Below are positions 1-44,260 of a stretch of 44,260 nucleotides of DNA, in pieces. Location of the stretch: positions 1-44,260 of the forward strand of contig JACDCB010000112.1 of the NCBI GenBank assembly GCA_013694585.1, read 5' to 3'. The stretch comes from Candidatus Nitrosopumilus sp. Its GTDB lineage: Archaea > Thermoproteota > Nitrososphaeria > Nitrososphaerales > Nitrososphaeraceae. Positions within the stretch are counted from its first letter, which is position 1; each line of letters starts with the position of its first letter. Both the position numbers and the translations under genes were made by a program. The notes below the pieces were generated by a model. That model was not told the DNA's origin. It worked only from the letters and a program-made list of their open reading frames with translations, and did not search any database.

Positions 1-737
1 CATAAAACAAGGAATAAGATCGAAAGGACGTTTATTGAGTTTCTTTATTGTTATTGCTCTATTTCAGAGATTAACAAAAAAGAGAAAGAGTACGATCGAA
101 AAACTAGATTTGTATGTTGTTTTTTTATTCACTGACACAAATAACAAAGCTATAGAAAAATATTTGGATTATAATATTTCCCGATATTCAATGCAATCCT
201 ATATCCTCTATGCTTTTATTTAATATGTCAAACATATTTGTATTATAATAATTCTTGTTATTTCGTTCATTACTAACATCTATCTGATCATTCCCATGTC
301 AGATTCAATCTATCAGGTCAGCACTGATTTTTTTGATCGAATCTCCCTCATCATTTCATGTTAACTAGATTAATGACATCGATTAGCTGTTTCATCGAAT
401 AGTAGTTACTTTGTTATAGTTACTAGTTTTTCTATGCATATTCTAACTCTGTGTAACTTGCATTATACAAGTCAAAATAGTTTTTTCTCAGTATAATATT
501 AACCTTAGGTTATGAATAATTTTAATCAAAAAGAGATACTGGACAAGAATTATTTCAAGTTATACCCTGGCTTTTACTACGATCTATTCAATTTCTTAAG
601 CCGAAATTAAAAATATCACTAAATAATAGAATCAGATTACTAAATTAATGTTTCATTTAACATAGATGCTCTGGGGTGAATATCGTTTGGTTGTATGCTG
701 AACGATTATGCATTATCTTAGAATATTGATAAAATGC
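1..737. other. gene-poor stretch, no convincing gene
   Basis: About 740 bases before the 3' end of copC hold no reading frame that looks like a protein. A 62-codon frame at 35-223 starts with TTG and has biased, low-complexity composition. A neighbouring frame, open from base 1 to about 135, reads KTRNKIERTF near its start, faintly like the C-terminal end of some DDE transposases, but it is too short to claim. A 32-codon ATG frame lies at 512-610. The DNA is AT-rich with no clear repeats or hairpins. It may be a decayed gene end or simple spacer. Confidence 0.5.
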
Positions 738-1523
738 TTATTTGACATCAACGTCGATTCGCTGGTTGATGTCGTATTCACCAATTCTTTGAACGGTTAT
801 TTTTATTTCCCATTTACCTTCTTGACTAAGATAATTTCCAGTAGAAGAATAATTTCCTACTCCTACTTTTTTCATAGTATCAACAAGTGGTCCCAAGTTC
901 TTGTCAGGATTATTAAATTCTAAAAACACATTCCTAATATTTTCAATCGCGGTACCATTTACATGATAAATATGAAGGTCAAAGGTATTAGGACCCACTT
1001 TAAAGGGAGTAATATCAAAATCAAGAACTACATTGTCAGCGGTCGTAATGTTTGTAGAATAACCTGGTGACACATTGGATATATTTTGTTCTGATGGTTG
1101 TTGAGTTTTACTACTGTTGTCTTTAACCGAAAAAACATAAGAGCCTTTTGTAATATGGCCGTCGTCTTTTGATAATACAAGCCAATTGACGGTATAAACG
1201 CCTGGGATGATTTTAGAGGAGCCTAAAGTCACAGAAAGGGACTTGTCTGAATCAGATGCTTTAAAATCGTTGTTATCCACTCTTTCATTATTAGAATTCA
1301 TAACTTTGATACTGCTTGCTCTTGGCTCAGGATTTTCCGTAAATTTGATAGTTACGTGGTCAAGTACGGATTTTGAAGAATCAATTATTTCATTGGGTTG
1401 AGGCAAATAAGTGACAGGGCTTGCGTGACCGAATACAGGTAATAATGATACAGATGTCAAAATCAATATGCCAGTTCCCACGATTGAAACCACAGCAATA
1501 TACAAAATTGCTGAAAAATTCAT
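738..1523 (-). CDS. copC: CopC-domain periplasmic copper-binding protein
   Basis: Secreted or membrane-anchored copper-binding protein of the CopC family, 261 aa. An N-terminal hydrophobic segment (about residues 5-30) is followed by GHASP. His33 would be the mature N-terminal histidine that binds Cu(II) in CopC. The second half of the site is the Asp121-x-His123 of the DGHITKGSYVFSV motif, also canonical. After a Ser/Asn-rich linker (about 135-155), a second beta-rich domain (about 160-261) resembles the YtkA/FixH-type domain found behind CopC in other proteins. It is divergent from a secreted-protein gene and close to copD, so the locus probably handles copper, which ammonia oxidisers need for their copper enzymes. 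The ATG at 1523 has an AT-rich TATA-like element about 26 nt upstream. The function is family-level; copper specificity is inferred. Confidence 0.85.
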   Translation of the reverse strand: MNFSAILYIAVVSIVGTGILILTSVSLLPVFGHASPVTYLPQPNEIIDSSKSVLDHVTIKFTENPEPRASSIKVMNSNNERVDNNDFKASDSDKSLSVTLGSSKIIPGVYTVNWLVLSKDDGHITKGSYVFSVKDNSSKTQQPSEQNISNVSPGYSTNITTADNVVLDFDITPFKVGPNTFDLHIYHVNGTAIENIRNVFLEFNNPDKNLGPLVDTMKKVGVGNYSSTGNYLSQEGKWEIKITVQRIGEYDINQRIDVDVK

Positions 1524-1733
1524 ACACTATTATTTACAATAAAGTATAATATGATTATTGTACAAATGTCGAAGTCGTTATGTATACGATTTCAAAATTG
1601 ATAGGTGAAATGGTAGTTTTCTTCGGACATAAGATCGTGACTTCATAATTTTACGTCAAAATTTGCAGAGCCGATTTATACGTTCGAAGATTGTACAACA
1701 ATTGTTATAATAAACTTTAAACATAAACTCTTA

Positions 1734-2348
1734 ATGAATAAAAATCACCTGATTCTGTTGGGAGCTGTAATCGCAGTCTCCATGTTAGCAGCTCCGGTAT
1801 TGCAAATGTCATCCGCTCACCAAAGAGCACTTTTTAATATAAACGGGAAAGATTACTTGTTTGTTATTGGTTCTGCAAATGAACCATTATATGTTGATGA
1901 TAAAACTGCAGCAACACTTGATGCATACTGGCCAGATGCTTCAGATCCAACTAACAGCAGAGCAAACGGCACTCAGCCAATCACCGGATTAGAAAACATG
2001 TTAAAGGTGGAAATATTAGCGGGCGACAAGAACATGACATCCAATTTGGACCCTGCATTTGGTGAAGTAGGAAAGTATGAATCAGAGACATTTTATCCAA
2101 CAGTACCAACTACATTCGATTATAGAATTTATGGAAACATCAATGGAACAAACTTTAATGTAACATTCTCATGTCAACCAGGTGGAGAAACTGCACCTTC
2201 CGATAACTCTACAGTCGACATTTCTGAAAATGTGGTAAGAAAGGCATTGCAAGGAGGTTTTGGATGTCCTGAAGATAGAAAAGGATTCCCCGAACCATAT
2301 ATTTCACAATATGAGCTAAGCCAACAACTAAATAGGACCTCCACCTAA
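1734..2348 (+). CDS. secreted protein of the CopC/CopD locus
   Basis: I do not recognise a named family. The 204-aa product starts with a clear signal peptide (hydrophobic residues about 6-22, likely cleavage near SSAH at 26-29), which would leave a histidine close to the mature N-terminus, as in CopC. The rest is hydrophilic and rich in Asn, Thr and Asp, with several N-x-S/T sites and two cysteines (FSCQPGG and GFGCPED) that could form a disulfide in an exported protein. It is flanked by copC (divergent) and copD (45 nt downstream, same strand), so a role in copper binding or delivery outside the membrane is a reasonable contextual guess. A TATA-like sequence lies at about 1704-1712, and a T8 run follows the stop codon. 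Confidence 0.7.
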   Translation: MNKNHLILLGAVIAVSMLAAPVLQMSSAHQRALFNINGKDYLFVIGSANEPLYVDDKTAATLDAYWPDASDPTNSRANGTQPITGLENMLKVEILAGDKNMTSNLDPAFGEVGKYESETFYPTVPTTFDYRIYGNINGTNFNVTFSCQPGGETAPSDNSTVDISENVVRKALQGGFGCPEDRKGFPEPYISQYELSQQLNRTST

Positions 2349-2356
2349 TTTTTTTT
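2349..2356 (+). terminator. T-tract terminator candidate
   Basis: A run of eight T directly follows the stop codon of the secreted-protein gene. Oligo-T runs without a hairpin commonly end archaeal transcripts. It sits immediately before the copD TATA box, so it may separate two transcription units. Confidence 0.35.
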
Positions 2357-2363
2357 ATGTATT

Positions 2364-2373
2364 TTTATAAATA
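2364..2373 (+). promoter_or_regulatory. TATA box for copD
   Basis: The sequence TTTATAAATA is centred about 26 nt before the TTG at 2394. At archaeal promoter spacing this puts the transcription start on or next to the start codon, supporting a leaderless mRNA that begins with TTG. Confidence 0.5.
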
Positions 2374-2393
2374 TTGTAATACATATTGACATA

Positions 2394-3827
2394 TTGGACT
2401 TTCGAATAATACTTTTTCTTATCATCTCATTTGGTATATCATTTGGCCTCTTAACTAATATTCCAATTGCCATTGCTCAGGAAGGATCCTCTATCACCAT
2501 CTCCTCCTCAGAGGCGGTAACGTCCACAAATGATGCAATAGTTAAAGCGGTATTGATTGTATCTCAGGTGGCCGTTGCAGGATTAACCTTCAATGAAATT
2601 TTTTATAAATCTCTAAACTATCTGAGGAATAAATCAGAAAGAGAAAATGGAAGAAGAGATAAGAATAGTTATTACCGAAGCTCAACCCGATTTTTAAAGC
2701 TAATTGCATTATGCGCGATAGCAATAATAGCTGTCTCTACATTATTGTTATTTCTCCAAGTATCCAGTTTGGAACAAGAATTGGGATTAGATACATATTC
2801 AACATTTGAGATAACACTTTCTACCTCTGTCGGTTTTGTATGGATGTTAAGAATTTGTACTTCATTGTTGATTATTGGTTCTGTAATTATTTACCATGTT
2901 TTAATTTTGAGAATCAATCATAGTGAATTTCAGGAACTTGGGAACAATAAATCGATATTTACTAATAGAAAAACCCTCATCAGTTTTGCATTTCCAGGTA
3001 TTTTTCTCTCATGTATCTTATTGAGTCTTTTTTCTGATAGCATGATTGGCCACAGTAATGCCCTATCTTCGTTCTCAGGGATAGCGGTTTTTACCGATTG
3101 GGTACACTTGGTGGCAATATCGATATGGATTGGAGGATTATTTTACATTTCAACAATAATTTTAGAAAATTCTAAACATAACCTGCTTGAATCCAAGGGA
3201 AAAAATAACGGAAAGTCAGATTTAGAAAAGAGTAACGAAAGTCAATTAGTATTTTCAAGTTTTTTGATGAATTTTTCTTATGTAGCTATTATAGCACTAA
3301 CTGTAATTGGAATAACTGGATTATATTTGGGAAGAATTCATTTACAAAATATTTGGTCATTATTTTTTACAGTCTATGGGAATATCCTAATTATTAAAAT
3401 AAGCTTGACTCTTCCAATGATAATACTAGGCAAATACAATCAGGATAGGATAGACGAATTATCACGTACAAGGATAAACAGGATTGATATACAAGTCAAC
3501 AAGAATCATGAATATTTAGAGAGCTCTAGGGATAAAATAATAATCAAAAAAATAAAGAAATCGGTTAAAATAGAATCATTGTTGGGGATAACAATTATAA
3601 CAATAGCATCATTTCTGTCGGTCACATCACCTCCTTCTTTGTCTAATATGAAATTCTCAGAAAGCCAGGCAAACGCCGAAATAGCTACGATGGGAGTGTT
3701 CAGCTACCTAGATAGCAATGCTTTTTCACTACTTGTCATCATATTATCAATTATCATAGTCTTATTCGGCATGTTTAATCTACGAAAACATGCAACTAGA
3801 ATAAAAGAACTTAAAAATAAAAATTGA
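2394..3827 (+). CDS. copD: CopD-family copper-transport membrane protein
   Basis: Integral membrane protein of the CopD superfamily, 477 aa. Signal-like TM1 spans residues 5-28, and several further hydrophobic helices follow. The diagnostic segment is DWVHLVAISIWIGGLF (around residues 235-250): the His and the W-x-GG of CopD, thought to bind or move copper across the membrane. Polar, Lys-rich loops interrupt the helices (about 255-285 and 355-395). The start is TTG at 2394; no ATG occurs near the N-terminus and a TATA box sits at the right distance for a leaderless message. It lies downstream of copC and the secreted protein, so the three probably act together in copper uptake or tolerance. 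The family is clear; the direction of copper movement is not. Confidence 0.8.
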   Translation: MDFRIILFLIISFGISFGLLTNIPIAIAQEGSSITISSSEAVTSTNDAIVKAVLIVSQVAVAGLTFNEIFYKSLNYLRNKSERENGRRDKNSYYRSSTRFLKLIALCAIAIIAVSTLLLFLQVSSLEQELGLDTYSTFEITLSTSVGFVWMLRICTSLLIIGSVIIYHVLILRINHSEFQELGNNKSIFTNRKTLISFAFPGIFLSCILLSLFSDSMIGHSNALSSFSGIAVFTDWVHLVAISIWIGGLFYISTIILENSKHNLLESKGKNNGKSDLEKSNESQLVFSSFLMNFSYVAIIALTVIGITGLYLGRIHLQNIWSLFFTVYGNILIIKISLTLPMIILGKYNQDRIDELSRTRINRIDIQVNKNHEYLESSRDKIIIKKIKKSVKIESLLGITIITIASFLSVTSPPSLSNMKFSESQANAEIATMGVFSYLDSNAFSLLVIILSIIIVLFGMFNLRKHATRIKELKNKN

Positions 3828-4034
3828 TTTCTAGTTTAATCAGATGACGATAAGGAACAGGTTATTTATCCGTGACCAAAAACTGCAATTGTAATAACTA
3901 GATTGAAACTATTGATTAACGACACAGCATTTTAGAAATCACAAATCAAATATTGAATATCGACCGGGGAAAGGAACAGACGTGCGTGTATTTGGTTGTA
4001 GAGATACGATATCTAAAAATACATAAAAATATTA

Positions 4035-5072
4035 ATGTATAATCCAATACGATTCAGAAAGGCGTTTAATTTGATCCAGATAGATGAAGACAGAATTTTT
4101 GATATCATTAGAGAGAGAAAGCCTCGTTCCGTAGCTTTGAATGGTCCTGAACCCCTATTACCAAAAATTCAAAAAGTTTCTGAAAAAATTGAAAATGAAT
4201 TTAACATTATATCATATATAATAGGAGATAAAAGCTGGGGTTCTTGTGATCTTAACACACATGCTGCAGAGATGCTGGGTGCAGATATATTATTTAACGT
4301 AGGGCATACTATAACTATAGAAAATTTTGGAGAGAAAGTATTCATGATAAATGCTTTTGATACCATAGGGTTTGATAATATTGCATTAAAATGTGCAACG
4401 GAATTAAAGGGGCGATTTAAAACTATATCATTAGTTACCGACAGTCAACACTTGCATCAAATTGACATAGTCAAACAGATTTTTGAGGATAACGGTTTTG
4501 TCGTGGTAAAGGGGAAAGGTAAAGGACAATTGAATGATTCACAAGTCTTTGGTTGCGAATTTCATCCGCTACACAACATCAAAAGTGAAATTGATGCCTT
4601 TATTTTTCTTGGCCAGAGTAGATTTCATTCGATAGGGATTGCCCTTTCTACAGAAAAACCGACATTTATGCTAGATCCATATTTTGAGGAATTTTTGCAA
4701 ATAAATAACGAAGCAGAAGTTGTCAAGAAGAGAGCAATACTATCTGTGTACAAGGCACTCGATGCAAGAACGTTAGGGATAATAATAGGGTTAAAAGAAG
4801 GACAATTTGCAAACATTAAAGCTTTAGAATTTAAGAAAGAACTAAGTAAATTAGGAGTTAATATACAACTGATAGCTTTGACCGAGATTTCAAATGAGAA
4901 GTTAGAAAACTTTAGAGAAATTGATGCCTTTATTCAAGTAGCATGTCCACGACTAGGAACTGATAACTATTTTTCCAAACCAGTACTATCAGTTCCACAA
5001 GGATTAGCTTTGATAAAGTTATTAAAGAAAGAACCCATCGAAGAATTTTTCAAAATTCAGCACTGGTTATAG
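4035..5072 (+). CDS. dph2: diphthamide biosynthesis protein Dph2
   Basis: 2-(3-amino-3-carboxypropyl)histidine synthase, the non-canonical radical-SAM enzyme that starts diphthamide formation on elongation factor aEF2. The 345-aa length is usual for the archaeal enzyme. The three cysteines that hold the 4Fe-4S cluster are all visible, one per domain: Cys71 (WGSCDLN), Cys174 (FGCEFHP) and Cys304 (ACPRLGTDN). The segment ALNGPEPLLPKI near residue 35 and the GADILFNVGH segment near 90 also fit the family. ATG at 4035 lies about 26 nt after an AT-rich TATA-like region. It is probably monocistronic, with more than 200 bases free on each side. Confidence 0.92.
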   Translation: MYNPIRFRKAFNLIQIDEDRIFDIIRERKPRSVALNGPEPLLPKIQKVSEKIENEFNIISYIIGDKSWGSCDLNTHAAEMLGADILFNVGHTITIENFGEKVFMINAFDTIGFDNIALKCATELKGRFKTISLVTDSQHLHQIDIVKQIFEDNGFVVVKGKGKGQLNDSQVFGCEFHPLHNIKSEIDAFIFLGQSRFHSIGIALSTEKPTFMLDPYFEEFLQINNEAEVVKKRAILSVYKALDARTLGIIIGLKEGQFANIKALEFKKELSKLGVNIQLIALTEISNEKLENFREIDAFIQVACPRLGTDNYFSKPVLSVPQGLALIKLLKKEPIEEFFKIQHWL

Positions 5073-5337
5073 GATAAACTTGGAAAACACCACAATTCGG
5101 AAAGCATTCCGTATTAAACTTGTGGTAGCATATCAGATTTACATTTCTTCAGTCTGATTGACATTTTATTAAGAGATTATCAATTTCTTAATCAGTAGAG
5201 TTTAATAACAAAAATAAACCATAGCATAAGTAACATTCTTTGGTTTTTCAAGCAATAATTAAAATCTCGAATAATTGTTGCAATAGAATTTGTAAAGAAA
5301 GATTATATTTAATCGATCTGCTATCATAAGCAAATTT

Positions 5338-5805
5338 ATGGTAGTTATATCAAAAAGGCTTTCCCTGATAATATTTTTTGTTGCAGGTTTCATTTTTATT
5401 GGAATAGGTATTGCTTCAATTATTGATTCGAACATCCCCAGATTTGTGAAAATTACTGAGATGATAAAACCAAATCAATCGGGAATATTTACTCCAGATA
5501 TGAATTCGGGTAACATCGCAAATATTTATGCCAATGGATCTGAATCTACAGTGCTAGTGATAGACCCCAACAACAAGTTGATAATGAATAAAACTAGAAA
5601 TATTGGGGTATTGAATGAAACTGTTACATCGGAAGTAAATGGTAAGTACAAAATTCAGGTAATTAATGAAGGAGAGGATACATTGAATTTGAATTTAGGG
5701 GCGTTTTCGAAGGCCAGTCCACTTGCTTTTAGTGGCCAAATGATGTTGATCATAACAGGTATTGTAGTCGTAGGATTAGGAATCAGAACCAGAATGCAGT
5801 CATAA
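5338..5805 (+). CDS. small two-TM membrane protein
   Basis: Unrecognised 155-aa protein. It has one transmembrane helix at each end (about residues 8-28 and 128-150) and a hydrophilic middle of about 100 residues that should lie outside the membrane. The middle is beta-like (FTPDMNSGNIANIYAN, VLVIDPNNKLIMN, GKYKIQVINEGED), reminiscent of small emp24/GOLD-like or emaA-type sandwich domains, but I cannot assign it. Its stop codon ends one base before the stop codon of convergent pheA, so the two genes abut with no spacer. There is no obvious operon partner. Confidence 0.65.
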   Translation: MVVISKRLSLIIFFVAGFIFIGIGIASIIDSNIPRFVKITEMIKPNQSGIFTPDMNSGNIANIYANGSESTVLVIDPNNKLIMNKTRNIGVLNETVTSEVNGKYKIQVINEGEDTLNLNLGAFSKASPLAFSGQMMLIITGIVVVGLGIRTRMQS

Positions 5806-6636
5806 CTATCTTATTTCGGCTTTCTTATACGAACCTAATAACTTAAAGAATATAGTAGCGGTCTTAACAGATAAAAGAGAGGTAGATATTTTATCATCAT
5901 TAACGTTTCCCTCCAAATCTACGAAAAAATAATACTCCCAAGGTATATTTTTGGTAGGTCTTGATTCAATTTTTGTTAGATTAATGTTTCTTAATGCAAA
6001 CTCTTGGAGTATAGAATATAATGATCCAGGAGTGTGAGGGATAGAAAAAATAATTGATATTTTATTGTCATCGGCATTACTATCATATATTTTAGAAATT
6101 ATTAGAAATCTAGTAAAATTATTAGAATTATCCTCGATATCTTCTTCTACAACCTTCATGTCATAGATTTGGGCGGAATGTTTGCTAGCTATTGCAGCTG
6201 CACTAGCATTATGAGTTTCTTTAATAAATTTAACAGATCCTGCAGTATCATACATAGGGATTGATTCTAAGTGTTTCTTTTGAATATATTTTCTACACTG
6301 AGCCAGTGCCTGTGGATGAGAGTAAACAATAGAAATTCCGTCTGGAGACGAATTCTTATCAATGATTAAACAATGATGTATTTTCTGATATATTTCCCCG
6401 ATAACGTAAAGAGGCTTTTCAACTAGTAAGTCATAAGTTTCATTTACACTTCCTTCTGTAGAATTTTCAATAGGAACTACGGCTAGATCCACGGTAGAAT
6501 TTTCAACACATTCAAACAATTCACGAAATGATCTAAATGGAATGAATGAATAATTTGGATCAGGATATTGAATACGGGCAGACGCCTCACTATAAGATCC
6601 AGATTCCCCTTGAAAGCCTACCTGGAAGGCATTCAT
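5806..6636 (-). CDS. pheA: prephenate dehydratase
   Basis: Converts prephenate to phenylpyruvate in phenylalanine synthesis. The 276-aa protein has the periplasmic-binding-like PDT domain (about 1-180), with GFQGESGSYSE at the start, VVPIENSTEGSV near residue 55 and the catalytic TRF triad in NNFTRFLII. An ACT regulatory domain follows (about 195-265), with HTPGSLYSIL and the ESRPTK motif that binds phenylalanine for feedback inhibition. It is a stand-alone PDT without a fused chorismate mutase. Its ATG overlaps the stop of csl4 by four bases, so the two are co-transcribed and probably translationally coupled. Confidence 0.93.
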   Translation of the reverse strand: MNAFQVGFQGESGSYSEASARIQYPDPNYSFIPFRSFRELFECVENSTVDLAVVPIENSTEGSVNETYDLLVEKPLYVIGEIYQKIHHCLIIDKNSSPDGISIVYSHPQALAQCRKYIQKKHLESIPMYDTAGSVKFIKETHNASAAAIASKHSAQIYDMKVVEEDIEDNSNNFTRFLIISKIYDSNADDNKISIIFSIPHTPGSLYSILQEFALRNINLTKIESRPTKNIPWEYYFFVDLEGNVNDDKISTSLLSVKTATIFFKLLGSYKKAEIR

Positions 6637-7259
6637 GTCATAGGAAATTGCTTGTCATATAAAAGTGTAAATGATTCTTTTCCATAATCAATTGAAACTT
6701 TCCTGTCTTCAAAATTACCACAGGAATTGCATTTTAATCCTCCTGGTACTTTGACGAATTCATTCCCACAAGAAAAGCAAATTGTATACACAACTCCCAA
6801 GTCTCTGTCCTCTAACGTCAAATGAATTGAAGAATTTAATAAGCTGTATACTCTTCCCCTTATTATATCGCCTACCTTAAAAACAAATTTACCTTTATAA
6901 CTTCTCTCACGCCAGCCTGAACCATAGTTTCCCCCAGAATTAGACATACGAGTGGATGCTATCGCAGAAAACCCAGATTTAGAATATTTTTCATTGATAT
7001 AAACAATCCTTACTGAAATCATATTTCCAAATAGCATATCGATGTATCCAACAACAATATCACCAATCTTAGGTATCATAGGTGGATTTTTTTGTTTGAC
7101 ATTCAAAATGCGATCGACCATATTAACGCTAGATTTTCCAATAACAGCAGATCTAACCTCACCTTCATCTAAATAAGTATTTTTACCCGCATCAAATTCC
7201 TCAATTATAGCTAACGATTTCCCAGGAATAATATGATCAATTTCATGAGTTTTATTCAA
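6633..7259 (-). CDS. csl4: exosome RNA-binding subunit Csl4
   Basis: Cap subunit of the archaeal RNA exosome, which guides RNA into the Rrp41-Rrp42 core and recruits DnaG. The 208-aa protein shows the three expected parts: an N-terminal barrel (IIPGKSLAIIEEFDAG onward), a central S1 RNA-binding domain (about 65-155; KIGDIVVGYIDML and FKVGDIIRGRV), and a C-terminal zinc ribbon with paired Cys-x2-Cys sites (CFSCG and CNSCG). The codon at 7257-7259 is TTG; the family N-terminus begins there, so TTG is the likely start. The gene heads an operon with pheA (four-base overlap). Confidence 0.9.
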   Translation of the reverse strand: MNKTHEIDHIIPGKSLAIIEEFDAGKNTYLDEGEVRSAVIGKSSVNMVDRILNVKQKNPPMIPKIGDIVVGYIDMLFGNMISVRIVYINEKYSKSGFSAIASTRMSNSGGNYGSGWRERSYKGKFVFKVGDIIRGRVYSLLNSSIHLTLEDRDLGVVYTICFSCGNEFVKVPGGLKCNSCGNFEDRKVSIDYGKESFTLLYDKQFPMT

Positions 7260-7315
7260 ATCAAATCAAACGATATTTGTATTCTAATAGTTATAATTGT
7301 TACATTAACATATAT

Positions 7316-8179
7316 CTAATGGATCATTTCAAGCATTTCTATTGCTTGTCTAGTTTCTTTGACATTATGAGTTCTTAGCAGAGAGGCCCCATTCATCACG
7401 CTATACATCTCAGCAATAATTGAAGGAATCAGTCTATCTTCCACATCTAAACCAAATAAAGATCCTATAAACGATTTTCTGGAAATTGAAACACATATTG
7501 GTTTTTTCAAAGACGTTAGTAATTTAATATTAGCAATTATATCGATATCACGCACGTACCAATCCATTCCCTGAGTTTTGGAATAAAATGGATTGAATCC
7601 TTCTTTTCTAAAAAAACCAATCGAAGGATCGATGATCAATTTATCATCGTCGATTTTGGATTTCTTGGCAATTCTAATACTTTCAGCTAATAGAGAACTA
7701 GTATCCTGTATGTCCCCATCACCATACAGATTTTCGCTATCTGACAAGTAAGCACCGAGAATTACAGGAAGATCATGTTCATAAGCCAGGCTGGGCATTT
7801 TTTTATCATATTTTAAACCAGTAACGTCGTTAATCGCATTCACCCCTAATTTCAATAAGGATCGGATTACGTCGGATCTAACTGTATCAACAGATATAGG
7901 AATATTGCTAATTTGCCTAATAGCTGATATAGCATGATGCAACCGTTTTGATTCGAGATCCTTTGGAACCAGCGTTTTCAAGTATGGAGCAGTTGACATA
8001 CCACCAACATCCACTATATCAACCCCATGATCCTGCATTCTAATTATTGTATCTTGAATATCGTCATCTTGACGTTTTATCGAGTCTTTGTAAAATGATT
8101 CTGGACTTACATTTATGATACCCATAATCCTGGTCTTTCCATAGGGAGTGACCGAAATATTGCCCACAATTGTCAACAT
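7316..8179 (-). CDS. folP: dihydropteroate synthase family protein
   Basis: Pterin-binding TIM-barrel enzyme that joins p-aminobenzoate to a dihydropterin for folate or a related C1 carrier. All family signatures are in order over 287 aa: GIINVSPESFY, DVGGMST, SVDTVRS, INDVTGL, DPSIGFF, SISRKSFIG and LLRTHNVKET. The sequence is diverged from bacterial FolP (DVGGMST in place of the usual DxGGxST), as in other archaeal members, so the exact substrate is not certain. ATG at 8179. It lies 57 bases upstream of csl4 on the same strand and may belong to the same transcript or have its own promoter in the long gap before it. Confidence 0.85.
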   Translation of the reverse strand: MLTIVGNISVTPYGKTRIMGIINVSPESFYKDSIKRQDDDIQDTIIRMQDHGVDIVDVGGMSTAPYLKTLVPKDLESKRLHHAISAIRQISNIPISVDTVRSDVIRSLLKLGVNAINDVTGLKYDKKMPSLAYEHDLPVILGAYLSDSENLYGDGDIQDTSSLLAESIRIAKKSKIDDDKLIIDPSIGFFRKEGFNPFYSKTQGMDWYVRDIDIIANIKLLTSLKKPICVSISRKSFIGSLFGLDVEDRLIPSIIAEMYSVMNGASLLRTHNVKETRQAIEMLEMIH

Positions 8180-8704
8180 ATAAAAATAGATTTTTTTCTT
8201 TTAAAAACATTCAGATGAATCTATTAAATCATTAGATAATTATCAGATATAGACTAGATGTCAAATTTCAGAGAATTTTTTGAAAGACTAGCAAAGGCTT
8301 AGAAAAGAAAATATTAAGAAATCCCTATAAATACGATTAACTATTGCTATTAATTCTGGTAATTGATTCAACAATATCATCATCACTAGGGGATGATTGG
8401 TTAAGCCTTAGATTGCATTTACCAGTAAAAAAGGTTTATTGCTTCGGTCTACAAATCGTTAGTTTGGAGATAAAGGTACAATTGTATTGAATATGTAGTA
8501 AATGTTAAAATTCAATTCAATTCCTTTTTGTGCAGTTTAAACGTTACAGTTTATGAAGAGGCAATTGAAAAGATAATATTAACCCCTTGAATGTTACCTT
8601 AATCATAAAGTACAATGATAGGACTTTCGTCTGCTTTACATAGACCACTCATAAACTTGGTTTTTTATTCTAGTTATTTTCGTACATTAGCTGTTAATCC
8701 TGGA
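8180..8704. other. 525-base gap without a gene
   Basis: Between folP and the small gene at 8705, both minus strand, no frame looks coding and no tRNA or C/D-box RNA pattern (paired RTGATGA and CTGA boxes at usable spacing) could be found. The stretch is AT-rich with one less AT-rich patch around 8385-8470. It must contain the folP promoter next to 8180. Long by the standards of this window. Confidence 0.5.
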
Positions 8705-9121
8705 CTATCTTACTTTGAAAAGCTTTGAATAGAAACCTGTAATCAATGGTATTATTTTTTCCATGATTAAATTATCAAAATCATCTGTATGGGGATCTAA
8801 TGTAAAGATCAATAGATATTCTAATCTATTCTTTTGATTTGTTATTGGTATTGTAATCCTCAAAATTTTTTCATAAAGAGAACACGTATAATTTAGTTTT
8901 CCAAGTATATCCTGCCACCTTAATCTAGTATACTGCCTGGTAGAAGCAGTGATAGCGTATTGCTCAGTTTCTTCATCGCTTAAAAGTGGAATTATTCCTT
9001 TACGTTCTGCAGTGGTAAGGATTATTCCATGCTTGTCGGCAACCCCAATAAATCGTATTCTCGAATCGATTTCCACAATTTCATTGCAAAGGTTTTTGAA
9101 TTCGGTAACATATTTTTCCAT
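8705..9121 (-). CDS. small thaumarchaeal-type protein, roadblock-like
   Basis: 138-aa cytoplasmic protein of unknown function. The pattern of an N-terminal helix, then DSRIRFIGVADKHGIIL, a variable helix and LRITIPITN strands, suggests a roadblock/LC7-like alpha-beta fold (inference). The same DSRI-(R/K)-FIG pattern appears in the protein at 37103-37669, so both may belong to one lineage-specific family; I would compare them with DUF6659, without certainty. The next gene upstream (9158-9370) lies 36 bases away on the same strand and the two probably form an operon. Confidence 0.7.
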   Translation of the reverse strand: MEKYVTEFKNLCNEIVEIDSRIRFIGVADKHGIILTTAERKGIIPLLSDEETEQYAITASTRQYTRLRWQDILGKLNYTCSLYEKILRITIPITNQKNRLEYLLIFTLDPHTDDFDNLIMEKIIPLITGFYSKLFKVR

Positions 9122-9157
9122 GATTTATTATTATTGGTGTTTCAACAATGTATTATT

Positions 9158-9370
9158 TTAATTTTTTTCATACAGTAATTGTCCTTTTAGTTCAATTTTT
9201 GTTATCCTTGAAGCTGGAATTGTTTGAAAATTTTCAGAAATTAGAATGAAATCTGACAAGGTAATTTGTTTATAATCTTCGTAATCCCTGTATGTTACAA
9301 AATACGAGGATGCATCATCTGCATAGAGTGCTTTACTAATAATTTCCTCTAATTTACCTTTCTTAGCCAT
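9158..9370 (-). CDS. DUF504 / MJ1316-like small protein
   Basis: 70-aa basic protein. The order of elements matches the UPF0248 (DUF504, MJ1316-type) fold: an N-terminal helix (KLEEIISKAL), a strand with a Tyr-Arg (YFVTYRDYED), then SDFILIS, IPASRITKIEL and a final Gly-x-Leu-Leu-Tyr-Glu strand, equivalent to the family's IP-x-HRI and G-x-x-W-E-K. The expected His of IPxHRI is Ser here. The MJ1316 domain is linked to RNA end recognition in other proteins, so an RNA-related role is possible but unproven. Probably co-transcribed with the gene at 8705. ATG at 9370. Confidence 0.55.
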   Translation of the reverse strand: MAKKGKLEEIISKALYADDASSYFVTYRDYEDYKQITLSDFILISENFQTIPASRITKIELKGQLLYEKN

Positions 9371-9759
9371 TAATTACAATTTATTTACATATCATATATA
9401 CGCCATCAAACGATCGATTGCTCATCATACTGTCAAGATAATCAGACTAATCAATAAATTTGGATTGAATTGAAAATGTTTTCTCAGAATGTTGTGTTTT
9501 CGCCTGATCTGTGCTGAGGACAAGTGATTTATAAATAGGATGTACAAATACGTTTGGTTTTTTATAGCCTGTCGTATGATTAATTCTTATCAAATTTATG
9601 TTATGCTTTATTTAATAGCATAAAATTAGTGATCTATAAATTCAATGAATTAAAAGGAAGATATACAGTTCTAAAATTAACAATAACATATTATTTCAAT
9701 AACAAATTTTCAAAAGATTTAATATTGAACTTCGAAGTAATGTAGTAGGCAAGCTTAGT
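9371..9759. other. 389-base divergent intergenic region
   Basis: Separates the leftward small-gene operon from the rightward parA-like gene and therefore should carry both promoters. AT-rich sequences resembling TATA boxes occur near 9395-9405 for the minus strand and near 9715-9730 for the plus strand. No gene, RNA element or clear repeat was recognised. Confidence 0.45.
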
Positions 9760-10599
9760 ATGACTCACTGTATAGCAATACATTCCTATAAGGGAGGCAC
9801 TGGTAAGACAACAATAGCTGCAAATACCGCAGCATTACTTGTAAAAATGGGGAAAAAGGTTGCCATACTAGATTTAGACGTCTATGCGCCCAGCTTACAT
9901 AATTATTTTAAAATAAATCCAAAAAAATGGATAAATGACTTTTTGGATAATAATGCAGATGTTTACGAATCAATAATTGATATGACTGATATTCTTTTTA
10001 AAGATGATCAAAAGCAGAACAATTTTACAGGGAGACTCTATACAGGATTCTCTAATCCTAGCAGAGACGCGATATTTAAATTTGAAATGGGTAATGGAAC
10101 GGACTATTGGAAAAAACAGTTTAGGAAATTAGTTTTTCTTAGAGAACAAATTATTACCAAGCTCGATACAGATTATATCATTATTGATACGAGTCCAGGA
10201 ATAAGACATTGGTCCATTAATGCCCTATCAATAGCTGATAAATTAATACTTACTATGAAAATGGATGATTTGGACATTGAAGGAACTAAAAAACTGTTGT
10301 TTGAAATTTATACAACATTTGTACGATTTGGTGCTATTTCTTATATACTGCTCAATAGGATATCAGGGTATTGTATTCCGGCTACTATACCCGATTCAAA
10401 TATCGAAGAAAACCAAGATCATAAGAAAGTTTTGGAAGAACTTCACGCCGTTACGGGTGCAAACTCTCTTTCCCCACTACCATGCTATTGCGACATACAA
10501 TTTAGTCCCAGAGAGTTTTTGACAGTAATTAACAATCCAAATCATCCATTTTCTTTAAAATTAAGAAGCATCATAAGTGAAATGACAAATAATAGTTAG
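9760..10599 (+). CDS. ParA/MinD-family P-loop ATPase
   Basis: Deviant-Walker ATPase of the SIMIBI class, 279 aa. Walker A is KGGTGKTT (residues 11-18) with the signature Lys11 that defines ParA/MinD proteins. Switch I is DLDVYAPSLH and the Walker B region is DYIIIDTSPGIRHWS. Such dimerising ATPases position DNA, proteins or membrane complexes. A MinD-like C-terminal membrane helix is not evident, and no ParB lies nearby. The gene stands alone upstream of a membrane-anchored protein 54 bases downstream, which might be a partner. The extended middle (about 50-120) and TSPGIR instead of the usual TPPG are somewhat atypical. Confidence 0.8.
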   Translation: MTHCIAIHSYKGGTGKTTIAANTAALLVKMGKKVAILDLDVYAPSLHNYFKINPKKWINDFLDNNADVYESIIDMTDILFKDDQKQNNFTGRLYTGFSNPSRDAIFKFEMGNGTDYWKKQFRKLVFLREQIITKLDTDYIIIDTSPGIRHWSINALSIADKLILTMKMDDLDIEGTKKLLFEIYTTFVRFGAISYILLNRISGYCIPATIPDSNIEENQDHKKVLEELHAVTGANSLSPLPCYCDIQFSPREFLTVINNPNHPFSLKLRSIISEMTNNS

Positions 10600-10652
10600 A
10601 ATAACAAATATTAATTTTAAATTAGAGAGCATGTCAGTAGAATTACAATAGA

Positions 10653-11285
10653 ATGAGCAAAAAGAAAAATAATTCAGATAGTGATAGTAACAGGAATAAC
10701 GCTTCTAACAAGAATGATAATAACGATGGTAGTTATTTTGCAAGAGGTCGTAAGAAAAGAAAACAATATTTAAAAATAATAGTTCCTGCGGTTGTTGGAA
10801 TAGCAGCTCTTGCCATTGTGTTAGCAATATTTTTTCCCAGTGAAAATGTAGCAGCCAAATATGGTGCTCTAGGATCGGCACATGATCATGGAGCATTATT
10901 GATTAACCTAAATGGTACAAACTTGGACCTAGCACAACAAAAATACGCGGTGAGGTCTAACTATATTCATGTAGAAAGCTACAATGGCACATTAGATGGA
11001 ACAACTATCCATAAACACTCGTCTAATGTTCCAATTGGTGAATTCCTTAAGAGTATCAGAATGGATGCTTCCAATGGATGTTTCATTACAGATAGTAATC
11101 AGCGCTTTTGCGATGACGAGCAATATAAACTAAGTTTCTATGTTAACGGTAATGGAACTAAAGACATAATGAGTTATGTACCAATCGATGACGATAGAAT
11201 GTTGATAACATATGGAAAGGAAAATTCAACGGAGATAAATAAACAACTACAAGAATTAAACAATCTTCCAATCAATGTAAAATAA
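10653..11285 (+). CDS. membrane-anchored His-rich extracellular protein
   Basis: 210-aa protein of unknown function. The N-terminal 40 residues are a highly charged, Asn/Asp/Lys-rich cytoplasmic tail. One transmembrane helix follows (about 42-62, IIVPAVVGIAALAIVLAIFF), and the remaining 145 residues face outward. The outer part has a cluster of histidines (AHDHG, YIHVES, TIHKHSS) suitable for metal binding and a cysteine pair (NGCFIT, QRFCDD). Proteins of this look are common in ammonia-oxidising archaea, but I do not recognise a characterised family. It is 54 bases downstream of the ParA-like gene and likely co-transcribed. Confidence 0.7.
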   Translation: MSKKKNNSDSDSNRNNASNKNDNNDGSYFARGRKKRKQYLKIIVPAVVGIAALAIVLAIFFPSENVAAKYGALGSAHDHGALLINLNGTNLDLAQQKYAVRSNYIHVESYNGTLDGTTIHKHSSNVPIGEFLKSIRMDASNGCFITDSNQRFCDDEQYKLSFYVNGNGTKDIMSYVPIDDDRMLITYGKENSTEINKQLQELNNLPINVK

Positions 11286-11348
11286 TTATCCCCATTTTTT
11301 ATTAAACATTTAGCACATTCATTGGAAAGTAAAATGACAGTTATCGAT

Positions 11349-12152
11349 TTAATTCAATTCAACTGGAAGTGTAGGATTATTACCCCACTCTCCCCAAGAC
11401 CCTAGATACATTCTTACATTCGGATACCCAAGTTGTTTAAGAGCAAGGTAAGTGTTTGCAGCTCTGTAACCACCTTGACAATACGTTATAACTTCTGTTT
11501 CTTTCGATATAAAGGAATATAACCTCGCCAAAGCGTCAAATTTCGAGAATTTCTCATTGCTAAGATTATTTGACCAATCAACATTAACGGATTTAGGTAT
11601 ATGTCCCCGGTGAAAAGCACGAGCAACAGATCCGTTGTACTCAGCCTGGGATCGGCAGTCAATAATTACCACATCCTGTGAATTTTTATCTACACAGTTT
11701 TTTACATAGTCTAAATCAGCTAATATAGTCCTATTCGTATGAAAATTGAATGTGGAATGTGAATATTGATTTGTCTTCATTTCTACTGGATATTTAAGTT
11801 TGGACCATATTTCAAACCCACCGTCTAACATAAATGAATCAAGGTGAGAGAAATAATTCAATAGCCAAACACCCCGGGAAGCGTTAGGACCTGAAATATT
11901 ATCATAAAAAATAACTTGATTTGATGGATTAATGCCTAGATAATTTAATAGTAAACCCATTTGTTTTTCAAATTGCAAAATTCCCACTGTAGAGGTATCA
12001 AACCAATGGAAATGCATCAAATCGATATTAATGGCACCAGGAATATGACCCCTAGCATACTCGGCAAAAGATCGGGTATCAACAAGTATCAATTCAGAGT
12101 GTTGACCCTGGATTAAATCAAGTAATGATTCACCATTTATAACGGTGTTCAA
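11349..12152 (-). CDS. thiosulfate/3-mercaptopyruvate sulfurtransferase
   Basis: Tandem-rhodanese sulfurtransferase, 267 aa. The N-terminal rhodanese repeat (about 1-125; LVDTRSFAEYARGHIPGA) lacks a catalytic cysteine, as is usual. The C-terminal repeat (about 140-265) has IIDCRSQAEYNG, RGHIPKSVNVDW and the active-site loop with Cys225 in CQGGYRAA, which carries the persulfide. CQGGYR is closer to thiosulfate sulfurtransferases than to the CGSGVTA loop of mercaptopyruvate enzymes. The codon at 12150-12152 is TTG, with a TATA-like ATTATCTATA about 25 nt upstream, so a leaderless TTG start is likely. Divergent from the acidic-protein gene. Confidence 0.88.
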   Translation of the reverse strand: MNTVINGESLLDLIQGQHSELILVDTRSFAEYARGHIPGAINIDLMHFHWFDTSTVGILQFEKQMGLLLNYLGINPSNQVIFYDNISGPNASRGVWLLNYFSHLDSFMLDGGFEIWSKLKYPVEMKTNQYSHSTFNFHTNRTILADLDYVKNCVDKNSQDVVIIDCRSQAEYNGSVARAFHRGHIPKSVNVDWSNNLSNEKFSKFDALARLYSFISKETEVITYCQGGYRAANTYLALKQLGYPNVRMYLGSWGEWGNNPTLPVELN

Positions 12153-12256
12153 GGACCTAAGTATGCATAATCCTATAGATAATGCTTTCTAGAAGCCCAA
12201 AGATAAATTTGAAAAAGTTTTTAATAAAAAGTACTAGAATACATAACGGGCAAGAA

Positions 12257-12694
12257 ATGGCAAGAAAAGCGGCAAAGGCAAAATCGGAGGAGAACGGTCT
12301 TCCCGAATGGGCCGACAATGAACTGAAAAATGCAAATTTTCAAATATTAGACACGATTAGTAGGACGGGTTATTTTCTAGACATCAATGAACAAACCAAA
12401 AAAGCAGATATCCAGCTCTACGAATCACTACCCGACGGCAGAACAATAATTGAAGAAATCGATTTAGCAGATGATATGAAGGCTTCAGAACTTATGAAAG
12501 GTTTCGTATATGAGTATAAAATCAAAATATCAAAAGCCAAACTAAGTGATCAATTATGTGAATTATTGAAAACCAAGTATCAAATCGATATGGATGAGAT
12601 TTTTAAATTTGATTTGGAGAGTGCACAAATGATGGATGTAGAATCAGACTTTGATCCAAATAAGAAGGACAAGGATGAAGATGAAGATGAATAA
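12257..12694 (+). CDS. acidic-tailed protein of unknown function
   Basis: The frame is open from an ATG at 12182 (170 aa), but the ATG at 12257 is preferred (145 aa). A TATA-like TTTTTAATAAAA lies about 30 nt before it, and the extra N-terminal part is very basic and non-globular. The protein begins MARKAAKAK, has a mixed alpha/beta core (NANFQILDTISRTGYFLDI to LLKTKYQIDMDEIFKFDL) and ends with an extremely acidic tail (DKDEDEDE). I do not recognise a family. The basic head and acidic tail suggest binding to nucleic acid or to a basic partner, which is only an inference. Confidence 0.65.
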   Translation: MARKAAKAKSEENGLPEWADNELKNANFQILDTISRTGYFLDINEQTKKADIQLYESLPDGRTIIEEIDLADDMKASELMKGFVYEYKIKISKAKLSDQLCELLKTKYQIDMDEIFKFDLESAQMMDVESDFDPNKKDKDEDEDE

Positions 12695-12704
12695 TAAATT
12701 CACT

Positions 12705-13508
12705 TCAGTCAAGATTTTTACGAAATTGGCTCTCAATAATTGAATCAATTATCGCAGGAAAACAACCTTTGAACGGTACGGATAATCCAGCTATGGGTGG
12801 TACAAAAATTTGAAAAGAATCAGATGTAAGTGAGTTTAATACCGCCTTGGAAACCGTTTCTGGATTTAACATATATTTCATTGGGGTTTTATTATTAAAA
12901 TATTCATTATTAAAAAAATTGGTCTTTACGCCTATTGGACTTATAACAGATATCTTTACACCTGTTTTTCTTAATTCACGGCGCAAGGACTCAGAAAAAC
13001 CCAACATGGCAAATTTTGATCCACAGTATGCGGCCATCCCAGGGATACCAAAACTGGCAGCTAATGAGGCAATATTAATTATATGACCACTATTTCTCCT
13101 AATCATTGAATCAAGAAAAATTTTTGTAAAATAAATCATGCCAAAATAATTAGTGAAACTAACTTTTTCGATTTCCTCGATTGACGTCTTTTCAACCTTT
13201 CCAAATATACCAATTCCTGCATTATTGATTAAAACATCTATATGTCCATATCGTTCGAGTATCAGATCACCAACGCGCTTAACTTCTCCTTTGTTGGACA
13301 CATCGCAACATAGCGGCAGTATTTCAAAGTCCCTTTCCTTCATAGATACAATAGAATCATTCAGTCTATCAATATTTCTGGCAATTAGAATTAAGGATTT
13401 CAAACTAAATTGTGAAAAATCACTTGCAATGCATCTACCTATTCCACTCGATGCACCGGTAATAAGGACAATCTTGTTTTTTAGTAGGTCGGTTAACATC
13501 TTCACCAT
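12705..13508 (-). CDS. short-chain dehydrogenase/reductase
   Basis: NAD(P)-dependent classical SDR, 267 aa. The Rossmann start LITGASSGIG (about 14-23) binds the cofactor, NNAGIG (about 91-96) stabilises the sheet, and Ser-Tyr-x3-Lys is present as IASLAAS...YCGSK (Ser147, Tyr160, Lys164 approximately). An Arg-rich stretch after the first strand (IARNIDRL) favours NADP(H). The substrate cannot be read from sequence. Convergent with the acidic-protein gene, leaving 10 bases. ATG at 13508 lies about 25 nt after a TTTTAAATA box, consistent with a leaderless mRNA. Confidence 0.85.
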   Translation of the reverse strand: MVKMLTDLLKNKIVLITGASSGIGRCIASDFSQFSLKSLILIARNIDRLNDSIVSMKERDFEILPLCCDVSNKGEVKRVGDLILERYGHIDVLINNAGIGIFGKVEKTSIEEIEKVSFTNYFGMIYFTKIFLDSMIRRNSGHIINIASLAASFGIPGMAAYCGSKFAMLGFSESLRRELRKTGVKISVISPIGVKTNFFNNEYFNNKTPMKYMLNPETVSKAVLNSLTSDSFQIFVPPIAGLSVPFKGCFPAIIDSIIESQFRKNLD

Positions 13509-13541
13509 ATAAAAAAGAGATAATCATTATTTAAAATACTA

Positions 13542-14603
13542 TCAATCAGCTTTACTATCAGGGGTAGTGAAAGAGGGGGAGTTAGATTTTGAATAATTAG
13601 TTCTTAATGCCAACCTCATCAATGCAATCCACATTATTACTAACGGAATATAGTAAGAAGCAATCCTCCATGCAATTATGACGTTTAATTGATCGTTATC
13701 ATGTACTATGTTACCAATTTGAGAAATGTCATTCAGGTGATTAATATATCCCCATAATCCCCATTCAGCTAAGCCGGAACCTCCTATTGTGATGGGAAGG
13801 GTACCCAAAATTGTGGAAGAAGACGTAGCCATAAATGACAAAAATAGACCTATGTATGTATCTACAGAATGTGTTAAAACTAGAAATGAAAGACCATGGA
13901 AAATAAATGCGACTAATGTAATTGCAATGCCCACGGAGAATATTTTTACAGATTTGAATGATCCAAAGTTTTCTCTACTCATTATGCACAAATCATCCAA
14001 TGCTTTATTAACAGAATTGATCCCCCGTTGAGCTTTTTGTTCTGAAATAAATTTTTTTGCCAATTTTAAAGAAAATGAGGGTAATTGGATATTTTTTTTT
14101 GCTGAATATATCAAGATAAAAAACCAGAATCCAAACGTAGGGGTAGCAATCGTAACAATTATCAGACCAATTAATAGGGAACCGTTAGATATTGCAATAA
14201 ATCCAGCGATAAAAGCTAAAATTGTACCAACAAATACATCGGCAATAATTTCCATAGTAGTAACCCATGCTGCTCGGCCCGCTGGCACACCACTCTTAGT
14301 TAAAAAAGCGATTCGCACAAGTTCGCCTCCAATATATGAAGGAGTAGTTTGAGTTACAAATTCTCCAGCTAACCTGGCAAAAATAATTTTCCAAAATGAA
14401 CTGACATTCTTTCCAATGAATTTTCGAACGAAATAGTAAAATCTAATTGCTTGAAGAAAAATTCTTGTCATTGTTGCGATAAAAGAAAGTAAAAAAGGGA
14501 CAATACCTACAGATAAAACATCATTTAGCGAAACAGGAGTAAATAGAAAAATAAGCATTATAGGTATAACACTTACAAAAATGAAAATTATTCGCCAATT
14601 CAA
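13542..14603 (-). CDS. UPF0104 / lysylphosphatidylglycerol-synthase-like membrane protein
   Basis: Polytopic membrane protein, 353 aa with about eight hydrophobic segments. The family signature LPITIGGSGLAEWG (about residue 270) is present, along with the N-terminal TRIFLQAIRFYYFVRKF and GEFVTQTTPSYIGGE. These match UPF0104, the flippase-like transmembrane domain related to MprF and AglD. Archaeal members are thought to act in lipid or lipid-linked sugar transfer across the membrane; no fused synthetase domain is present. The C-terminal tail is Ser/Lys-rich and cytoplasmic. The next gene downstream, the SDR, is 33 bases away on the same strand. Confidence 0.82.
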   Translation of the reverse strand: MNWRIIFIFVSVIPIMLIFLFTPVSLNDVLSVGIVPFLLSFIATMTRIFLQAIRFYYFVRKFIGKNVSSFWKIIFARLAGEFVTQTTPSYIGGELVRIAFLTKSGVPAGRAAWVTTMEIIADVFVGTILAFIAGFIAISNGSLLIGLIIVTIATPTFGFWFFILIYSAKKNIQLPSFSLKLAKKFISEQKAQRGINSVNKALDDLCIMSRENFGSFKSVKIFSVGIAITLVAFIFHGLSFLVLTHSVDTYIGLFLSFMATSSSTILGTLPITIGGSGLAEWGLWGYINHLNDISQIGNIVHDNDQLNVIIAWRIASYYIPLVIMWIALMRLALRTNYSKSNSPSFTTPDSKAD

Positions 14604-14687
14604 GGTATATCAACTAGTTCAAAAGAAGGAATATAATAATCATACAAATATACAATAAAATTAGAATAACAATTAAAAATTTTTGAA

Positions 14688-15452
14688 ATGCATACTATAT
14701 TCGTGACTGGTACGGCCGGTTCAGGGAAAACACTATTGACTTCGAGATTGTTGGAATGGTACCACAGCAATGATGTCTCACCAATTTCGATTAATTTAGA
14801 CCCAGGAGTATCCAGTTTACCGTATGATCCAGACATAGACGTGAGAGAGTTTATTGATTTTTATTCGATAATGGATGATTACAAGTTAGGACCAAATGGG
14901 TCAATGATATTGGCTAATGACTTGATATCAACAAAAATAGATGAAATTCAAACTCAGGTTCAAGAACTTAATCCCGATTATGTAATAATCGATACTCCCG
15001 GACAAATAGAACTGTTTGCTTTCAGGTCCAGTGGTCCTTATTTTGTTTCAAATTTTTATTCAGATTCTAAAGTAACACTATTTACCATAGATGGGACATT
15101 AGCAGTATCTCCAATTAGTTTCGTTTCTTTGATGTTCTTGTCACAATCAGTCAGATTACGTCTAAACATCCCACAGATCAACGTCTTAACGAAAAGAGAT
15201 AAGATAATCGAGAGGTTGACAGAAATTTTGAATTGGTCCAACTCCATTACCTCACTTCAAGACTCCCTGAATCTAGAAAAAGATTCAGAGCAGTCTCTAT
15301 TGGGTAAAGATATTATAAGAACACTCTATAAAAGTGGAAATATGTTGAGCCCCATTGCAGTATCTAACTTAACTATGAATGGAATGATAAATTTAACTGC
15401 AGCATTATCAAGGATATTAACACAAGGTGAAGAGGAGCAAAAACACGAATGA
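14688..15452 (+). CDS. GPN-loop GTPase
   Basis: Archaeal homologue of Gpn/XAB1 GTPases, 254 aa. Walker A is GTAGSGKT (residues 8-15). The defining Gly-Pro-Asn insertion is at 68-70 (LGPNGS). G3 is DTPGQIE (about 102-108) and the guanine-specificity motif is TKRD. GPN GTPases work as dimers; eukaryotic ones help assemble RNA polymerase II, and the archaeal role is unknown. The gene overlaps the ATG of thrB by four bases, and GGTGA and GAGGAG (15426-15437) near its 3' end could serve as the ribosome-binding site for thrB. Confidence 0.9.
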   Translation: MHTIFVTGTAGSGKTLLTSRLLEWYHSNDVSPISINLDPGVSSLPYDPDIDVREFIDFYSIMDDYKLGPNGSMILANDLISTKIDEIQTQVQELNPDYVIIDTPGQIELFAFRSSGPYFVSNFYSDSKVTLFTIDGTLAVSPISFVSLMFLSQSVRLRLNIPQINVLTKRDKIIERLTEILNWSNSITSLQDSLNLEKDSEQSLLGKDIIRTLYKSGNMLSPIAVSNLTMNGMINLTAALSRILTQGEEEQKHE

Positions 15453-16441
15453 AAAAGGAAAAGCATGAAATTGTAGCTGAATATGTAGAATGTATTGCTA
15501 CTGCATCTGCCTCAACTGCAAATTTGGGTCCAGGATATGACGTATTTGGGTTAGGCCTGGATGTATTAGAGGATATAGTATCCATCAAAATAGAGAGAAA
15601 AACAATAGCAAATAAAAACAATGTAAAAATAATAATGAGGGGTGATCTGGGAAAACACATTCCAAATGATCTTGATTCCAATTCTGCAGGCAAAGTGGCA
15701 AAAAAAATTATTTCAGATTATGATTTATATAATTACAACTGTTTAATAGAAATTAGAAAAAATATTCCACCGGGTTATGGGATGGGAAGTAGTGCCGCAT
15801 CGGCAGTAGCAACTGCAGTTTCCCTAAATGCAATATTTGGACTGAATATTGACGATACCAAATTATTAGATTATTCTGCAGAAGGCGAACTCGCAAGTGC
15901 GGGTGTAAAGCACTTTGATAATGTCGCAGGCTCATTTTTTGGAAATTTTGTAATAGTTAAGACTCACCCAAAATTAGAATTTATCAGGATAGAATCACCA
16001 AATAATCTATCTATGGTTATATGCGTACCACTTATTCAAGTTCCTAAAATGAAGACAGAATTTTCAAGAAAAGTCATTCCTCAGCAAGTACCATTAGAAA
16101 AAATGGTTCATAATGTAGCTAATGCATGTTCCGTAGTTGCAGGCTTTTATACCAAGGATATAGAAATGATTTGTAACGGCATAAATGATTGTATCATAGA
16201 ACCCGCCAGAAAGAAATTGATCCCAGGATATGAAAAAATAAAGGAAAGATCCCTAGAAGAGGGAGCGATGGCTTTTACCATCAGTGGAGCTGGTCCTTCT
16301 ACGGTAGCTTTTTTAGATTCAAGCAAAAAGCTGCTACGCATATCAGAAGTCATGGAAGAGGAATATGAGAAAATAAATATCAAATGTAAAACATTTATAT
16401 CTAAACCCGGTAGTGGATCAAAAATAATTTCGTTGAAATGA
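15449..16441 (+). CDS. thrB: homoserine kinase
   Basis: GHMP-family kinase that phosphorylates homoserine in threonine synthesis, 330 aa. Motif 1 ASASTANLGPGYDVFG (about 20-35), the phosphate-binding motif 2 PPGYGMGSSAASA (about 107-119) and motif 3 SGAGPSTVAF (about 275-284) are all intact. The combination of GPGYDVFG and PPGYGMGSSAA is typical of ThrB rather than mevalonate kinases. Translationally coupled to the GPN GTPase gene (four-base overlap). No other threonine gene lies in the window. Confidence 0.92.
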   Translation: MKKEKHEIVAEYVECIATASASTANLGPGYDVFGLGLDVLEDIVSIKIERKTIANKNNVKIIMRGDLGKHIPNDLDSNSAGKVAKKIISDYDLYNYNCLIEIRKNIPPGYGMGSSAASAVATAVSLNAIFGLNIDDTKLLDYSAEGELASAGVKHFDNVAGSFFGNFVIVKTHPKLEFIRIESPNNLSMVICVPLIQVPKMKTEFSRKVIPQQVPLEKMVHNVANACSVVAGFYTKDIEMICNGINDCIIEPARKKLIPGYEKIKERSLEEGAMAFTISGAGPSTVAFLDSSKKLLRISEVMEEEYEKINIKCKTFISKPGSGSKIISLK

Positions 16442-16468
16442 AAATCCGTTCTTTGATGGAAAAATAGA

Positions 16469-17329
16469 TTATTTTTTAGTATTTTTACTGAGGAATGCCT
16501 CCATCATTTTATGTCTATCTTCGTGAGCAAAACACAAAGCCCAGCCATAAATTTCCAGCCTCAATCCAGTATCAATATCTGCATCCATACCTTTATTAAT
16601 TAGCATTTTACTGATTTTTATAGCATTGAAACTATTTTTAGTGATCTCTTTAGCAAAAGTCATACAATGTTCCAAAAGTTTTTTATTTAGTAACTTTGAG
16701 AGTGCAATACTTTTCTCCTTTTCATTATTTTGATCGATAGATGGATCTAAACTAGACTTTTCCTCATCTGATAAGGAAATTACTTGGTTAACTAGTCCAA
16801 TATTGGCAGCCTCATGAGCGGTAATCATTTTTCCGGTAAAAATCATTTCTTTAGCTTTTGCAGGTCCAACTACCCTAAGTAGTCGCTGAGTACCACCCCA
16901 TCCAGGAGGAATACCAATAGTTACTTCTGGTTGACCAATCTTTGCATTTTCGGAGGCGAACCTTATATCACAAACTAAAGATAGTTCACATCCACCACCA
17001 AGTGCAAAACCATTTATTGCGGCAATTACAGGTTTCTCCATTTTTTCAATTTTATTTAGCATGGATTGTGCAGATGAGGCATATTTTTCAGCAGTTACGG
17101 CGTCAATATTTACCATGTATGAAATGTCAGCACCAGCACAGAAAGAGCGTTCTCCTGCCCCGGTAATTAGTAGTACCTTGATTCCTTCATCGGCAGAAAT
17201 TATGTCAATTGCTCTGGCCAGTTCGAATATTACATCAAGATTCATTGCATTCAAAGCTTCAGGTCTATTTATCCTCAATATTGCAATTTCATTAAGTAAA
17301 TCAATTTGAACATATTTCATGGAAGACAT
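16469..17329 (-). CDS. enoyl-CoA hydratase (crotonyl-CoA / 3-hydroxypropionyl-CoA type)
   Basis: Crotonase-superfamily enzyme. The oxyanion-hole segments CAGADISYM and AINGFALGGGCELSL, and the catalytic glutamates in GGGCELSLVCDI and QPEVTIGIPPGWGGTQRL, are present. It resembles the thaumarchaeal bifunctional crotonyl-CoA hydratase/3-hydroxypropionyl-CoA dehydratase (Nmar_1308 type) used in the HP/HB CO2-fixation cycle. A polar insert (about 155-180, Ser/Asp/Glu/Lys-rich) is unusual among crotonases. The open frame begins at a TTG at 17335, but the ATG at 17329 sits about 26 nt after TTTATTTTA and is preferred; ATG 17320 is another option. The cycle role is inferred from homology. Confidence 0.85.
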   Translation of the reverse strand: MSSMKYVQIDLLNEIAILRINRPEALNAMNLDVIFELARAIDIISADEGIKVLLITGAGERSFCAGADISYMVNIDAVTAEKYASSAQSMLNKIEKMEKPVIAAINGFALGGGCELSLVCDIRFASENAKIGQPEVTIGIPPGWGGTQRLLRVVGPAKAKEMIFTGKMITAHEAANIGLVNQVISLSDEEKSSLDPSIDQNNEKEKSIALSKLLNKKLLEHCMTFAKEITKNSFNAIKISKMLINKGMDADIDTGLRLEIYGWALCFAHEDRHKMMEAFLSKNTKK

Positions 17330-17350
17330 AAACAAACTTCAATGGTTCTT

Positions 17351-17359
17351 TAAAATAAA
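17351..17359 (-). promoter_or_regulatory. TATA box for the enoyl-CoA hydratase gene
   Basis: TTTATTTTA on the minus strand is centred about 26 nt before ATG 17329. It also lies within the last bases separating this gene from the response-regulator gene, so the hydratase is likely transcribed on its own. Confidence 0.4.
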
Positions 17360-17371
17360 TCTTATCAAATA

Positions 17372-17953
17372 TCATTCATGAAAATCGATATCATTATTTT
17401 TATCATTATCTTTTTGCAAAAATTCTCTTCTCGCATTGTTCATGAGTTTAAACAAAGATTCTAGCGATTTGATATCAACCTCAGGACTATTTGGATTTTT
17501 CATTTCTCGAAGTTGTTTGGTAAATTTTTTGGCAATATCATACAAGTTAATTTTTTCGGCCAGATTAATGAACTCCTCTTTTTCAAAAGGTTTTGGAAGA
17601 ACTTCAGGTACACTTTTTAGAGTGGAAACGTATTCGACGAATGCTTTTTTTGGCCATGCTGATGCGAACATTATTCGTTGATCGCCTTTTAATTCCAAGA
17701 TTTCTTTTGCTATATGTAAACCATTTTGATTGGAAGACATATCTTTTGATGGTAAATCGTAATCTAAGACAACCAAATCAAATATATTATTATCCGATTT
17801 ATAATCTTCATCACTTTGTTGAATCGACTTTTTGTATTCTGATATCCCATCTTCATAGTTTTTTGCAATAATGTAATCATGTCTGTTTTCTTCCAACCAT
17901 ATAGAATACAATTGACAAATATCATCATCATCCTCAATGATTAGAACATTCAT
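17372..17953 (-). CDS. single-domain response regulator
   Basis: CheY-like receiver protein, 193 aa. The acidic pocket is Asp8-Asp9-Asp10 (LIIEDDDDI), the phosphoacceptor is Asp64 (VVLDYDLPS), the Ser at 98 (FASAWP) takes the Thr/Ser position and Lys121 (LPKPFEK) completes the site. An insert of about 15 polar residues before the acceptor strand makes the domain longer than usual. The last 60 residues are a charged, helical extension with no DNA-binding domain. It lies 57 bases downstream of the hybrid kinase on the same strand. It keeps the phosphoacceptor that the kinase's own receiver lacks, so it is the likely phosphorylation target. Confidence 0.88.
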   Translation of the reverse strand: MNVLIIEDDDDICQLYSIWLEENRHDYIIAKNYEDGISEYKKSIQQSDEDYKSDNNIFDLVVLDYDLPSKDMSSNQNGLHIAKEILELKGDQRIMFASAWPKKAFVEYVSTLKSVPEVLPKPFEKEEFINLAEKINLYDIAKKFTKQLREMKNPNSPEVDIKSLESLFKLMNNARREFLQKDNDKNNDIDFHE

Positions 17954-18010
17954 GCTAACCCAGTTAAAACAAACGAATAATAAAATTTTACTATTATGCG
18001 ATTAATATTT

Positions 18011-19543
18011 CTAATTCACTTGTTCATTTCGTAGAATTTTTACAAATGCATTGAGAGAAAGTGGTTTATAAATAAAGTGATCATACATCATATTATTATT
18101 TAAAAATTCCATCGCTTCCTTGTTTATTTTACTAGAGGACATAAAATAACCCTTAATTTTCTTATCTCTTTTTTTTAGATCATCGTACAGGTCAAAGCCG
18201 TCTAGCCCTTTGACATTAATACCTAAGAAAACCAAAGAATATTTTCCCGGAACAAAACTTTCTATCGCATTATAAGGATCTTCAAAATAATCAATATCGT
18301 ATCCCAAACTGACGATTGATTCTTTGACCGTTTCCAAGTTTTCTGAAAAATCGTCAATAATTAAGAGTTTAAGACCATCAGTAGATTTATTCTCGTCAGT
18401 CTGGCCAGGCACATTTGTCCCTTTCAATGGGATTTTAATAAGAAATTTTGCTCCAATGTCGTCTATCCTATTTCCAACAACAACACTCCCCCCGTGGATT
18501 TCCACAATCTTTTTTGAAATGAACAATCCAAGTCCTGCCCCTCCAGAATTTGGATAGAATTTAGTAAAGATTCTTTCTGGATCATCATCTGGAATGCCAG
18601 GTCCTTCATCTTCTATTAATACATTAGCATGGAAATCATCATCATTCTCAAAGACACTGATAATAATCTTGTTCCCTTCATTTTTTTTTGTAAAAAAATA
18701 GGAATTGTTTAGAATGTTTTCAAATGCTTGTTTAATGTATTCCTTATCAGCCTCTATAAACACATTAGGACGGCCTTGAAAAAGTATCCGAATGCCTGAA
18801 GAGTCTTTGTTTGAAAATTGATTATAATCTCTAGCAATAATATCCAAAAGTTCGCATAGATCAAAAATTTCAAAATCTAACTTTAGCGGATTTGCTTCAA
18901 TTTTAGAAATATCCAAAATATCATTTGCAATATTCTTCAGTTTTTCGGCATTCTTAATAATAATATTGAGATAATCCAACATATCAGGATCTTCAATTTT
19001 TGATTTTAATGTTTTTGAAAATCCTATGATGGGTAATATAGGATTTCTTAATTGATGGGAAGCAATATCAACAAAATCCTGTTGAAAAATATTACGTTTT
19101 TCGAGGATGATATTTTTATCTACAGTGTTCCAGATATTGACAAAAAGGGTATCGAAAAAATTAACAATATCACCTGTAAGCGAATCGGATAACTTACAGG
19201 TAAATATTCGCTTATCGGTATTATAATCTATTTTGAGAAAATAAACTTGACTTTGGTTAATAATAATTGTAATCATGTGTTCGGTGGGTTCAGCAGATGA
19301 TAAGACATTTTTTACTTGCACATTCTTAAAAGGCTTGAAAAAATCCACTATTGAATCATATTGATCGCTATCCTTACATGAAATCAACAGTCGTATTGAA
19401 GGTGAATTCGCAACACTTTTTGATTTTATAACATCATAGAATGAATTCTTTTTTAAAAAAAGAAATGAATAATAAGAATTTAAAAAAATATCAACTTGTT
19501 GTTGATCAGACCTTTCGAATACCTTATCTAAATTGAAATCCAT
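18011..19543 (-). CDS. hybrid sensor histidine kinase with degenerate receiver
   Basis: Soluble 510-aa kinase without membrane helices. Residues 1-150 form an input domain without a recognised name, with strands such as SIRLLISCKDSD and HMITIIINQSQVYFLKID. HisKA has His163 in ASHQLRNP. The HATPase domain has the N box (ENILNNS, Asn280), G1 DEGPGIP (312-318) and G2 GGAGLGLF (334-341). A receiver domain fills 391-505, with Asp397-Asp398 and Lys493 conserved, but the phosphoacceptor position is Gly441 (VFLGINVKG in place of the usual LD-x-N-M-P-G). The DNA codon is GGT. The receiver therefore cannot accept phosphate in the usual way. The gene lies between a winged-helix regulator (21 bases upstream) and a separate response regulator. 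Confidence 0.9.
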   Translation of the reverse strand: MDFNLDKVFERSDQQQVDIFLNSYYSFLFLKKNSFYDVIKSKSVANSPSIRLLISCKDSDQYDSIVDFFKPFKNVQVKNVLSSAEPTEHMITIIINQSQVYFLKIDYNTDKRIFTCKLSDSLTGDIVNFFDTLFVNIWNTVDKNIILEKRNIFQQDFVDIASHQLRNPILPIIGFSKTLKSKIEDPDMLDYLNIIIKNAEKLKNIANDILDISKIEANPLKLDFEIFDLCELLDIIARDYNQFSNKDSSGIRILFQGRPNVFIEADKEYIKQAFENILNNSYFFTKKNEGNKIIISVFENDDDFHANVLIEDEGPGIPDDDPERIFTKFYPNSGGAGLGLFISKKIVEIHGGSVVVGNRIDDIGAKFLIKIPLKGTNVPGQTDENKSTDGLKLLIIDDFSENLETVKESIVSLGYDIDYFEDPYNAIESFVPGKYSLVFLGINVKGLDGFDLYDDLKKRDKKIKGYFMSSSKINKEAMEFLNNNMMYDHFIYKPLSLNAFVKILRNEQVN

Positions 19544-19564
19544 GTATTTTGAGGTTATTTTTGT

Positions 19565-19987
19565 CTACTTTATTATTTTCTTTTTTGTGTCAAAAACATC
19601 ATCCAACATTACTTCTAGATCATCTTCAAACTTCTTCAATATTCTTCTTAAACTCTGTTCTAATTCCTTTACACGTTTTTCCGTTTCGAGTTTAAATATT
19701 TCTCTAGAGATGGCAGAATATACATGGTAATGTCCTCCTTCTTTCAAAGTTCTACTTTCTTTTACACATATTCCCAATCCTGTTAATTTTTGTAAAGATC
19801 TAAATACCGTACTCTTGTCACGATTTACAGCTTTAGACAAATCTTCCAAAGTCATTTGTTTATTATTGTGTGCGATTAAGGTAAGCAATAGATCCATATC
19901 TAGTGGTGACAAATCATAGATATATATAAAAAGATCCTTTAAGGTTGCGCTCATGCGAGTAATGGCATTTATTGATGATGACGGCAT
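19565..19987 (-). CDS. winged-helix regulator (MarR/TrmB-like)
   Basis: Small transcription factor. The helix-turn-helix lies around SPLDMDLLLTLIAHNNKQMTL and LSKAVNRDKSTVFRSLQKLTGLG, followed by a wing (KEGGHYHVYSA) and a long C-terminal helix (about 40 residues, Lys/Glu/Leu-rich) likely used for dimerisation. This organisation is MarR/TrmB-like. The frame is open from an ATG at 20008, but the ATG at 19987 (MPSSSINAITRM) better fits the TTTTAAATA box centred near 20019. It heads the set with the hybrid kinase and response regulator and may control or be controlled by them. The ligand is unknown. Confidence 0.8.
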   Translation of the reverse strand: MPSSSINAITRMSATLKDLFIYIYDLSPLDMDLLLTLIAHNNKQMTLEDLSKAVNRDKSTVFRSLQKLTGLGICVKESRTLKEGGHYHVYSAISREIFKLETEKRVKELEQSLRRILKKFEDDLEVMLDDVFDTKKKIIK

Positions 19988-20086
19988 TTTACATATATTA
20001 CTACACATTCATGCTATTTAAAATTTTCTACAAAAACATATGTAAGAATCGATTTGAAAGTTACGAGATTGAAGATACAAAAACCC

Positions 20087-20095
20087 AAAAAAAAA
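20087..20095 (-). terminator. T9-tract terminator of the tetraether synthase gene
   Basis: On the minus strand, nine T follow a shorter T run about 45 bases after the stop of the radical-SAM gene. This is the typical archaeal oligo-T termination signal, and it sits before the promoter of the winged-helix gene. Confidence 0.45.
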
Positions 20096-20138
20096 TTATT
20101 TAATATAAAAAATCAACTTTTCAAATGAAGATTGGCTT

Positions 20139-21848
20139 TCATGCACCAGCCATTCCATTTCGGAGCTCAACCCCTCGATGTTCCTCATTAGATTCTGCTT
20201 CTGCAGCTGCTTTATGCATCTCAGACATTGCACATCCCATTTGAGCCTCTGGTTTGCCCTTTCTCATAATACCACGATACAATCCAGCTTCTAATGTCTG
20301 TCCATGCTCTTTTTCCCAATCTTCAACTGGTATACTGTATTTCTTCTGTATCCTATCTCTGTACCATTCAGGTATAACATTAAATGCGCAGAATGGTATT
20401 ATACGCAAATCAGGAGTCAAATAGTGAATGTCACATCTCTGTAATCTTTCTAGATCCTCATTATACTTATCTTGGAAATGCATCATCCCTAAGAATAATG
20501 ATCTTACATGCCATGAACCTACAGAATCAAAGTTCTGTTTGAGAAGAATACTCGAAAACATGCGTCCCAAATCAAGTCCGTATGGTTGTTTACTGCGATC
20601 TACAAACTGGTTAAGTTTTCGTATTACTTCCAACATAGTCCAATACCTATTCGAACCTGATTTAATTTCTTCAGTTTTTTCTTCGAAATACTCCAAGAGA
20701 CCTTTTATGTCAACAAAGGACGTTAAAGGTGTCAGCTTCTTTGTTTGAACATCTTCAAAAACGTATGTTCCAGCACCACATGCAAAGTGGATGGATAATT
20801 CATATTTTGGTTTCTTGCTAAATGCCTCTATCACATTTGTTAAAGGCATACATGATGGAACCGGAAACCAGCCATCTCTTGATATTTCACCGTTAGTTTG
20901 TTCTTCAATTCGTTCAATGCAATCAGGTATTGTAATTCTATACTTTTCTCGTTCTTTTTTACTCATTCTACCAGTTAATGAAACAGGCTGGAAATTTACA
21001 GCATGTACTACATCCATATTTTTTTGAGCAAATCGTATTATGCCACCTAACTCATGATCATTAATAGATTTTATTACAGTTGGAACAAAAACAACAGTCA
21101 TACCACATTTCCTTGCAGATTCTAATGTGTATGGAACTTCCCAGTGGTTTTTGGGATTTGTTCTGGCCGTTACTCCATCAAATGACAAATAGAGATTACT
21201 AACACCAGACATTCTAACTTGCCTCATTGTTTCTGGTGAAAGTGCCAGTTTTATGCCATTAGTGTTAAGTTGTACATGATCGACACCCTCTTCTTTCATT
21301 ATTTTGATAAGTTCTGTAAGGTCGTCTCTTAACATTGGCTCGCCACCAGTAATTTGAATAGAATTGCCTGCTATGGGCTTCTCAGCCTTTAAAGTTTTCA
21401 TCATTGCACGTACTTGTTCATGTGAAGGTTCATACAGATAAGCGCCCTCTAATCCCTTTTTAACATAAAAGAAGCAATACCAGCAGGTAAGATCACACCT
21501 GTTAGTGACTATAATATTTGCTAAGCCAGAATGTGAAAGATGGTTAGTACATAAACCACAATTAGTAGGACAGGCACATTTATCAACCATCACATTAGGA
21601 GCTTGTGCACCTTTTCCATCCATCCAATAGGTACTAAATTTCTTGTACATTTCATATGAGCCAAAGTATAATTCCTCACACTCACCATGGCTAGGACAAG
21701 TTTTTGTCATGAAAACTTTGCCTTCTCTTTCAAAGACCTCAGCGTCTAGGATCATATTGCAATCGGGGCATATACTTTGAGTATACCTAATGGTGTGTTT
21801 AGAACCAATAGTTTTACTAGTTAAATTGGAAATTTGTATTAAATCCAT
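20139..21848 (-). CDS. tes: radical SAM tetraether lipid synthase (Tes)
   Basis: Radical-SAM enzyme of the MJ0619/Tes family that couples the ends of two phytanyl chains to form macrocyclic and tetraether (GDGT) lipids. Over 569 aa, the SAM-cluster motif is Cys118-x3-Cys122-x2-Cys125 (RCDLTCWYCFF), preceded by further cysteine pairs seen in this family: CPDC (27, 30), CPSHGEC (51, 57) and CACPTNCGLC (91, 93, 97, 100). The ITGGEPMLRDD motif and later CDIHYLTPDLRIIPFCAFN also fit. It is not the B12-dependent ring synthase GrsA/B, since no cobalamin domain precedes the radical-SAM core. ATG at 21848 follows a TTTATAAA box. Divergent from a TrmB regulator. Thaumarchaeota make GDGTs, which agrees with this assignment. 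Confidence 0.86.
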   Translation of the reverse strand: MDLIQISNLTSKTIGSKHTIRYTQSICPDCNMILDAEVFEREGKVFMTKTCPSHGECEELYFGSYEMYKKFSTYWMDGKGAQAPNVMVDKCACPTNCGLCTNHLSHSGLANIIVTNRCDLTCWYCFFYVKKGLEGAYLYEPSHEQVRAMMKTLKAEKPIAGNSIQITGGEPMLRDDLTELIKIMKEEGVDHVQLNTNGIKLALSPETMRQVRMSGVSNLYLSFDGVTARTNPKNHWEVPYTLESARKCGMTVVFVPTVIKSINDHELGGIIRFAQKNMDVVHAVNFQPVSLTGRMSKKEREKYRITIPDCIERIEEQTNGEISRDGWFPVPSCMPLTNVIEAFSKKPKYELSIHFACGAGTYVFEDVQTKKLTPLTSFVDIKGLLEYFEEKTEEIKSGSNRYWTMLEVIRKLNQFVDRSKQPYGLDLGRMFSSILLKQNFDSVGSWHVRSLFLGMMHFQDKYNEDLERLQRCDIHYLTPDLRIIPFCAFNVIPEWYRDRIQKKYSIPVEDWEKEHGQTLEAGLYRGIMRKGKPEAQMGCAMSEMHKAAAEAESNEEHRGVELRNGMAGA

Positions 21849-21880
21849 AATGTTGACCTTTATTACTACATTTGATTAAC

Positions 21881-21888
21881 TTTATAAA
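21881..21888 (-). promoter_or_regulatory. TATA box for tes
   Basis: TTTATAAA is centred about 36 nt before the tes ATG, predicting a short leader of about 10 nt. It shares a 131-base divergent region with the trmB promoter. Confidence 0.5.
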
Positions 21889-21943
21889 GATGATCTGACA
21901 AATCCTACGGTGTTTAGTTAGCAAAGTACAATATAGATGAAAG

Positions 21944-21951
21944 ATTTAATA
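21944..21951 (+). promoter_or_regulatory. TATA box for the TrmB regulator
   Basis: ATTTAATA is centred about 33 nt before the ATG at 21980, giving a leader of only a few nucleotides. It lies back to back with the tes promoter. Confidence 0.45.
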
Positions 21952-21979
21952 TCCAAGTTTCAACTAGTCACATAAAACT

Positions 21980-22753
21980 ATGGAAATTAGCGACAAGGCC
22001 AAGAAATCTATGGAAAGCCTTGGATTAACAAATTATGAAATTCGAGTATATACTTCGTTGTTGTTTGCCAGTTTAAATACGGCATCAGAAATTAGTAAGA
22101 AATCAGGAGTACCATACTCAAAAATCTATGATGTTTTAAATAGTCTGTATGTAAGAGGATGGATATATTCGGATAACCAAAGGCCACAGAATTTTTTTCC
22201 TAAATCGCCATCAAATGCAGTGGAAGCCATGATGATAGAAATGGAGAACAATTTGAGGAGTAATAAAAATGTCATTATCAATGAATTAATGCCAATATAT
22301 GAAAAAACTGGATTAAAAGAAAAACCAGATATCTGGGTGGTAAGTGGATTATACAACATAGCAATAAAAGTAACCGAAATAATTCAATCAACAAAAGAAG
22401 AGCTCTTAGTAGCCATCCCCAAAATTCCAGAGAATGTTGTAAGATCGATTCAGCCAGTACTCCGAGAACTCGCCGAAAAAGGAGTAAAAATTATTATTTT
22501 AGTGTCCGATGAAACTAATAGTGATACCGTAAAAGCAATGTCTAGAGTAGCTGAAGTAAGACTCAAGAATGATATGTTTGGTGGTGGAGTCATAGGAGAT
22601 TCCAGACATGTATTAATTCTGCTTGGAGAAGGAAAAAACGATCCAACAACTACCTCCAGCTATGACACCATAGCCATATGGGCAGAGCATACCGGATTAG
22701 CTAGTTTTGCTAAAGACTATTTCCAATATTTGTGGCAAGATGCAAAAAAATAG
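21980..22753 (+). CDS. TrmB-family transcriptional regulator
   Basis: 257-aa regulator. The N-terminal winged helix (about 8-75; LGLTNYEIRVYTSLLFASL, ASEISKKSGVPYSKIYDVLNSL, RGWIYS) is the classic TrmB DNA-binding domain. A helical linker (about 80-110) leads to a C-terminal PLD-like sensor domain (about 115-250; ELLVAIPKIP, GVKIIILVSDE, GGGVIGDSRHVLILLGEG, SYDTIAIWAEH). The sugar-binding C-terminal extension of sugar-responsive TrmB proteins is absent, so the ligand is unknown. It is divergent from tes, sharing its promoter region, and may regulate tetraether lipid synthesis; this is a contextual inference. Confidence 0.88.
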   Translation: MEISDKAKKSMESLGLTNYEIRVYTSLLFASLNTASEISKKSGVPYSKIYDVLNSLYVRGWIYSDNQRPQNFFPKSPSNAVEAMMIEMENNLRSNKNVIINELMPIYEKTGLKEKPDIWVVSGLYNIAIKVTEIIQSTKEELLVAIPKIPENVVRSIQPVLRELAEKGVKIIILVSDETNSDTVKAMSRVAEVRLKNDMFGGGVIGDSRHVLILLGEGKNDPTTTSSYDTIAIWAEHTGLASFAKDYFQYLWQDAKK

Positions 22754-22953
22754 GTCGAATAGCTAAATCCTTATAGCAGAATAATTTAAAAATAGTAAGG
22801 ACAAACAATGATATGAAAAGCCCTACTGAGTAGATGAAGTAGATCTTGAGTAAAGAGTTTGTCCGATTTGATTTATGTTTATTTGTAATAATTTAAATTT
22901 AAATTTCAAATACATATATTCATTGTATTAATAACATATAGTGTAGAAAAGTA

Positions 22954-23361
22954 GTGGTCCACATAGATACTACATCATCATTGGAAAGTTTTAGAAAATT
23001 TATAATTTTCAGTACTTGTAAATCACTCATTCCTAGTAATTATAATAGAGATCCAGACATGTTTCCCGAAAGAGATACTGGACCAGGCGATATTTATATT
23101 GAAGCAGTAGATAAACTCATGGTAAAAAAATTAAAAGAAATTACCTTTGTAAATGCAAAAGAAATACTTGGAATGATCTATTCATGGAAAACTGGAAATA
23201 CCATTTTGAAATGGAGACAATTAAAGAACAAGAATGGAAAAGTTATAGGTGAAGCATCGCCTAACGCATTAGCCAATGTGGTGGAATCAGGAGTTTTAAC
23301 CAAACAGTGGTTTGAATACTATTTAATGTCTCAGAAACAAGATGAAGAATTGGTTAAATAG
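22954..23361 (+). CDS. small conserved-type protein upstream of pelota
   Basis: 135-aa protein I cannot assign. It is mostly alpha-helical and charged, with a central DPDMFPERDTGPGD loop, then IYSWKTGNTILKWRQLKN and a C-terminal helical part. The start is GTG at 22954, with a TATA-like TATTAATA centred about 26 nt upstream, which points to a leaderless GTG start. The stop is 14 bases before pelA, so the two are almost certainly co-transcribed, and a role tied to ribosome rescue or mRNA surveillance is possible. Alternative starts inside the frame (ATG at residue 35) would remove a third of the protein. Confidence 0.65.
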   Translation: MVHIDTTSSLESFRKFIIFSTCKSLIPSNYNRDPDMFPERDTGPGDIYIEAVDKLMVKKLKEITFVNAKEILGMIYSWKTGNTILKWRQLKNKNGKVIGEASPNALANVVESGVLTKQWFEYYLMSQKQDEELVK

Positions 23362-23375
23362 GATACAAATAAAAA

Positions 23376-24449
23376 ATGAAATTCACTAAATTAAAGGATT
23401 CAGAAAATAAAATAGTCTTAACCTTAGAAGAACCAGATGATCTTTTTAGTCTAAGAAGAGTAATAGACATCGGAGACAGCATTATTGCCGATACTACTAG
23501 AGTAATCAAGCAGGATAATGAATACGCTAGACCAGATAGAGGGGAAAGAATCAAAATCAGAATAATTTTAAGAATAGAAAAAATTAGTTTTGACGATGCA
23601 ATAGATAGATTGAAGATATCAGGAGTAATAATTACTTCAAACAATGAAAACATACCTAAGGGTTTGCACCATTCTATTAACGTAAAAATCAATGATACAA
23701 TCATCTTAGAAAAATCAAATTGGAATGAAAACTATATAAAAATACTATCAAAGTCGGCTCTTGAATTTAAATATTTATTTATCTCAATAGACTCGCAAGA
23801 GACATCTATTGCAAAATTAACTGGAACAAATTTGAAAATAACTCCCAATATACATTCCGGAAAGAGTGGTAAAAGATACGTTACTGATCAAAGAAATGAG
23901 GCAAGCAATAAAATCTATTTTGAGAACATAAGAACTGCCTTAGATATTTATTTGGAAGAACAAGGAATAAAAATAATAATATTTGGTCCCGGAGAGACAA
24001 AGAGAAGACTCCTTAACTACCTAAGGGAAAAAAATGAATCCTATCAAAACAAAGATTTTGTAATAGCGGACGGTATTGAAACGGCTGGTGAAGACGGGAT
24101 TTATGTATTTTTAAGATCAGAAGCCCTGAAGGATCTTATGTCCAGTAGCAAAATTGCTATGGTTTCTACGATTCTGGATAGAGTGATGCAACAAATAAGC
24201 AACGGGGAAAGAAAATATGCAATGGGAATAAAAGAGACAAAATACGCTCATTCATTAAATGCCATTGATTCGCTGGTTTATTCTGACAAGGTTTTTTCAG
24301 AGATAAAAGAAGACGAGTTCATAAAACTGTTAAATGATATGGAATATAATAACGTAAAAATTTTTGCGACTGATTCAACTACCGATATTGGGTTAAGGGT
24401 GTCATCACTAGGTGGAATAATTGCATTATTGCGGTACCAAATAAGTTGA
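23376..24449 (+). CDS. pelA: mRNA surveillance protein pelota
   Basis: Archaeal Dom34/pelota, the eRF1-like factor that enters stalled ribosomes with aEF1A and aABCE1 to split them. 357 aa, full length. The N-terminal Sm-like domain (about 1-130) has EPDDLFSLRRVIDIGDSI and RGERIKIRIIL. The central eRF1_2-like domain (about 135-255) includes IIIFGPGETKRRLL. The C-terminal eRF1_3-like domain (about 260-357) ends with the expected STTDIGLRVSSLGGIIALLRY. No GGQ motif is present, as normal for pelota. Follows the small gene at 22954 by 14 bases. Confidence 0.93.
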   Translation: MKFTKLKDSENKIVLTLEEPDDLFSLRRVIDIGDSIIADTTRVIKQDNEYARPDRGERIKIRIILRIEKISFDDAIDRLKISGVIITSNNENIPKGLHHSINVKINDTIILEKSNWNENYIKILSKSALEFKYLFISIDSQETSIAKLTGTNLKITPNIHSGKSGKRYVTDQRNEASNKIYFENIRTALDIYLEEQGIKIIIFGPGETKRRLLNYLREKNESYQNKDFVIADGIETAGEDGIYVFLRSEALKDLMSSSKIAMVSTILDRVMQQISNGERKYAMGIKETKYAHSLNAIDSLVYSDKVFSEIKEDEFIKLLNDMEYNNVKIFATDSTTDIGLRVSSLGGIIALLRYQIS

Positions 24450-24608
24450 AGTATGATTTGGAATCATAACACAATGATGTATTATGAGCCAACATAAAAA
24501 AGACTTTCAATATGCATATTTTATTTGAAGTTCACAAAATAATCATTTATTCATTAGATTTTGAATGTTGAAACGTAGAAAAATTCAATGGCACAATATC
24601 AATCCAAA

Positions 24609-24968
24609 TTAGAGATTAGGATTATTCTTGTGTGTATTATTAATAATCCATGAAAGATATTCTGATGAAACATCATCCATCTTAATAATGACAATTTCAG
24701 GTACTTTATATGGATGATGGGTTAGAATTTCAGCCTTCAATGTTTGGATACAACTCGAGGTGGTTTTAAAAAAAGCGATAATTTCTTCTTCTTGTTTTAA
24801 TTCAGATTCCCAAACATACAAAGAATTTATTTTTGTATAATTTACGCATGCACATAATTTCTTCTCCACTACTAGTGTTTTAGATAGATTGATTAAAGAT
24901 TGCTCATCAGAGAAGGTAGATATCAGAATCATACCATTACAACTAGATCGTTCATCTTGCATTTGCAT
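24609..24968 (-). CDS. cutA: CutA1-like protein
   Basis: Trimeric ferredoxin-like-fold protein of the CutA1 family, often called divalent-cation tolerance protein although its function is unsettled. The core runs MILISTFSDEQSLINL, KKLCACVNYTKINSLYVW, EEEIIAFFKTT and HPYKVPEIVIIKM, the last holding the family's YxxPExxxI-like end. The frame is open from an ATG at 25055 (148 aa), but the family is usually 100-115 aa. The ATG at 24968, preceded by AAAGGA, gives 119 aa, so the shorter form is preferred. Convergent with pelA. Confidence 0.85.
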   Translation of the reverse strand: MQMQDERSSCNGMILISTFSDEQSLINLSKTLVVEKKLCACVNYTKINSLYVWESELKQEEEIIAFFKTTSSCIQTLKAEILTHHPYKVPEIVIIKMDDVSSEYLSWIINNTHKNNPNL

Positions 24969-25216
24969 TCCTTTAATTGATAAAGTTAAATTGTATTTAT
25001 TGGTATACAATCGAGGCCTATTCATATGGAATAAGTTAACTAAGTCAGGCACCATTGATTGAATAGCAAAAGGTCATCCTGGAAACTTACATTAAGATTT
25101 ATGAAATGGATTTAAAATGCAAATGTAAATAAGGTCACTCTAATCTAATTTTTACAATCAATTCATGAAAATAGATAATATAAGGAACATACTAGAAAAC
25201 GCTTATATAATTCAAA

Positions 25217-26605
25217 ATGAGGAAAACATATTACCAATTTGCGGGTCTAAAGTATAATCCTGCCATAATTCAAGAAATATCAAAATTGAAGATTCAAGGT
25301 TGCCGATTATTTTTGAAATCGTTTGACACTCCTAGAGAATTGTTTTTGTCATCCTTAGAAAGTCTTGCAGGAGATAAAACTAAAAGTTTAGAGCGTGAAT
25401 TACATGAGATCAGAAATAAGAAATTAGTGGACAAGAGATATAGATTTGAAGATAATTATGTAAACTGGAGCAACTGGAGACAATTTAACGCGATAGAAAC
25501 AAATCATAAATATAGAAAGAATGTTTTTGATTGTTTTATTGAGAAAACAGAATTGATAAGACCAGTTATAGAAAAGAGGTTCAACAAAATTAGGTATATA
25601 TACGAATATGAAGGAGGAATGAATCCTCTGCATGGATATTTGGAAAGTGAAGGAGTATCATATAATAAGTTAAAAGAATTTGTAGAGGGTTTAGCAAATG
25701 CAACAAGTAAACTATTTAACGAAAGACTAGTTACTCTATCTAATAAAATTTTTGATAGAAATCCAGAGTATTATGATGATTTTTACTATTTTAGGAATAG
25801 AGTTTTTAAAGATATATCAGATGAATTTGCTAATGTAAATCCTATTTCAACTGTTATCAAGACGCTAAGGGATTTAAGAATGAATGTAAAAAAAATATCT
25901 TATGATTCAGAGGATAGAAAAAATAAATATCCATCCCCTATCTGCTTTTTTATACACATTCCTTCAGATATAAGAATTCTTTATAGAGAAGAAAGTCCAT
26001 ATTTTGATTTTCAAGGATGCTTTCATGAATCAGGACACGCGATGCATGCCGTCTCAATTAATCCCAGTCTGGAATATGAAAAAAAATACCATATTCCAAT
26101 GGGAATCACCGAAATATTCTCAATCTTTTTGGAAAGACTAACTAGAAATAAGAAATATTTAGAAGAAAAAATTAAGATATCAAATAGAGGAAAGCGGGAT
26201 AAAATAATTGAACTAAATAATTTTATGGAATTGTTTTTCGTAACTTTCTATTCTGCAAACTCTTTAACAAAAATGGATTTTTGGATGAATAAACGGTCCA
26301 TTGAAAATACGAATAAAATTTACTCATCGATGATGAAAAAATATACAAATATAGAAATGCCAGGGCAGTACTGGATGCTTCACCATATCATGCCAGAATC
26401 AATAATGTATGTACCAAGTTATTTATTAGCTGCTGTAAGAGCTGCAGAGTTAGAAAAAAAAATTGAAGAATTATATGGGGAAAATTGGTGGGAATTAGAA
26501 GAAGCCGGAAAATATTTAAAAAGCATGATGAAAGATGGGGCAAATATTAATTTACAAGAATTTTCTAAGCTAGATTCAAGAGTGTTTTTAAAAGAGATCA
26601 CTTAA
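25217..26605 (+). CDS. M3-like zinc metallopeptidase
   Basis: 462-aa putative peptidase related to the M3 oligoendopeptidase F family. The zinc motif is His270-Glu271-x2-His274 in FHESGHAMHA, and the third ligand is probably Glu299 in GITEIFSIFLE, 25 residues on, as in M3 enzymes. The region before it is helical and charged, and NLQEFSKLDS closes the protein. It is shorter than typical PepF (about 560-600 aa), lacking part of the N-terminal lobe, and the HESGH form replaces the usual HEFGH. No signal peptide, so cytosolic. A hairpin follows the stop codon. The peptidase assignment is good; the substrate is unknown. Confidence 0.75.
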   Translation: MRKTYYQFAGLKYNPAIIQEISKLKIQGCRLFLKSFDTPRELFLSSLESLAGDKTKSLERELHEIRNKKLVDKRYRFEDNYVNWSNWRQFNAIETNHKYRKNVFDCFIEKTELIRPVIEKRFNKIRYIYEYEGGMNPLHGYLESEGVSYNKLKEFVEGLANATSKLFNERLVTLSNKIFDRNPEYYDDFYYFRNRVFKDISDEFANVNPISTVIKTLRDLRMNVKKISYDSEDRKNKYPSPICFFIHIPSDIRILYREESPYFDFQGCFHESGHAMHAVSINPSLEYEKKYHIPMGITEIFSIFLERLTRNKKYLEEKIKISNRGKRDKIIELNNFMELFFVTFYSANSLTKMDFWMNKRSIENTNKIYSSMMKKYTNIEMPGQYWMLHHIMPESIMYVPSYLLAAVRAAELEKKIEELYGENWWELEEAGKYLKSMMKDGANINLQEFSKLDSRVFLKEIT

Positions 26606-26931
26606 TAGCAAACTATTTACAATATTTCCCTTGATTAGGGAAATGTTCTCTTAAAAATTGATCGGTTGATAAATTTTTGGACTAATTATTAAAGATTAAT
26701 GTAAATTTGATTTCATAAAATACGAGAAAGGTAAAGCTCACCGCATGTATGAAATACATTAATAGCTACTGTAAAAGGAACATTGGAAGTCGTGTGCCAC
26801 TAAACTCGAAAGTCGAAAGTCCCAGTTGGAAGTATATGGAAGAGGCCACGGATTTCTTGTTTGAGATTTGATCCTTTAATACAAAAAAGTATTATTATGC
26901 TAAAATAATAGTTGGAAACAACTTTTTTGGA
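26606..26931. other. 326-base gap between convergent genes
   Basis: Separates the peptidase gene from convergent pyrB. No gene was found; in particular no pyrI (regulatory chain) follows pyrB. A hairpin lies at 26624-26644. The part from about 26735 to 26860 is less AT-rich than its surroundings and has a short direct repeat (CGAAAGT twice near 26808-26820), so it could hold a small RNA, but no known RNA type was recognised. Confidence 0.45.
26624..26644 (+). terminator. hairpin after the peptidase gene
   Basis: Perfect 8-bp inverted repeat ATTTCCCT / AGGGAAAT around a 5-base loop, starting 19 bases after the stop codon and followed by a T-containing stretch. It may end or protect the peptidase transcript; archaeal terminators do not need hairpins, so the role is uncertain. 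Confidence 0.4.
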
Positions 26932-27870
26932 TCAGAAGGGTTCTTCATGCAGTAATGCGGACAATAAAGCTGCCCTTAACTCTTTTCCATAAGCAGCTTG
27001 CTTAAAATAAAGAGCATTTACAGTATTATCAATTGATGGAGATATTTCATCAACTCTAGGTAATGGATGCAAAATAGAAACATCAGGTTTTGACTTCTTC
27101 AAGATATTTTCATCAATAGTATACAATCCTTGAATTTTTTTATATTCTTGAAGATCCGGAAATCGTTCTCTTTGAATACGTGTTACATAGATCACATCTA
27201 ACTTTTCTAACAAGTCATCAGATAATTCAATATGATGATACATTTTTACCTTATTTGAGATATCGTATATCGATTCGCTTCGAACTTTTAGTATAGATGG
27301 AGAAACAAGATGAATTTCGACTTTATAATTAGATAGTGCATAGATTAGAGAATATACTGTACGGCCATACTTTAGATCTCCTATTATTCCAATAGATAGA
27401 CCATCAATTCTTTTTTTTTCTTTGAATATGGTATAAATGTCCAACATAGCTTGAGTGGGATGTTCTTCGCTACCACTACCTCCATTTATCACAGGTTTTT
27501 CGGATATTTCACAAGCATATCTACTCGAACCATCAGAAGGATGACGTATCAAAATAACATCTGAGTATAATGAGATGGTCTTAATGGTATCGGCATAACT
27601 TTCTCCTTTCATGATAGATGAAGAATCTACATCAGATATTCCCAAAGATCTGCCCCCAATAGAGGACATAGCAGATTCGAAACTTAACCGGGTTCGAGTA
27701 CTATACTCATAAAAAATATACCCAAGAATTAAGCCTTTTGCGATTTCCCCACGCTCTCTAGATTTCAATGTTTGTATTTTATCAGTAATATCAAAGAGAT
27801 AAGTAAAATCATCTATATCGAAATCACGAATGGACACTATATTGCGATTAAAAAATCTATTTTTAATCAT
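26932..27870 (-). CDS. pyrB: aspartate carbamoyltransferase catalytic subunit
   Basis: Catalyses carbamoyl phosphate plus aspartate to carbamoyl-aspartate in pyrimidine synthesis. 312 aa, the usual length. The carbamoyl-phosphate site YEYSTRTRLSFE (about 53-64), the Lys-containing loop IMKGESYADT (about 87), HPTQAMLDIY (about 137) and the C-terminal HPLPRVDEI are all intact. The PyrI regulatory chain is not next to it on either side, so the enzyme may be unregulated or its partner is elsewhere. It follows nrdJ by 65 bases on the same strand, linking pyrimidine and deoxynucleotide supply. Confidence 0.94.
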   Translation of the reverse strand: MIKNRFFNRNIVSIRDFDIDDFTYLFDITDKIQTLKSRERGEIAKGLILGYIFYEYSTRTRLSFESAMSSIGGRSLGISDVDSSSIMKGESYADTIKTISLYSDVILIRHPSDGSSRYACEISEKPVINGGSGSEEHPTQAMLDIYTIFKEKKRIDGLSIGIIGDLKYGRTVYSLIYALSNYKVEIHLVSPSILKVRSESIYDISNKVKMYHHIELSDDLLEKLDVIYVTRIQRERFPDLQEYKKIQGLYTIDENILKKSKPDVSILHPLPRVDEISPSIDNTVNALYFKQAAYGKELRAALLSALLHEEPF

Positions 27871-27935
27871 GAATAACCATGTAATTAATACTTGCTAAAA
27901 TATGCCACATTCAGTAGATAGCAAGGATAAAAAAA

Positions 27936-30689
27936 TTATCCTGAGCCACAGCTACTAAACCCACATTCAATGCACATGTTACAGCCTTCTGTAATAATTA
28001 AGTAATTTTTACAAACTGGGCACGCTTCTTTATTGTTCTCTGTTCTAGAATGAGTATACAGGTCAGGTTTAGCATTAATTGATACGGTATCGGATTCAAA
28101 ACCATCAGGTTCTAGTTGGTTATCGATTGTATTAGTTGCAACTGTATTTTGATCACTTGATTCATAATCCTTAAAAATTGGATTTACCTGATCAAGAACA
28201 TAAGGTTCATGTATGTTTGCTAAAATATAATCATGCAAATACATACTTGGTTTCACCTGGAATCTTTTTTCACGATCATTACCAGTAATGTGTAAAACTT
28301 GTTCATTCCTAGAGCCATCTCTATAGATAGTCACCCCTTTTAATCCAAATTCATGGGCAAGTAGATATGCACACTTTACATCTTCAACTGTAACATCTCC
28401 AGGCATATTGATTGTTTTTGCAATCGCATTACTAATCCATTTTTGCCACACAGCTTGAGCCATAACATGATCGGTCCAGTGAATATCTATAGCTGTAACA
28501 AATAGCTTTTGCATCCATTCAGGTATTTCATTTATGCCACGTACTGATCCATAATTATTTGCAATTTTTATCAAAATTTCATCAGTATATAACCCATGTT
28601 CTTTCATGATATTCTCAAAAATCTTATTTGTATAAAAGAACCTACCAACAGTAACACGTTTTTCAAACACCAAGGCAAAAACAGGTTCAACACCATTAGA
28701 TACATCCGAAATCATTGAGAGAGTACCAGTAGGTGCGATAGTAGTAGTCCATGAATTTCTGATTCCATAATTTTTAATTTTTCCTATTAAAGAGTCCCAA
28801 TCATAATAATGTGAATCCTTAGGGATCTCATGATAACCTGACAGCGGAAGATCGCCATTTTTATACTCAGTCTGATCAAACAACGGGAAAGCCCCGCGAG
28901 ATTTTGAAATGACGACACTTTCATCCATACTAAAATATGACAAAGTTTCAGCCAGTTTACTCATAAATTCATATCCTTCCTTTGAATCATAGGGGATCCG
29001 TAGCATAAACAACAAGTCAGCTATACCCATAATCCCCAATCCTATTCGCCTGGTTAGTTTTGTATTAATATCAATTTCCTCTACAGGATATTTGTTAACG
29101 TCAATAATATTATCCAAAAATCGTGTAGCAGTCCTGATGGATTGTTCATATTTGGGCCAATCAAATTCATACATTCCATCTGCTTTTCGTTTTACAAATT
29201 TGGATAAATTAATGGATCCGAGATTACATGACTCGCATGGATACAAGGACTGTTCACCACATGGATTAGTTGCTCTAAGCGGTCCCCCTTTAGCATCGAT
29301 ACAAGGATTGTATTTATTTATATTATCAAAAAATATGACACCAGGTTCAGCACTCTTCCATGCACTCAAAGCTATTAGCTCCATTAATTGATGAGAATCA
29401 ATATTTTTCACATTAGCCTTGGTTCGTGGATTTTTCAAGGAGTATTTATGGTCCTCTTTATTTACTAATGATTTCCAAAAATCCGACCAGATTCCTACAC
29501 TTACGTTAAAATTTTCATACATCCCTGGTTTAGTTTTCATTGTAATGAATTTTTCAATATCAGGATGCCAAGATTCCAAAATACCCATATTTGCACCACG
29601 CCTTTTTCCACCTTGTTTAACTACGTCTGTAATGGAATCGATAATTTGCATAAAAGAAGTTGGTCCTGATGCAACACCACTAGTAGATGCCACTATATCC
29701 CCTTCAGGTCTTAAATCAGAATAATTTATTCCCACACCTCCTCCAGATTTAAAAATCATAGCTGCATCAGTGGATGATTTCATTATAGAATACATATCAT
29801 CAGGCATATCAAGAACAAAACAGGCAGATAGTTGCCCCAACCTGGCACCAGCATTCATAAGAGTTGGAGTATTAGGAAGAAACTCATTAGAAACCATCAA
29901 ATTATAATATTCCGTTATTTTGTTGCCATAATTGCTCATTTTTCCTTCTGCAATCAATCGTAAAAGATCTTTAAAGCTTATCTTCATTCTTCCCAGTTTT
30001 GCCTCATCAATATATGATCTGATTAATGCTTCAAAATGATATTTATTAAAATAATAACTTCCAATTTTTAACTTGCTATCGAAATCATCTAATTTCTTAT
30101 AATATAATTCTGCTTCAGATAAAGTCTGTGTATGGCTATCATGAAAATCATATACTCGAGAGTCATGAATAATATCCGATATAGCAACCAATATTGCGAC
30201 TCGTTCAAATAATTGCTTGGGACCTTCGACAATTTCACCATTATTATCCCTCAATAAATATCTTGAAGACAAAACACGCAGGGAATTGACATCCAGGGTT
30301 TTATCCACTTCATCAAGATCTTTTTTATTTAAGATCTTCATTTTCATTTCCCTTAATTTTCTTCTTTCATGACGATATAGGATGTAAGCCTTAGCGGTCT
30401 CAGCCAAACCTTCTTCAATTAAAATTGATTCAACCATATCTTGAACATCTTCGACGCTCAAAACATGATCTTTATGAATGGACTCCAAGTATCCATTTTT
30501 AATAATTTTATTTACCAATTTTGATGCAAGTAATTCAGCCAATTTATGATCGGGTTTACCAGCTGCAACCAATGCTTTGTAAATTGCATTCGATATTTTT
30601 GATTGCTCAAAATCCACTATTGTACTATTTCTTTTTTTTATATGTACAATGGTTTTATTTTTTGAATCATGAAGATCAGTTTCAGCCAT
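27936..30689 (-). CDS. nrdJ: class II (B12-dependent) ribonucleotide reductase
   Basis: Adenosylcobalamin-dependent ribonucleotide reductase, 917 aa. An N-terminal ATP-cone (about 12-105) should give overall activity control by dATP/ATP. The barrel shows ACFVLDMPDDMYSIM, the GGVGINYSDLRPEG loop, QGGKRRGANMG, the catalytic NPCGEQ with its cysteine, and PTGTLSMISDVSNGVEP. The C-terminus has a Cys-rich tail (CPVC, GCNMCIEC, SSCGSG) that would deliver reducing power to the active site. It needs no oxygen and no second subunit, and thaumarchaea make cobalamin. The regulator-like NrdD fusion lies 235 bases upstream on the same strand. Confidence 0.94.
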   Translation of the reverse strand: MAETDLHDSKNKTIVHIKKRNSTIVDFEQSKISNAIYKALVAAGKPDHKLAELLASKLVNKIIKNGYLESIHKDHVLSVEDVQDMVESILIEEGLAETAKAYILYRHERRKLREMKMKILNKKDLDEVDKTLDVNSLRVLSSRYLLRDNNGEIVEGPKQLFERVAILVAISDIIHDSRVYDFHDSHTQTLSEAELYYKKLDDFDSKLKIGSYYFNKYHFEALIRSYIDEAKLGRMKISFKDLLRLIAEGKMSNYGNKITEYYNLMVSNEFLPNTPTLMNAGARLGQLSACFVLDMPDDMYSIMKSSTDAAMIFKSGGGVGINYSDLRPEGDIVASTSGVASGPTSFMQIIDSITDVVKQGGKRRGANMGILESWHPDIEKFITMKTKPGMYENFNVSVGIWSDFWKSLVNKEDHKYSLKNPRTKANVKNIDSHQLMELIALSAWKSAEPGVIFFDNINKYNPCIDAKGGPLRATNPCGEQSLYPCESCNLGSINLSKFVKRKADGMYEFDWPKYEQSIRTATRFLDNIIDVNKYPVEEIDINTKLTRRIGLGIMGIADLLFMLRIPYDSKEGYEFMSKLAETLSYFSMDESVVISKSRGAFPLFDQTEYKNGDLPLSGYHEIPKDSHYYDWDSLIGKIKNYGIRNSWTTTIAPTGTLSMISDVSNGVEPVFALVFEKRVTVGRFFYTNKIFENIMKEHGLYTDEILIKIANNYGSVRGINEIPEWMQKLFVTAIDIHWTDHVMAQAVWQKWISNAIAKTINMPGDVTVEDVKCAYLLAHEFGLKGVTIYRDGSRNEQVLHITGNDREKRFQVKPSMYLHDYILANIHEPYVLDQVNPIFKDYESSDQNTVATNTIDNQLEPDGFESDTVSINAKPDLYTHSRTENNKEACPVCKNYLIITEGCNMCIECGFSSCGSG

Positions 30690-30924
30690 ATAACATTTAT
30701 ATATTATTTATAGATCGTTTATATTAATTTCGATAGCTTATTTTATAAATTAGCGAGTTTCAAATAAGAATTTACATCCAGGCTGAAGTATACCAGATGT
30801 AATAGGCTTTCTTATTATCATGGAACGAATTAAATAATTATGAATAATCTAACAGGTATGCAAAAATGGCTAAAGGATTCTAAAATGGATGTAGTTTATT
30901 CGACATGTACTGAATATATTGATA

Positions 30925-32976
30925 TTAATTAAATGTGACAATATTTCGAGATCCACATACAGAACAAACATCGCTACTTACCACTCGAGTTCCGCATATA
31001 GAACATATGCGATTCTCCTCAAATATATCAAAGTAGGGAATAACATGAATAGATTTTTGTAACAATTCCACCATTTCCTGAGGAGAAACATCACTGGTAA
31101 GTAGTTTTACGTACAAACCTCCAGCCATAAGATTATCCAATTCAATTAGATTTTTAGATAATGAATCTTCATCATCAAACATTTTCTTGGTAATAACCAG
31201 TCCTTGCGAATATGATTTAAAATCGTGAGTCAATTTACCAAATTTCTCGGAATCAAGGTCTACAAATCTTGTTGAACTAGAATCATTTATAATGGAAACG
31301 CCAAATTTGTCTGTGTTATGCTGGCCGAAATCAAGTAGTACGTCGTTAGCCGTTTTAACCACTTTCTTTACAATATCAAATCCCATATCTTTAGAAAATC
31401 CTAAAATATCATGAACAGATTCATCTAACCCGGTCAAGTTAACAATTATAGAAGTAGAACCTACCCGTGGAAAGCCAATGGTATTGGATAGAGCAGGCAA
31501 TATATCTTGCCGAATGTTTTCTAATAATATCTCCTTCTTTAGTAATAAAGTACTTACCGATGGCCTCATTAACAAGGCTAATTTAGTCCTAAAATAGGTT
31601 TCATCTTTATTTGACTGATAAGCTAGACGTGGCAGATTTATAGAAAGTGAATGTAGTGCGACGATTGGCAATCCCATATCTTGATGCATCTTATGAATAC
31701 CCCTACTACTACGAACCGATTTTTGTGAGAGAGATATTCTACCACCTAACTTTATGATCTTTGTAAGAAGGGACAACATGTCAGTAGATAAAGAATTTGC
31801 AAAAGTTATAAAAAGTCCAAAATTGGGCAGAGATACTTGTTCTATATAAGACAAATATCCACTTAGCATTTGAAGTAAACGCTCACTGTTTTCATTTCCC
31901 CTTAAAACAAGTGTTATAAATGGAGATCCTGCATACTGCATTGAAACAGAAGATGAAATCAATGAAAGTGAAAAATATTCAGATATTTTATCAATAGCAT
32001 AATCACCAAAAATTTTATCGATGTTTTCTATGACTATCTCTCTGGAAACTTCTCTTTGAAGTAATGAGACCAAGATAGGCAGCGTGATATTTAATTTATG
32101 AGCATGTGTAGTTCTAGGTAAAAAAAGAAAATGGCCTTTGAGGTTCAAGTCCTTGTTTACTTGTTCTATATCAACAAAAACAGTATCAGCGCCTATGCCC
32201 CAATGACCTAATGCATCTAAATGAACCTCACCACTATAATGCATATCCATAATATCTTTTTGAAAATTATTTGCAAAATAATCAGAAAACACTTTTTCTG
32301 AAACATCTGTAATTAGGTCATTTATGCCATTTCTTAATGAATCATCATTATTGAGGAATTTTTTACTTAAGTCAAAAATGGGAATTCCGATTCTAATTAA
32401 CTTATTCATTTGTTCCTCTAAGCCATGCTCTAACAATACATTATTTACGCAATCTCTAATTAGTCTTGATGTCAAGTAAGAGGTTGAGAGTTTATATATT
32501 TTATTTTCCACCTCTTCTGTAATTTTTGTAGCTTGTTCTAAAGACATATTTGCTTCTCTAACCAAGGATTGAATTATTTTGTGTGGATTGAATTCTTCGA
32601 TAGTCTGATGACTGGTTCTAACATACATCTTTCCACTTTCAACTATAGACTTTTCTTCTATCTGTCTAGCCAAGTTTAATACCAATTTACCTAGATTAGT
32701 AATGGTATACCTCCTTTCTCCCTTATTCAGGGCTACCAAGGATTGTCTCAATAGTTTTCTTAAATGATATGCAAATTTTCCAGATTCTTTCTTTGATTTA
32801 AATCCCGCCAGAGATTTTAATTCAGAGTACGTTAGAGGTCCTTTATTATTAAGAATGCGCAAGATATCAATTCTATTAGGACTGGCCATTACTGAAAAAA
32901 TCATTCGTACTCGTTTGGATGTGGATTCCAAAACTCCACGTTTAGTTTCGGATGGGGGCAGATATGTATACCTCAA
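30925..32976 (-). CDS. winged-helix / ATP-cone / NrdD-like pseudoenzyme fusion
   Basis: 683-aa fusion. Residues about 22-110 are an ArsR-like winged helix (VMASPNRIDILRIL, YAYHL-type recognition helix at 69-80, wing at 85-92). About 117-205 form an ATP-cone (MYVRTSHQTIEEFNPHKII...), the nucleotide-sensing domain of NrdR and reductases. About 205-650 follow the body of anaerobic reductase NrdD (GEVHLDALGHWGIG, SLSINLPRLAYQS, NLTGLDESVHDILG, TRFVDLDSEKFG). A zinc ribbon closes it (Cys658, 661, 671, 674). The protein stops nine residues after the last zinc cysteine, where NrdD would carry its RxxGY glycyl-radical loop. The only other cysteine is Cys176 in the ATP-cone, so the catalytic thiols are also gone. 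It is probably a nucleotide-responsive repressor rather than an enzyme; nrdJ lies next to it. The TTG start fits the TATA box. Confidence 0.82.
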   Translation of the reverse strand: MRYTYLPPSETKRGVLESTSKRVRMIFSVMASPNRIDILRILNNKGPLTYSELKSLAGFKSKKESGKFAYHLRKLLRQSLVALNKGERRYTITNLGKLVLNLARQIEEKSIVESGKMYVRTSHQTIEEFNPHKIIQSLVREANMSLEQATKITEEVENKIYKLSTSYLTSRLIRDCVNNVLLEHGLEEQMNKLIRIGIPIFDLSKKFLNNDDSLRNGINDLITDVSEKVFSDYFANNFQKDIMDMHYSGEVHLDALGHWGIGADTVFVDIEQVNKDLNLKGHFLFLPRTTHAHKLNITLPILVSLLQREVSREIVIENIDKIFGDYAIDKISEYFSLSLISSSVSMQYAGSPFITLVLRGNENSERLLQMLSGYLSYIEQVSLPNFGLFITFANSLSTDMLSLLTKIIKLGGRISLSQKSVRSSRGIHKMHQDMGLPIVALHSLSINLPRLAYQSNKDETYFRTKLALLMRPSVSTLLLKKEILLENIRQDILPALSNTIGFPRVGSTSIIVNLTGLDESVHDILGFSKDMGFDIVKKVVKTANDVLLDFGQHNTDKFGVSIINDSSSTRFVDLDSEKFGKLTHDFKSYSQGLVITKKMFDDEDSLSKNLIELDNLMAGGLYVKLLTSDVSPQEMVELLQKSIHVIPYFDIFEENRICSICGTRVVSSDVCSVCGSRNIVTFN

Positions 32977-33001
32977 CTACAAAGAGCAGTCTGATTATTA
33001 G

Positions 33002-33009
33002 TATATAAA
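33002..33009 (-). promoter_or_regulatory. TATA box for the NrdD-like regulator gene
   Basis: TTTATATA on the minus strand is centred about 29 nt before the TTG at 32976, so the message should start a few bases before the TTG. It supports that start over internal ATG codons. Confidence 0.5.
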
Positions 33010-33058
33010 TAAAACTATCAATCAGGATAAGGATGAGATGCTCTGGTTTGATTAAAAC

Positions 33059-33673
33059 CTAGCTTTCCAATAATACTTGTCCGCTATTGAGTATATCATC
33101 CTTTAAATTAATACTCGGTCTTTTTGAAATTACAGAAACTGGAACTTCTGGTAGTTTTTCTTTTGCCTCGTCTTCCAAACTATTTTGAACATCACTTAAT
33201 ATGTCCAAGGCATCTTTATCGATTACAGATGCTATTTTACCAGCATCGGTGTCAATATTAGAATTAATTAATACATCACCAGTTAGTGTATGAATGTCAT
33301 TCAAAACATCGGTTGCAGACGGAACAGCCTTTGAAAGATCTTTCTGTATATCTTGGAGCATTTCTACTGTCGGATTAATGGTATCCATTATAGTTGAGAA
33401 TTCGGTTATCGTAGTGAATCGGATTGAAACTACCTCTAAGGCCGTAGTTGCATTGTGAGTGTTCTTTCTAAGTCTTCTCATAGCAGATAGCTCATTTGCT
33501 ATGATATTTGCACGTGCGTTATTTCCTGATTTTATATTTTGAGTTATTTTGGAGCTAAAATTAGCATCAATATTAGAAAATTTTGTATCCATTATTTTGA
33601 GTTGCGAAATTTGCGTATTAATCACTGATATAGCGCTGTTAACGTCATAATAGAACTGGCCACTTTTTTCCAT
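33059..33673 (-). CDS. CdvB paralogue (ESCRT-III/Snf7-like)
   Basis: 204-aa Snf7-domain protein of the archaeal Cdv cell-division system. The body is a series of long helices (SAISVINTQISQLKIMD, NNARANIIANELSAMRRL, TALEVVSIRFTTITEFSTIM, TVEMLQDIQKDLSKAVPS) as in CdvB proteins. The C-terminal part (PEVPVSVI) has a proline-rich motif of the MIM2 kind that could bind the MIT domain of CdvC, although this is only a resemblance. Thaumarchaea carry several CdvB paralogues, and this one is not next to cdvA or cdvC. It lies upstream of the NrdD-like regulator on the same strand, 82 bases away. Confidence 0.8.
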   Translation of the reverse strand: MEKSGQFYYDVNSAISVINTQISQLKIMDTKFSNIDANFSSKITQNIKSGNNARANIIANELSAMRRLRKNTHNATTALEVVSIRFTTITEFSTIMDTINPTVEMLQDIQKDLSKAVPSATDVLNDIHTLTGDVLINSNIDTDAGKIASVIDKDALDILSDVQNSLEDEAKEKLPEVPVSVISKRPSINLKDDILNSGQVLLES

Positions 33674-33766
33674 CTAACATCAGTAAGCAGCTCATTTGTT
33701 AAAAACGAATGTTAAACTCTGTAAACAAAAAGGAAGATTAAATTTAGCTAGGTACTACGACATTAA

Positions 33767-34162
33767 CTACTGATATTTTTGCAATATTAAACCATGTTTT
33801 TCGTGGAAATCAATCACTTTGATTTTAGAACCTAATGGCAAATCAGAAGGGGAAGATATTCCAGGCAGAAACCCGGAAACATTTATGTCACAATCATCTA
33901 ACTTAAAAATAACCCAAGCATACGAATTGACATCTTCAAATCCTTCTGGTGCGACTGCTTGAATTGTAAATGTTACAACTGTGCCCTTACCGCTGTATGA
34001 TATTTGTTTAAAAGAGCTAGAAAAACATTTATCACAATAATATACGGTTTCTAATATAATGTTATTGCATTTATTGCACCGATTAAGAAGTATGTTCCCA
34101 TTCTTCGCAAATTCGATGAACCGTTCTCGGGAGCTTTGATTCTTTGGCTTTGATTGGGTCAA
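33767..34162 (-). CDS. DUF35 zinc-ribbon/OB-fold partner of thiolase
   Basis: 131-aa acyl-CoA-associated protein. A rubredoxin-like zinc ribbon (RCNKC and YYCDKC, about 24-45) is followed by an OB fold (SGKGTVVTFTIQAVAP, YAWVIFKLDD, LPLGSKIKVIDF). In archaea such proteins bridge thiolase and HMG-CoA synthase and channel acetoacetyl-CoA. Here the thiolase gene lies directly upstream, 15 bases away, while HMG-CoA synthase is not in the window. The start is TTG at 34162, supported by a strong ribosome-binding site GGTGAT seven bases upstream. Confidence 0.85.
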   Translation of the reverse strand: MTQSKPKNQSSRERFIEFAKNGNILLNRCNKCNNIILETVYYCDKCFSSSFKQISYSGKGTVVTFTIQAVAPEGFEDVNSYAWVIFKLDDCDINVSGFLPGISSPSDLPLGSKIKVIDFHEKHGLILQKYQ

Positions 34163-34169
34163 TTACAAT

Positions 34170-34175
34170 ATCACC
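34170..34175 (-). promoter_or_regulatory. ribosome-binding site of the DUF35 gene
   Basis: GGTGAT matches the archaeal 16S rRNA 3' end and lies seven bases before a TTG, which decides that TTG as the start. It is a Shine-Dalgarno site inside an operon, in contrast to the leaderless first genes of the window. Confidence 0.55.
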
Positions 34176-34177
34176 AT

Positions 34178-35338
34178 CTATTTTATTTTCTTGAATATAT
34201 GCACAGCTGCGCTAGCCCCGGTAGCACCAAAATTATGAGTCATAGCTATCTCAGCATCTTTAACCGTTCGTTCTCCAGCTTTATTCGTAAACTGTTCAAA
34301 CACTTCTACAACTTGGCCAACACCAGTTGCTCCTATTGGATGACCTTTAGATTTTAACCCTCCGGACGGGTTAACAGTAATATCGCTATTTAATCTGGTA
34401 CGTCCTTCTCTAACAGCCTGAGCAGCAGATCCCTTGGGAAAGAATCCTAGATCTTCGATGTCTATTAATTCGGCTATGGTAAAACAATCGTGTACTTCAA
34501 CAAAATCAATATCTTTTGGAGATAGATTTGCCATTTTATAGGCTTGACGGGCCGCTTCAACGGTACTTGGAATAGTGGTAATATCTTTTCTAGATTGGAC
34601 TGAAGCAGGTGATGCACCCCTGCCTGAACCCACTACTTCCATATATGAATTTCCGCTTTTTTTGGCGAAGTCCTCATTGCATAATATGACAGCTGAGGCA
34701 CCATCAGAGAAAGGACAACAATCATACAACTTTAGTGGAGATGCGACCACAGGAGATTTTAACACATCTTCTACAGTAATCTTCTTCCTAACATGGGCTT
34801 TTGGATTAAGAAAACCATTTTCATGATTTTTAACAGCAACTCTGGCCAGATCCTCCTCTGTCGCTTTATAAGTAGTAAGATAGGCCCTAGCCATCGAACC
34901 AAAAAGACCTGGAAATGATGCTCCGTTACCCCCCTCATAAAAGAAATCAGAACAATAGGAAAAGAGTGTTGTGCTTTCAACTGTACTGGTATGAGTTATT
35001 TTTTCAACTCCCAGTGCTAAAACACAATCATAAAATCCAGCAGATACATTTGCAAATGCTTCTCTAAACATTACAGAGCCAGAACCACAAGCAGATTCGA
35101 TTGTAAGTCCTGGAACATCAGGGATCCCAAGGTTACTCATAATTACAGGAGCCATGTGCACCTGTTTATCAACCACACCAAAGACGTTTGAAATATATCC
35201 CGCTTTCACGTCTCTTGGAGTTATACCAGCTGATTCAATGGCATCTCTTGAAGCATTCAAGGCTATTTCAATAATACTTTCATTTAATTTGCCATACTTT
35301 GTACTGCCAGCACCAAGTACATAGACCTTTTCACCCAT
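34178..35338 (-). CDS. thiolase (acetyl-CoA C-acetyltransferase type)
   Basis: SCP2/archaeal-type thiolase, 386 aa from ATG 35338. The nucleophile is Cys84 in ESACGSGSV, and the C-terminal GGLKSKGHPIGATG supplies the catalytic histidine. HNFGATGASA follows, where the second cysteine of bacterial biosynthetic thiolases is absent, as is usual for this archaeal class. Probable roles are acetoacetyl-CoA formation for the mevalonate pathway or its cleavage in the HP/HB cycle; sequence alone cannot separate them. The frame is open from 35386, but the protein family starts at MGEKVYVLGAG, and ATG 35338 lies 26 nt after a TATA box. Co-transcribed with the DUF35 partner. Confidence 0.88.
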   Translation of the reverse strand: MGEKVYVLGAGSTKYGKLNESIIEIALNASRDAIESAGITPRDVKAGYISNVFGVVDKQVHMAPVIMSNLGIPDVPGLTIESACGSGSVMFREAFANVSAGFYDCVLALGVEKITHTSTVESTTLFSYCSDFFYEGGNGASFPGLFGSMARAYLTTYKATEEDLARVAVKNHENGFLNPKAHVRKKITVEDVLKSPVVASPLKLYDCCPFSDGASAVILCNEDFAKKSGNSYMEVVGSGRGASPASVQSRKDITTIPSTVEAARQAYKMANLSPKDIDFVEVHDCFTIAELIDIEDLGFFPKGSAAQAVREGRTRLNSDITVNPSGGLKSKGHPIGATGVGQVVEVFEQFTNKAGERTVKDAEIAMTHNFGATGASAAVHIFKKIK

Positions 35339-35361
35339 ATATCTTAGAAAGGGCTTTAGCA

Positions 35362-35370
35362 TAATAAAAA
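35362..35370 (-). promoter_or_regulatory. TATA box for thiolase
   Basis: TTTTTATTA on the minus strand is centred about 27 nt before ATG 35338, placing the transcription start at the start codon and ruling out the upstream start at 35386. Confidence 0.5.
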
Positions 35371-35611
35371 TGTAAAGTGGATGCAAAAAATATCAATATG
35401 GTTGATTCTGTTTTGATTTGAACATTACATGAATAATAATCGGATACACCCATTACAGTGACCTTCTATAGGTAACACTATAAATTTTACTCACATGTAT
35501 CACAAGTAAATAAAATAGGGGAAAAATATTTAGGTCAAGTTCAGTAACGCTTTATACAAGTAATCCTAATTCAAAATGTCTCTGGCACGGTCAAATTCAA
35601 TTACCATCTAT

Positions 35612-36463
35612 CTAGTGTAGATGGTACAAATCCTTTCGCCTATTCTTTAACAATGGAAGGCTTTTTCTAACCACGTCAATCCTATCTAGATCCAAATCGA
35701 CAATTTCAAATCCTTCAGTATTACCCATATCCATAACAACAACGCCGAAAGGATCAACAATTAAACTTCGACCACAGAAAATATTGCCAATTTGGTTAGG
35801 AGCAATCAGATAAACTCCGTTCTCTATGGCTCTAGCTTTACACATTATTAACCAATGATCTTCTTTCATTGTTCCCTGTACCCAACCAGATGGAGCTATC
35901 AACGCATTAGAGCCTTTAATGGCAAGGATTCGAGATAGCTCCGGGAATCTCAAATCATAACAAACCAAAGTTCCAAGTTTACCCAAAGGAGAAATAACAG
36001 GAGAAAACAATTTGCTTCCAGCCAATAACTTGGTGGATTCCTTAAAACCAAGTGCATCATAAAGATGCAGCTTCCTATAATAAGAGATTAATTTACCCCG
36101 ACCATTTATTAATACCACTGTATCATAAACACGATAAGAGTTTTTGTTAATTTTACTCTCCCGACCTTGCTTTGTAGTGGTCGATATTGGATTTGTATGC
36201 TCATAAATGGAACCAACAATAAAGATATTGTTTTCTCTGGCACTTTTCTTTAATTGCTTAACAAAATTACCATCTAGGGATTCGGAAATCGAAAATAATT
36301 CTTTGCTAGATTGTGAGGAGGGAGAAAATGACATCTGGAATTCTGGGAAGCAAATAATCTTTGCTTCTTTTCTTGCAGATTGCTCAATCTGTTCCAATGA
36401 GAAAGCCAGATTTTCTTCTTTGTCTGGTGACGACTTCATTTGGACAATCGAAACCCTTACCAT
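35612..36463 (-). CDS. nitrilase-superfamily carbon-nitrogen hydrolase
   Basis: 283-aa amidohydrolase. The Glu-Lys-Cys triad is clear: Glu41 in CFPEFQMS, Lys131 in YRKLHLYDA and Cys168 in LVCYDLRFPELSR. The YRKxHL(F/Y)D and CYDxRFPE forms resemble the Nit/omega-amidase and deaminated-glutathione amidase branch, so repair of damaged metabolites is likely, though the substrate is uncertain. No signal peptide. It stands alone, with about 270 bases to the thiolase gene. Confidence 0.88.
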   Translation of the reverse strand: MVRVSIVQMKSSPDKEENLAFSLEQIEQSARKEAKIICFPEFQMSFSPSSQSSKELFSISESLDGNFVKQLKKSARENNIFIVGSIYEHTNPISTTTKQGRESKINKNSYRVYDTVVLINGRGKLISYYRKLHLYDALGFKESTKLLAGSKLFSPVISPLGKLGTLVCYDLRFPELSRILAIKGSNALIAPSGWVQGTMKEDHWLIMCKARAIENGVYLIAPNQIGNIFCGRSLIVDPFGVVVMDMGNTEGFEIVDLDLDRIDVVRKSLPLLKNRRKDLYHLH

Positions 36464-36674
36464 AGTTATACAAAAGTGTAATGAAGTTTAATATTAAATT
36501 AGTTGTCAACGATTAGAATTAGTAGACTATAAATCCACTGAAAGAATTGAAAAATCATGTTACTGTCATCCTTACCTTCATCTCAATAAATAGCATTAAG
36601 ATATCTCACTCCATGAATCAAAGGTACACTACTACAAATCTATTTACTTTATTGATCCAAAATTCAAAGTACCA

Positions 36675-36698
36675 GGGTTCAGGATTTAGGGTTCAGGA
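36675..36698. repeat. short direct repeat
   Basis: GGGTTCAGGA occurs twice (36675-36684 and 36689-36698), separated by TTTA, and a related TTTCAGGGA follows at about 36706-36714. The patch is G-rich compared with its surroundings and lies just before the PCD gene. Confidence 0.5.
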
Positions 36699-36752
36699 AT
36701 CAAGATTTCAGGGATCCACAATGTTTAATAATTTTTGGACTCATAAAGTTCC

Positions 36753-37016
36753 ATGGAAGACTTTGAAAAAGAGATAAAGGATTTAGCGGGATGGGAGAAA
36801 GTAGAAAATAAACTAAGTAAGAACTTTAAATTTAAAGATTTTATTGAATCTTTTAGTTTTGTTACAAGGATTGCAATAATATCTGAAAAGATGAATCATC
36901 ATCCAGACATCACAATATCATATAATAGTGTTCATATCGACCTAACAACGCATGATATAAACAGTATAAGTAAAAATGATATAATATTAGCAAGAAAAAT
37001 TGAGGAATTAATATGA
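36753..37016 (+). CDS. pterin-4a-carbinolamine dehydratase
   Basis: 87-aa PCD/DCoH-like enzyme that dehydrates 4a-hydroxytetrahydropterin. The active-site motif EKMNHHPD (about 45-52) is followed by SYNSVHIDLTTHD and the closing SKNDIILARKIEEL, all standard. No aromatic amino-acid hydroxylase is in the window, so the protein may serve molybdopterin or other pterin metabolism. ATG 36753 lies 26 nt after TTTAATA, fitting a leaderless mRNA. Confidence 0.88.
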   Translation: MEDFEKEIKDLAGWEKVENKLSKNFKFKDFIESFSFVTRIAIISEKMNHHPDITISYNSVHIDLTTHDINSISKNDIILARKIEELI

Positions 37017-37102
37017 AATGATAAATTCCCCAATCCAATCCAGCAATAATTCATTCAATAAAAGAATCTAAATATAGTCCTAATTGTAAAAAAAATAAAG
37101 CG

Positions 37103-37669
37103 ATGAGCGTGAGACAAGACTCTAATGTAATTTTACAGCGTGATTCAAGAATAAAATTTATTGGAATATTAAAAAATGGTAACCAGGATATAAGTTTTAG
37201 TCAAGATAACAAAATTGATGAGAATGATGTTAAACTAAGTATTATTCAAACGCCTCATATATTGGAAGCTGGAAAAAGGTTTACGGACTTGGGAAATTTG
37301 GAGTCCGTAATATTTGAATATGACAGAATGAAATTATATAATTTGCCATTGGGCGAAGAAACAGTCATTTTCGGAACCAATAACGAGATTAATAATGAAG
37401 AGATAATGAAATTGGTTTCCAACAATGTAACAGGCTCTCAAAATGGATTGGGGCCTCAACATCTAGGAGAAAAAATTAAAGATTATGACAAGGCTTCGAG
37501 AATCGAAGCGGATTCGATTCAAGTCCAAACAAATCCAAGTCAATTTGAAAATCCATGGCAAAATTATATCTCTAATTTAATTGAATTTTGGAAGGAGTTT
37601 GCAATAACTTCTATCAGAATGAATGAAAAAATGGTGAAAGAGTTTTGGATAAGCTTTAGTAATGAATGA
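37103..37669 (+). CDS. unknown protein, possible roadblock-like N-terminus
   Basis: 188-aa protein I do not recognise. Residues about 10-115 follow the same pattern as the protein at 8705 (RDSRIKFIGIL near the start; LGNLESVIFEYDRMKLYNLPL and ETVIFGTN strands later), suggesting a shared, perhaps roadblock-like fold. A polar linker follows, then an aromatic-rich C-terminal helix pair (PWQNYISNLIEFWKEFAI and MVKEFWISFSNE) that could be amphipathic or membrane-associating. It stands 86 bases after the PCD gene. Function unknown. Confidence 0.65.
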   Translation: MSVRQDSNVILQRDSRIKFIGILKNGNQDISFSQDNKIDENDVKLSIIQTPHILEAGKRFTDLGNLESVIFEYDRMKLYNLPLGEETVIFGTNNEINNEEIMKLVSNNVTGSQNGLGPQHLGEKIKDYDKASRIEADSIQVQTNPSQFENPWQNYISNLIEFWKEFAITSIRMNEKMVKEFWISFSNE

Positions 37670-37723
37670 TTCCTGTCACATTTACTCTCTTTTGTAAATC
37701 AAAAGTTGAAAGTGTTAACTACT

Positions 37724-38083
37724 TTATTTTAGAAAATCAACGCTTTCCCATTGAGGTAAAATGAAGAAATTTATCAAATAGTTTCCAAACAGAATTGTAT
37801 TATTGTTCACATTACACTCTAAATGAGGATGAACCAACGAGAGCAATGGATAGCTGTTACTTATTTTTTTAGACATTTGTATAAGATTCTGTATTTCAGC
37901 TCCACGAATCCTTGGTATCTTTGTGCTAGATTTTACTTGGATCAACAAAAAGGTATTGTCCCGACTGGCTACTATGTCAGCTGGCCCTCTACTACCCTTT
38001 GAAAAAAATACGTCCCAACCATAGTTAGTAAGACACGATCCCGCGGCATATTCTGCTTCGCGTCCAAATCTACTATAAGACAA
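37724..38083 (-). CDS. PD-(D/E)XK nuclease-fold protein, Hjc-like
   Basis: 119-aa protein with the layout of archaeal Holliday-junction resolvase Hjc: Glu11 in FGREAEYAA, SKGSRGPADIV with Asp36, then FLLIQVKSS, where Hjc has an Ile-Glu-Val-Lys strand. The catalytic Glu is Gln49 here, while Lys51 is kept. It could be an active variant, a structural nuclease-like protein, or a member of a neighbouring family such as UPF0102. The start is TTG at 38083, with an AT-rich TATA-like ATTATTTAAC upstream. The C-terminal 40 residues do not match Hjc. Fold assignment good; activity uncertain. Confidence 0.7.
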   Translation of the reverse strand: MSYSRFGREAEYAAGSCLTNYGWDVFFSKGSRGPADIVASRDNTFLLIQVKSSTKIPRIRGAEIQNLIQMSKKISNSYPLLSLVHPHLECNVNNNTILFGNYLINFFILPQWESVDFLK

Positions 38084-38178
38084 AACTAGAATCTTTTAGC
38101 AGTTAAATAATAATAACTTTTTTAATTAAATAAAATAATATAATATCATACTACAAGTACGCGAGTAGTGTAGATATA

Positions 38179-38188
38179 TTTTTAATTA
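38179..38188 (+). promoter_or_regulatory. TATA box for nadM
   Basis: TTTTTAATTA is centred about 26 nt before the TTG at 38209, so the message should begin at that codon. Confidence 0.4.
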
Positions 38189-38208
38189 AAAAGAATATAA
38201 AAAAATTA

Positions 38209-38757
38209 TTGAAAAGAGGATTGTATATTGGGAGATTTCAACCATTCCATAAAGGACATTTATATTCGCTCAAATGGTGCAGTGATAAGGTAGATGAGTT
38301 AATAGTAGCTGTGGGAAGCTCAGACAAAAGTTTTGAATTAAGAAATCCTTTCACTGCTGGAGAAAGAATAGAAATAATTAGAGAAAATATAACCACCGAG
38401 ATAAAAGAAAAACGTGATAAAATTATTCTTATCCCAGTTCCGGACGTCGGAGTACACTTATTATGGACACATAATGTGGATCTATTAGTTCCTAGATATA
38501 ATACTATATTTACAAACGATCCCTTTACTAGTATGCTATATAAGGAAAGAGGGATTGAAATAATACATCCAGATTTGATTAATAGAGAATGCCTATCTGC
38601 CACAGAAGTAAGGCACAGGATTGCAAGTGACAAGAACTGGCAAGAGCTGGTACCTGCTCCCACGATAAAACTGATCAATGAAATAGATGGGGTAGACAGG
38701 GTAAAGAAATTATACAATTTATCCAAATCACATGTTACCTCAGATTATTATCATTAA
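38209..38757 (+). CDS. nadM: nicotinamide-nucleotide adenylyltransferase
   Basis: Archaeal NMN adenylyltransferase that makes NAD from NMN and ATP, 182 aa. The nucleotidyltransferase signature GRFQPFHKGH (8-17) with its HxGH motif is at the start, ELRNPFTAGERIEI follows, and SATEVRHRIA takes the place of the ISGTEIR motif. The start is TTG, required because GLYIGRFQ must be near the N-terminus and no ATG precedes it. rtcA begins 34 bases downstream on the same strand. Confidence 0.92.
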   Translation: MKRGLYIGRFQPFHKGHLYSLKWCSDKVDELIVAVGSSDKSFELRNPFTAGERIEIIRENITTEIKEKRDKIILIPVPDVGVHLLWTHNVDLLVPRYNTIFTNDPFTSMLYKERGIEIIHPDLINRECLSATEVRHRIASDKNWQELVPAPTIKLINEIDGVDRVKKLYNLSKSHVTSDYYH

Positions 38758-38791
38758 GTCAGAATGATGAGTTTTGAGGAAATAGTTGTAA

Positions 38792-39859
38792 ATGTTGTTA
38801 GTAGATGGTTCAACCGGCGAAGGCGGTGGACAAATTCTTAGAAGTGCAATAACTATTTCAACAATAATCGGAAAGCCAGTAAAAGTGACAAATATAAGAT
38901 CAAATAGAAAGGATCCTGGTTTGAAGCATCAACATGTCTTAACAATTCAGTTACTTTCAAAAATATTCAACATACATGCCGAAAATGTAAGTTTGGGATC
39001 TGAATGGATCAAATTTGACGCATCTAAAGATAATAGATTCGATGAATATGATAAACCTGTAAATGATGTTATAGTTGCAGACATTGGAACTGCAGGCAGT
39101 ATACCACTACTACTACAGACATTAATTCCAACCATAGCAATTTCTCAAAAAGACTTGGTAATTAGATTGTCAGGCGGAACCGATGTAAAATACAGTCCAA
39201 CCATAGATTATATTAAATATGTATTAAAAGATGCATACTCCAAGATTGGAATCATATTTGACATACATGTCTTAAAAAGAGGATTTTATCCTAGAGGACA
39301 AGGGCTTATCGAAATTAAAATAAGAAAAGCCACCGATCTTCATCCAATAGAGTTTTGTAATTTCAAAGAAGTCGAACCGAACATAATAAGCATAGCAGGA
39401 AGGTTACCAAAACACATTCCAGAGAGACAAATTGGAAGTGCAATAGCAACTTTGGAGAAAAAAGGCATAAGATACTTTAAACATAGATCTATCTTAGAAA
39501 ATGCAGAGAGTCCAGGATCTTCAATTCTAATATACAGCGCTTCAGAATCAGGTATATATTTGGGGGCGGATTCGATCGGCGAAAAAGGCGTCAAAGCAGA
39601 AATAATAGGAAATCGAGCCGCAAAGAAATTTATAGACGATTATGAATTTCGCGCATGCATTGATCAACATTTAGCCGATATGCTAGTCCTGCCATTAAGC
39701 TTTGTTAAGGGAAAATCCAGGTACAAAATATCAAGAATAACGACGCATCTATTAACAAATTTGGAAGTGATTAGAATGCTCAATTCTATAGAGTATCATT
39801 TTGAGAAAATCTCTGAAAACGAATTCATATTATCGATTGAAGGTAATCCAGTCATTTGA
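38792..39859 (+). CDS. rtcA: RNA 3'-terminal phosphate cyclase
   Basis: Converts RNA 3'-phosphate ends to 2',3'-cyclic phosphates using ATP, 355 aa. DGSTGEGGGQILRSA (about 5-19), RSNRKDPGLKHQH (about 38-50), RGFYPRGQG (about 170) and the C-terminal DQHLADMLVLPLS, which carries the catalytic histidine, are all conserved. It is probably co-transcribed with nadM. Its last eight bases overlap the 3' end of convergent herA. Confidence 0.93.
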   Translation: MLLVDGSTGEGGGQILRSAITISTIIGKPVKVTNIRSNRKDPGLKHQHVLTIQLLSKIFNIHAENVSLGSEWIKFDASKDNRFDEYDKPVNDVIVADIGTAGSIPLLLQTLIPTIAISQKDLVIRLSGGTDVKYSPTIDYIKYVLKDAYSKIGIIFDIHVLKRGFYPRGQGLIEIKIRKATDLHPIEFCNFKEVEPNIISIAGRLPKHIPERQIGSAIATLEKKGIRYFKHRSILENAESPGSSILIYSASESGIYLGADSIGEKGVKAEIIGNRAAKKFIDDYEFRACIDQHLADMLVLPLSFVKGKSRYKISRITTHLLTNLEVIRMLNSIEYHFEKISENEFILSIEGNPVI

Positions 39860-41309
39860 AAAATTTTTTTGTTTCTCCCAAAGTTAACATATCAACTGGA
39901 TTTATTTTAATCACCATTGGTAAATTTGATACGGCCTTTCCGATTGCCAAACAATTTCTATGTGGAAGTGTCTTAACCAAGGACTTTATAGTTGAGGAGT
40001 CTACTAACGATACCTTTGAAATTTTTTCTAGATCAGAATCGTTTGTAAAATTGAATAAAAAAATATTATCAACCTGTCTATATATGGTATCATTTATAGC
40101 ATCTGGTTGATTTGTAATAAATGTAGAATAAATTCCAAAATGCCTCATTCTGGTTATTAAATCCTCCCAATATGTATCACGAATGTATAGTTGAGCTTCC
40201 TCAGCAAATATAAAAATTGGTGGAATTAGGGACTTTTCTAACAATTCAATTAATTTATTCATCACTAGCTCGACAATCATTCGTCTTACTACAGGAGAAA
40301 TCCTGCTCATATTAACTATCATAGCAGCTCCTTTTGGTTTTGTTTTTATTACATCCTCAAATTGAAACCCTCTTTCGTTAACACTATTGGACGAAAACAG
40401 ACGAGAGGAATTAATCATGTGGAATCGGGATAATAGTGCATCCCTCACCAATTCATTAATAGTCCAAGTTCCAAAAGCTTTACCAAGCTCAAACAAATTA
40501 AGTATCTTTTTATTTTCTAGCGAATCCCATATTCTAAAAAATTCTCTTAATGAAGCAGAAGGCATATCTAATGCATTTTTTAACATGTTAGAAATAGAAG
40601 GTTTTCCAAAATATGTTAAATTGAATTTCAACTCTCTTCCAGGATCTAACAAAAGAATCTTATCACTTATAGATGAGGGTGTCCCATCAACATTACAGGA
40701 CAGCCCACTATATTCATTATTTAAATCAAATACAATTACATAGGCACCATATTGTATGAGAGAGTTGATCAATATTTTTGAAAGATGAGATTTACCGGTT
40801 TCTTTCTTGCCTGTAATTATATTTAATTTACCATCTAGATCTTCAGCAAAAATTTCAAAGTTTTGATTATCAGATCCACATCTACCTAAGGAAATTGGAT
40901 ATTGCATATTTTTCTTTAATAAAGCCTTTATCTCGTTCAAACCAATTTTGACAATCTTGGAGTTTACTCTTGATGGTACCCAATCTACATCAGTTGAGAT
41001 TTGATTGTCATTATCAATAGAAGCTCTTATTTTAGTTTTAAAGATCCTAACATCCCTTATTATTTGAGATAGATTAGTAATCTCCAAGGGATCAAAAATA
41101 TTTTCAGTACTAAAATTAGAAATCACCTCATCCTTTATTATCTCTTCTACAAGGGACGATGATGAAAAATACTCTTCGTCATAAAATTGAACAAGTAATT
41201 TCTTATTATTGTTAAAATCTTCAATAACAAAGTAGTCACCCTTATTTGCAAAATCATTTGTTACCGCGAGTAAAAGAATTTCATCCCCTGTTTTTGATAG
41301 AATTTTCAT
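39852..41309 (-). CDS. herA: HerA-family DNA translocase ATPase
   Basis: Hexameric DNA translocase of the HerA/FtsK superfamily that works with NurA in double-strand-break end resection, 485 aa. A HAS-type beta-barrel N-terminal region (about 1-115) precedes the ATPase. Walker A is TGKKETGKS (166-174), Walker B with paired Glu is FIFAEEAQL, and TNQPDAINDTIYRQ resembles the sensor/arginine region. It overlaps nurA by four bases, and TGGAG just before its ATG may act as a ribosome-binding site. Mre11-Rad50 genes are not in the window. Confidence 0.9.
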   Translation of the reverse strand: MKILSKTGDEILLLAVTNDFANKGDYFVIEDFNNNKKLLVQFYDEEYFSSSSLVEEIIKDEVISNFSTENIFDPLEITNLSQIIRDVRIFKTKIRASIDNDNQISTDVDWVPSRVNSKIVKIGLNEIKALLKKNMQYPISLGRCGSDNQNFEIFAEDLDGKLNIITGKKETGKSHLSKILINSLIQYGAYVIVFDLNNEYSGLSCNVDGTPSSISDKILLLDPGRELKFNLTYFGKPSISNMLKNALDMPSASLREFFRIWDSLENKKILNLFELGKAFGTWTINELVRDALLSRFHMINSSRLFSSNSVNERGFQFEDVIKTKPKGAAMIVNMSRISPVVRRMIVELVMNKLIELLEKSLIPPIFIFAEEAQLYIRDTYWEDLITRMRHFGIYSTFITNQPDAINDTIYRQVDNIFLFNFTNDSDLEKISKVSLVDSSTIKSLVKTLPHRNCLAIGKAVSNLPMVIKINPVDMLTLGETKKFFK

Positions 41310-42343
41310 CTCCAGGCGGTCCCTAAAACGGATGATCTAGCATTCTCATGAGAAATTTCTCTAACAGAATAGTTAGATTTTATAAAACTCTTCATACTTG
41401 CCAAGTCCGTATTTGAAAAAACAGAGACGTGATGTGAAAGTTGGAGAGTGCTTGGATAACCAAAATAAATTAATTCATTATATAGTAATGTTCCTAAAGT
41501 ACCACTCACATCGTTGTTATATGATACTACATCAGCCCTTAGTATGTTAGAGTATTGATTGTTAGACAACTTTACTAGAAGATGTTCCCCATGTATCCGG
41601 GATATCAAGCTTCGAATAACCAGGTTTATATCAACATAGGAAGGAACTTTAGATCTTATCAAAGGATATGACAAATACTTTAGTATCTTTATTTTGGAGT
41701 TTTTGCTTATTCCAATTAATGAATTCTTATTGATAACAGAATTTTCTATGATTTTTGAAATATCATAAAAATGATTCTCAAATATCGAAGATTTCAATGA
41801 ACCATCAATTAGTATTATGGAGTCAGAAACTAATTTGGATAACCAAAACTGAATATACCTTTCCATGTTTACTCTCAAAAATTTTTTTGCATAATCATCA
41901 TTAAAGAGTATTAGTTTGGATACATTGTGCTCAAGTCGAAGATTCTTGAGAGCTTCATCATTAAGATAAAAAATTAACGGGCCTATTTTCAAATGAGCAG
42001 TAGGTTTACCCTTAAAAGATATACAAATGGATCCCTTTACAGCATATAATCCACCATCCTCGACTTCTGCAATCTTAATACAGCTAGAATCAATTCCAAA
42101 AACTAATTTTTCCTTTTCTACTAATTCAATTCCATTTATTTTCATGTTGGCATACCTTTCTGAGTGAATTCCCCAATTTTGTATGGGTACGCCCTCGTCA
42201 TCGTCTACAAAAACCAGCTTTTTATTTTCAATTAAATTTCTATAGTCTTTACAAAAGTAGGAATTGCTAAAGTTGTTTATTAAAGATTTTTTCATATTCT
42301 CTATATTTGATTCCAGATCATGAAGATTTAATTGATTGTGCAT
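41306..42343 (-). CDS. nurA: NurA-domain nuclease
   Basis: 5'-3' nuclease partner of HerA. The metal-site segments are FGIDSSCIKIAEVE (Asp at about 85) and ILIDGSLKSSIFE (Asp at about 175), with VVSYNND and SHHVSVFSN near the C-terminus. The frame is open from a TTG at 42361, but four TTG codons in a row precede ATG 42343, which is 26 nt after a TTATTAA box, so 42343 is chosen (345 aa). It heads the nurA-herA operon. An inverted repeat covers the start codon and may be a regulatory site. Confidence 0.85.
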   Translation of the reverse strand: MHNQLNLHDLESNIENMKKSLINNFSNSYFCKDYRNLIENKKLVFVDDDEGVPIQNWGIHSERYANMKINGIELVEKEKLVFGIDSSCIKIAEVEDGGLYAVKGSICISFKGKPTAHLKIGPLIFYLNDEALKNLRLEHNVSKLILFNDDYAKKFLRVNMERYIQFWLSKLVSDSIILIDGSLKSSIFENHFYDISKIIENSVINKNSLIGISKNSKIKILKYLSYPLIRSKVPSYVDINLVIRSLISRIHGEHLLVKLSNNQYSNILRADVVSYNNDVSGTLGTLLYNELIYFGYPSTLQLSHHVSVFSNTDLASMKSFIKSNYSVREISHENARSSVLGTAWR

Positions 42344-42403
42344 GTTGTTCAACAACAACAAGATGTTAATAAGTGTTGTTCATGATGTGCATGTTGTGCA
42401 ACA
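42343..42403. promoter_or_regulatory. repeated operator-like motifs between nurA and a regulator gene
   Basis: A perfect inverted repeat TGTTGTT-C-AACAACA (42343-42357) overlaps the nurA start. TGTTGTTCA recurs at 42374-42382, and TGTTG-TG-CAACA at 42392-42403, the last inside a longer near-palindrome (GTGC before, GCAC after). Both outer copies follow the same GTGCA context. Three related sites in 60 bases of a divergent promoter suggest binding of a dimeric repressor. Confidence 0.55.
42366..42372 (-). promoter_or_regulatory. TATA box for nurA-herA
   Basis: TTATTAA on the minus strand is centred 26 nt before ATG 42343. It lies between the operator-like repeats, so bound protein would block transcription. 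Confidence 0.4.
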
Positions 42404-42442
42404 GCACCTTTATCAGACAGGAAGTATATACAAATATCAAAG

Positions 42443-42955
42443 ATGAGTGAAGCGGTATCGAAATTATCTTTGGAGACAAAGATAAAATTGAAATATAAAG
42501 AATGGGAAGTTGAAATTACATGTGTAGAAGATAAAGTTAAGAATGTAGTGGAGAACGTCCTTACCGGAATAGATATCGCCTCACTCTCAGGTACAAATAC
42601 TATTGGTGAAATTGAAAAACTAAAGACCGAAATTGATTTATTAAAATCTAAAATTGACGGAGATAGTAATTTGCAAAATATTAATCAAAAAAGAAACAAT
42701 GTTTCATTAAAGGAACTTGCTAAGAATGGAAATACATGTAGAAGTTTGATGGAAAAGATCTTTTATGAGAAATTTTTTGAAAGTGAGAGATTACTTATAG
42801 AGGTTCACCAAGAGTTGTCAAGAATTGGATATAATTATGATAAAACAGCAGTATCACATTCTTTAAGTGACATGGTAAGGGAAGGGATATTAACCCGTGT
42901 AGGAACTCTAAGAAACTATAGGTATATTCAGAAAAAACCTTTGTTTGAAAAGTAA
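42443..42955 (+). CDS. winged-helix protein A beside nurA-herA
   Basis: 170-aa protein. The N-terminal domain (about 10-45) has two strands and a helix (KIKLKYKEWEVEITC, then VKNVVENVLTG). A coiled-coil-like linker (EIEKLKTEIDLLKSKI) follows, and the C-terminal winged helix (about 105-165) includes LLIEVHQELSRIGYNYDKTAVSHSLSDMVREGIL and a wing RVGTLRNYRYI. It is divergent from nurA and convergent with a second protein of the same design. It may bind the repeated sites in the shared intergenic region; that is an inference. I do not recognise a named family. Confidence 0.75.
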   Translation: MSEAVSKLSLETKIKLKYKEWEVEITCVEDKVKNVVENVLTGIDIASLSGTNTIGEIEKLKTEIDLLKSKIDGDSNLQNINQKRNNVSLKELAKNGNTCRSLMEKIFYEKFFESERLLIEVHQELSRIGYNYDKTAVSHSLSDMVREGILTRVGTLRNYRYIQKKPLFEK

Positions 42956-43504
42956 CTATTTTAGAGTTTTTTTTGCCATAATATCATTTAACCATTTAAT
43001 TCCAATAGTGGTAATACCATACCCTACCGATTCTGCTTGGTTTTCCTTATTTACACTTTTTACAACATACCCAACTTTAACTAATTCAGACAATCTTGAA
43101 CTAATAGATTTTGGATTCAGGTTTGTTGTAGCTTGGATTTCGGATACAGGAGACGATTTTTCAGAAATTTTGCCCAATTCAAATGCTATTTTTGACCCTA
43201 ACAAAAATAGCATAACTATTTCCTTATCGGAAAATTTTTTATTATGAATTTCTCCAAGGTTGGGCAATATCTTGGGCCCCTCTGGCGTAATTTTGATTAT
43301 AGATGAATACATCTCGATTAATTCGGACACAGAGTAATTTAAGGAAATTTTCTGAGCTAAGCGTATCTCTGGAATATTTTTGGTAAGAAAAGAAATAGTA
43401 GACAAAAGAACATTCTCAGGCTCCCCACTAAATTGCACTTTAATATCGTTATACTGAATTGAGATATTTACAACATTATTCTTGTTTTGATCATCGTAAA
43501 CCAT
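42956..43504 (-). CDS. winged-helix protein B, relative of its neighbour
   Basis: 182-aa protein with the same design as the gene at 42443: an N-terminal strand-helix domain (ISIQYNDIKVQFSGEP, then ENVLLSTISFLTK), a middle part, and a C-terminal winged helix (about 115-178) with VSEIQATTNLNPKSISSRLSELVKVGYVV and YGITTIGIKWLND. The two genes are convergent and their stop codons abut with no spacer. The shared N-terminal pattern suggests an old duplication. The function may be regulation of the neighbouring repair operon or an unrelated signal. Confidence 0.75.
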   Translation of the reverse strand: MVYDDQNKNNVVNISIQYNDIKVQFSGEPENVLLSTISFLTKNIPEIRLAQKISLNYSVSELIEMYSSIIKITPEGPKILPNLGEIHNKKFSDKEIVMLFLLGSKIAFELGKISEKSSPVSEIQATTNLNPKSISSRLSELVKVGYVVKSVNKENQAESVGYGITTIGIKWLNDIMAKKTLK

Positions 43505-43656
43505 GTAAATATATTCAATAAACTGATAAAATGTTATAAACTTATGAATGTATATCTATTACCCTTGTTATGAACTTTTATCAAGGTAGTTTAGGAAGTA
43601 GATGAAAAGTACATTAATGGATGAATTGCCAAAAGTCTTAGGTCAAATTACTAGAA

Positions 43657-44260
43657 ATGTCTAAGGATAATGATAATATAAATAATTTCATTAAAACAGG
43701 ATTTACCAAATTATTAAAACCATTTGAGGATTCAATGAACGAAGTAGAAAAAATTTCTAAAGCCTTTGGATTAGCATTGAGGATTTACAGTAGCATGACT
43801 AGAAAATATCAATATGATAAAATTGAACCTCAAATAAATCATTCACTAAGAGTAGCATTAATTCTAAACGAAGAGATGAACTCGGATGGTTCAGATCTGG
43901 TTTGTTCAGCACTACTTCATGATATTTTTAATAAACAAGAAGTATCCAAAGAGACGAAAGACTATATAAAAAAAGAAATAAGCGAAAAAACATTTACCAC
44001 AGTATCATTTTTTAGCAAATATTCCAATTTAGAATCTAATAAAAATGAAGAATTAAAAATAGAAAAACAGTTTGACAAAATAAAGCAATCAGACAGCATG
44101 GTAAGGAATATTATATTAGCTGAACGACTAGATGAACTTCGATCTTTGAAAAATTCGAGAAGGAAGGACAAAATAGCTAGAATTAAGCAAGAAACTCAGA
44201 AATATTTTGTACCATTGGCAGAGACAACTAACGAAAAAATTTTGTTAAAACTAGTGATAG
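43657..44260 (+). CDS. HD-domain protein, RelA/SpoT-hydrolase-like (partial)
   Basis: Begins at ATG 43657 and runs off the window after 201 codons. The sequence follows the HD hydrolase half of RelA/SpoT: His62 (NHSLRVALIL), His88-Asp89 (ALLHDIFNK), then LAERLDELRSLK near 154 and QETQKYFVPLAE near 178, matching the LADRLHNMRTL and IYAPLA segments. Two differences stand out. The ED dyad that follows HD in ppGpp hydrolases is Asn91-Lys92 region (HDIFNKQ) here, and the metal Asp of ADRL is Glu156. It may hydrolyse another compound or be inactive. Whether a synthetase domain follows cannot be seen. Confidence 0.75.
   Translation, partial: MSKDNDNINNFIKTGFTKLLKPFEDSMNEVEKISKAFGLALRIYSSMTRKYQYDKIEPQINHSLRVALILNEEMNSDGSDLVCSALLHDIFNKQEVSKETKDYIKKEISEKTFTTVSFFSKYSNLESNKNEELKIEKQFDKIKQSDSMVRNIILAERLDELRSLKNSRRKDKIARIKQETQKYFVPLAETTNEKILLKLVI

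Follow-up and report, generated by a model that had tools for sequence, protein, structure and literature searches.

An apparently inactive class III ribonucleotide reductase chain as a probable one-component regulator of nucleotide synthesis in archaea

INTRODUCTION

How deoxynucleotide (dNTP) supply is controlled in archaea that lack NrdR is the question raised by a gene in a 44,260-nucleotide stretch of Candidatus Nitrosopumilus sp. DNA (contig JACDCB010000112.1, order Nitrososphaerales; this whole stretch is the window below): it appears to encode a ribonucleotide reductase (RNR) of the class III, or NrdD, type that bears a DNA-binding head and has parted with its catalytic residues. What would such a protein be for? 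The relatives of the source genome are ammonia oxidizers by name. ATP-cones, one of which is present in this protein, are described as binding ATP or dATP and as shifting RNR assembly (PMC11226230). NrdR, whose domains are described as a zinc ribbon and, after it, an ATP-cone (PMC12176259), is reported to employ its cone similarly, and to be rare in archaea (PMC9110341).

DOMAIN ARCHITECTURE AND FOLD

The gene occupies positions 30925–32976 of the minus strand and encodes 683 residues from a TTG start. The initial annotation of this DNA had read it as a winged helix, an ATP-cone, an NrdD-like body and a zinc ribbon, and the Pfam matches and the positions of the cysteines bear this reading out. 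The winged helix-turn-helix (residues 26–100; 32677–32901, minus strand, as are all parts of the gene) scores above the cut-offs of two families, DUF7347 (PF24038; 40.4 bits against 27.6) and, within about residues 26–100, HTH_20 (PF12840; 29.4 bits against 27.0). It is followed by the ATP-cone (residues 117–190; 32407–32628; PF03477, 44.0 bits against a cut-off of 25.8), recovered again by a genome search, then by the body (about residues 205–650; 31027–32364), devoid of catalytic Cys, and finally by a four-Cys C-terminal zinc ribbon as in NrdD (Cys658, Cys661, Cys671 and Cys674; 30955–31005). A single copy of the gene was found in its own genome. Directly upstream, at 33059–33673, lies an ESCRT-III-like small protein that exceeds the Pfam Snf7 cut-off and falls far below the NCBIfam CdvB cut-offs. 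Before this neighborhood come a small gene and one for a thiolase (33767–35386); an apparent thiolase, recognized by eye, also precedes the family's locus in families f6 and f28 (L049, L063), which suggests an old chromosomal position of the gene.

Profile matches to the body are partial in this protein and far more complete in its relatives. The NRDD profile (PF13597) covers residues 407–678 with 55.6 bits (cut-off 26.2) and finds no match in residues 205–406; the NCBIfam model TIGR02487 gives 55.1, below its equivalog cut-off of 326. Relatives from other families do better: a bridging one, L038, matches PF13597 at 1.3e-63 over its residues 205–733, nearly the whole model, and another, L033, matches TIGR02487 at 1e-76 over residues 227–773. 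An AlphaFold model built on 59 sequences has a mean pLDDT of 77; values are mostly 85–95 from residue 300 on and below 50 over most of residues 1–113, the winged helix being the low-confidence part. With this model as query, Foldseek matches 1–36 are all class III RNRs (E 2.6e-19 to 5e-11), their alignments spanning 536–718 columns, gaps counted; class I RNRs and other proteins, including glycyl-radical enzymes, come after them. The fits are loose, with TM-scores by target of 0.50–0.66, rmsd of 4.8–14.3 Å and identities of 10–15%. Judged by these profiles and the predicted fold, the body is homologous to the class III RNR barrel, and the likeness to NrdD that had been proposed for residues 205–650 stands.

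The nucleotide-binding positions of the ATP-cone are less straightforward. In NrdR, V48, K50, E56 and K62 are reported to be required for nucleotide and DNA binding (PMC9110341). By spacing, Val119, Glu127 and Lys133 of the NrdD-like protein fit V48, E56 and K62, and Thr121 takes the place of Lys50; its neighbor Arg120 is invariant (26/26). The presence of Thr121 at the Lys50 place renders nucleotide binding less certain than the ATP-cone profile match alone suggests. In the body, Asn447 is invariant as well (26/26); it belongs to an NLPR motif, and its place is presumably that of the NrdD active-site Asn.

LOSS OF THE CATALYTIC RESIDUES

NrdD is described as having a thiyl Cys in its finger loop (MGCR/MCCR) and a conserved βA Cys (PMC9669993). 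The NrdD-like protein has neither. Its cysteines are Cys176 and the four zinc ligands, exactly as the initial annotation had listed them, and the chain stops nine residues past the ribbon, at the place of the NrdD radical loop. The RxxGY glycyl-radical site is absent from this C-terminus, and NRDD profile positions 532–562, which form the radical end, find no match in the protein. The pseudoenzyme that had been proposed is thus borne out insofar as the window's protein keeps no catalytic Cys and no glycyl-radical site: with nothing left on which radical chemistry depends, it reads as catalytically dead.

Relatives place this loss in a wider setting. In an alignment with genuine NrdDs, the βA Cys (column 371) occurs in 0/45 family members, the window's included and one being gapped there, and the four zinc Cys are kept in most of these 45. 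An R..G[YFW] motif is found in the last 70 residues of none of 121 members (the window's protein and L031–L150, among which L118 is truncated 3′), and in the last 60 residues of 30/30 genuine NrdDs taken as a control. A further sample, the 80 named loci, comprises the best 80 of 556 relatives from a contig scan; one of them (L175) has the motif, which lies within the ribbon instead of behind it. By pattern, a zinc ribbon is present in 97 of the 121 members and missing from 24 (one of them the cut L118), the ribbon-less members belonging mostly to f11, f16 and f31. Relatives also display worn radical-loop tails, such as SRVSAK, SRISAR and TRVYGK. The finger loop, by eye, reads like Y-T-A-S-G-F-R-L in many of them; a motif search for it gave a match in 71/93 proteins, some misplaced (e.g., L038, L064), and none in 22. 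Segments read by eye show a Cys at the finger-loop place in three relatives, L042, L108 and L107, which have no Gly at the radical place. Conversely, a Gly persists behind the ribbon in some members of f6 and f23, and those looked at have no Cys in the finger loop (both by eye). Given the three Cys-bearing relatives, the loss of the finger-loop Cys is claimed for the window's protein and not for every relative.

SELECTION AND DISTRIBUTION

The gene is under purifying selection. Against five close relatives, overall dN/dS is 0.08–0.13, with 0.01–0.05 for the winged helix (computable in four of the five comparisons), 0.01–0.03 for the ATP-cone (two computable, the rest saturated) and 0.12–0.17 for the body. 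The nearest relatives among the best 80 of 556 are labelled Candidatus Nitrosocosmicus (L151–L155, 95–72% identity). Within the order, a match at 1e-20 is present in 111/121 genomes, 84/87 of those of good quality and 44/46 genera. In a sample of the phylum, 146/200 genomes have a match at 1e-3, the weak ones among them including ATP-cones of true RNRs. Cross-family matches outside the order mostly end at about residue 260–330, and the proteins of f11, f16 and f31 are shorter. Titles of the named loci point to Nitrososphaera/Nitrosopumilus groups or Thaumarchaeota, except for L182 and L199, which are titled bacterial and are taken for mislabelled bins. Phage records yielded no match to the protein; one plasmid record matched, its best place being residues 119–260, in a gene annotated nrdD. 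Genome G006 has two paralogs, a long one of 743 and a short one of 636 residues (L043 and L044).

A tree was built from 43 family members together with 21 genuine NrdDs (a quick, unrooted search with some long branches and no bacterial sequences, from which 17/81 rows, mostly near copies, had been removed). In it the family lies on one side of a branch with an SH-aLRT of 100 and so forms a separate clade. Among the matches listed, titles and abstract starts of the open-licence literature contained no description of an NrdD-like pseudoenzyme family.

GENOMIC NEIGHBORHOOD

Genomic linkage, as read from sequence, is the best clue to the protein's function. Downstream by 235 bp, as the initial annotation had stated, lies nrdJ on the same strand (27936–30689, minus), a class II (B12-dependent) RNR with its own ATP-cone (TIGR02504, 741 bits against a cut-off of 400); no other PF02867 match came up in the genome. 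The search for ATP-cones turned up a third gene elsewhere in the genome, encoding a stand-alone protein of 135 residues (L234:1375–1782, contig C233). Overlooked in the initial annotation was pyrB, aspartate carbamoyltransferase (26932–27870, minus; TIGR00670, 331.6 bits against 236.95), which lies 65 bp after nrdJ on the same strand, such that the local order is NrdD-like gene, nrdJ, pyrB.

The link to RNR recurs in relatives. Of 31 loci sampled from the order, 30 have nrdJ as the co-directional next gene downstream; the exception, L070, has 2 kb of contig downstream without nrdJ. Among the best 80 relatives of 556, 67 have it directly downstream. In the 13 other named loci, the contig ends less than 500 bp on in eight, after about 500 bp in L173 and L184 and after 1.5 kb in L178; L177 and L189 have contig room, and nrdJ is not next door. 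These two have instead an opposite-strand open reading frame after the NrdD-like gene (L177:6284–7015, L189:10212–10946), which we take to resemble an XPF-type nuclease. Twenty further order loci were drawn, L287 from the window's own genus and the remaining 19 from outside its family; an RNR is directly downstream in 19 of them, at gaps of 67–525 bp, and the contig of the twentieth, L274, ends within the NrdD-like gene. As for pyrB, 10 of the 15 further order loci whose contig continues over 1.2 kb past the RNR have it next. It lies 2.9–5.0 kb beyond the NrdD-like gene in 14 of the 53 named loci (from the best 80 of 556) that have more than 4.6 kb downstream; among order loci L071–L099 it is nearby in only one of 29 (L099), so the pyrB link is absent from most of the taxonomic family to which these loci belong. 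The nrdJ frame is 880–920 residues long in most of the order and about 1050–1280 in L084, L172, L191, L276, L277 and L280, perhaps owing to inteins or to starts set too far upstream.

Outside the order, 90 loci were taken from 89 of the 115 genomes with a match, one genome giving two and the weakest matches being left out. With small unlabelled frames skipped, the next gene on one side is an RNR or pyrimidine gene in 47/90 (36 pyrB, pyrI or pyrH; 11 RNR), against a background of 5/318 at gene ranks 3–4 in the same loci; the families are not independent and inherited synteny inflates such counts, and the arrangements differ. One of the 11 RNR loci is doubtful (L068 of f9, a 78-residue fragment whose best profile is the NrdD-like family's own), leaving 46/90 without it. 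Neither kind of gene stands next in 43/90 loci, and neither occurs in f6, f8, f13, f19, f23, f30, f32, f37 and f38. Pyrimidine genes were assigned through similarity clusters, one representative of each being confirmed: PyrB and PyrI by Pfam, UMP kinase (pyrH) by TIGR02076 above its cut-off. The RNR neighbors are co-directional and downstream of the family gene. Many of the pyrB neighbors are convergent (f4, f20, f22, f27, f33, f41) and hence share no promoter with it. In f11, f16 and f31 pyrB is divergent, and in f10 and f15 pyrH is divergent and pyrI convergent; the divergent genes of these five families may share a control region with the NrdD-like gene. Four loci hold the NrdD-like gene, NrdD and PyrB together.

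The class of the adjoining RNR is not constant. It is either one of several class II NrdJ forms with different best models or an NrdD, which then falls into either of two distinct clades, with RITGY/RVTGY ends (L042, L046, L052, L053, L069) or RVVGY ends (L108), which are presumably the archaeal and bacterial types, respectively. Both clades occur within one genus, g42 (L042 and L108). At L063:9889–12104 the adjoining NrdD is split into overlapping frames of 680 and 109 residues by a frameshift or an assembly error.

NrdR (TIGR00244, model length 147) has no match in this genome, which is 90% complete, and TIGR00244 is not among the NCBIfam matches of the NrdD-like protein. True NrdR exceeds its cut-off in 13/200 phylum genomes, all of f4, and in none of the order genomes. 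All 13 have NrdD on the same contig at most 2 kb from NrdR, and in 12 f4 genomes sampled the NrdD-like family gene adjoins pyrB instead. This genome has a single NRDD match, at 1.4e-14, the E-value given by the NrdD-like protein; best NRDD matches in 31 order genomes are similarly weak (4.8e-7 to 3.0e-23), as against 1e-72 and better in genomes with a genuine NrdD.

CANDIDATE CONTROL DNA

The nrdJ upstream region (30690–30924, minus) is a candidate promoter or operator. Its last 60 bp, directly before nrdJ (30690–30749), are 56–60/60 identical in four of five Nitrosocosmicus relatives and 48/60, ungapped, in the fifth; beyond them, the upstream sequence hardly aligns among the more distant of these relatives. 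The segment 30690–30749 contains ATCG...CGAT ends 13 bp apart. An element at 30709–30735 has no second match in the window and one perfect copy in the genome, plus one copy with three mismatches inside an open reading frame (C266:7211). The region upstream of the NrdD-like gene itself (32977–33058, minus) has a TATA-like TTTATATA at 33002–33009, 26–33 bp before the TTG and seen by eye in close relatives too, which may be a promoter element. Upstream regions read by eye and searched with one pattern, the pyrB upstreams being left unaligned, revealed no operator common to the nrdJ, pyrB and NrdD-like gene promoters. An inverted repeat, TTGAC...GTCAA, noticed by eye upstream of Nitrosopumilaceae nrdJ, was dropped for want of apparent co-variation.

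FUNCTION AND ALTERNATIVE EXPLANATIONS

A worn-out RNR fused to a DNA-binding head and often found beside DNA-precursor genes is probably a sensor and switch, not an enzyme. We judge it likely, on the sequence comparisons and the predicted fold, that a dead class III RNR chain was turned into a one-component transcription regulator of nucleotide synthesis. The initial annotation had proposed a regulator of nrdJ. The linkage to RNR behind this proposal is strong, but the scope appears wider: linkage extends over RNRs of both classes, II and III, and over pyrB, pyrI and pyrH, so that "regulator of nrdJ" is probably too narrow. The best reading is of a nucleotide-sensing regulator of pyrimidine and deoxynucleotide synthesis, apparently in NrdR's role. 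That the protein would bind nucleotides, bind DNA and control transcription is what we infer. It would form an NrdD-like dimer whose assembly is altered by ATP or dATP at the ATP-cone; dNTPs or NTPs might act too, at the old specificity and substrate sites. The winged helix would then bind the control regions of nrdJ (nrdD elsewhere) and of pyrB, pyrI or pyrH, and expression of these genes would be lowered when nucleotides are plentiful. Repression as the sign of control is argued by analogy with NrdR.

How much of the chain still senses is a separate matter. Tentatively, the whole RNR chain, its allosteric cone included and perhaps the pockets for specificity and substrate too, may serve as the ligand part of a transcription factor, reading both NTP substrates and dNTP products and setting pyrB, pyrI, pyrH and RNR jointly. 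It would then be an ancient regulator of the dNTP pool in much of the archaeal phylum to which the ammonia oxidizers belong, one that stayed in place while the RNR itself was exchanged between classes II and III. A narrower form of the main reading, which it does not exclude, is quite conceivable: a DNA-binding regulator whose ATP-cone is the sole sensor and whose RNR body is a decaying dimerization scaffold without ligands. The far slower evolution of winged helix and cone than of the body speaks for such a scaffold, as do the non-order cross-family matches that mostly stop at about residue 260–330 and the 24/121 members, mostly short proteins of f11, f16 and f31, without a ribbon by pattern. 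Yet the body remains constrained, with dN/dS well under one at 0.12–0.17, and the invariance of Asn447 fits poorly with mere scaffolding.

It is unlikely that the protein exerts post-translational control, as a regulatory subunit bound to RNR itself and perhaps to aspartate carbamoyltransferase, with the winged helix secondary. RNR chains do dimerize, and the NrdD-like gene often precedes an RNR gene; but within the genus conservation is highest in the winged helix and the cone, pyrimidine linkage also occurs without RNR, and the partner RNR is of class II or class III depending on lineage, which argues against one conserved protein interface. A surviving enzyme, of unusual chemistry or served by a separate radical donor, is very improbable. 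The Cys at the thiyl place of L042, L108 and L107 and the Gly after the ribbon in some f6 and f23 members would favor this, except that, by eye, neither residue accompanies the other in the proteins looked at, the βA Cys is missing from all 45 aligned members, and the window's protein has none of the three residues. The loss of catalytic parts could finally betray a decaying pseudogene or an annotation accident, a notion that is contradicted by the open frame, a dN/dS near 0.1 and the gene's presence in nearly all good-quality order genomes, and that we regard as scarcely credible.

If the regulator reading is true, the family would offer a concrete, widespread candidate for dNTP control in archaea without NrdR, with named targets that include the one RNR large chain turned up by the genome search. 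It would also be a clear case of an enzyme becoming a DNA-binding regulator, with worn intermediates, namely degenerate radical loops and finger-loop Cys, visible in relatives.

COMPARISON WITH KNOWN SYSTEMS

Three known systems each share a part of this protein. ArsR-like and DUF7347 winged-helix regulators have a similar DNA-binding head, but in this protein an ATP-cone and an entire RNR catalytic chain serve as the effector. NrdD (PF13597, TIGR02487) shares the RNR body, the N-terminal ATP-cone and the C-terminal four-Cys ribbon, and provides the closest PDB structures. It differs in having the catalytic Cys and the glycyl radical, both of which are gone from the NrdD-like protein, which has gained a winged helix; moreover, the NrdD-like family gene occurs beside genuine NrdD or NrdJ. 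NrdR is alike in combining a DNA-binding domain with an ATP-cone and in its genomic linkage to RNR genes of different classes. NrdR has no RNR body; in the NrdD-like protein such a body is complete, with a winged helix ahead of it and a ribbon at the C-terminus. The suggestion of an archaeal NrdR counterpart of different origin, already made in the initial annotation, is thus supported by the linkage and by a genome in which NrdR itself finds no match.
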